Source: a virus
Virus record (IMG/VR): IMGVR_UViG_3300031658_000058
Coordinates: 1 to 32,041 of that record
Length of the DNA: 32,041 bases
Strand: one strand, 5' to 3'
Shown: positions 1-32,041 of the stretch, piece after piece
Layout of the letters: every line of letters begins with the position of its first letter
Position numbering within the stretch: the first letter of the stretch is position 1
Translations under genes and position numbers: made by a program
Notes under the pieces: generated by a model
Told to the model about the DNA's origin: nothing
What the model saw: only the letters and a program-made list of their open reading frames with translations
Database searches by the model: none

Positions 1-348
1 TTTAGCTATTCCTCTTCCTGGAGTCCCTAGATTAACCGGGGTGTTACCTGTTTTAGCAGCTACTTTGCTTATCCAGATGTTTTTTTCATGATGACCTGTA
101 CCGTATGTGTGGCTACAACCTAAGAATAAATCAACTTTTAACTTTTTATCTTGGGTAAAGAGTACAGGGGTGCGGAATATAGCACCGTCATGTTCAGTTC
201 CTTGATTTATAGTGTACTCAATTGGGTTATCTTTGTAAATTTGAAAGAATTCTGGGAATTTCTTATAGTGAACATTAAATAATTCCTCATCATCGTAACT
301 ATCGTAGTTACTTGTCTTTGTTCTCCTTTGCTTTATTACTTTTTTCAT
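1..348 (-). CDS. SGNH/GDSL-hydrolase-like protein, N-terminal part (runs off the left edge)
   Basis: This minus-strand gene starts at 348 and stays open to base 1, giving 116 codons. Its ATG overlaps the TGA of the upstream gene (ATGA overlap, 345-348), so the two are probably translated together. The protein aligns over its whole visible length with that neighbour: both have DDEELF, FPE, YKD-PIEY, KKLKVD-FLGCSHT-GTGH and VNLG-PGRG-AK. GCSHT matches SGNH block I (nucleophile Ser) and NLG matches block II (Gly). The Asp/His block V would lie outside the window. I infer a hydrolase fold, perhaps an esterase acting on surface glycans; the substrate is unknown. There is no signal peptide. The fold call is moderate; that the gene is real is clear from the paralogy. 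Confidence 0.75.
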   Translation of the reverse strand, partial: MKKVIKQRRTKTSNYDSYDDEELFNVHYKKFPEFFQIYKDNPIEYTINQGTEHDGAIFRTPVLFTQDKKLKVDLFLGCSHTYGTGHHEKNIWISKVAAKTGNTPVNLGTPGRGIAK

Positions 349-1256
349 CTTCTACGGCGCTCTGTATTGGTATTAAACATATCTAGACCTTCAATTCCAT
401 TGGGTTCATGCCTTAAACACTTCTCTATGTAACCGTCTTTGTGTTTTTCTATATTATTTAAAAATAGTTTACCTATAATTCTTTGGGTTTGTACTGTGAA
501 GTGCGCAACATCTCTTGCTAAAGTAACATGCTTCATAAGCTTTGGAGCGGGCATGCTCTCTGCTGCACGTATATTTATATGTCCTGGTAGTTTAGAGGGT
601 TTAAAAGTTATTCCTAATAGATCTGAGTTCCATTTGTTATACGGTACTGAATTAAGATGGTAATATCTAATATTCTCTTTCTTACACACTCCAGCAATTG
701 CATTAACATGTAAGTTGTGATGGTATCTCATGTACTCTATTGAGGTCATTGTAAGATTCCTATATTTTTCATTCCATGGAACACGGTGTATGTCCTCACC
801 GGGATCAAATACAGGGTTCCACATACAGTCTGACCATTCTGGTTGGGCAGTTATGTAGTCATATCGAGAATAAATATTCTGATAATGAAATACATTTTGA
901 ATATCCCATAGATGTAAGTGTTCCAGTAGGTTAAAATACGATTTAGCCACTCCTCTTCCTGGAGATCCTAAGTTTACTTGAGCATTACCTGTTAAGTTAC
1001 TTACGCCCTGTATCCATATATTCTCTGCATAGTGACCTGTTCCAGCGGTATGACTACATCCTAAGAATATATCAACCTTTAGTTTCTTATTTTCTACAAG
1101 CGGAACAGAGTGACGGAAATGGCGACGGTTTAATAAGTATTCAATTGGTCTATCTTTATATAGTTGTAATTGCTCAGGAAAGTTCCTGTAGTTATACTCA
1201 AATAATTCCTCATCATCAGAAGGCCACCAATCAAATTTCTCTATATTCTCACTCAT
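345..1256 (-). CDS. SGNH/GDSL-hydrolase-like protein
   Basis: This 303-aa protein shows the spaced motifs of SGNH hydrolases: FLGCSHT at about 64-70 with the presumed nucleophile Ser68, NLGSPG at 95-100 (block II), and ARDVAH at 247-252, where Asp249 and His252 form the DxxH block V dyad. Block III (Asn) is less clear, perhaps near Asn127. The family includes esterases and acyl hydrolases; phage members often modify host surface polysaccharide, but that role is inference here. It is the left-hand neighbour's paralog and overlaps it by four bases. It diverges from the plus-strand gene next door, with only a few tens of bases between starts, so promoters for both must share that gap. The start is the ATG at 1256, with no Shine-Dalgarno. 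Confidence 0.75.
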   Translation of the reverse strand: MSENIEKFDWWPSDDEELFEYNYRNFPEQLQLYKDRPIEYLLNRRHFRHSVPLVENKKLKVDIFLGCSHTAGTGHYAENIWIQGVSNLTGNAQVNLGSPGRGVAKSYFNLLEHLHLWDIQNVFHYQNIYSRYDYITAQPEWSDCMWNPVFDPGEDIHRVPWNEKYRNLTMTSIEYMRYHHNLHVNAIAGVCKKENIRYYHLNSVPYNKWNSDLLGITFKPSKLPGHINIRAAESMPAPKLMKHVTLARDVAHFTVQTQRIIGKLFLNNIEKHKDGYIEKCLRHEPNGIEGLDMFNTNTERRRR

Positions 1257-1269
1257 ATCTCAATATATG

Positions 1270-1279
1270 AACTATTTAT
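1270..1279 (+). promoter_or_regulatory. AACTATTTAT motif, candidate late-promoter element
   Basis: AACTATTTAT is followed by TAAAG and then the ATG at 1285. The same element lies just after stop codons and just before starts at 4554, 7362, 29632 and 30705. Read on the minus strand it is ATAAATAGTT, close to the T4 late core TATAAATA, so it could also serve the divergent gene starting at 1256. It is A/T-only apart from one base, and this is an AT-rich genome, so chance matches are possible. Confidence 0.35.
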
Positions 1280-1284
1280 TAAAG

Positions 1285-1734
1285 ATGCAAGAGATAAACA
1301 AAAATAATTTATTTTCAATCTTCGAACAAGGTGATGAAGAGGTACTAGTGAGAGCAGGTCATAAAGATCAGTTAGAGAATCCTTTTGTATTACTTGGAAT
1401 GGTTGTTTCTGGTTTATCTAATTATGGTTTAATGGATATTATGTATATGAGACAGCATCCTGAGGAGTATCAGAATGTTAGAGCTACTGTAAAATATAAG
1501 TACTTTAATAAACTATACCGTTACTTATGTAAGATTGATACAGATAAATTTGATCCTAAGTACACGGTGGGTGAGGATTACAACCTAAGTGAGGGTTTTT
1601 TAGCTTTAGATGGGTTAAGGATTTACTATGAATCTATTGAGCAGTATGAAAAGTGTGCTGTTGTCAAGAGCTATCTAGATCATATTGCTGACCAAACCTT
1701 ACTTCCTTCAGAAATATCTAGATTAATACGTTAA
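1285..1734 (+). CDS. Hypothetical protein
   Basis: I do not recognise this soluble protein of about 149 aa. It has no signal peptide, membrane segment or metal motif, and a mixed charged composition with many Tyr and Leu. I chose the ATG at 1285 because the recurrent AACTATTTAT element lies immediately upstream, between the two possible starts. The earlier ATG at 1267 would add six residues (MNYLLK) and put that element inside the gene; it cannot be excluded. It begins just right of the divergent hydrolase pair and is followed by a gene with its own promoter-like block, so it may be transcribed alone. Confidence 0.7.
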   Translation: MQEINKNNLFSIFEQGDEEVLVRAGHKDQLENPFVLLGMVVSGLSNYGLMDIMYMRQHPEEYQNVRATVKYKYFNKLYRYLCKIDTDKFDPKYTVGEDYNLSEGFLALDGLRIYYESIEQYEKCAVVKSYLDHIADQTLLPSEISRLIR

Positions 1735-1766
1735 ATAACTGTTAAAATAGTTGCTTGTCCGAGTTT

Positions 1767-1791
1767 TTCTTCTTATATTAAGGTATAATAT
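1767..1791 (+). promoter_or_regulatory. Putative early/middle promoter (copy 1)
   Basis: The 25 bases differ at only two positions (7 and 25) from the block at 2032-2056, and the block at 22984-23008 is related. All three lie directly upstream of gene starts. The element contains TTCTTCTTATATTAAGG and TATAAT at 1784-1789. TTG at 1755-1757 could be an upstream box. It can be read as a sigma70-like -10 (TATAAT) or as a Bacteroidetes-type -7 box (TAnnTTTG-like TATATTAA). The repeat in gene-upstream positions is the evidence; the exact boxes are inferred. Confidence 0.5.
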
Positions 1792-1805
1792 TAAAAATAA
1801 AGGTT

Positions 1806-1988
1806 ATGATGATTAAAGACTTAAGAGAAGGTAGTAAATTCCAAATGGAAGGTTTAAATACTAACGGTGACATTGTTCAATGTGATGCTACGTTTATTAG
1901 ATATCATGGAATGAATAAGTACGTTATTGAATCCGATGGTATAACTATACTATACGATGGTGAGCAAAAAATTACTAAAGCATATTAA
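1806..1988 (+). CDS. Small hypothetical protein (60 aa)
   Basis: This small acidic protein has no recognised domain. Its composition (short strands with GD, DG and YV turns) suggests a small beta-rich fold; that is inference. Its reality is supported by its position directly behind a repeated promoter-like block. It also shares a leader with the next gene: the 17 bases around both starts (AAAAATAAAGGTTATGA) are identical. The ATG at 1806 is followed at once by another at 1809; I chose the first because it matches the spacing of the shared leader. Small early genes with their own promoters are typical of phage host-takeover regions, but no function can be assigned. Confidence 0.65.
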   Translation: MMIKDLREGSKFQMEGLNTNGDIVQCDATFIRYHGMNKYVIESDGITILYDGEQKITKAY

Positions 1989-2031
1989 TTTAAAGTAAAA
2001 TAACTTAGTTACTCTCCGGTTATATGAGATA

Positions 2032-2056
2032 TTCTTCGTATATTAAGGTATAATAA
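2032..2056 (+). promoter_or_regulatory. Putative early/middle promoter (copy 2)
   Basis: This block differs at two of 25 positions from the one at 1767-1791 (TTCTTCGTATATTAAGG with TATAAT at 2049-2054). It lies 20 bases before the lipoprotein start. The leader AAAAATAAAGGTTATGA at 2063-2079 also matches the copy before the 60-aa gene exactly, so the unit repeated is promoter plus leader. Functional assignment is inferred. Confidence 0.5.
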
Positions 2057-2075
2057 ATTAATAAAAATAAAGGTT

Positions 2076-2666
2076 ATGAAAAATTTATCAATATTACTCT
2101 TAGTATTAGCTATAACGGGATGTACTGCGGAAGATTTATATCCGGATACATGCCCTGGAGGATGCGATGCACAAATGATTTTTAGTCAAACTAAAGATTC
2201 AAATGGATACTACCATGTACCGTTAGATTGGACTGGAGAATATTTACCCTACTTCTTTGTAGATGTAGTTGCATCTGAGGTTGATGAACTATATAAGTAT
2301 AATGAAGAATCAGTTGTAGAGGCTAGATTCGATAGTGATACTAGTTGGAAGATAGGTGATAGCCTAGTAATTAAACAAGCCTACTATACTCCTTTTGGTA
2401 ATTACACATCTACAGGCTTACCTTTACCAGCAGTGTGGACAGACATTACTTTAACTCAGTATGAAGGTGAGGTTATTAATATAGCTCAACCAACAGGTTT
2501 ATATTTTAATGATAGTTCCGGAGAGTTAAGATCAAGACGGTACTTAGGCCCGTTTATTCCAGAGATGATAGGTGATACTATTAATGTTTATATGAGAGTT
2601 TATTGGGATGCAGGAGACCACTCTACACTAAAAGATACTTATATTGAAAAATTTATTGTAGAATAG
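2076..2666 (+). CDS. Putative phage-encoded lipoprotein
   Basis: The protein has 196 aa. The N-terminus is a short lipoprotein signal: Lys2, a hydrophobic run at 4-14 and the lipobox I-T-G-C with Cys16 as the lipidation site. The mature part is acidic and aromatic, with a Cys26/Cys30 pair (CPGGC) and a probable all-beta body; no domain is recognised. Being exported and membrane-anchored, it would act in the host envelope. Known phage lipoproteins of this kind often block receptors or superinfection, but that role is only an inference. It has its own promoter-like block and shared leader upstream and is followed by the AT-rich non-coding region, so it may be the end of a short transcript. Confidence 0.72.
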   Translation: MKNLSILLLVLAITGCTAEDLYPDTCPGGCDAQMIFSQTKDSNGYYHVPLDWTGEYLPYFFVDVVASEVDELYKYNEESVVEARFDSDTSWKIGDSLVIKQAYYTPFGNYTSTGLPLPAVWTDITLTQYEGEVINIAQPTGLYFNDSSGELRSRRYLGPFIPEMIGDTINVYMRVYWDAGDHSTLKDTYIEKFIVE

Positions 2667-2700
2667 TTGCCATTCTGCTCTAGAAGTATTATCTTAAAGA

Positions 2701-2819
2701 TATATTAAATAATATATAAGATATAATAATATAAATAATTAACTTAATAAGTAATATAAATATATAAGTATATAAATATATATATATAATATAATAATAA
2801 TTAAATAAATAACTAATAT
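2701..2819 (+). other. Non-coding block of about 96% A+T
   Basis: Only five G or C bases occur in 119 (2720, 2743, 2751, 2768, 2813). It is made of short irregular TA/TAA runs (TATATA, AATATA, TAATAA) rather than a clean tandem repeat. It sits between the lipoprotein stop at 2666 and the HD-hydrolase ATG at 2820. It could be an easily unwound element (replication origin or recombination site) or an extended promoter region with an UP-like element. The sequence shows only the composition. Confidence 0.6.
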
Positions 2820-3554
2820 ATGTCTTTAACAGCAGAAAAAATAGCCACAAACTATGAAAAGCATTTAAAAATTGTAGATACCTACATAACCGATCGAAAA
2901 GATCAAGTGCTAGCCTTACTTTCTTCGCTAGAAGATACTTACGTAATGGCACCTGCTAGTGGAAAGTCTTGGTACCATAATGCTTTTGCAGGAGGATACG
3001 TAGACCATGTTAATAGAGTTGTACAATATGCAGTTAAACAGTCTAGAATGTATGAGGATATGGGAGGAACTGTTGACTATACTGAAGAGGAATTAGTTTT
3101 TGCAGCTTTATTTCACGATTTAGGTAAGATAGGAGATGGAATAGCACCTAACTATATACCCCAGACAGATAAATGGAGACAAGATAAACTATCAGAAATG
3201 TATACTAACAACTCAGACTTGGATTTTATGCTAATTCCAGATAGATCTTTATATATTTTACAGAATAATGGCATAAAAGTTACCCAAAAGGAGTTTTTAG
3301 CCATCAGATGTCACGATGGAGTGTTTGATGAAGCAAATAAAGCTTATTTCTTCAGTTATCAAGAAGGATCTAGACAAAAGACATCTATTATATCAGTTTT
3401 ACATTCAGCAGACTTTTTAGCTTCTAAAGTAGAATACGATATGTGGAAGAGAGAAGGCGGAACTTCTGTTCCTAAATCTAAAAAAGTTACATCTCTTACA
3501 GGAAGACCAGTTAAATCTTCAGAGGGTTTAAATAATATGTTAAAAAATCTATAA
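2820..3554 (+). CDS. HD-domain phosphohydrolase
   Basis: The protein has 244 aa. The metal-binding pattern of the HD superfamily is visible: His63 (VDHVNRV), His99-Asp100 (FHDLGKIGD), His165 (RCHDG) and Asp198 (HSADFLA). Such enzymes hydrolyse phosphoesters of nucleotides or cyclic nucleotides. In a phage this could be dNTP or alarmone/cyclic-nucleotide turnover, including counter-defence, but the substrate cannot be read from sequence. It is the first gene after the AT-rich block and stands seven bases before a small membrane protein and the sigma factor, so it is probably co-transcribed with them. The start ATG has only A/T upstream. Confidence 0.8.
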   Translation: MSLTAEKIATNYEKHLKIVDTYITDRKDQVLALLSSLEDTYVMAPASGKSWYHNAFAGGYVDHVNRVVQYAVKQSRMYEDMGGTVDYTEEELVFAALFHDLGKIGDGIAPNYIPQTDKWRQDKLSEMYTNNSDLDFMLIPDRSLYILQNNGIKVTQKEFLAIRCHDGVFDEANKAYFFSYQEGSRQKTSIISVLHSADFLASKVEYDMWKREGGTSVPKSKKVTSLTGRPVKSSEGLNNMLKNL

Positions 3555-3560
3555 TTTACT

Positions 3561-3875
3561 ATGACTATTACAGCCTTATACATTATTTCCGGAGTATTAG
3601 TTGCCTTTTTACTATTTTTAGTTTATATTGTATATAATCTACTAATAAAGGTAGAGAAGTATGAAGATGTAACCGTAGATCAAACACAATATTTACAAAG
3701 AGTCTCGGAGTTAATAAGAGATTCGAAAATGCACCTACAGAAGCTAGATGAGAAAGGGGTTTTTCAAAGCGATGATGAGGTCGGTTATTTTTTTAATACA
3801 ATGAAAAAAGTACAAGACGAGCTCAACACATACATGCTCCCAGAAAATTATGGCAAGAAAGAAAGCGAAAGCTAA
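3561..3875 (+). CDS. Small membrane-anchored hypothetical protein
   Basis: The protein has 104 aa. One strongly hydrophobic segment at residues 4-28 is followed directly by a charged, probably helical/coiled domain (KVEKYEDVTVDQ and on). This fits a type-I/III single-pass inner-membrane protein with a cytoplasmic helix, or an uncleaved signal anchor. No catalytic motif is seen. Its last 26 bases overlap the start of the sigma factor gene in another frame. That tight coupling between a membrane protein and a transcription factor is retained in an otherwise compact operon. Function is unknown. Confidence 0.72.
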   Translation: MTITALYIISGVLVAFLLFLVYIVYNLLIKVEKYEDVTVDQTQYLQRVSELIRDSKMHLQKLDEKGVFQSDDEVGYFFNTMKKVQDELNTYMLPENYGKKESES

Positions 3876-4554
3876 TTATTTTACTTCTGAAACAGAGGAA
3901 TATATAAAAAAATATAACGTATCGACTGACCACGTCTATCGAGCTAAGATATTTACAGATCACATTTACCTTCCATTCTACAAACTATCAGAGAACATTA
4001 TACATACCTTTAAGTTCTACTATACAGATGTAGAAAAGATAGAAGACTTAAAGCATGAACTAGTTTCTGTTCTGCTAGAAGAAAAGATTATGAAGTTTGA
4101 CCCAGATAATGGAGCAAAAGCATATTCATACTTTGGTACAATTGTAAAGAGGTGGTTAATTAACTACAATAATAAGAATTATAAATCTTTAAAACAGTTC
4201 GGATCATTCTCAGATTTTGAAGATAGCTATCTAGACGGTGGAGAAGTTAAAATCTCCGAGGGTATAACTCTTTCTGATTTCATGAATAGGTGGGTTGATC
4301 AATGTTATGAGAACTTAGAAGAAATGTTTAAGAAAGATAATGAAATTAAAATAGCAGATGCTGTATTAACTTTATTCAGAACAAGAACAGACTTAGAGAT
4401 TTTTAAAAAGAAAGCTCTTTACATATACATTAGAGAGATGACTGATTGTGATACACCTAATTTAACTAAGGTGGTTACGGTACTCAAAGAAGACTTTAAA
4501 GGAAAGTATCAAAAACTATATGATCGAGGTTTAATCTCAAATAAAGCTTTGTAA
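3850..4554 (+). CDS. Late-transcription sigma factor, T4 gp55-like
   Basis: The protein has 234 aa. The segment at about 83-116 (FDPDNGAKAYSYFGTIVKRW followed by Asn/Lys-rich residues) matches sigma region 2. In gp55-like factors an 'A-x-x-Y-x-x-x-I-x-R' helix is followed by a basic patch for -10 recognition and DNA melting. An acidic helix before it (about 60-80) would correspond to the core-binding part. Length is close to gp55-family proteins. It would direct host RNA polymerase to late promoters, and it sits immediately upstream of the structural module. A repeated AACTATTTAT motif follows its stop codon and is a candidate target. It overlaps the preceding gene by 26 bases. The identification rests on motif and context, not on a search. 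Confidence 0.68.
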   Translation: MARKKAKANYFTSETEEYIKKYNVSTDHVYRAKIFTDHIYLPFYKLSENIIHTFKFYYTDVEKIEDLKHELVSVLLEEKIMKFDPDNGAKAYSYFGTIVKRWLINYNNKNYKSLKQFGSFSDFEDSYLDGGEVKISEGITLSDFMNRWVDQCYENLEEMFKKDNEIKIADAVLTLFRTRTDLEIFKKKALYIYIREMTDCDTPNLTKVVTVLKEDFKGKYQKLYDRGLISNKAL

Positions 4555-4563
4555 ACTATTTAT
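4554..4563 (+). promoter_or_regulatory. AACTATTTAT motif, candidate late promoter at the start of the structural module
   Basis: The motif begins on the last base of the sigma factor's TAA and is followed by AATAAAAATATAG and the ATG at 4581. The same ten bases occur at 1270, 7362 and 30705, and nine of them at 29632. This copy heads the long structural gene run, where a late promoter is expected. It resembles, but does not equal, the T4 late core TATAAATA. Confidence 0.42.
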
Positions 4564-4580
4564 AATAAAAATATAGTAAC

Positions 4581-4964
4581 ATGAGTTTAGATAAAGAAAT
4601 ATTTAAAGGCAAAACTCTGTCTGATCTTTTCGGTGAAATATACGATAACTCAAAGGAAACAAAAGGCCAGGTTAAGTCTTTAATTAACGAACTAAAGCCA
4701 CTTATAGAGAACATAGGTGATGCTACCCTTATTGTACCTATGATTAAAGAGTACATGGATATTGGAGTTAGGAACGACGATGCATTAATCAAGCTAGCCA
4801 CAATTATTCAACGTTTAGAAGCTACGATAGCTAAAGGAGAAGGAGGAGACTTTGATTTCGGGGACTTACAGGACCTATTAGAGGAATCAGTTCAAACCGA
4901 TAAAGAATTAGAAGCTGCTAAAGCTGCTAAATCAGATAAAGAAGATCTAGAAGAAGATGTTTAA
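4581..4964 (+). CDS. Hypothetical protein at head of structural module
   Basis: This 127-aa protein is probably all helical, with an acidic C-terminus (EEDV). The N-terminal two-thirds carries a helix-rich domain (ELKPLIENIGDATLIVPMIK, then a segment with DDALIKLAT), and a Gly/Asp stretch at about 95-105 leads to a charged tail. I recall similar proteins from uncultured marine myovirus genomes beside tail genes, but know no function for them. Its last eight bases overlap the spike gene, so it is likely translationally coupled to it. That position suggests a chaperone or small baseplate component; this is inference. Confidence 0.7.
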   Translation: MSLDKEIFKGKTLSDLFGEIYDNSKETKGQVKSLINELKPLIENIGDATLIVPMIKEYMDIGVRNDDALIKLATIIQRLEATIAKGEGGDFDFGDLQDLLEESVQTDKELEAAKAAKSDKEDLEEDV

Positions 4965-6090
4965 AAGAAGTTCAACAGGTTCTGGCGGAGGGCAGTCATC
5001 TGGTAAAGTATCAGGAGCACGGTTTGGCCGTGTAATTGACGTTATATTAGATGCATTTCACCCTGAGTACGAAAACCAAGGATCTAGTGATGCACTTAAT
5101 GGTGTCTTTTATAGAGAGATAGGAGAGGATAGAGTAGAAGATGAAGACACTACTTTTAGTTTTGCCGCTTGCGGTATTTCTGAATTTAAAAAAATACCTC
5201 TTAAAAATGAAATTATAAGATTAGAGCAACTGCCAATTGGTAATTCAACTGGACCCTCTGATACTAAAACATACTGGACTGCTGTAGTAGGTGTTTGGAA
5301 CTCTCCACACCATAACGCTAAACCAGATACAATTCAAAACGAAGAAGGTTCAGAGGTAGACTTAGGAGAATACTTTGCTGAATCAGATAAAATACCACCA
5401 ATACAAACCTTTCCAGGAGACGTTATAATGGAATCCAGATGGGGTTCTTCTCTTAGATTAGGAGGCTCAAAGTTTGACTCTAATGAGTTTACTGATGATA
5501 GTAATGACGGACTACCTTATGTACTGCTGAGTAACGGATGGGATGAACCAGAAAACGGAGTAGATCCAGTTATAGAGAATATAGATAAAGACCCTAATAC
5601 TATAGCAATGGGAGCAGATCATACATTTGCACTAACCCAAGCTAATGATAAGCGTGACGCTTTTGAAGAAGAGCCGGATAAAGCGGATACATTTAAAGGT
5701 AATCAAGTAATAATTAATGCTGGTAGGTTATTTTTTAACGCTAAAGAAGAGGGAGTTTTTCTTTCTGCAGTAGAAGGAATAGGTATAAACGGTAAGCATG
5801 TTGGAATAGATGGAGAAGACTATATAGGCTTAGACGCTAAAAAAATATATTTAGGAACAGATGCTTTTAAAGAAAAAGAACCTGTACTATTAGGTCAAAC
5901 ATCTACAGATTGGCTAGATGATTTTATATCCCAATTTGAAACAGTAGTAAAAGGTTTAGCTACATTACCACCAGCTCCACCAGCAGCAGTTGCTAAATTA
6001 ATCGCAACTGGTAACTCAGTACTACCTCTACTACCAAAATTAAAAAGCTTGTTAAAATCGCTACACTCTAAAAAAACATTTGTTGAATAA
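4957..6090 (+). CDS. Baseplate hub/spike protein, gp5-like OB-fold
   Basis: The protein has 377 aa. After a Ser/Gly-rich N-terminus (1-20) comes ARFGRVIDVILDAFHPEYEN with an interrupted beta-barrel pattern (about 21-110) that fits the OB-fold of gp5/VgrG-type spike proteins. GDVIMESRWGSSLRLGG (154-170) is the box I associate with these marine gp5-like proteins. The C-terminal third has regular short strands (VIINAGRLFF, GVFLSAVEGIGI, KIYLG, PVLLGQ), consistent with a beta-helical needle. An Ala/Pro-rich and helical tail ends it. No lysozyme domain, present in T4 gp5, is visible. It would form part of the membrane-piercing tip. Its stop codon overlaps the next start by one base. Confidence 0.66.
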   Translation: MFKRSSTGSGGGQSSGKVSGARFGRVIDVILDAFHPEYENQGSSDALNGVFYREIGEDRVEDEDTTFSFAACGISEFKKIPLKNEIIRLEQLPIGNSTGPSDTKTYWTAVVGVWNSPHHNAKPDTIQNEEGSEVDLGEYFAESDKIPPIQTFPGDVIMESRWGSSLRLGGSKFDSNEFTDDSNDGLPYVLLSNGWDEPENGVDPVIENIDKDPNTIAMGADHTFALTQANDKRDAFEEEPDKADTFKGNQVIINAGRLFFNAKEEGVFLSAVEGIGINGKHVGIDGEDYIGLDAKKIYLGTDAFKEKEPVLLGQTSTDWLDDFISQFETVVKGLATLPPAPPAAVAKLIATGNSVLPLLPKLKSLLKSLHSKKTFVE

Positions 6091-7358
6091 TGCCATACGT
6101 TAATATACCAGAATCGAAACTAGCCGGTGGAATTGCCTTAATTGTAGGTAAACTCCAAGGCACCGCTTTAGCCGGTATATTAAAACTTTCAACTAATATA
6201 GTTAATAAGTTAAATAGAAAAGGCTGTCCAACTAAAAACGAAATGAACAGAACAAGAGGAAAGCTAAATCAAGCTCTCTCTACTCTGAAAAAAGCTGATA
6301 GCTCTATAAGTAAGTTTAAATCTATACCCGGTAAACTAAAAGGACCGCTAAGCGGGTTAAAAGCTGCATATAAATTAATACTAGCAATACCATTACCACA
6401 GGGTATAGGTATACCTCCAGGTCCAGCAGGGGGTCTAATAATAGGTCTACCAGTTAATGTAACAACTAAGTATGCAGATACAATGCACTTAGTGAAAGAG
6501 TTTATATCTCAAATTTCTGAACAGGTAGAAGGAATTACAGCTGCATTAGAGGTTCCAACAGGAGCACTTAAGTCACTTGATAGAAACTTAGCATCAGCAG
6601 ATGCAGTATGTAAATCATGTGAAGTAGAGATAGCTTTAAGAGAGCAAATGGCGAAAGGAAATTTAAACGGTAAAGAATTAGCTGATTTAGGTCTTTATAA
6701 TGAAGATAATGATGAATTAATTTTCTCTACATTAGGTCCGAGATTACTAGCAGGAGTATCGAATGACGATATAGATATAGGTCAAAACAAAAACTCCTCT
6801 GCTAACAAATCTATATCTGATAAAAACAAGAAAGGTAACTGGTTAGGCGCTCCTGATCATTTAGGACAGGAATATTGCGAAGGAGATGTTGTCTCATATA
6901 AAGAAGCACTCTGGGTAAATATCGGACCCGGCTGCCATCGCCCTGATATAAGTGGTAAAAAAGATATCGGCCCACCTGGGATAGGTCCTTGGATAAAGTT
7001 AGAGGATTCTGTAAGTCAGGCAAACTTATTACTGTTAAACAGTCTAAAGGGATTAGAAGACAGTAATATAGACGATAGCACTAAAAAAGAAATTAAAGCC
7101 TTTATTGACACCTTTAAAGTACTTGGAGAGAAAGATAGTCTAAACAATTCAGACTACTATCACTCCGGACCAAATGGTGAAGTATACCTATTAGAAATAC
7201 AAGAAGACCCAAACTCACCACCTATAGCACCTCTACGCTTTGCAGTAGCTAAAGATAAAGAGGGAGTAGTGGTATTAAAGGGGTTAAAATCATTCGCTTC
7301 TAAGCCGGAAGTGCTTTTAGCGGAAATTAAATTCAGAATAGACAATCAACTTCCATAA
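6090..7358 (+). CDS. Structural protein with helical N-terminus and CBM5/12-like insert
   Basis: The protein has 422 aa. Residues 1-100 are Lys-rich and helical; 100-125 are Pro/Gly-rich and hydrophobic (GIGIPPGPAGGLIIGLP). Two close cysteines (174, 177) form a CxxC-like pair. Residues about 250-305 resemble a chitin-binding CBM5/12 module: Trp251, then Y-C-E-G-D-V-V-S-Y (262-270), Trp275 and a closing PW at 300-301. Such modules bind polysaccharides, so a tail-tip protein with one could touch cell-surface glycan. It follows the spike gene with a one-base overlap and precedes gp25, which suggests a baseplate part. The CBM call rests on aromatic spacing only. Confidence 0.6.
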   Translation: MPYVNIPESKLAGGIALIVGKLQGTALAGILKLSTNIVNKLNRKGCPTKNEMNRTRGKLNQALSTLKKADSSISKFKSIPGKLKGPLSGLKAAYKLILAIPLPQGIGIPPGPAGGLIIGLPVNVTTKYADTMHLVKEFISQISEQVEGITAALEVPTGALKSLDRNLASADAVCKSCEVEIALREQMAKGNLNGKELADLGLYNEDNDELIFSTLGPRLLAGVSNDDIDIGQNKNSSANKSISDKNKKGNWLGAPDHLGQEYCEGDVVSYKEALWVNIGPGCHRPDISGKKDIGPPGIGPWIKLEDSVSQANLLLLNSLKGLEDSNIDDSTKKEIKAFIDTFKVLGEKDSLNNSDYYHSGPNGEVYLLEIQEDPNSPPIAPLRFAVAKDKEGVVVLKGLKSFASKPEVLLAEIKFRIDNQLP

Positions 7359-7361
7359 CTA

Positions 7362-7371
7362 AACTATTTAT
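7362..7371 (+). promoter_or_regulatory. AACTATTTAT motif, candidate late promoter
   Basis: It lies in the 17-base gap between the 422-aa gene and the next ATG at 7376, with only four bases between motif and start. If it is a promoter, its transcript would be essentially leaderless. It is identical to the copies at 1270, 4554 and 30705. Confidence 0.35.
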
Positions 7372-7375
7372 ATAT

Positions 7376-7816
7376 ATGAAACTAGATCAACTTAGACAGA
7401 TTATCGGTGAAGAAGTACGATCTGCCATTAAATCAGAGTTACAGGACATACTAACAGATGCAGTTAAAATTGCAAGTGCTCCTAGTAACGTATCTGAAAC
7501 TGCAGCAGCTCCTTCAGTACCCGCTAAAGATGTTAAAAAACAGTGGCAACCAAAAGTTAAGTCAGGTAATACTACTTTAGATGAAATGTTAAACATGACA
7601 GCTAATAGTATGAGTCCTGAAGATGCCGCAAACGTAATGGGATCAGGTGGGGTTAATAAACCAAACTTTGCATCTCAACAAGCAGCCCAAATGTCTAATC
7701 CAACAGGAGGAACAGCAGGCTTAGATTTAAACTCCATACCGGGGTTTGACTTAGCTAAATCAAAAGCAATTTTAGAAGCAGCTAATAAGAAAGACAAAAC
7801 AAGACACGGAAAATAA
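7376..7816 (+). CDS. Hypothetical small structural-module protein
   Basis: The protein has 146 aa. Residues 1-35 form an amphipathic helix (MKLDQLRQIIGEEVRSAIKS), followed by a low-complexity Ala/Pro/Ser stretch, and a Gln/Ala/Gly/Asn-rich middle. A short C-terminal helix ends in basic residues. Cysteines and membrane segments are absent. The opening M-K-L...I-I-G-E fits the N-terminal peptide seen on four other proteins here and ends in an (I/L)xE site. Placed between the 422-aa protein and gp25 it may be a baseplate or scaffold-like assembly factor. I know no function for it. Confidence 0.65.
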   Translation: MKLDQLRQIIGEEVRSAIKSELQDILTDAVKIASAPSNVSETAAAPSVPAKDVKKQWQPKVKSGNTTLDEMLNMTANSMSPEDAANVMGSGGVNKPNFASQQAAQMSNPTGGTAGLDLNSIPGFDLAKSKAILEAANKKDKTRHGK

Positions 7817-7819
7817 AAT

Positions 7820-8230
7820 ATGGCATTCGAAGTACAGAAAATAGACCCGATAGATTTACAGCCTAGAAAAGCAGTTGGAGTACAGCTTCCTTTTTCTGGT
7901 AAAGCGGTGTTTAATTCTAATTACCAAACAAAAGATGCTATAAAAACCAATTTAATTAATTACTTCTTAACCGCAAGAGGTGAAAGATTCCTAAACGTAA
8001 ATTTTGGAAACGGGTTACAGAGTCTTATTTTTGAACAATTAACAGAAGATAAGGTAAGAGAGATAGATACAATCATCAGAGAAGATATTGCATTTTATTT
8101 CCCTAGAGTAGTTCCAGTTGATATGCACACAATAGGAATTCCAGATACAAACACTGTGCAATTTTCGTTAAGGTACAAAGTAAAGGATACTAATATTGAA
8201 GACGAAGTAGTAATTAATTTCGAACAATAA
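7820..8230 (+). CDS. Baseplate wedge protein, gp25-like
   Basis: The protein has 136 aa, the usual size of GPW/gp25 family wedge proteins. The family pattern is clear: an N-terminal strand region (PFSGKAVFNSNYQ), the helix 'AIKTNLINYFLTARGERFLN' that includes the invariant-type T-x-x-G-E-R, then FGNGLQSLIFEQL and a second helix leading to DIAFYFPRV and beta strands. gp25 caps the sheath end of the baseplate wedge, where sheath polymerisation begins, so this gene marks the phage as having a contractile tail. It ends one base into the start of the gp6-like gene, and the order 25-6 matches T4-like baseplate clusters. Confidence 0.9.
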   Translation: MAFEVQKIDPIDLQPRKAVGVQLPFSGKAVFNSNYQTKDAIKTNLINYFLTARGERFLNVNFGNGLQSLIFEQLTEDKVREIDTIIREDIAFYFPRVVPVDMHTIGIPDTNTVQFSLRYKVKDTNIEDEVVINFEQ

Positions 8231-10050
8231 TGGCTGAACAAAGAGACATAAAATACGTTAATAGAGAGTTCGGGGACTTTAAAGAACAGTTAACCGAATT
8301 TGCGAAATCATATTTCCCAGACTCTTATAATGACTTTAATGAAACAGCCCCTGGTATGATGTTTATTGAAATGGCATCATATGTAGGAGACGTCTTATCT
8401 TTCTATCAAGATACTCAACTTCAAGAGACCTTCTTACAACACGCACAAAACCCCTCTAACCTATACAGCTTAGCGTATATGATGGGATACAGACCTAGAG
8501 CTTCTTCGGCAGCTTCAGCAGACTTAACTATTGAACAAAAAGTACAAGCCCTATCCGGTAGTAATTATTCTCCAGATTGGGACCAAGCATGTAAGGTACA
8601 TGAAAACGGAAGTATAATATCAACTGCAAAAGGTAATACAACATTTTTACTTCAAGACTCTATAGATTTTAAATTCTCTAGTTCATACGATCCTACAAAT
8701 ATACAAATAGCTTCTGTAGACGAATCAAATAACCCTGCAGAATACTTATTAAGTAAGACAGGAAAAGTAATATCAGGAGAAGTTAATACAGTAACAGAGA
8801 CTATTACTACAGCAGAAAAATACTTAACTCTAAACATAACTGATACTAACATTATAAAAGTATTAGACATAGTAGATGCAGATGGAAACCTCTGGACAGA
8901 AGTTCCATTCTTAGGTCAAGATACAGTATTTAATATAGCAGAAAATAAATCATCCGACACTACACTAGTACCTAGTCTATTAGAACTTAAAAAAGTACCT
9001 AGAAGATTTGTTTCTAGATTCACCTCTAAAGGAGTAATGCAAGTACAATTCGGAGCAGGAGTTACAGCTTCCGATGATGAAAACTTTTTACCTGACCCTT
9101 CTACTATTCAAAAGTATGGAGATCAACAATCAGTTGATAAGTTAGATATAGCATATGACCCATCTAATTTTCTATTTACAAGAACCTACGGATTAGCTCC
9201 CTCTAATACTACCCTTACTATAAGGTATATAAAAGGTGGAGGAGTAGCAGCAAATGCTCCTGCAGGTACAATTACTACATCAGGCGTTATAACAACCTCT
9301 GTAACAGATAGTACATTCCTAGCTACCCTAACATTCAATAATGAAAAACCAGCCTCTGGAGGTAAAGACGGAGATACTGTAGAAGAGTTAAGACAGAATT
9401 CTTTAAAATCATTTGCAGAACAGAAACGTACCGTTACATCAGCAGATTATAAAGTAAGAGCACTATCTATGCCACCTGAATTTGGCTCACTTGCAAAAGT
9501 ATACGTTACAAGAGAGTACAATGCTAATACTAATAGAAGTGTGCTGGATCAAAATCCATTAGCGCTCGCAATGTATGTCTTAGCATATGATGAAAACGGA
9601 TACTTAACAGCAGCATCTAAGTCACTTAAGGAGAACTTAAAGAAATACCTATCAGAATACATGATGATAACAGATGCAATAGATATTAAAGATGCATTTG
9701 TAATTAATATAGGAGTTCAATTTGAAGTACTTACACTACCTAATTATGCTTCTAGAGATGTACTAATGAAATGTACAGAAGCACTTAAAAAATACTTCTC
9801 TTCTAGTAAGAGAGACATTAATCAACCGGTTAATACCTCAAACGTATTTACTGTACTTGACGGGATTAAAGGAGTACAGACAGTCAAGACGGTTAAGTTA
9901 ATTAATAAAGCTACAGGAAAATACTCAGCATTTGCTTATGATGTATTAGGGGCAACAAAAGATGGAGTTGTATACCCGTCTTATGATCCATGTATCTTTG
10001 AAATAAAATATCCCGATATTGATATTGAAGGAAGAGTAACAACTATATAA
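8230..10050 (+). CDS. Baseplate wedge protein, gp6/baseplate-J-like
   Basis: This protein of 606 aa is close in size to T4 gp6. The N-terminal signature FNETAPGMMFIEMASYVGDV (about 36-55), followed by LSFYQDTQLQETFL, is that of gp6 and baseplate J proteins. A central domain of beta strands is followed by the J-like core around GKDGDTVEELRQNSLKSF, RTVTSADYKVRA and the C-terminal DAIDIKDAFVINIGVQFEV region. gp6 dimers form the inner ring of the baseplate around the hub. It directly follows gp25 and overlaps its stop codon by one base. The wedge assignment is strong from the N-terminal signature plus order. Confidence 0.87.
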   Translation: MAEQRDIKYVNREFGDFKEQLTEFAKSYFPDSYNDFNETAPGMMFIEMASYVGDVLSFYQDTQLQETFLQHAQNPSNLYSLAYMMGYRPRASSAASADLTIEQKVQALSGSNYSPDWDQACKVHENGSIISTAKGNTTFLLQDSIDFKFSSSYDPTNIQIASVDESNNPAEYLLSKTGKVISGEVNTVTETITTAEKYLTLNITDTNIIKVLDIVDADGNLWTEVPFLGQDTVFNIAENKSSDTTLVPSLLELKKVPRRFVSRFTSKGVMQVQFGAGVTASDDENFLPDPSTIQKYGDQQSVDKLDIAYDPSNFLFTRTYGLAPSNTTLTIRYIKGGGVAANAPAGTITTSGVITTSVTDSTFLATLTFNNEKPASGGKDGDTVEELRQNSLKSFAEQKRTVTSADYKVRALSMPPEFGSLAKVYVTREYNANTNRSVLDQNPLALAMYVLAYDENGYLTAASKSLKENLKKYLSEYMMITDAIDIKDAFVINIGVQFEVLTLPNYASRDVLMKCTEALKKYFSSSKRDINQPVNTSNVFTVLDGIKGVQTVKTVKLINKATGKYSAFAYDVLGATKDGVVYPSYDPCIFEIKYPDIDIEGRVTTI

Positions 10051-10051
10051 C

Positions 10052-11101
10052 ATGGCAATATTTAGAATATATCCCGAAAAAGACTCTTTTATCTGGTCTG
10101 AACCTACTATAGCAGGTATATACGGCAATGCCGGTAAGGATCCTGTACTTGAAATAGGAGGATACCCAGACAAGAATTTAATAGGTAGAACCAATAGAGG
10201 CTTAATACAATTCAGAACATTGGATATTCAAGCTGCCCTTAATACTAAGGTTGTAGGATCTTATTCTGCATCACTTCACCTATCTCTAGCAAACGCTACA
10301 AACCTTCCTGCTAACTTTAATATACACGCTTTACCCGTCTCTTCTTCTTGGGAAACAGGGTTTGGACATAGAGTAGATAGTCCTACTAATACAAGCGGAG
10401 TAACATGGAAACATAAGGATGTATCAACAACTCAATGGACTGTACTAGGTGGAGATTATTTAGCTTCACCAGCTGCAAGTCAATCATTTGATTCAACCTC
10501 TAACTACGATATAGATATAAATGTAACACCTGCAATAACAAATTTTTATAGTGGTTCACTAGCTAATAATGGATTTATACTTAAAATAGATGATGTATAT
10601 GAAAACTATGTTTCATCAAGTGTAAACCTTTCTTATTTTGGATCAGATACCCATACTGTATTTCCACCTTATTTAGAAATGCAATGGAATGATACGGTAT
10701 ACTCAAGTACATTAACAGAGTTATCAACAGATATTGCTACTATTAAAATAAAAAACCATAAACCGGAATATGTAGATTCAGACAAGTCTAGATTTAGAAT
10801 TTCTGCTAGACCTAAATACCCTACAAGGACATTTTCAACAACGTCTATATACCTTACAAACTATAAACTACCAGAAGCTTCGTATTGGGCAATTCAAGAT
10901 TACCATAGTCAAGAAATGATAATTGACTTTAATACAACCTTTACAAAGATAAGCGCTGATAATAGTAGTAGTTATTTTGACGTCTATATGGATACATTAC
11001 AACCAGAAAGACATTATAAACTCTTAATAAAAACAACTTTAGATGGAAGCGATGTAGTAATAGACAACAACAACGTATTTAAAGTAGTTAAGAATGGCTA
11101 G
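10052..11101 (+). CDS. Putative structural protein with DNRLRE-like beta domain
   Basis: The protein has 349 aa. The first ~200 residues look like the DNRLRE/disaggregatase-related beta-sandwich found on many secreted and cell-surface proteins: an early 'D-S-F-I' strand, RGLIQFRTLDIQAALN, then a LHLSLANATNLPANFNIHAL stretch and VSSSWETGFGHR. It ends with GVTWKH and a late FILKIDD strand. The C-terminal 140 residues have repeated short strands, possibly Ig-like. No enzyme motif is seen. In this baseplate cluster it may be an outer wedge or fibre-attachment part. It starts two bases after the gp6-like stop and overlaps the next gene by eight bases. The domain call comes from pattern only. Confidence 0.6.
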   Translation: MAIFRIYPEKDSFIWSEPTIAGIYGNAGKDPVLEIGGYPDKNLIGRTNRGLIQFRTLDIQAALNTKVVGSYSASLHLSLANATNLPANFNIHALPVSSSWETGFGHRVDSPTNTSGVTWKHKDVSTTQWTVLGGDYLASPAASQSFDSTSNYDIDINVTPAITNFYSGSLANNGFILKIDDVYENYVSSSVNLSYFGSDTHTVFPPYLEMQWNDTVYSSTLTELSTDIATIKIKNHKPEYVDSDKSRFRISARPKYPTRTFSTTSIYLTNYKLPEASYWAIQDYHSQEMIIDFNTTFTKISADNSSSYFDVYMDTLQPERHYKLLIKTTLDGSDVVIDNNNVFKVVKNG

Positions 11102-11432
11102 AGATATTCAAATTAAAAAAACAGTTTACAAAAAAGAAACCTTCGATAAAGTAATCGATAGGTCTTTTAAACAGTTTGTGCCTATAGTTGATGAAATCTC
11201 TGATGTAACAATAGAAGAGTTTTTCTCTTACTACGATGCTTTATTTTATGAAATTGCTCCAAACGGGGATAACCTTTCCCACGAGTACCTAATAAGAAAG
11301 AGCTCAGAAATTGTAAATTTAGAAAAAGATTCTACAGACATACAACCATTATTAGATGAGATAACTACACTAAGAGAACAGATACTTTCGTATCAAGAAC
11401 AATTAATCGAAGCAAATACACCTGATTTATAA
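11094..11432 (+). CDS. Small coiled-coil structural-module protein
   Basis: The protein has 112 aa. A basic N-terminus (MARDIQIKKTVYKKETFD) is followed by a compact helical region, and residues about 75-108 form a heptad-like coiled coil (LLDEITTLREQILSYQEQLI). It is mildly acidic, without Cys or membrane segments. It begins eight bases inside the DNRLRE-like gene and ends two bases before the GTG start of the very large baseplate gene. Such small helical proteins between wedge genes are often adaptor or chaperone-like pieces of the baseplate. No specific homology is recognised, although I recall similar marine phage sequences. Confidence 0.68.
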   Translation: MARDIQIKKTVYKKETFDKVIDRSFKQFVPIVDEISDVTIEEFFSYYDALFYEIAPNGDNLSHEYLIRKSSEIVNLEKDSTDIQPLLDEITTLREQILSYQEQLIEANTPDL

Positions 11433-11434
11433 TA

Positions 11435-14400
11435 GTGGCTGAATTTAACTACAACATAGAACAACTAGAGCTAGAGAGTTTAGCACAATCTTCCAAGATT
11501 ACTAAGGAAGAGAATGCTCTTATTGGTACTTTTCAAGTCGAAAATCTATTCCCAATAGCCTCTTCAAATATAGAAGTAGGAATTTATGGAATAGATAATA
11601 CACTACTTGAGTATGTACCTGAATTTAAAGGTTATTCTTTTGAAGCAAATGCACAATCTTCTGGTAAAGCAGGAGCATCTATTATAACTATAGACCCTGT
11701 TAAAGATATTAAGCACTTCGGTTACGAAACAGGAGATGTAAGAATACTATATAATTTTAATAATAACCTTTTTACCGATTCTAAAAGTAAAGGAAGTTTC
11801 TTTATCACAGAAATATCTAGTGATAGAACAGAGATTAAAGCACTTACTTTAAATCTAAAAAAAGAAGAAGTTCTAAAAGGAGCTTCAGACCTAATAAAAA
11901 AATTAGAAGAAAGCGCATACTTTCAAGAGTTTGATATTAACTTTGGAGAAAATAAAAAGACCGTTGGTCTAAATGTTTCTACTGAAGAGACTAAAAACGG
12001 TACAGCTTTACTTGTAAAGTTATATAAAGCTCTTCCTTCACAGTTTACTATTAACTCTGAATTTATAGTAGAAGAGAAAATCAGCGATAGCTTACTATAT
12101 GAGATATCAGGCAAACCAGTTAGTGACGTACTAGTAGTACCTCAACTAAAAGGCCCTAACTTTTCATTAGATATTAACGCAGATCAAACTCAACCTACAG
12201 AGTTTCTAAACTTTACCGAATTATTTTCATACCCCGTCTCAAGTTCACATTACGAACTAATGTCTCTTGTTAAGGAAAAAGGATCGTCAATAGCAATCAA
12301 TCACGAATCTTACGAAGACTTTATACACTTCTCTTCTGTAGAAGAAAGATTAAGAAACTTTCAATATAAACTTCAACTCTTAGAGTCATATGAAGCCTCT
12401 TTAGTAACAATTAAGAATACTAATCCGTCTAACGTACCAAGTCTCCAAACTGAGATTACAGGAAGTGAGTCTTACTATAACGGACTAGTAAAAGGAATAG
12501 TTAATAATTTTGATCATTACGATAGGTACTTGTACTTTGAGTCAAGTTCTTTTTCTTGGCCTAAAAAGAATACAACAAAACCTTATAATACATACTCCAT
12601 AACATCCTCAGTTGCAACAACCTGGTTTGATGCTAACGTTATTACCGCAGCTAATTTTGATAATAGCAATGTAGACATACTTACTAATACCATTCCAACT
12701 TTTATAAGAGAGGATAAGAGTAATGAGCCTTACACGATGTTTATTCATATGATTGCTCAACACTTTGACAATCTCTGGATATACTTTAAAGCAGTATCAG
12801 ACAAATACGACGGAGATCATAGGTTAAATTTTGGACTGAGTAAGGACCTAGTAAGAGAGGCAATTGAATCATTTGGTTTAAACCTACCTACCGGTAATCA
12901 AAATACCGACAATATATTTGCAATGTTCGTAGGAGAAACACCTGCAACAGGAAGTGAACAGATAGCTACCATGTCTATAGCAACTTCAGCCTCTTTTAAT
13001 AGCGGCAGCACTGCATTAGAGTATATGCAACCAGTTGCTAAAAACGACTACGAAAAAGAAGTATATAAAAGACTATACCACAACATACCTCACTTACTTA
13101 AAACTAAAGGTACAGAAAGAGGCCTTAGAGCACTTGTAAACTGTTTCGGTATACCGGAATCTATATTAAGTATAAAGCAATTTGGTGGTAATGTAATAGA
13201 GACAAGCGGAACATATTTCGGACAAGAAACTTTTCATACTTCAAGTATATACCTTTCTGGTAGTAAGCACTACAGAAGCGGTTCAAGTAAGATTAGATTA
13301 GATAATACTTCCAGTTTTGTATCCGGAAGTACCTTATCACTCTATACCTCAGTAGAGCAACAAAGAACTAAATATACAGACGATACCCATAATGTAGAGG
13401 TAGGATTTGATATTTCAAAAGGAGTAAATGAATTTATAGATGTTAAAATATCAGGAAGTTTTGATATAGACGACTACATAGGAGACCCTAGAAGAAGATA
13501 CGAACCGGGGTACCCTAAGATGAATTCTATGTTAGAGAATATTATGCATGATGCATACCACTGGAATGATTTAATGGTGGACTGGCAAGCATCTGATGCA
13601 AACTGGAATTGGAATGATGAATTAGTATTTGCTCGGAACCCTAAAGCCTTTGTAAGATTATTAAACTATTTCGATAGTTCTTTATTTAGATTAATAAAAG
13701 ACTTTGTACCTGCTAGAGCAAAAGTAGATACCGGTATTATTATTAAATCTAACAAGCTTGCAAGAAGTAAAGCTAAACAGGTAGAAGTATCTGCAATCGA
13801 TAAAATACACACAGGGTCAATCTCAATCGTATCCGTAACTGGATCGCAAGGAGGGGCCTACGATAGTACATCTAGTGTAGAGTATGACTATACAACTAAT
13901 TATGCAGCACACTTTGAAGGGCCTGAGGGAGTAGTAAGAAGAGACGTAACAGATGAAGCTCCAATGTTCAATGGTGAATTAAGTGGATCTATCTTGATTG
14001 CTAGTGATGGTGAGGTTGGAAAGAATAATCCGTTCTTAAACTTAGCGCAGCCGTTAATAAGTATGAACATAACAGTTCTAAACTTTTCTCTTCCTTTACC
14101 ACCAGCATGTTATATTGACCTAGTTGGTTTATTTGTTGGAGCATCATTCACAATTGGTACAGTAGATATATCAGGGGTACTTGAGTCAATAGCAATTACA
14201 TACCCATCTACCCAGACCGGAATAACCGGATCAAATGATTTCAGTCATGATTTTGACCAGTATGAATTTTTCCAACTTACTGCAGTAGGGGTAAATGATG
14301 GAGGAGACTACTCAGGAACAGGCGGTGTATTCCAAGGATGGTTTAATAATCAACCAGGAACAGGTTCAGCAATTGCCACAGACAATCCCCTTACTATTTA

Positions 14401-14464
14401 TAGGTATAATGAAGAAGCAGTGGGCAATAAGTATTTTGCTAAGTTTGCAGCTTACAGCGAGTAA
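11435..14464 (+). CDS. Large baseplate protein with P2 gpI-like segment (gp7-like role)
   Basis: The protein has 1009 aa and starts at GTG, two bases after the preceding stop; this is the only GTG start I assign. Residues about 535-580 (NDYEKEVYKRLYHNIPHLLK, then T557-K-G-T-E-R-G-L-R-A-L) match the P2 gpI / baseplate wedge motif, where an 'LLKTKGT..GL..L...FGI' helix pair follows a conserved tyrosine-rich stretch. In T4-like phages the matching place in the wedge is held by gp7, so it may bridge the gp6 ring and the peripheral baseplate. A Ser/Thr/Gly-rich beta part follows (about 590-680), and the C-terminal ~200 residues look like a beta sandwich. A hydrophobic, Pro/Cys stretch (LPLPPACYIDLVGLFVGASF) lies near 885-905. 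Confidence 0.68.
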   Translation: MAEFNYNIEQLELESLAQSSKITKEENALIGTFQVENLFPIASSNIEVGIYGIDNTLLEYVPEFKGYSFEANAQSSGKAGASIITIDPVKDIKHFGYETGDVRILYNFNNNLFTDSKSKGSFFITEISSDRTEIKALTLNLKKEEVLKGASDLIKKLEESAYFQEFDINFGENKKTVGLNVSTEETKNGTALLVKLYKALPSQFTINSEFIVEEKISDSLLYEISGKPVSDVLVVPQLKGPNFSLDINADQTQPTEFLNFTELFSYPVSSSHYELMSLVKEKGSSIAINHESYEDFIHFSSVEERLRNFQYKLQLLESYEASLVTIKNTNPSNVPSLQTEITGSESYYNGLVKGIVNNFDHYDRYLYFESSSFSWPKKNTTKPYNTYSITSSVATTWFDANVITAANFDNSNVDILTNTIPTFIREDKSNEPYTMFIHMIAQHFDNLWIYFKAVSDKYDGDHRLNFGLSKDLVREAIESFGLNLPTGNQNTDNIFAMFVGETPATGSEQIATMSIATSASFNSGSTALEYMQPVAKNDYEKEVYKRLYHNIPHLLKTKGTERGLRALVNCFGIPESILSIKQFGGNVIETSGTYFGQETFHTSSIYLSGSKHYRSGSSKIRLDNTSSFVSGSTLSLYTSVEQQRTKYTDDTHNVEVGFDISKGVNEFIDVKISGSFDIDDYIGDPRRRYEPGYPKMNSMLENIMHDAYHWNDLMVDWQASDANWNWNDELVFARNPKAFVRLLNYFDSSLFRLIKDFVPARAKVDTGIIIKSNKLARSKAKQVEVSAIDKIHTGSISIVSVTGSQGGAYDSTSSVEYDYTTNYAAHFEGPEGVVRRDVTDEAPMFNGELSGSILIASDGEVGKNNPFLNLAQPLISMNITVLNFSLPLPPACYIDLVGLFVGASFTIGTVDISGVLESIAITYPSTQTGITGSNDFSHDFDQYEFFQLTAVGVNDGGDYSGTGGVFQGWFNNQPGTGSAIATDNPLTIYRYNEEAVGNKYFAKFAAYSE

Positions 14465-14473
14465 TAAACAGAT

Positions 14474-15442
14474 ATGACAGAACAAGAATTTATAGCAACA
14501 GACCCATCACTATTTGGAGGAGGTAATTCAAACCTCTTCTACAGCTCTAGTCTTTCAGGGTCAGATAATGTACCGATCGCTCCCTTTACTATAATGGGAA
14601 TGTCTCTACCATTTGCAGCACAAAATTCTGTAAGTATAAAGTCATCCCTAAAGGGGGTTACTAAGTTTAAGTTTAAATTTGGAGGAGCAGAAGTATTGGC
14701 AACCGTAGTTGGAAAACAAGAGAAAAATACCTACACATACTTTTCCTTTACTCCCATAGCAGTTAATAGCTTACCCTCATCAGTAATAGCAGATAACAAA
14801 ACGGAACTTAATTCTGAGTTTGTATTTTTACCTTATGTAGATAATTCATTCTTTAATGACGACTATAACCCACTACAAGGTAACGCCGAAAATATTAAAC
14901 CTAACTCAGCTACTATGGTTGTAGATAGAAACTCAAGCCAAACAAACCCTAGTAACTTACAGGCAATATTAGAATTTAAAGCAGCAGCAGCACAAATAAA
15001 TGATAGTCAGTATACTACCGCAGGATTTATTAACGGAAGATACCTAGGATCAAAAGAAACTAGTATTAACGGTTCTTATGCTGCAAGAGACAATAATAAA
15101 CAAGAGCTTACTGCTTATGTAATAGCAAACGGAATAGCAGGGAACGAACCAGCATTAGCATTTAAGAAGTTTGTAGGCAGTGTACATACGACAGATACAC
15201 CAACAGCAACAATAAAAGACTTAGCAGTTCAAGAAGAAATAGATATATTCTTTAACTCAGTTAGAACAGGAATAGGATCAGGATCAGCATACCCTAACTT
15301 CCCTCCTTCTGGAAGCATAATTTACACTATAGATGAAACATCAGGTAGATTTGTTAAAGCAGTAACAGCTAAGATTTATGTTATAGAACAAGAAAAAGTA
15401 CTAACATCTACTGAAGCTGGAGGAGTTAGCTTAATTGAGTAG
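14474..15442 (+). CDS. Hypothetical structural protein
   Basis: The protein has 322 aa. It is Ser/Asn/Ala-rich, beta-prone and lacks Cys residues. It has no signal peptide, membrane segment or catalytic motif. The composition (SSSLSGSDN, FKFKFGGAE, KAAAAQINDS) matches its neighbours in the tail-fibre region. It lies between the gpI-like baseplate protein and a collar-like protein, so a peripheral baseplate or fibre-network function is likely but not shown. The start ATG lies nine bases after the previous stop, with no Shine-Dalgarno. An internal TACTATTTAT at 14392-14401, inside the preceding gene, might provide a promoter for it. Confidence 0.7.
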   Translation: MTEQEFIATDPSLFGGGNSNLFYSSSLSGSDNVPIAPFTIMGMSLPFAAQNSVSIKSSLKGVTKFKFKFGGAEVLATVVGKQEKNTYTYFSFTPIAVNSLPSSVIADNKTELNSEFVFLPYVDNSFFNDDYNPLQGNAENIKPNSATMVVDRNSSQTNPSNLQAILEFKAAAAQINDSQYTTAGFINGRYLGSKETSINGSYAARDNNKQELTAYVIANGIAGNEPALAFKKFVGSVHTTDTPTATIKDLAVQEEIDIFFNSVRTGIGSGSAYPNFPPSGSIIYTIDETSGRFVKAVTAKIYVIEQEKVLTSTEAGGVSLIE

Positions 15443-15487
15443 AGAAACTATAATTTTCATATATTTATATAAAACACAAATAACAAA

Positions 15488-16144
15488 ATGGGATACTTAG
15501 ACAATTCAATCGTAACTGTGGATGCGATTTTAACTAAAAAGGGGAGAGAGCTATTAGCTAGAGGAGATGGTTCTTTTAAGATTACACAATTTGCGTTAGC
15601 AGATGATGAAATCGACTACACCTTATACAATCCACTCCATCCCTCTGGTTCTGCACTCTACGGTGAAGCAATAGAAAACATGCCTCTATTAGAAGCCTTT
15701 CCAGATGAGACACAAATAATGAAGTATAAACTTACTACTCTACCAAGAGGTACATCAAAACTACCAATTCTAGATATAGGTTACTCTTCAATAATTTTAA
15801 AGCAAGGTGCTTCTCTAGCGATCTCACCACAGACTTTAAACTACTTAGGAGCTACATCAATCTTTGAAACACAAGGGTATACAGCAACAGTAGCAGATAT
15901 TAGAACACTTAACTCTTTTAACGGAGTAGGAATCAACACAGAAGATGCAGATAGACTTAATACGCTTGTAGCAGTCGGAACTAATGTTTCTAAGACAGTA
16001 ATGGGTACATCAATTAACCTTACAGCTACTTCAGTGAATACCCTATTCGGGACTAATACTCAATTACAAACTACCTTAACGGTAATAGGTAGAGGATCAG
16101 GAGCAAGAATAACAATTCCAGTAACAATTACTAAAACTAACTAA
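15488..16144 (+). CDS. Tail-collar/fibre-attachment-like structural protein
   Basis: The protein has 218 aa. The N-terminus (SIVTVDAILTKKGRELLARG, then DGSFKITQFALADDEIDY) resembles the start of phage tail-collar/fibre proteins, where 'LT..GR.LLA...G...I....LGD' precedes the fibre shaft. The rest is beta-rich with Thr/Asn repeats and no enzyme motif. It opens the run of fibre-type genes and follows a 45-base gap that contains CATATATTTATATAAAAC. That gap is the largest within the structural module and may hold a promoter. I infer a connector between baseplate and fibres. Confidence 0.6.
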   Translation: MGYLDNSIVTVDAILTKKGRELLARGDGSFKITQFALADDEIDYTLYNPLHPSGSALYGEAIENMPLLEAFPDETQIMKYKLTTLPRGTSKLPILDIGYSSIILKQGASLAISPQTLNYLGATSIFETQGYTATVADIRTLNSFNGVGINTEDADRLNTLVAVGTNVSKTVMGTSINLTATSVNTLFGTNTQLQTTLTVIGRGSGARITIPVTITKTN

Positions 16145-16146
16145 TT

Positions 16147-17172
16147 ATGTCATACAAAAGATTTGACCAGGAAGATGTTGTAGTAAGTGCTGAATCAGTA
16201 ACTACTCCAGTTTGGTCAGGAAACTTAACAACATTACAGACTTTTCATACATCATCAACACAGGTAGGTGGAAGTTCTGCTGATTACTATTACGATATAT
16301 ACCAAACTGGTTCTACAGATACTTCTGCTAGAGTACAATTTAGTGTAGCCTATGCAGATAAAAAAGGATCAGGTTCTTTAAACTATAATACAGCAGTAGT
16401 AGGTAAATCACCTTCATCTACAGTTTATGGGCAATACAGGAATTTAGTACTTGGAACAGAAGAAGAAGAGTTTACATTCGGCTCAAACAATTCAGAGCAC
16501 TTTTATGTAATGTCAATCGATAGAGCTAGGTATAAAGAAAAATTACTACCAGGATCGTTAACTTTAAACTTAAAGAAATCAGGTTCAGGAGAGTTCTTAA
16601 GCTTGACAGATAATAGCTCTCAAATATCTACAACTACATTCTCAGATGCAGGACGAGTATATGAATTAATCTCCGGATCAGTAGGAGCTAAGTCAGCAGG
16701 AGCAAAAACAGCCGAAGGGTATACTTTAGGTTCAGGATCATATGGTAAATTATTACCGGATATTGGAATTATACTACTAAACGGAAGAGCATTAGATGCA
16801 GTATCTACACACGGAGGTTTAGGTTTAGGTACTAATAGAGCAGCAAATACAGCTTCTTTAAATAATAGAAAGTTCTACGACATATTAGCACACAGTGCTA
16901 GCTTTAGAGTACAGTCAGAAGAAACAATCTCTTCTAACTTTGTATTTGTTAGAGCTCGTAACAGTGAGTTTAACTATTCAACAAACCCATCTTTAATAAC
17001 AGGTTCAGGAGAAATACGTCACAACGTAATGATTAACTCTCCACAAGCATTTGTAACTTCAGTTGGACTATATAATGATAATAACGATTTGTTAGCGGTT
17101 GCTAAACTTTCTAGACCTTTATTAAAAGATTTTACAAAAGAAAGCTTAGTACGTATCAAGTTAGATTACTAA
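16147..17172 (+). CDS. Tail structural protein, paralog A
   Basis: The protein has 341 aa. It is Ser/Gly/Thr-rich and beta-prone, with many SGS and TGS turns, typical of phage tail appendages. Its C-terminal 80 residues are clearly related to those of the next protein: both have 'NP(S)-ITGSG', a 'V(T)SVGLYN(D/E)-N-LLAVAK' segment and end in IKLD(Y/I). The N-termini also share a 'FDQEDV/LNRQDV-V' start. The two genes are adjacent and of almost equal length, so they arose by tandem duplication and diverged mainly in the middle. It may form hetero-oligomers with its partner; this is inference. No signal or catalytic residues are visible. Confidence 0.72.
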   Translation: MSYKRFDQEDVVVSAESVTTPVWSGNLTTLQTFHTSSTQVGGSSADYYYDIYQTGSTDTSARVQFSVAYADKKGSGSLNYNTAVVGKSPSSTVYGQYRNLVLGTEEEEFTFGSNNSEHFYVMSIDRARYKEKLLPGSLTLNLKKSGSGEFLSLTDNSSQISTTTFSDAGRVYELISGSVGAKSAGAKTAEGYTLGSGSYGKLLPDIGIILLNGRALDAVSTHGGLGLGTNRAANTASLNNRKFYDILAHSASFRVQSEETISSNFVFVRARNSEFNYSTNPSLITGSGEIRHNVMINSPQAFVTSVGLYNDNNDLLAVAKLSRPLLKDFTKESLVRIKLDY

Positions 17173-17177
17173 AATGA

Positions 17178-18200
17178 ATGAGTGCATTCAAGCAATTAAA
17201 CCGTCAAGATGTTTATGTTACCGACTATACCTCAAATAAACAGTGGTATGCCTCTGGTAGCACTATAAGCGAGTACGGTCTCGAAGTTTTAAGAGGATTC
17301 TCAGGCTCGACACCTGGGTACCCTTATCCTTCTGACTTACGCAACGGCAGACATCAAAAACTAACTTACGATAGTACCTTTCATAACTACTATACAGGGA
17401 GTTTAGGTACGGGTGTATTCTCTGGTTCATTTGATCTCTCTTTACAGACTACTTTAACACTAACAGGCTCAAGAAGTGCTTCAGCAGAAGTTGCAGTAGT
17501 TTCTATACCTAGAAGTGTTTACGGTATTGGAATACAGCCCGGTACAGTAATGATGAAACCTTTTCAAGAAGAGACAGACCGGTATAATGTAAATGGGTAT
17601 GTTTGTGCAAACAATTATGTTGAGGATTACGTAGAAAGATTAGATTACTGGTACGGAACAGATAAAATAGACCTTGAAGATTATACGCAACCAGAAGGAG
17701 ACTACGTTGATGAAAGTGCTAGCCAGTATGTAGATGATGACGACACCCTAAAATACGAAAGGTTAGAAGTAGTAGATGATGGAGAAGGAAGATTAATTCT
17801 TTCTGGATCTGGAGCTACATACACACAGAAAGAACGTGTAGTAGGAGATGTTATTTATAATCAAGGACAGATAATCATATCAGATCCTGAGGTAGCAAGA
17901 TATTATTCAACTTATGCACGTCATATTGTGCACTGGAAATCAAAACTACCTATTTATACATATAATGTACATTGTACGGTTAAGGAAACAGAATTAAACA
18001 GTACCCTTAATCCATCAGCAATAACAGGTTCAAACGGCGTAATACAAAATAATATTACGGGAAGTCAATTTAGACCTTATATTACTACAGTGGGATTATA
18101 TAATGAGGCAAATGAATTATTAGCAGTAGCTAAAACAAATAAAGCAATACCGAAATCAGAGAATGTTGATATGACGTTTGTAATAAAATTAGATATATAA
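17178..18200 (+). CDS. Tail structural protein, paralog B
   Basis: The protein has 340 aa and is the paralog of the preceding gene product (shared N-terminal RQDVYV pattern and C-terminal TVGLYNEANELLAVAK, IKLDI). The middle differs: it is Tyr/Asp-rich (DYVERLDYWYGTDKIDLEDY) and much more acidic than its partner. That is where a changed contact surface would be expected after duplication. I chose the ATG at 17178; an ATG four bases earlier (17174) opens a different, short frame. It ends two bases before the first S74 fibre gene, so the pair could form the proximal fibre or its attachment point. Confidence 0.72.
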   Translation: MSAFKQLNRQDVYVTDYTSNKQWYASGSTISEYGLEVLRGFSGSTPGYPYPSDLRNGRHQKLTYDSTFHNYYTGSLGTGVFSGSFDLSLQTTLTLTGSRSASAEVAVVSIPRSVYGIGIQPGTVMMKPFQEETDRYNVNGYVCANNYVEDYVERLDYWYGTDKIDLEDYTQPEGDYVDESASQYVDDDDTLKYERLEVVDDGEGRLILSGSGATYTQKERVVGDVIYNQGQIIISDPEVARYYSTYARHIVHWKSKLPIYTYNVHCTVKETELNSTLNPSAITGSNGVIQNNITGSQFRPYITTVGLYNEANELLAVAKTNKAIPKSENVDMTFVIKLDI

Positions 18201-18201
18201 A

Positions 18202-18861
18202 ATGGCAATAGTATTCAGAGCAGATAAAGGATCACCGCTTACGTATTCACAGTTAGATAATAACTTCGGATCGTACTTCTATTCAGCATCAACGAATGGA
18301 CAGGTTCTTACAATGTACTACCCATCTTCTTCCCAAGTACCAGTTAATAGCGGGTCAATAGATTTTAGTTTAATAAAAGGGTTACAGGATGCAGGAATAA
18401 ATAAACGTTTAGCAGTCTATTCAGGTTCATCAGCAATATCATCAAGTCAGGGTTTCATACTTGATGCAAATGATAATTTAGGATTAGGGGTAAACGAAGC
18501 ATCAGACCTTCCACTTGCATATAAGTTAGTCGTATCAGGAAGTATTAAAGCAACAGGGACAGTAGTTCAAGGCTCAGATGAAAGACTAAAAGAAGACATA
18601 GCACCAATAGATAATGCATTAAGCAGAATTAATCATATAGACGGAGTATTTTTTAAGTACAAAGATTCCGGAGACAAGAGTATTGGTTTTATTGCACAAC
18701 AAATACAAAAAGTATTACCAGAAGTTGTATCAGAAGATAATAATGGCTATCTTGGAGTGAACTATAGCGGAGTAACTGCTGTACTAGTTGAAGCAATTAG
18801 AGAACAATCTTCGATCATAAGCGACCTAGAAAGTCGTTTATCTAAATTAGAAAATAAATAA
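18202..18861 (+). CDS. Short tail fibre with S74 intramolecular chaperone domain
   Basis: The protein has 219 aa. The N-terminal segment (VFRADKGSPLTYSQLDNNFG, 4-23) is an anchor shared with the next fibre. From about residue 122 a peptidase S74 (ICA) domain begins: GSDERLKEDI puts the catalytic-type Ser125 and Lys130 in the spacing known from endosialidase chaperones. Next come SIGFIAQQIQKVLPEVV and a C-terminal coiled coil (about 195-219). S74 domains help trimerise beta-helical fibres and then cut themselves off just before the Ser. If this happens, the mature fibre would be only ~124 residues, unusually short. It may instead be a chaperone or short side fibre for its larger neighbour. Confidence 0.82.
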   Translation: MAIVFRADKGSPLTYSQLDNNFGSYFYSASTNGQVLTMYYPSSSQVPVNSGSIDFSLIKGLQDAGINKRLAVYSGSSAISSSQGFILDANDNLGLGVNEASDLPLAYKLVVSGSIKATGTVVQGSDERLKEDIAPIDNALSRINHIDGVFFKYKDSGDKSIGFIAQQIQKVLPEVVSEDNNGYLGVNYSGVTAVLVEAIREQSSIISDLESRLSKLENK

Positions 18862-18862
18862 G

Positions 18863-20617
18863 ATGGCTTATAACAATAAAATAACGTTAAGGGCGGTTAA
18901 GGGGAGTTCCTTAACTCATACAGAGCTTGATAGTAACTTTCAAAAGCTTTACGTATCGTCCTCAACCTCTGGGTCAGCGTTATTTATGTTTCGATCCTCA
19001 TCTGATTACCCCTCTGACGAATTGGCAATGCCAACTCCAAAAGGTATAGTAGGTTCAGTACAATTAAAACAAGGAGCAGCATTATCAGGCTCCGGAACAA
19101 CATTCACAGGATCTAAAGACCTTACTTTTGATTTTGAAAATAAAGTATTAACAGTTACAGGTTCTTCTTTTTATAAAGGAGACGTAACAGTAGATGGGAG
19201 AATGACTGCAAAGGTTTTTCAATCTCAAACTATTATTGCATCAACCTCCACAGGTTCAACTTCATTTGGAGATACAGCAGATGACTTTCATATTAGAACA
19301 GGTTCATTTGAAGTACTAGGTAACTCAACTAATGTTGGAGTATTAAGTACAACAGGATTTCCTAATATTTCATCTTCAATAGGAGCATTAGAGAATTTTA
19401 GTTCTTCTTTAGATAATTTTTATACAACTGATGTAGACCATATTGCATCAGAATCAGCACATAGTTCATCAGCACATATAGATAGAACTGCTAGAATACA
19501 ATTACTATCAGGATCAGCTCATAGTCAGAGAGGGATTCTATACACATATAACTCAGCTTCAATTGTTACACTATCAGGATCAGCACACGTACAGAGATCA
19601 GCACTATTTAATGCTAATGTACTAGGAACCTCTACATTAAGTTCTTCAGCTCATACCGACCGTGTAGCTAAGGTTAATGTATTGAGTGGCTCCGCTCATA
19701 CTGATCGTATAGCTAAAGTTGCTATACTAAGTGCTTCATTGCATACAGCTACTTTAAAGAACACTACAGATACTTTTACCGGTAATTTAGACGTTATAGG
19801 AAGAGTTTCTGGATCAGCCGATTTTCAAGGATCTGATATAAACATTTTACATTGGGGATCAGTATCAGCATCCTTAGCATCAGTATCAGCTGCTGCTGGA
19901 GCTAGTGATGTTACAATTAATAATAATGTAAATAATAGAGTATTAACAGCAACAGGTACAGATGCTTTAAACGGAGAAACCGCGCTTACTTGGGACGGTA
20001 CTAGCTTACAGGCTGGAGGAACTAAGATAAGAAATTTCGGTACATCAGATACAGACATTACAACTGTATTACCTACAGCACTTTCTGGATCTATACTAGA
20101 AGGGTTTAATGGAGGCTCTCTTGTAATAGGTCTAAGAGACGATACATTTGGACAAGATGCTTTCTCTATTATAGGAGGAGGAGGACAGTACTACAGTACA
20201 GGAAACTATACTCATAAACTATTTAGCGTTTCCGGTTCAGGAGATGTAACAACATTAGGTAAAATAACAACAGGAGGTAATTTAGATGTAACAGGTACAA
20301 TTACTGCTACTAGCGATATTACTGCATATTACTCTTCAGATAGAAGACTTAAAGACAACATTACTAAGATTACCAATCCAATACAAAAAGTACAAGCTAT
20401 TGGAGGATATGAGTTTGATTGGAATTCACTCTCAGAAAAAGAAGGACATGATGTTGGTGTAATAGCCCAAGAAATTGAATCAGTACTTCCAGAGCTTGTA
20501 GTCAATAGAGATAATGGCTATAAAGCTGTACGTTATGAAAAAATTGTCGCGTTATTAATAGAAGCTATTAAGGACCAGCAGTTACAAATCGATGAGCTAA
20601 AAACTAAATTGCTCTAG
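18863..20617 (+). CDS. Long tail fibre with S74 intramolecular chaperone domain
   Basis: The protein has 584 aa. It has the same N-terminal anchor as the 219-aa fibre (LRAVKGSSLTHTELDSNF). The shaft is a Ser/Gly/Thr-rich beta region. A repeat zone at about 198-295 has LSGSAHTDR-type units, and the C-terminal S74 domain starts at S492-D-R-R-L-K497. HDVGVIAQEIESVLPELV and a coiled-coil tail (AIKDQQLQIDELKTKLL) complete it. The protein is expected to trimerise and self-cleave before Ser492, leaving a ~491-residue fibre that would bind the host receptor. It closes the structural module; the following gene encodes a GIY-YIG-like protein. Confidence 0.85.
   Translation: MAYNNKITLRAVKGSSLTHTELDSNFQKLYVSSSTSGSALFMFRSSSDYPSDELAMPTPKGIVGSVQLKQGAALSGSGTTFTGSKDLTFDFENKVLTVTGSSFYKGDVTVDGRMTAKVFQSQTIIASTSTGSTSFGDTADDFHIRTGSFEVLGNSTNVGVLSTTGFPNISSSIGALENFSSSLDNFYTTDVDHIASESAHSSSAHIDRTARIQLLSGSAHSQRGILYTYNSASIVTLSGSAHVQRSALFNANVLGTSTLSSSAHTDRVAKVNVLSGSAHTDRIAKVAILSASLHTATLKNTTDTFTGNLDVIGRVSGSADFQGSDINILHWGSVSASLASVSAAAGASDVTINNNVNNRVLTATGTDALNGETALTWDGTSLQAGGTKIRNFGTSDTDITTVLPTALSGSILEGFNGGSLVIGLRDDTFGQDAFSIIGGGGQYYSTGNYTHKLFSVSGSGDVTTLGKITTGGNLDVTGTITATSDITAYYSSDRRLKDNITKITNPIQKVQAIGGYEFDWNSLSEKEGHDVGVIAQEIESVLPELVVNRDNGYKAVRYEKIVALLIEAIKDQQLQIDELKTKLL
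19454..19746 (+). repeat. Protein-level tandem repeat in tail fibre (LSGSAHTDR-type units)
   Basis: Residues about 198-295 contain six or seven imperfect units around (L)-S-(G/S)-S-A-H-x-x-R. The clearest two are LSSSAHTDRVAKVNV and LSGSAHTDRIAKVAI, each 15 residues. At DNA level the copies have drifted by synonymous changes, so this is an old, selected protein repeat and not a fresh duplication. A regular His/Arg ladder in a trimeric shaft is the simplest reading. Confidence 0.75.
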
Positions 20618-20634
20618 AGACAAAATCAAAAACT

Positions 20635-21114
20635 ATGGAAATGACAAACCCGACTTGGATTTACCAAGGAAGGATGATCACAGATATAACAGACATGCCT
20701 AAGGGCACCTATGGCTTTATCTATGAAACAAAACACATCCGAACTGGTATAAAGTATATTGGCAAAAAAGTTCTCTTTTTTGAACGTAACAAAAGACTAG
20801 GAAAACGAGCATTAGAAGAGTTAAGATTAGAAAGAAAAGCAAAAGGTATAGGAGGTAGAACTCCTGCTAAACAGAAAATAATTACAGAATCAGATTGGGA
20901 AACTTATCACGGCTCTCAAAAAGAAATATTAAAGTTAGTTAAGGAAGGAGATCCTAAAGACTTTAATAGAACTATTCTCGCGTTTGTACCTACTAAGAAG
21001 CTTTTAACATATTATGAGTGTAAGTACCTATTTATTAATGACGTACTTGAAACACAGGATTATATTAATGATAATGTGTTAGGTAAGTTTTACAGAAAAG
21101 ATTTCAACTTATGA
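20635..21114 (+). CDS. GIY-YIG nuclease-superfamily-like protein
   Basis: The protein has 159 aa. The paired strands of the GIY-YIG fold can be seen as YGFIY (26-30) and YIGKK (41-45). A conserved SDW-x-x-Y-x-GS block follows (86-94), and Glu128 in YYECKYLF is the candidate metal-binding Glu. I recall the same arrangement in cyanophage and marine myovirus proteins annotated as GIY-YIG or Seg-like nucleases. The first strand reads GFIY and not GIY. Role is open: a homing-type endonuclease, a DNA-repair or recombination nuclease, or a non-catalytic relative. Two in-frame ATGs (20635, 20641) are possible. It overlaps the next gene by four bases, so it belongs to the same transcript and does not look like an insertion. 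Confidence 0.66.
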   Translation: MEMTNPTWIYQGRMITDITDMPKGTYGFIYETKHIRTGIKYIGKKVLFFERNKRLGKRALEELRLERKAKGIGGRTPAKQKIITESDWETYHGSQKEILKLVKEGDPKDFNRTILAFVPTKKLLTYYECKYLFINDVLETQDYINDNVLGKFYRKDFNL

Positions 21115-21896
21115 TACAACTAAAAGACGTAATAGGATATCCATCTCTTAAGTACCATTTAGACAATGGTCTCTCTTTACATGAGCATGTCTACCGCTAT
21201 TCAAGCGACGCCTTTGTTAATCTATTTAAAGAAGCAAGGGAAGCTCTTAGAGACGAGGAGATTGAATTATCCGAGGAGGATCAAGAACTATTAGAAACTA
21301 CAGATATTGGAGAACATGGAGATTATAACGGTATGAAAGTACCTTTAGATTTACCTATGGTCTCCACCAAGTACAATCCACTCTTTGAAATCGGGTCACT
21401 CATTGACGAAATGATTGAAGATGAAAACACAATTGACGAAGCGTCAACTATTGCAGATATGATTAATTTTGAACAAATCGAGGAATTGGTTAGTTCAATT
21501 GGAGGTCAAATCGATATGGATAAGTTCAAAAAGGCAGTCACACTTCAAAATGAGACCTTCGATTTTAATGGATTTGAATTAATAAAAGCCTCAGTCACTT
21601 ACATGAATGAGCTAGAATATAAAGGAAAGAAAGTAAAACTAAATAAACCTAAACGTGGAGGCTCTAAAAAATTCTACGTATATGTTAAATCTAAAAAAGG
21701 TAATGTAAAAAAAGTATCCTTCGGGGATACTAACTTATCAGTTAAGTTTAAACAAAAAGGAGCAAGAGCATCATTTGCAGCCCGACATAAATGTGCTACT
21801 AAGAAAGACAAAACAAAAGCAGGGTACTGGTCCTGTAATATAGGTCGATATTGGAAATCATTAGGCGGCAGCGCTAACTTTTCAGGATACTGGTAA
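21111..21896 (+). CDS. Hypothetical marine-myovirus protein with Cys-containing C-terminal domain
   Basis: The protein has 261 aa. The N-terminal part (about 20-120) includes LHEHVYRYSSDAFVNLFKEA, an acidic helix, then TTDIGEHGDYNGMKVPLDLP; I associate this block with structural or virion-linked proteins of marine phages. The C-terminal part (about 188-261) is basic: FYVYVKSKKGNVKKVSFGD is followed by RASFAARHKC-x(4)-KDKTKAGYWSC. I recall that the latter domain is catalogued as DUF5872, without known function. The Cys pair might bind metal or form a disulphide. It starts inside the preceding stop (ATGA-type overlap). The C-terminal KAGYWSC resembles KMYHWC in the 716-aa protein, so the two share a theme. 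Confidence 0.68.
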   Translation: MIQLKDVIGYPSLKYHLDNGLSLHEHVYRYSSDAFVNLFKEAREALRDEEIELSEEDQELLETTDIGEHGDYNGMKVPLDLPMVSTKYNPLFEIGSLIDEMIEDENTIDEASTIADMINFEQIEELVSSIGGQIDMDKFKKAVTLQNETFDFNGFELIKASVTYMNELEYKGKKVKLNKPKRGGSKKFYVYVKSKKGNVKKVSFGDTNLSVKFKQKGARASFAARHKCATKKDKTKAGYWSCNIGRYWKSLGGSANFSGYW

Positions 21897-21897
21897 T

Positions 21898-22215
21898 ATG
21901 AGACTAAGTGAAATTCTACTAAGAGAAAATAAAGATACATTTAATGACTTCGCCGAAGGAAGAGGTAAGGGAGCAGGTAAGATTGCTGACTCAGCTAAAG
22001 AAAAGGGAGGAGATTCAATGTTAACACATCATCACTTTAATATAAAACTTGCTTATTATAAGAAAGCAGCAGAGGGTAAATTCGATTTAGATAAAGCTAA
22101 AGAAGAATTCACCGCTACTCATAGTAAAATTAACTCAAGTATGGATCCTATATCTTTCCAAAAAGAAATGGGTAGGTTAGAAGTATTAGGAGAGTTAATT
22201 ATTAAGCACGGATAG
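21898..22215 (+). CDS. Hypothetical protein with capsid-targeting-like N-terminus
   Basis: The protein has 105 aa. It is helical and strongly charged (Lys, Asp, Glu), with a His run (THHHFN) at about 43-48 and no hydrophobic segment. The first ten residues, M-R-L-S-E-I-L-L-R-E, fit the pattern seen on the kinase, the HAD protein and the 143-aa protein, ending in an L-x-E site. In T4-like phages an N-terminal peptide of this type targets internal proteins into the prohead and is cut by the head protease after the Glu. A small, charged, soluble body would fit an internal head protein. That is inference. Confidence 0.65.
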   Translation: MRLSEILLRENKDTFNDFAEGRGKGAGKIADSAKEKGGDSMLTHHHFNIKLAYYKKAAEGKFDLDKAKEEFTATHSKINSSMDPISFQKEMGRLEVLGELIIKHG

Positions 22216-22251
22216 TTTGTAATTAACATTAAAGTTCTTATCTTTACTAAG

Positions 22252-22515
22252 ATGCAAGATAGACCTTACATAGAAGTCGGAGACATAAGAACATTTACCC
22301 AGCATGTAGGAGATTTTGAATTAGTTTGGCATAGAGATAAAGAAGATAGGTATATAGAGCCGTTAGAAGAAACAGATTGGAGCTTTCAATTCGATAATGA
22401 TGTACCTAAGGTAATAGGTAAAGATAAACTATTTATACCCAAGCTAACATACCACAGGCTTATTAAAGGTACAGGAGAGTTAAGATTAAGGGTTCAAAAA
22501 AGCGATAACGATTAA
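22252..22515 (+). CDS. Small cupin-like protein
   Basis: The protein has 87 aa. The pattern VWHRDKEDRYIEPLE (H27, D29, E31) followed by a strand-rich stretch and FIPKLTYHRLIKGTGELRLRV (with His68) resembles the two motifs of a single-domain cupin: H-x-D-x-E, then IP----H---G. These are the positions where cupins bind metal. The fold is a small beta-barrel; function could be sugar or metal binding, but nothing here is diagnostic. It lies 36 bases after the previous gene, without a visible Shine-Dalgarno, and just before the 143-aa gene. I recall similar proteins (WHRDKEDR) from uncultured marine phages. Confidence 0.62.
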   Translation: MQDRPYIEVGDIRTFTQHVGDFELVWHRDKEDRYIEPLEETDWSFQFDNDVPKVIGKDKLFIPKLTYHRLIKGTGELRLRVQKSDND

Positions 22516-22519
22516 CTAT

Positions 22520-22951
22520 ATGAAACTAAGAAGTATTATTTTTGAAGGGTTTGAACCAGCAACATCTATTATTAACGGTAAAACATACTCTGTAGACTGG
22601 TTAGGTTCAACAGATACCTTAGAAGAGTTTAAAAAACTTCTTGGTAGAGTACCTGATACTATAAAATCTATTGAAGTACCTACAAACCTAAAGAACTTTA
22701 AATCTGGCAACGATTTTAAATCATTAGAACCAAAAGGGAACTGGAAAGAAGATGTTCTTAATATCATTCAAACAGTTATAAATGATGATAAATCTAAGAT
22801 AGTAGATAGATTTACACTCTCTTCTTATTTCGGAGTAAGTCATATGCCCGGAAAAAATAATACTGACCCAGTATATATACAGTTAGATTCACAATCTTCT
22901 AGAGACTTCGATGCAGACATGAGTGCCGGAAAATACGGACCACTAGATTAA
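22520..22951 (+). CDS. Hypothetical protein with capsid-targeting-like N-terminus
   Basis: The protein has 143 aa. It starts M-K-L-R-S-I-I-F-E, again a short amphipathic peptide ending in an I-x-E site as in four other proteins here. The remainder is soluble, mixed alpha/beta, with no recognisable motif (SIINGKTYSVDWLGSTDTLE, YFGVSHMPGKNNTDPVYIQL). It is the last gene before a hairpin and a new promoter, so it ends the transcription unit that began with the structural genes. If the N-terminal signal is genuine, it would be a packaged internal protein. Confidence 0.65.
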   Translation: MKLRSIIFEGFEPATSIINGKTYSVDWLGSTDTLEEFKKLLGRVPDTIKSIEVPTNLKNFKSGNDFKSLEPKGNWKEDVLNIIQTVINDDKSKIVDRFTLSSYFGVSHMPGKNNTDPVYIQLDSQSSRDFDADMSAGKYGPLD

Positions 22952-22953
22952 AA

Positions 22954-22973
22954 AAACAACATATTAGTTGTTT
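22954..22973 (+). terminator. Weak hairpin, putative terminator
   Basis: Seven-base perfect arms (AAACAAC and GTTGTTT) flank a six-base loop, starting three bases after the stop of the 143-aa gene. The arm is AT-rich, and the downstream sequence (TTTATTCC) has only a short T run. It may also be bidirectional. It separates the late/accessory genes from the primase promoter. Moderate support only. Confidence 0.42.
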
Positions 22974-22983
22974 ATTCCATTAA

Positions 22984-23008
22984 TTCTTCTTATATTTAAG
23001 TAATATTG
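22984..23008 (+). promoter_or_regulatory. Putative early/middle promoter of the primase operon (copy 3)
   Basis: TTCTTCTTATATTTAAGTAATATTG is related to the blocks at 1767 and 2032: it shares TTCTTC-TATATT and the spacing. It stands between the hairpin and the primase start at 23023. TATATTTA fits a Bacteroidetes -7 box (TAnnTTTG), with TTG at 22968-22970 as a possible upstream box. Replication genes are expected in early or middle transcription, which agrees. Confidence 0.48.
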
Positions 23009-23022
23009 TTACGGATATACTT

Positions 23023-23946
23023 ATGGAATACGCTTTCCTTTTAGGATCAGTTGAAAATTTACTTGGTAAAAGTCACAAAAGAGCAAGAGCTAATCACGCT
23101 TTTCATTGTCCCTTTTGTAACCACCGTAAACCTAAACTAGAGATCAACATGCATACGAACGAAGAAGGTAAGAACTTCTGGGAATGTTGGGTATGCCAGA
23201 CTAGAGGAACAACTATTAGGTCTTTACTAAAGCAATTAAAAACACCTCGTGATCAAGCAGCAGAAGTATTAAAATACTTACCAAAAGGTAGTGAGATAGA
23301 GTATAAGGGACTATCTATAGTAGAACTACCAAAAGAGTTTCAACTCTTATATGATGCTTCAGATGAATCAATCATTGCTAACATAGTTAAACACTACCTA
23401 TATGAACGAGGACTTAACGACCATGATTTTATTAAATACGGTATTGGATATACAACAGGTGGTGAATATGGAGGAAGAGTTATTATCCCAAGTTATTCTG
23501 AATCCAATCAGCTCAACTTTTTTGTTGCAAGAACTTACGATGGCAACTATTTTAAATATAAAAATCCCGAAGCTTCCAAAGACATAATATTCTTTGAGAA
23601 CTTAATTAACTGGACACAGCCCATAATACTATGTGAAGGAGTATTCGACGCAATGGCTATAAGGAGAAATGCTATACCTATTCTAGGTAAAAGTATATCT
23701 GATTCATTATATAAAAAGATTATCACTTCCCCGCTACAGGATATCTATGTAGCATTAGACGAAGATGCTAAAACTAGAGCATTTCAAATCGCAGAAAAAT
23801 TTCTAAACCAAGGTAAGAGAGTTTACCTTATTAATCTTGAAAGCAAAGATCCTTCCGATATGGGATTTAAGCCTTTCACTCAATTAGTACAAAAAGCAGA
23901 AGAGTTAGACCTACACGGAATAATGATGCACAAATTAGACCTATGA
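23023..23946 (+). CDS. DNA primase, T4 gp61-like
   Basis: The protein has 307 aa. The N-terminal zinc-binding domain is visible (Cys29, Cys32, Cys55, Cys58: HCPFC and ECWVC). The Toprim catalytic domain follows, with Glu205 in IILCEGVFDAMA and the DxD pair Asp246/Asp248 (ALDEDAK). These features belong to the DnaG-type primase core, here as a single polypeptide without a helicase domain, as in T4 gp61. It makes RNA primers on the lagging strand and works with the replicative helicase, which is not in this window. It has its own promoter-like block and a hairpin upstream, and its stop overlaps the next gene by four bases. Confidence 0.88.
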   Translation: MEYAFLLGSVENLLGKSHKRARANHAFHCPFCNHRKPKLEINMHTNEEGKNFWECWVCQTRGTTIRSLLKQLKTPRDQAAEVLKYLPKGSEIEYKGLSIVELPKEFQLLYDASDESIIANIVKHYLYERGLNDHDFIKYGIGYTTGGEYGGRVIIPSYSESNQLNFFVARTYDGNYFKYKNPEASKDIIFFENLINWTQPIILCEGVFDAMAIRRNAIPILGKSISDSLYKKIITSPLQDIYVALDEDAKTRAFQIAEKFLNQGKRVYLINLESKDPSDMGFKPFTQLVQKAEELDLHGIMMHKLDL

Positions 23947-24725
23947 TTAGACAAGGTACAAACATTTTAAAAGAAAATGCAAAAGACAGGTTAGATTACA
24001 ATCCTGATCTGAAACAAATAAACTTCCTCGACAGAAGAGTTTATAAGAGAAGCGAAGGAGTATACTACCCGTCCGTAACAACGATACTCCAATATATGCC
24101 CAAGAATAAGTTTTTTGACAACTGGTTAAAAGATGTTGGGCATAACGCTGATCTTATACTAAGAAAAGCAGGAAAAGAAGGAACACAAGTACATGAAGCA
24201 GCTGAAAAGCTAGTACTCGGAGAAGAAGTAACCTGGATGGACCAATACGGTACAGCAAAATACTCTCAGATAGTATGGGAAATGATTTTAAAATTTGCTG
24301 ACTTTTGGAATACCCACAAGCCTGAGCTTATATCAACTGAGCAATTTATTTGGTCCGATAAGTATAAGTACGCTGGTACTGCTGATTTAGTAGTTAAGAT
24401 GGATGGAGAAGTATGGCTATTAGATTTAAAGACATCTAATGCTTTACATAGAGCTTACGATCTACAATTAGCAGCATATGCTAAAGGAATGGAAGAGGTA
24501 AAGGGAATAAAGATTGAGAGGTCTGGTATTATCTGGTTGAAAGCTCAATCAAGAGGACCTTCAAAACAAAAAGGAGTATACCAAGGAAAGGGTTGGAAGA
24601 TTAAAGATATAGGTAAGATAGATTACAACTTTGATTTATTTAAAACAATATATAAACTGTATTCATTAGAACACCCAACAACTGAACCTATTTATAATAG
24701 CTACCCAACAACAATAAAACTATAA
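23943..24725 (+). CDS. PD-(D/E)XK nuclease, RecB/Cas4-like
   Basis: The protein has 260 aa. The active-site series of the RecB-nuclease family is present and in order: GTQVHEAAE (His84), Glu133, YAGTADLVV with Asp148, LLDLKTS (Asp161, Lys163) and YDLQLAAY (Gln175, the QxxxY motif). Such enzymes cleave DNA ends in recombination or degrade host DNA. It begins inside the primase stop (ATGA overlap), so it is likely translated with primase and works in replication-coupled recombination; this is inference. The lack of a four-Cys cluster argues against a Cas4-type iron-sulphur protein. Confidence 0.86.
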   Translation: MIRQGTNILKENAKDRLDYNPDLKQINFLDRRVYKRSEGVYYPSVTTILQYMPKNKFFDNWLKDVGHNADLILRKAGKEGTQVHEAAEKLVLGEEVTWMDQYGTAKYSQIVWEMILKFADFWNTHKPELISTEQFIWSDKYKYAGTADLVVKMDGEVWLLDLKTSNALHRAYDLQLAAYAKGMEEVKGIKIERSGIIWLKAQSRGPSKQKGVYQGKGWKIKDIGKIDYNFDLFKTIYKLYSLEHPTTEPIYNSYPTTIKL

Positions 24726-24728
24726 AGT

Positions 24729-25661
24729 ATGAAAAAACTATTATTAACCTTAACATTACTTATATTCGTAAGCTGTTCTACCTTTAGGCTCTCAACTCAT
24801 AATTATGACCCCATATACGGACCATCAGGAGAAGAAATAGAAGTAAAAGTAATTAATAGTCAATGGGAGTTAAATAGAGAGTTAAGAAATAACTTCCAGT
24901 TTAGGTACGACATTGCTCAATATGCACTAAGCCAACCTAGATCATTTGATTGGAATAATAGATTATTAGGTAGAAGGTATAATGTTTATAATTCATATTA
25001 TGGATTTGGATATAGTAACTATTGGAATAGAGATCAAATGTGGAATGATTGGGTGTGGGGATATCCATACGGAAACGGAATAGGATGGTCTTACAGTTGG
25101 AATAACAGAAGATGGTCATCTAACCAATGGGGTAACGGATATGGTTGGAACGGATATAATAACTGGGGGTACGGAAATAGTTGGTATGATCCCTATAATA
25201 GACGTGGATACGCTGCTAACTCTTGGAATAATCGAACTAATTATAATAATAGGAGAAATGTAGCTAGAATGACCGGTAGAAGAGGAGAAGCAATATCAGG
25301 CACTACAGGGAATACCCTAGTTAACCTTACTCCAGTTTCAGAAACCAGAGTAGATAAGATTACTAGAGAACTTAGAAATAAAGATATAAAAGTAAGAGTA
25401 ATAAATAACCCGATTAACAATGATCAAATTAACAGACTTAATATTAGAAGAAACATCGTCCCGACCCAAATTAATAGTAATGGCGGGAGGAGCAGGAGCA
25501 GGGAAATCACACCTATTATCCCAGTTAGGACTACAGTCCCTACCACTCGTCAACCCAGACAAATACGTAGAGGACCAGGACCATCCAGCGTACAACAACC
25601 TGTCAGCCGCAACAGCAGCAGCCAATCGAGAAGCAGCAGCACTAGCAGACGGAAAAACTAG
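24729..25661 (+). CDS. Lipoprotein with N/Y/W/G-rich body and RS-rich tail (Bacteroidetes-like)
   Basis: The protein has 310 aa. Signal peptide 1-15 (KK, then LLLTLTLLIFVS) ends at Cys16 in a lipobox-like F-V-S-C. The middle (about 76-172) is rich in Asn, Tyr, Trp, Gly and Arg (NSYYGFGYSNYWNRDQMWND, SWNNRRWSSN). The C-terminal 80 residues become Pro, Arg and Ser-rich (RQIRRGPGPSS, SQSRSSSTSRRKN). I know this architecture from flavobacterial secreted proteins without established function, so the gene may have been taken from the host. It is placed in the phage replication region, three bases after the nuclease gene. The last 242 bases overlap the kinase gene in a different frame, and the overlap has raised G+C. 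If expressed it would coat the host cell envelope. Confidence 0.72.
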   Translation: MKKLLLTLTLLIFVSCSTFRLSTHNYDPIYGPSGEEIEVKVINSQWELNRELRNNFQFRYDIAQYALSQPRSFDWNNRLLGRRYNVYNSYYGFGYSNYWNRDQMWNDWVWGYPYGNGIGWSYSWNNRRWSSNQWGNGYGWNGYNNWGYGNSWYDPYNRRGYAANSWNNRTNYNNRRNVARMTGRRGEAISGTTGNTLVNLTPVSETRVDKITRELRNKDIKVRVINNPINNDQINRLNIRRNIVPTQINSNGGRSRSREITPIIPVRTTVPTTRQPRQIRRGPGPSSVQQPVSRNSSSQSRSSSTSRRKN

Positions 25662-26352
25662 TTTCGTATGGGATACTACAGCTTCTAACCCTAAGAAGGT
25701 AAAAGAGCTCCAAGACTTGGGGTATGATATCTATATGGTAATGGTGTATGCTCATCCTATGATTGCATACGTATCTAATTTCTCTAGAAAGCGAAGTACT
25801 CCTTCATCAGCAGTCTTTTCAACTTGGCGTAATGTTTATCAACTCATCGGGGAGTACGATAAAATGTTAAATGGTCAACTTGCAATCTATGTTAATGACA
25901 GAGGTAATCAATTTAAAAAAGAAATAGAGTCTTTTGACTTAGCAGCAAGATCAGGAGTAGATGGAGTTAGGGATTATTTACAGAAGTATAATACAGAACA
26001 TGAAGTTGGAGGATCATCATTCTTTAAACCAGTAGAATGGAACGAAGAAGAAGAGAATGAATTTAATACCGCTGCAACTGGAATAGATTGGGACACATCT
26101 AATCGCTCAGAGGATAAAGCCATTAAACAAGCTTTTCTTAAAGCATATAGAAAAAACGGAGTAGGTCCAGGTGCAGATAAACTTAAACTAGCAGTAACTA
26201 AATACAGAGATCAAAAAGTTAATAATAGAAATAAGGCTGATGACGTACTTGCAAATATTGCAGATATGTTATATAGCCCTAAGTTTCAAGAAAAACTAGA
26301 GCATTCTACTCCAAAAGAAGTAGATGCAAAATTACAAGCATTTTTAGCATGA
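25420..26352 (+). CDS. P-loop kinase, zeta-toxin/AAA_33-like
   Basis: The protein has 310 aa. The Walker A motif GGAGAGKS (23-30) lies close to the N-terminus, followed by VNPDKY (44-49) and VWDTTAS (84-90), as in zeta-toxin-like and polynucleotide-kinase-like enzymes. These phosphorylate nucleotide sugars, nucleosides or RNA 5' ends; which applies here is unknown. The first ten residues, M-I-K-L-T-D-L-I-L-E, precede the fold and end in an I-x-E site, like a T4 capsid-targeting sequence. The first 80 codons overlap the lipoprotein gene out of frame. Its stop overlaps the 716-aa gene by four bases. The next genes encode a nucleotidyltransferase fusion and a HAD phosphatase, so the cluster handles phosphates or nucleotides. 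Confidence 0.78.
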   Translation: MIKLTDLILEETSSRPKLIVMAGGAGAGKSHLLSQLGLQSLPLVNPDKYVEDQDHPAYNNLSAATAAANREAAALADGKTSFVWDTTASNPKKVKELQDLGYDIYMVMVYAHPMIAYVSNFSRKRSTPSSAVFSTWRNVYQLIGEYDKMLNGQLAIYVNDRGNQFKKEIESFDLAARSGVDGVRDYLQKYNTEHEVGGSSFFKPVEWNEEEENEFNTAATGIDWDTSNRSEDKAIKQAFLKAYRKNGVGPGADKLKLAVTKYRDQKVNNRNKADDVLANIADMLYSPKFQEKLEHSTPKEVDAKLQAFLA

Positions 26353-28499
26353 TAGCATTATATCCAGGAGCATTTAAACCTCCACATAGAGGACATTTTA
26401 ACGTCATTAAGTCTTTACTTGATGGAACGTATAATGGATCTATATACGATAAGGATAACTATAAAGAAAAAGGTGCAGCTTTACTTGGTGGCTCTACAGA
26501 TAAAAAACCTTCTATTAATAAGGTGATAGTCTTTGTAGGAGGCGGTGAGAGAAACGGTATAACAAAGGAAGAGTCGATGTCTATTTGGAATATTTACGCT
26601 AAACATTTAGGTAATATTGAAATATTAGACGGACAAAAGAATCCGATGTTTGCTGCTAAGGAATATGCACAAGCTAACCCTAAACAGGAGATGGTAGCTG
26701 TAACAGGAATAAGAGGTGAAAAAGATTATGTAGATTTAAGAAGGGTAACTACTTTTAAAAATGCTCCAAACGTTCAAGGATTAGCTTTGGCAGCAGCAGC
26801 AGGATCAGGATTTAGAGCATCAGACTTTAGAGATAAAATATTATCAGGAAACTTAGATCAAATTACGGATTACTTTCCTGAAGCTCTATCAAGCGAGGAA
26901 ATTTTAAGTATATTAACAGATCTTAAAGATAAAATAGTTGCTGAAATCTTAGCAGGTAATATAGAAGGGTTTTTAACAGAGTACTTTGGAGTAAGTGAAG
27001 AGATAGAAACAACCAAAGAAGATAGACCCGAGTATACAGAACAAATAGGCTCTATATTAGAGTATATGTTAGATAAGAAAATGAATATACTACCCTTACC
27101 GGAAGTAAAGGTTAGGTATGATGATGAAAACGCAGAAAACTTCTTCGGTAAAACTGCCTACTATGATCCGAACTCTAAAGAAATAGTATTATATGCCACA
27201 GGAAGACATGCTAAAGATATATGTAGATCTTTCACACATGAAATGGTACACCATATTCAGAACCTAGAGGGAAGATTAAACAATGTACAGACACAAAATA
27301 CTAATGACGACAAAGCTTTATTAGCTCTAGAAGCAGAAGCTTACTTAACCGGTAATCTTACATTCAGAAATTGGGAAGATTCTATTAAGGGTAATAAAGA
27401 AGTGTCTGAAGTAATTACAAATAAAATTGTATGTGATAATTGTGGTTGGAGCTGGAATAAAGAAGACGGAGGAGATGATTTATACATCTGTCATAAATGT
27501 AATAACGATAACACACCTCCTGCTTTAGAAAATTTTAAAGACGGTAAAGTAAAAGGTAAAAGCAAACCAGGTAGAGTAAAGAAATCAGGAGCTAGTTGCA
27601 AAGGTTCTAAATCAGAACTTAGAGCCAAAGCAAAGAAGTACGGAGGAGAAAAAGGTAAAATGTATCATTGGTGTGCTAATATAAAAGAGGGAGTTATGGC
27701 AGAAGGCAAGTATGATAGTATAGTCACCTACTTAACCGGTAGGAGTATTGAAGCGATTAAAAATGCTTTAACAAAGAAATTGCACCATTATAAAGAAGGT
27801 CATTTTGGAGATTCTGCTAAAGAAGATTCTTTAATTTCTATGAAAAAAGAATTAGCAACTCTCTATCCGATTATGATGGTAGAAGTACCAGAAGATATAA
27901 CAAAACAGTTTCAAAAAGATTCTGACTTGTCTTTTGATTACGATTTAAAAGTAATGTTCGTTAAGGGGTTAGACAAGATAATGAGAGATGGTGGAGCATA
28001 CAAAGGAGGTTTAGGTAAAGACGACTCTTGGGAAGAACCTAAAATTGAATTAGAATTTGCAGTTGACCCTTATAATTTTCCTAGAGACTTTGAAGAAATG
28101 TCTGCACAGATATCTGACGTATTAAGACACGAAATAGAACACCTTACTCAAGCTGGAGGAAATGAAAGAGGTAAAGATTTTACTGGAGGAGACTTTAAAG
28201 GTACTTTCGGTACCAAAGAAGAAATGCAAGTAAGAACACTTATACAACAGGGACTAATTGACAACGGGGTTAAATATCTTACCCTACCCTCAGAAATAGA
28301 TGCTAATATACAAGGAATGTACCTAACAGCTAAGAAGCAAAAGAGACCTTTTGTTGACGTAGTTGATCAGTACTTATATGCTTATACAGAACAATTCGAT
28401 GCAGACGGTAATCCGTACTTAACGAAAAAAGATGTAGAAGATGTAAAAAGAGTTTGGTCTTTAAGACTACCTGCTTTAGGTATTAAACAGAAATTATAA
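26349..28499 (+). CDS. Multidomain fusion: HxGH nucleotidyltransferase, two HExxH metalloprotease-like domains and zinc ribbon
   Basis: The protein has 716 aa. Residues 1-180: nucleotidyltransferase fold with YPGAFKPPHRGH (His13, His16) and GSGFRASDFRDKILSG in place of the ISSTxxR box, as in NMN/pantetheine-phosphate adenylyltransferases. Residues about 225-340: a zincin-like domain with HEMVH (297-301) and E-A-E-A-Y (328-332) as the likely third ligand. Residues 362-384: zinc ribbon (CDNC and CHKC). Residues 413-446: a small domain, GASCKGSKSELRAKAKKYGG to MYHWC. Residues 500-716: a second zincin-like domain with HEIEH (594-598). No known enzyme has this set. It overlaps the kinase stop by four bases (ATGA). 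Possible roles are NAD/nucleotide synthesis plus proteolysis, or a polyprotein cut apart later. Confidence 0.78.
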   Translation: MIALYPGAFKPPHRGHFNVIKSLLDGTYNGSIYDKDNYKEKGAALLGGSTDKKPSINKVIVFVGGGERNGITKEESMSIWNIYAKHLGNIEILDGQKNPMFAAKEYAQANPKQEMVAVTGIRGEKDYVDLRRVTTFKNAPNVQGLALAAAAGSGFRASDFRDKILSGNLDQITDYFPEALSSEEILSILTDLKDKIVAEILAGNIEGFLTEYFGVSEEIETTKEDRPEYTEQIGSILEYMLDKKMNILPLPEVKVRYDDENAENFFGKTAYYDPNSKEIVLYATGRHAKDICRSFTHEMVHHIQNLEGRLNNVQTQNTNDDKALLALEAEAYLTGNLTFRNWEDSIKGNKEVSEVITNKIVCDNCGWSWNKEDGGDDLYICHKCNNDNTPPALENFKDGKVKGKSKPGRVKKSGASCKGSKSELRAKAKKYGGEKGKMYHWCANIKEGVMAEGKYDSIVTYLTGRSIEAIKNALTKKLHHYKEGHFGDSAKEDSLISMKKELATLYPIMMVEVPEDITKQFQKDSDLSFDYDLKVMFVKGLDKIMRDGGAYKGGLGKDDSWEEPKIELEFAVDPYNFPRDFEEMSAQISDVLRHEIEHLTQAGGNERGKDFTGGDFKGTFGTKEEMQVRTLIQQGLIDNGVKYLTLPSEIDANIQGMYLTAKKQKRPFVDVVDQYLYAYTEQFDADGNPYLTKKDVEDVKRVWSLRLPALGIKQKL

Positions 28500-28510
28500 A
28501 AAAAGGTTAT

Positions 28511-29056
28511 ATGAAAAAAAGTTTAGTAGATTTATTAGAAGCTTATCCGATAGTGGAAAAAAAAGAATTACCACCGTATAAGATATATTGTGATATGGAT
28601 GGAGTATTAACAGATTTTGAATCGAGATTTGAACATTACTCCGGAATGCATCCACAGGCATATGAGAAAGAAAAAGGAACACCAGCATTCTGGGAGTTAA
28701 TAGATGTTAAAGTTGGAATTGGATTTTGGATAGGAATGGACTTTATGCCTCAAGGCAAACAGTTATGGGATTTTATTATGCCGTATAAACCTGACTTATT
28801 AACTTCTCCTTCAAGACATAACAACTCTAGATTAGGTAAACAGCTATGGGCTAAGAATAACTTAAGTCCGAAGCCAAAAGTAATAATGGCATACTCTAAA
28901 GATAAACAGAGATATGCAAATGAAAATAGTATATTAATTGACGACAAACCGTCTAATATAAACGAATGGGCATCAAAAGGCGGAATAGCAATTAGATGTA
29001 AAAACGGAAACGTTGACCATGTTATAGAAAAACTAAAAGAATTAGGTTATGAGTGA
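28511..29056 (+). CDS. HAD-superfamily phosphatase, 5'-nucleotidase-like
   Basis: The protein has 181 aa. HAD motif I is YCDMDGVLTDF (Asp28 nucleophile, Asp30), motif II is probably LLTSPS (about 97-101), and motif IV is ILIDDKPSN (Asp144, Asp145). The GVLTDF form is typical of 5'(3')-deoxyribonucleotidases and related phosphatases. Substrates would be nucleoside monophosphates or 3'/5' phosphate ends. The first ten residues, M-K-K-S-L-V-D-L-L-E, lie before the fold and end in an L-x-E site, as in the kinase and two small proteins. Upstream AAAAAAAGGTTAT gives one of the few plausible Shine-Dalgarno-like leaders. It overlaps the zinc-finger gene by eight bases. Confidence 0.83.
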   Translation: MKKSLVDLLEAYPIVEKKELPPYKIYCDMDGVLTDFESRFEHYSGMHPQAYEKEKGTPAFWELIDVKVGIGFWIGMDFMPQGKQLWDFIMPYKPDLLTSPSRHNNSRLGKQLWAKNNLSPKPKVIMAYSKDKQRYANENSILIDDKPSNINEWASKGGIAIRCKNGNVDHVIEKLKELGYE

Positions 29057-29630
29057 TAATCACTTAAAGAAAGAATTTAAACATTCAGATGTACAACGAG
29101 TAAGGAACATCGTGAATAAGGACTTTACTGCTAAAACAAAAGCACAAGTAGGCTACCAGAAAGCTCATAGGTCTCATAAAGAAGGAGACAAGTGGGAAGA
29201 ATCCGGTAAGACCTGGACTATAAAAAACGGACTTAAACAAAACGTTACTAAACTTGATGCCGCTAAAAAAGCAATGCGTGTACCTTTAGCATGCCCTAAA
29301 TGCTCCTCTAATATGAATTATCATCTTCATAAGAAGATGTATAAGATTCATGGATTTTGTTTCGACTGTACTGTTGACTATGAAGCTACATTACGTAAAG
29401 CAGGTTTATATGAAGCTTACGAAAAGAAAATGATGAGTGGAGCTATAGATTCTTTTGTAAAGGATTTAAATGCCTGGGTAAATGAATACGTTACAGAAGA
29501 TTTAAGTAAGTCTTTCGTAACTGAATCAGGGGTGATTGAAGACTGGAACGGCAATAAAACTTCTCAAAAGGAGGAAGTGCTGAATACATTAAAGGAATTT
29601 ACAGATATTATAAGTAAGCATCAAGACTAA
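29049..29630 (+). CDS. Hypothetical zinc-finger protein
   Basis: The protein has 193 aa. Residues 82-107 hold a four-cysteine zinc finger (CPKC and CFDC, 18 residues between pairs). Before it is a basic, helical region with KAHRSHKEGDKWEESGKTWT and TIKNGLKQNVTKLDAAKKAM; after it is an acidic, helical C-terminus. Basic N-terminus plus zinc finger suggests nucleic-acid binding. I recall similar proteins in uncultured marine phage genomes but know no function. It begins eight bases inside the HAD gene and ends before an ACTATTTAT motif. Confidence 0.7.
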   Translation: MSDNHLKKEFKHSDVQRVRNIVNKDFTAKTKAQVGYQKAHRSHKEGDKWEESGKTWTIKNGLKQNVTKLDAAKKAMRVPLACPKCSSNMNYHLHKKMYKIHGFCFDCTVDYEATLRKAGLYEAYEKKMMSGAIDSFVKDLNAWVNEYVTEDLSKSFVTESGVIEDWNGNKTSQKEEVLNTLKEFTDIISKHQD

Positions 29631-29631
29631 C

Positions 29632-29640
29632 ACTATTTAT
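29632..29640 (+). promoter_or_regulatory. ACTATTTAT motif, candidate late promoter
   Basis: The motif starts two bases after the zinc-finger stop codon and stands 40 bases before the ATG at 29680. It shares nine bases with the copies at 1270, 4554, 7362 and 30705. A short CTATT/AATAG inverted repeat (29634-29651) overlaps it. Confidence 0.35.
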
Positions 29641-29679
29641 TAGAGAATAGTAATAGTCAATTACCTCAAAACATTTAAC

Positions 29680-30039
29680 ATGACTCAGAGAGAAGTATTA
29701 GAATCGGTATTAGCCGAGTTAACGCATATCAAAACAAATATGCCTAACGGTGAAATGAAAGTGATTCTTAAAGAAATGAAAGAAATTAAAGAAGACTTCT
29801 CTGAAATGAAGTACCTCTTATTGAACCCAGAAGATGGAGTAGTTGTTAAGACCAATAAGAATACAGACTTTAGAAATAATATGCAGGAAGGTCAAAGAGA
29901 GTTTAACGATCAGATGGCAGAAGTACAGGAACTAAAAAGATGGAAACAAGGAGTAAATAAAGCTCTATGGATAATTTTTGGTTCAATAGTAGTGATAGTA
30001 ATCAGAATACTTATGATGCACTCAGATAAACTACAATAA
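29680..30039 (+). CDS. Small membrane protein, holin/XhlA-like architecture
   Basis: The protein has 119 aa. It is charged and helical through about residue 90, including a coiled-coil stretch (MKVILKEMKEIKEDFSEMKY), and ends in one transmembrane segment at 95-113 (ALWIIFGSIVVIVIRILMM) with a short hydrophilic tail. N-terminal coiled coil plus C-terminal single pass, with the 'W-K-x-G-V-x-K-A-L-W' lead, is the layout of XhlA-type holin-associated proteins. A lysis role is therefore possible but no endolysin is next to it. It is preceded by an ACTATTTAT element, consistent with late expression. A short-lived membrane anchor for another protein is an alternative. Confidence 0.62.
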   Translation: MTQREVLESVLAELTHIKTNMPNGEMKVILKEMKEIKEDFSEMKYLLLNPEDGVVVKTNKNTDFRNNMQEGQREFNDQMAEVQELKRWKQGVNKALWIIFGSIVVIVIRILMMHSDKLQ

Positions 30040-30072
30040 AGTATATTAACAATATGAAAATAGTTATTAGTA

Positions 30073-30705
30073 ATGAAATTAATCAAGGGTAACCAAGAGT
30101 TTGATCCGCAAGGATATTTCCTTGATTGTACTGAGGACCACCAAGTACTAAGAGACCCAACTAGTGTAGACCTATTTGATCAAAGCGGGTACCATTTAAC
30201 AAAAGCAGAACAAAGCTTCCTAAACTATAACGGATACGATAAGGTTGAAAGAAGACACGAAGATTGTCTTAGACATTCTTGGTTTACTGCAACTGAAGAG
30301 GCCAATGTTCATATTAATCATTCCGACTTATTTGAAAGAAAGGGGTTTAGAAGCAATGCTTTAGAACAGATAGAGGTATTTGCTGTTAAAAACCCTAAAC
30401 TCTATAAGCTATATTATATGAAACCAAAATGGGGAATAGATATATCTATAGATTATTGCGATAAGGATAAAGCCTATGAGCTTTTCCACTATGAATACGA
30501 TAGCTTTACTTATGAAGAAGTACAGCAGAAAAAGTTGGAGATTGAAGAATTAGTTCTTAGATTAGACTGGAATGAAGTAGCAGTAGATTTCTGGGAGTTA
30601 AGACGGTATTGGGGACCTTTAGACTTTTTCTCTCAAAGTAAATGGAGAACAGATTATTTCGGCATAGAGCCTGAACGCTTCAAAAACGTTATTTGGGATA
30701 ATTAA
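30073..30705 (+). CDS. Hypothetical protein
   Basis: The protein has 210 aa. It is soluble, acidic and rich in Tyr, Asp, Glu and Trp (RRYWGPLDFFSQSKWRTDYF near the C-terminus). A His/Asp cluster (ERRHEDCLRHSWFTATEEAN) is present at about 59-78, but no known metal motif is met. The start at 30073 follows a 33-base gap; a shorter ATG at 30054 opens an unrelated 12-codon frame. It probably belongs with the preceding small membrane protein in one transcript, before the AACTATTTAT element at 30705. I cannot name a family. Confidence 0.65.
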   Translation: MKLIKGNQEFDPQGYFLDCTEDHQVLRDPTSVDLFDQSGYHLTKAEQSFLNYNGYDKVERRHEDCLRHSWFTATEEANVHINHSDLFERKGFRSNALEQIEVFAVKNPKLYKLYYMKPKWGIDISIDYCDKDKAYELFHYEYDSFTYEEVQQKKLEIEELVLRLDWNEVAVDFWELRRYWGPLDFFSQSKWRTDYFGIEPERFKNVIWDN

Positions 30706-30714
30706 ACTATTTAT
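30705..30714 (+). promoter_or_regulatory. AACTATTTAT motif, candidate late promoter
   Basis: It begins on the last base of the TAA of the preceding gene and lies 31 bases before the ATG at 30746. The following sequence contains TATATAATAAAAATAC, similar to the AATAAAAATATAG after the copy at 4554, so the likeness between these two extends beyond the ten-base core. Confidence 0.42.
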
Positions 30715-30745
30715 TTAAAGACGTATATAATAAAAATACTTACAA

Positions 30746-32041
30746 ATGACTTACAAGGAGATAAAAGACCGATTAACGAAGTGTGAATCTACACTTACTA
30801 GTTTAAAGGCACAGACTATACAGACAAAAGCAGTTGAGAATCAAATCAAAACACTAGCTCTTGTAAAAGAGTCTCTCCATAATAAATTAACTCTATTAGA
30901 AGGTAAAGCTAAAACATACTTAGTAACCCCTAAACAAGGTGAAACAACTGCAGTTTCTTTAGGTGATGATGACATAGATGCATTAAAGGATGCTGATGAC
31001 GTAAAAACAATTAAAGGAGTAGACGGAGAAGAGATAAAAGAAGAAGTAGGTGACTTTACTGTTGACCAAACAAAGGCAATTGCAAAACAAGTAGGCGCAG
31101 CAGTAGCAAAGGCTTTAAAGATAGGTGGAGAAGAAGTAGCCTCTATGAAGGGTAAGAACATAGAAGAAAATTCTTTTGATATATACGTTCAATATAAGAA
31201 TAACTCAGACGATGCATTCTCTTTCCACATAGAAAAAGATAAATTAATATTAGCAGACTTTACTTTCTCAAAAGAAATGGGAGAAGTAGGTATAAAACCA
31301 TCAGGTGAAGCTATAGTAATGGTAGACGTAATTGCAGATAATTTAAATACTCATTTTAAATCTCTCAATACAGTAGGAGAGCAATTTGGAGATAACCAGA
31401 AAGGGAGTTATGCTAATAAGCAAATTAAAAATAACTTAGAGAGAAGAAAAGCAAATACAGATGATTCAGATGTTATAGCTAAAATAGACTTAGCATTGAG
31501 CAAATTAAATGAAATGGACAGACTTAATATTAGCAAGTCTTTTTTTATAGAAGTATCAATTAGAACTGCAAGAAAAGCTTTAATGGTATTAGATGATATG
31601 TTTAGAGGTCAATTTGAAACAGAAGGATCTAATTATTATACATTTGCTAATGAACAAGACGGGTATGATGCAGGAATAGAAATGGCTTCCCAGGGAATTG
31701 AGTTAGAAGATACTAATATAGAAGGGTTAGAAGAAGATGCTGTATTTGATGGAGACGATGAAGCAGCAGAAACAGACTATATGACACGTCGTAGAGCAAC
31801 AGACGACTATAAAGAAGGTCCTGTTAGAGAAGGCCCTTATCAAACCACATATATTAAAATTAGTCAGAGAGATTATAAAAAAGCAATGGCTATATTAGAC
31901 GGTAATATAGACCCAACTTACGCTACGATGGACATTGTAGATGATGATGGAGACGGTAACGTAATTATCTACTTTAACTTTAGAGCTAAAGATGACGGAG
32001 AACCAGGTGAAGATGTAGGAGAGTTTATATACGACTTGTCC
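30746..32041 (+). CDS. Acidic hypothetical protein, 3' end cut by the window
   Basis: Reading from ATG 30746 the frame is open to the end: 432 codons without a stop. The first ~55 residues form a charged coiled-coil-like helix (MTYKEIKDRLTKCESTLTSL and on). Then come an Asp-rich segment (LGDDDIDALKDADD), a mixed alpha/beta region with FDIYVQYKNNSDDAFSFHIE, and a very acidic stretch around EDTNIEGLEEDAVFDGDDEA. A further beta/alpha part runs out of the window. There is no signal peptide, metal motif or known catalytic pattern. It follows a candidate late promoter. The start has only A/T-rich bases upstream. Function is unknown; acidic, Asp-rich proteins of this kind in phages may mimic nucleic acid or bind calcium, which is speculation. 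Confidence 0.72.
   Translation, partial: MTYKEIKDRLTKCESTLTSLKAQTIQTKAVENQIKTLALVKESLHNKLTLLEGKAKTYLVTPKQGETTAVSLGDDDIDALKDADDVKTIKGVDGEEIKEEVGDFTVDQTKAIAKQVGAAVAKALKIGGEEVASMKGKNIEENSFDIYVQYKNNSDDAFSFHIEKDKLILADFTFSKEMGEVGIKPSGEAIVMVDVIADNLNTHFKSLNTVGEQFGDNQKGSYANKQIKNNLERRKANTDDSDVIAKIDLALSKLNEMDRLNISKSFFIEVSIRTARKALMVLDDMFRGQFETEGSNYYTFANEQDGYDAGIEMASQGIELEDTNIEGLEEDAVFDGDDEAAETDYMTRRRATDDYKEGPVREGPYQTTYIKISQRDYKKAMAILDGNIDPTYATMDIVDDDGDGNVIIYFNFRAKDDGEPGEDVGEFIYDLS

Follow-up and report, generated by a model that had tools for sequence, protein, structure and literature searches.

Spanin genes occur in embedded, overlapped and separated arrangements, and their lipoproteins are Pro-rich with little secondary structure (PMC6139136). 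In lambda Rz/Rz1 and in the P2-type spanins, the gene of a phage lipoprotein lies in a different frame over that of a second phage protein; both proteins belong to one lysis complex, and the o-spanin gene is the downstream or inner one. Second frames laid over a structured ancestral domain are described as giving disordered products (Rancurel et al., cited in PMC6139136). With regard to length, 84% of the viral overlaps reported are shorter than 50 nt, and the longest shared overlap is 185 nt across families (95% nucleotide identity) and 112 nt across genera (PMC7017920).

The gene pair considered here lies in a 32-kb viral record harboring T4-type baseplate wedge genes and tail-fibre-like genes, which was analysed over all of its 32,041 nucleotides (the window). 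Unlike in spanin pairs, the lipoprotein gene is upstream and enters the gene of an unrelated P-loop kinase, with which it shares the catalytic core (Table 1). Among the open-licence papers searched, the nearest precedent involving a lipoprotein is nevertheless the spanin pair, with another partner and another arrangement. As in the overprinted disordered proteins of viruses, a disordered product lies over a structured domain; by contrast with those genes, only a tail is overprinted here, the rest of the gene does not overlap, and relatives encode the tail on its own. Overlapping genes are already known; the lipoprotein/kinase case is a new form of them that comparison supports well, translation being inferred.

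Both genes proposed by the original prediction exist, and they have 242 nt in common out of frame, with the Walker A and VNPD motifs of the kinase inside the common stretch, as it had claimed. The lipoprotein frame is +2 (equivalent to -1) relative to the kinase, and the kinase frame +1 relative to the lipoprotein. Among the main genes of the window this is the sole overlap above 26 nt, the others measuring 1 to 26 nt, and it is retained in a near-identical contig (L001/L082).

Table 1. Coordinates of the lipoprotein/kinase pair, its motifs and its neighbours in the window
Feature	Position	Strand	Remarks
PD-(D/E)XK exonuclease-like gene	23943..24725	+	Conserved upstream neighbour of the lipoprotein gene
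Lipoprotein gene, 310 aa	24729..25661	+	Lipobox signal peptide, Trp/Asn/Tyr/Gly-rich body, disordered tail
Lipobox Cys codon (FVSC, residue 16)	24774..24776	+	Cys16 invariant in the lipoprotein alignment
Double-coding stretch, 242 nt	25420..25661	+	Read in two plus frames, as lipoprotein tail (~80 aa) and as kinase residues 1-80
P-loop kinase gene, 310 aa	25420..26352	+	Predicted zeta-toxin/polynucleotide-kinase-like fold (Pfam, AlphaFold, Foldseek)
Kinase residues 1-10, MIKLTDLILE	25420..25449	+	Resembles a T4-type capsid targeting sequence; function inferred
Walker A, GGAGAGKS, kinase frame	25486..25509	+	Within the overlap
VNPD motif, kinase frame	25549..25560	+	Within the overlap
Lipoprotein stop codon, TAG	25659..25661	+	Overlap lengths of relatives cluster nearby, at 230-242 nt
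Conserved downstream neighbour gene	26349..28499	+	Shares 4 nt with the kinase gene

Relatives were collected from IMG/VR with the kinase, kinase alignments, a divergent member and the lipoprotein as queries; the loci are metagenome assemblies, ranked by similarity, the best 80 being taken per scan. At least 263 loci with the kinase start, 255 of them complete, gave 91 clusters at 90% amino acid identity, and 90 were analysed after exclusion of one that ends at a contig edge (L060). Persistence of the overlap in relatives, a check that the original prediction had put forward, came out positive: among the matches listed, the upstream ORF enters the kinase gene by 158-254 nt, using the frame seen in the window, in 74 of the 90 clusters, and all 74 of these ORFs have a lipobox. 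Same-strand overlaps are also found in tailed phages (PMC7017920); what differs here is that about 240 nt are still kept at 49-68% kinase identity to the window. The 16 remaining clusters do not overlap. Four of them have no adjoining lipoprotein gene (L197, L224, L249, and L167), and in the other 12 the lipoprotein gene stops no more than about 8 nt from the kinase ATG. Ten of these 12 separate lipoproteins measure about 290-330 aa, each with its own low-complexity tail, and two (L234 and L236) have just 92 aa and no 80-residue tail. A Gp23-family capsid gene (PF07068) is present in 6 of 9 large related contigs, and the carriers form a large group of T4-like phages for which metagenomes are the only source. 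The phages of INPHARED, searched for both proteins, contained neither; in the genome contig collection (genome_contigs) the kinase profile had no match, and the N-terminal part of the lipoprotein retrieved a single MAG contig (L271), where the lipoprotein gene is free-standing.

The kinase has an above-cut-off Pfam match to PF06414 (E 7.6e-10), and its AlphaFold model (pLDDT 88.5) was matched by Foldseek to polynucleotide kinases and zeta toxins with E values of about 1e-5; a PDB sequence search with the kinase profile gave no match. Judged from sequence and model, it is a zeta-toxin/polynucleotide-kinase-like P-loop protein, the substrate of which is not known. It departs from zeta toxins in its N-terminus, which is like a capsid targeting sequence, and in its surroundings, where no antitoxin was seen and the neighbours are the lipoprotein gene and a nucleotidyltransferase-like gene. 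Since the best-known phage overlaps involving a lipoprotein are spanin pairs (PMC6139136), the two genes might be taken for a spanin-like lysis pair, with an o-spanin lipoprotein over an i-spanin. The lipoprotein gene, however, is the upstream one and ends in a disordered basic tail, and its partner, a P-loop kinase, matches soluble kinases in fold. A two-component spanin is ruled out by the identity of that partner, established from sequence, model and fold match, which is not an i-spanin with an N-terminal transmembrane helix, and virtually no weight is left to a lysis pair.

A different doubt concerns the kinase start. A Met is found at residue 21, ahead of the Walker A motif, and no strong Shine-Dalgarno sequence precedes position 25420, SD-like sequences being found in 12 of the 74 overlapping lineages; the kinase could thus begin later, for example at Met21, in which case only the lipoprotein frame would be coding at the start and the overlap would be shorter. 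Yet initiation at 25420 is supported by the 59 kinases compared, in which E10, P16, and K17 are invariant and K3 and I8 nearly so. In the model, a helix (residues 4-10) is followed by a low-confidence linker (10-12), and the P-loop fold opens with strand 17-22. Non-overlapping lineages, moreover, use the equivalent ATG directly after the lipoprotein stop. A later start is very improbable on this evidence, and even from Met21 the Walker A motif would remain in the overlap.

Internal, capsid-targeted proteins of T4 carry a short N-terminal propeptide that is cleaved after [LI]-x-E. Among the matches listed, [LIV]xE occurs close to the kinase start in 90 of 91 clusters, and the kinase N-terminus may correspond to a T4-type capsid targeting sequence; packaging and injection, cleavage included, are inferred. 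As a side observation, proteins starting with a short hydrophobic and basic stretch, like T4 capsid targeting sequences, recur in the window and are possibly packaged: beside the MIKLTDLILE of the kinase, starts ending in [LI]-x-E read MRLSEILLRE, MKLRSIIFE, and MKKSLVDLLE, and the coordinates of this set are 25420-25449, 21898-21930, 22520-22549, and 28511-28540.

Whether the lipoprotein frame is open for a reason was assessed against a null model in which the kinase protein was fixed and codons were sampled from a pool of the 3' regions of the family's kinase genes. The 74 overlapping lineages have no stop in the lipoprotein frame versus 9.2 expected per lineage, and in each of them not one of the 2000 draws per cluster left that frame uninterrupted along the length seen; in the same frame, the 16 lineages without overlap show 10.0 stops versus 9.5 expected. 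The frame is therefore open far beyond chance. In a second, codon-choice test, the base at degenerate third positions of the kinase was scored by the lipoprotein residue that results. In the overlapping lineages, stops (0 versus 725 expected) and Cys (0 versus 310 expected) are absent; Phe (observed/expected ratio 0.12), Trp (0.23), Tyr (0.27), His (0.11), and Lys (0.45) are avoided; and Gln (5.1), Val (4.0), Gly (3.1), and Pro (2.4), as well as Asn, are favoured. In the non-overlapping lineages, the ratios of most residues are close to 1, the deviations (Gly 0.23, Trp 0.57, and a few others) resting on small numbers. Relatedness of the lineages means that z-scores overstate independence; among 16 overlapping kinases less than 68% pairwise identical, the values remain 0/137 for stops and 0/66 for Cys.

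The start of the kinase gene is unusual in base composition: G+C amounts to 115 of 242 nt in the overlap versus 242 of 691 in the remainder of the gene, and third-position T drops from 0.37 to 0.10. The G+C counts of the original prediction (89 of 180 at 25441-25620 and 21 of 60 at 25201-25260) are exact; the rise comes mainly through this loss of third-position T. The same figures could be read as a G+C-rich, T-poor kinase start that leaves a second frame open by chance or nucleotide bias, with no second protein, and the residue-level dNN/dNS ratio of the tail, which is not below 1 (see below), would agree with that. Against it, non-overlapping lineages of the same kinase have ordinary third-base use in this region, close to that of the gene remainder (GC3 0.21), along with the expected number of stops. 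A general nucleotide bias is also not the explanation because the same base is treated according to the residue that it produces: third-position T is retained at 0.5-0.8 if Ser results and at 0.00 if Cys or a stop results, and third-position C is enriched 5-fold for Gln and stands at 0.11 for His. Finally, the tail frame decays once the lipoprotein is lost. In L197, from which the lipoprotein is gone, the frame is recognisable but contains four stops and a Cys, whereas the tail of its sister L153 is intact; stops are likewise found in the former tail frame of L166 and L256. An origin of the open frame by chance or bias is already strongly contradicted and is hardly credible, and computation shows the lipoprotein frame to be under selection as a protein, in its amino acid classes and in the absence of stops.

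Substitution rates, which the original prediction had proposed to compare between the two frames, support it in part. In the 0.8-0.9 amino acid identity band, the dSN of the kinase is 0.374 in the overlap versus 0.592 in the rest of the gene, a ratio of 0.63, compared with 0.90 in non-overlapping lineages; synonymous change in the kinase is thus moderately reduced, with no reduction among the closest pairs (above 95% identity). For the tail, neither of two identity bands revealed purifying selection at the residue level (dNN/dNS 1.10, 0.98-1.22, and 1.48, 1.17-1.91), and the second value exceeds 1. Both dNN/dNS and dSN/dSS were computed in an OLGenie-like manner, and dSS rests on few sites. 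The tail thus appears to be held for openness and composition, not residue by residue. Hence, the double-coding reading stands as far as conservation of the overlap and selection on the frame are concerned, without the residue-level constraint on the tail. A probability of about 0.9 is assigned to double coding of 25420-25661 with a tail selected mainly for composition and openness, translation of both frames being inferred.

The tail is predicted to be disordered, is strongly basic and consists mostly of Arg, Ser, Gln, Pro, Gly, and Asn; in overlapping lipoproteins the mean net charge of the last 78 residues is about +13, and none of the 74 mature proteins has a Cys beyond the lipobox. Among the non-overlapping lipoproteins, those above 200 aa encode tails of their own, with a charge of +11 and a similar Ser, Arg, Pro, and Gly content, richer in Asn. 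That separate lipoproteins carry tails of like character argues for a tail that the protein requires; the 92-aa L234 and L236, which do without one, count against this. PHROGs and Pfam returned no family for the lipoprotein. In the proposed mechanism, one frame would encode the N-terminus and P-loop core of the kinase and the other the final ~80 residues of a lipoprotein that is exported and would need a long, disordered, cationic, and Cys-free tail; synonymous kinase codons would meet this demand, above all by avoiding third-position T. The tail probably serves as an extended cationic arm at the cell surface or in the periplasm, its function and surface exposure being inferred. The overlap might instead regulate the kinase, lipoprotein ribosomes crossing the kinase start and limiting or coupling its translation, with the tail as a by-product. 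The stable geometry, in which most lineages have about 240 nt between the kinase start and the lipoprotein stop downstream of it, would suit such a role, but regulation does not require a tail devoid of Cys, Phe, Trp, and His, and non-overlapping lineages keep the lipoprotein-kinase order at normal spacing. Regulation as the reason for the overlap is thus unlikely, though less so than the other alternatives.

The history of the double coding was followed on a kinase tree built only from columns behind the overlap. The overlap state changes at least 11 times, and the lineages without overlap mostly lie nested within overlapping groups; double coding is kept in most lineages and was lost independently in several others. 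Homologues with a lipoprotein ending before the kinase, which the original prediction had named as grounds for refutation, do exist, but most are nested losses or replacements, and their former lipoprotein frame has roughly as many stops as expected, so that they serve as controls and not as a refutation. In more distant phages (L109, L111, and L271), the lipoprotein and a roughly 30% identical kinase are apart, without overlap. Their free-standing lipoproteins end in RRKN and are followed by unrelated genes, the tail being self-encoded, and no kinase relic was shown in the other frames of these three tails. Outgroup rooting places the root near a non-overlapping clade, with weak support and a very long outgroup branch (3.4), and whether one gain with many losses is cheaper than several gains hinges on the gain cost chosen. 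The likely but unproven history is that the two genes were separate at first and that the overlap was then gained once or a few times and lost repeatedly; it is inferred that the lipoprotein extended into a kinase gene that already existed.

The lipoprotein bodies of the 74 clusters divide by motif into at least two types, A (33) and B (32), with 9 others; along the kinase tree the body type switches 12 times or more, the tail encoded in the kinase gene remaining in place. This count depends on hand-made motifs, the split being a loose one, and BLAST clustering put all bodies into one group owing to their low complexity. It is conceivable, although somewhat short of even odds, that the kinase gene is a standing tail donor from which exchanged upstream lipoprotein bodies receive a finished disordered tail, making the overlap a reusable junction.

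With many lineages that have the overlap, several that do not and relics in between, the family amounts to a natural experiment on gene overlap, set in large dsDNA phages, in which a need to compress the genome is no obvious driver. It indicates that what keeps a frame open can be the composition of its product and not the sequence. Tests of the dN/dS type miss this signal, which the codon-choice test by resulting amino acid finds, and that test could expose further overlaps, so far hidden, whose products are disordered or exported.

Two minor observations concern the surroundings of the overlap. The downstream neighbour of the kinase gene (26349-28499) has an HxGH nucleotidyltransferase-like start and a metallopeptidase-like part (weak DUF6782 match), and its segments match relatives piecewise at varying positions. 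An antisense ORF of 95 aa is open on the minus strand at 25338-25625 and is likely a by-product of T-poor third positions.

Follow-up and report, generated by a model that had tools for sequence, protein, structure and literature searches.

A 716-aa multi-module phage protein as a probable capsid cargo polyprotein with candidate prohead-protease sites at its domain joints

The 716-aa open reading frame at 26349..28499 (+) of the window, as we term the whole 32,041-nucleotide stretch analysed, a 32-kb virus-record fragment in which baseplate and tail genes precede this ORF, probably encodes a capsid cargo polyprotein that would be cut by a prohead protease and injected with the DNA; cleavage, packaging, injection and activities are all predicted from sequence. 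We favour this reading because of several features taken together: the shuffling of its modules (here A to E) among relatives, the [LIVMF]xE motifs at its module joints, the N-terminal tags of neighbouring genes, and a prohead protease encoded in the same cluster. The readings as a polyprotein and as an injected effector, two of the three offered in a preliminary description of the sequence, fit these features best. The source is a marine T4-like phage whose hosts are probably Flavobacteria.

The frame runs uninterrupted for 716 codons and carries HRGH (residues 13-16), HEMVH (297-301), EAEAY (328-332), cysteines at 362, 365, 381 and 384, KMYHWC (437-442) and HEIEH (594-598), each where the preliminary description had placed it. 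That description had considered that a sequencing error might join separate genes here, which is not so, as two separate contigs, L001 (92%) and L002 (100% over the best segment), hold the same 716-aa frame and architecture. These conserved homologues rule out a frameshift artefact or a chance motif, and the A-B-E arrangement without C-D is intact in many additional contigs. Relatives occur at about 300 places in IMG/VR, 80 of which were fetched, and the named relatives comprise only four records of Flavobacterium phage immuto, a phage of Flavobacterium sp. LMO8, whose 907-aa homologue (gp182) is annotated as an NMN adenylyltransferase. Searches of Pfam, PHROGs, NCBIfam, PADLOC and PDB sequences left the whole protein without an assignment, and its AlphaFold2 model had a mean pLDDT of 70.6.

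Module A (residues 1-200; 26349..26948, +) is modelled at a pLDDT of mostly ~80-89 and, by its conserved residues and by Foldseek/VIA comparison, combines the fold of HIGH-type nucleotidylyltransferases with the HxGH motif. Its best PDB matches were to CoaD/PPAT (VIA Z 12.8, rmsd 2.7 over 150 residues), followed by NadM (Z 11.3) and NadD (Z 10.9), while NCBIfam matches were weak and confined to the first ~25 residues. Module A is no closer to NMNAT than to CoaD. With NadM and NadD only just behind CoaD, the NAD/nucleotide-metabolism enzyme proposed earlier is not established in its NAD role.

Of the two zincin-like domains, module B (residues 225-350; 27021..27398, +; HEMVH at 27237-27251, Glu328/330) is modelled at mostly ~84-95, and its elements follow the layout of a minimal zincin, namely a helix, strands, the HExxH helix and a Glu helix; the sequence and model together point to HExxH, a later Glu on a second helix and a three-stranded sheet. 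The Pfam family DUF6782 (putative metallopeptidase) matched it at 4.6e-5, below the gathering cut-off. HEM[IV]H occurs in all family members having a complete B domain, and the Glu-Ala-x-Ala-Tyr stretch downstream of it is conserved. Module E (residues 453-716; 27705..28496, +; HEIEH at 28128-28142) is modelled less confidently (~43-85), and its R-H-E-x-x-H and downstream Glu are invariant in 36 sequences. It had no match in Pfam or PHROG and none among PDB structures at E<0.001, where several zincins scored at VIA Z 3-4 (best ~4); viral models matched it at E 4e-8 to 3e-4, through uncultured phage proteins and a 'structural protein' of Serratia phage BF. A duplication of one domain into the other was rejected, as blastp detected no similarity between B and E (best E 3.2), and the earlier view that the second domain is not a simple copy of the first therefore stands. 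Between B and E lie module C, a CxxC...CxxC zinc ribbon with four cysteines (362-384; 27411..27524, +), and module D, which is basic and contains KMYHWC (residues 395-446; 27531..27686, +), and for which tblastn against named phages gave no match.

The A-B core is common to about 75 IMG/VR loci and Flavobacterium phage immuto and stays constant across the family, the hot-spots that accept varying modules being the linker that joins A to B and the tail that follows B. In L021, L059 and L072-L074 module C separates A from B, C-D or D forms its own gene in most other loci, and E is joined after B in many. All of C, D, C-D and E, which the window's protein unites, are found elsewhere as genes of their own, and in relatives the same joints are filled by unrelated modules. 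Free versions of the modules are found as tagged genes, of ~73 aa for D in other phages and of ~249 aa for E in 51 other loci. The same mobility was seen for a NRYNxDGYDEGD module, which is inserted in L076 and L077 and free in L022 (MKLTDIILEQ-NRYN, 89% identical to the L076 copy), and for a module that we read as ParB-like (GNTRL motif), inserted in L077 and free in L057/L058. Because placement varies in this way, the window shows just one of many module combinations, and a fixed new enzyme order finds no support, as the order differs from phage to phage.

Several related genes were observed alongside these. L012/L013 are close relatives in which E is missing; there the A-B gene is directly followed, at the place where E is fused elsewhere, by an independent 129-aa gene (9099-9488) that bears a further HExxH motif (HEYQH). 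The immuto-type homologues (L081 19122-20000; L161, L178, L179) carry ~290 additional N-terminal residues with a GSVK(A/V)GSKSDY-like stretch; this extension recalls Pol-beta nucleotidyltransferases, and a Pfam search gave no match. A second large protein begins at 30746..32041 (+), where the window end cuts the gene; the complete 1223-aa multi-module protein of a near-identical strain (L197, 2697-6368) has a cargo-type LWANI module and takes up some of the modules shuffled in the family.

At its joints the 716-aa protein holds candidate cleavage motifs of the form [LIVMF]xE, a short and degenerate pattern close to the T4 prohead-protease motif (PMC9026906). They are LTE209-211/Y in the low-confidence A/B linker (GFLTE/YFG; 26973..26981, +), VSE352-354/V before C-D (27402..27410, +), at the junction with the free C-D gene (L019:13182-13508), and VMAE449-452/GKYD at the D/E junction (27693..27704, +), where a slash marks the putative cut; ALE394 is a further, weaker candidate. 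LTE211, VSE354, ALE394 and MAE452 all lie inside, or at most three residues from, low-confidence linkers of the model. Across the family, the mature part of each free tagged gene was aligned within larger proteins and [LIVMF]xE was sought from -8 to +4 of the joint; it was found at 37 of 61 distinct fused/free junction contexts, for which the same proteins give an expectation of 12.7. The contexts cover 15 module types and are non-independent, and the search range and motif set were picked after examples were seen. Control motifs were not enriched at these junctions ([LIVMF]xD 11 against 16.3, [LIVMF]xK 14 against 20.5, x[LIVMF]E 15 against 12.7 expected), and strict [LI]xE was enriched more weakly (17 against 7.2). 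An unfiltered set of 179 junctions with 146 matches was discarded, as truncated ORFs had passed as free genes.

The joint of module E gave the clearest pattern, with Glu at P1 in 51/51 and a hydrophobic residue at P3 in 50/51 distinct contexts, fused and free, and Lys at P6 in 23/23 free and 21/28 fused contexts. Free E typically begins MIS[LM]Kx[LI][ILV]xE-GRYD, a 10-residue peptide ending in [LIV]xE, and fused E typically reads ...V-M-A-E-GKYD, so that the motif falls at the same point while the surrounding sequence diverges. At the D joint P3 is often non-hydrophobic. The invariant Glu of E and D could be part of the module instead of a cut site, and this bears on an unlikely alternative in which the chain stays whole as a multifunctional protein of the virion or the cytoplasm, its modules joined so as to be delivered together or in fixed stoichiometry, with [LIVMF]xE as a tag remnant or conserved module edge. 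Tag remnants would be expected when formerly tagged genes fuse, the P1 Glu of D and E may be structural, and the virion RNA polymerase of phage N4 enters the virion unprocessed (PMC5512222). Against this, hydrophobic-x-Glu is held at P3/P1 amid changing flanks in 28 distinct fused E contexts, and [LIVMF]xE is seen again across the 15 module types. We found no precedent in the literature for a cargo protein that is cut in the T4 manner between its own domains.

The 716-aa protein itself starts MIALYPGAF, without a ~10-residue targeting peptide ending in L/I-x-E, and the tag is absent from nearly all of its close homologues, only the distant L185 being tagged (MNNLSQFLLNGLLE-NESK). Tags are carried by its neighbours: upstream, with a 4-nt overlap, a Zeta-toxin-like P-loop kinase (25420..26352, +; MIKLTDLILE/E; Pfam Zeta_toxin 7.6e-10); downstream, a HAD 5'-nucleotidase-like protein (28511..29056, +; MKKSLVDLLE/A; phrog_2643 3.7e-21); and, further upstream, genes of 105 aa (21898..22215, +), with the N-terminal decapeptide MRLSEILLRE/N, and 143 aa (22520..22951, +; MKLRSIIFE/G). 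Among the 49 gene families of the loci fetched, 23 were tagged in at least 80% of their members, compared with a mean of 6.8 and a maximum of 13 over 200 permutations of residues 2-26 made family by family, and with 9 for an internal segment; a start of the MK[LIM]..II.E type occurs in members of 20 families. In the second phage group, which has free E, 7 of 19 families were tagged (permuted mean 1.8, maximum 5). In immuto, the motif is present in 24/34 N-termini of the cargo and head region at 101-131 kb against ~12 in shuffled sequences and is at chance level elsewhere, with early and tail genes not enriched; a search for a proteome of immuto gave no result. Literature searches, which covered few subscription journals, returned no description of tags of this kind, or of motifs at module joints, for T4-like phages from the sea.

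The second phage group also has a tagged (MIRLKQLLFE) phage tail lysozyme with a LysM domain (L165 1532-2362), and tags are therefore not restricted to proteins of unknown kind. This lysozyme could be a tail protein, as would suit a further explanation, namely that the decapeptides are some other late-gene trait (tail or membrane targeting, complex assembly, or an effect on translation initiation) and the 716-aa protein a cytoplasmic enzyme. We regard this as very improbable given that tag length and pattern agree with the T4 capsid targeting sequence (CTS), that the enrichment of tags in immuto is seen for the cargo and head region and not for early or tail genes, and that the prohead protease and scaffold-like neighbours bear the same motif near their N-termini.

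Other features of the neighbourhood were recorded as well. A lipoprotein-like ORF (24729-25661, +) shares 242 nt, read in a different frame, with the ORF of the tagged kinase, and in related loci an ORF that lies upstream on the + strand overlaps the kinase ORF by >90 nt in 67 of 72 cases; the N-terminal tag of the kinase therefore appears to be encoded inside another gene. The protein encoded at 21111-21896 (+) ends in an ARHKC...YWSC module (phrog_7595, 2.8e-13), which seems to reappear C-terminally in tagged proteins of the second phage group (ARYWSC). The product of 20635-21114 (+) looks like a GIY-YIG nuclease (GTYGFIYE...GIKYIGKK), and the annotation of its immuto counterpart as NAD synthetase is probably wrong.

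A gp21-type protease and a gp23-type capsid protein belong to the same phage, as judged from the L002 contig of a near-identical strain, where the prohead protease (18066-18635) and the major capsid protein (20488-22080) lie ~15-19 kb downstream of the 716-aa gene; the window fragment ends upstream of both. The order on this contig is 716-aa gene, HAD gene, 1223-aa protein, terminase, portal, prohead protease, a tagged gene (MKLIKVLLE-SP), scaffold-like and gp23-like, the terminase, portal and scaffold names being taken from position and similarity to annotated immuto genes. The protease is 75% identical to that of immuto, which matches phrog_207 at 6e-53. Both proteins are also present on other family contigs, and in the second phage group the protease was found on 4 of 8 contigs searched. 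The gp23-like N-terminus is dense in motifs (MEINSLLE..RLSEKW..GLLEGLGE..MILENQAKQIVAEAN), and gp23 propeptides are LxE-rich.

This protease bears directly on whether the chain might instead be a polyvalent effector cutting itself, with one or both zincin-like domains processing it before packaging or after injection. The chain does contain two HExxH domains, and zincin-like peptidases are the commonest domain of polyvalent proteins and proposed autoprocessors (PMC5512222); even so, we consider self-cutting improbable, as a dedicated prohead protease of fitting specificity is encoded nearby, members lacking E still hold the A/B linker motif, and the fold of E is unconfirmed by structure matches (VIA Z at most ~4). 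The junction motif is moreover the one that ends the tags of many zincin-free neighbours, and the self-processing protease of the preliminary description is accordingly the less favoured part of its readings.

For the cargo polyprotein, we propose that the precursor would be made late and enter the prohead core, where the gp21-type protease would cut after the Glu of [LIVMF]xE in flexible joints, that is after LTE211 (A/B), VSE354 (B/C-D) and VMAE452 (D/E), with ALE394 as a possible, weaker site. The adenylyltransferase-like enzyme, the two metallopeptidase-like domains and a small zinc-ribbon/basic piece would thereby come apart, leave the head together with the DNA and act early in infection, beside the neighbours bearing motif-ended N-terminal decapeptides. 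How the untagged precursor would be targeted is a matter for guesses, such as the helix at 182-203 (ending IVAE) or packaging together with the tagged upstream kinase, the two genes overlapping by 4 nt. The obvious guesses for host roles are nucleotide or cofactor chemistry for A and proteolysis for B and E.

More generally, there may be a modular cargo-loading code, to which we give somewhat less than an even chance, in which a module travels either as a decapeptide-tagged gene or behind an internal cut motif in an untagged polyprotein, with the prohead protease freeing the parts. The components are known, and what would be new is their union, an exchange of modules between tagged genes of their own and sites inside larger proteins, with the cut motif at both. 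In uncultured marine phages the majority of genes lack an assigned function; if the code is true, the proteins injected by T4-like members of this group could be listed from sequence by their tags and internal motifs, dozens of 'hypothetical' families in this lineage would become predicted injected effectors, and prohead-protease processing would be widened from propeptide removal to the separation of working domains.

Among known systems, the closest parallel for the tags lies in the T4 internal proteins IPI-IPIII and Alt, which carry a CTS and are cut by gp21 (PMC9026906, PMC3012670). Gp21 cuts after L/I-x-E, the 10 N-terminal residues that form the CTS of IPIII are sufficient for packaging, and the CTS has been suggested as a general loading route for diverse proteins (PMC9026906). 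Shared with our phages are late cargo genes beside head genes, highly diverse mature parts, the ~10-residue N-terminal tag ending in hydrophobic-x-Glu (here on the neighbours), the L/I-x-E motif and a gp21-type protease. In contrast to T4, there are far more tagged families here, the 716-aa protein is untagged, and the motif also stands at internal domain joints.

In module A, the fold and HxGH are shared with NadM, NadR and CoaD of the HIGH superfamily, a comparison that takes in phage NAD salvage (PMC9503650). The P-loop kinase gene next to the 716-aa gene is a further likeness, since NadR unites a kinase and an NMNAT in one protein. Differences are that the kinase is Zeta-toxin-like, that module A is fused to zincin-like domains, and that CoaD is the best PDB match with NadM and NadD close.

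With polyvalent proteins of phages and conjugative elements, which are described as injected chains of many domains, one or more of them a zincin, and of which P1 DdrB has been proposed by Iyer et al. (2017) to cut itself by its zincin (PMC5512222), the 716-aa protein shares a chain built of several unlike enzymatic domains that include one or two zincin-like ones, packaging genes close by, predicted injection and, in relatives, the module that we read as ParB-like. It differs in having given no match to named polyvalent domains in the profile searches, where B reached DUF6782 below the cut-off, in modules that also circulate as single tagged genes, and in processing that is predicted to be by the prohead protease, not by the zincin. 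The head cargo of phiKZ-like phages bears propeptides and is cut after x-x-Glu (PMC5694885), and the ejection proteins of SPN3US and 201phi2-1 (PMC5694885, PMC10052503) likewise combine head cargo, a gp21-like protease, x-x-Glu and several sites per protein. There, however, the cuts strip propeptides of up to >100 residues, whereas a separation of functional modules is what is newly predicted here.
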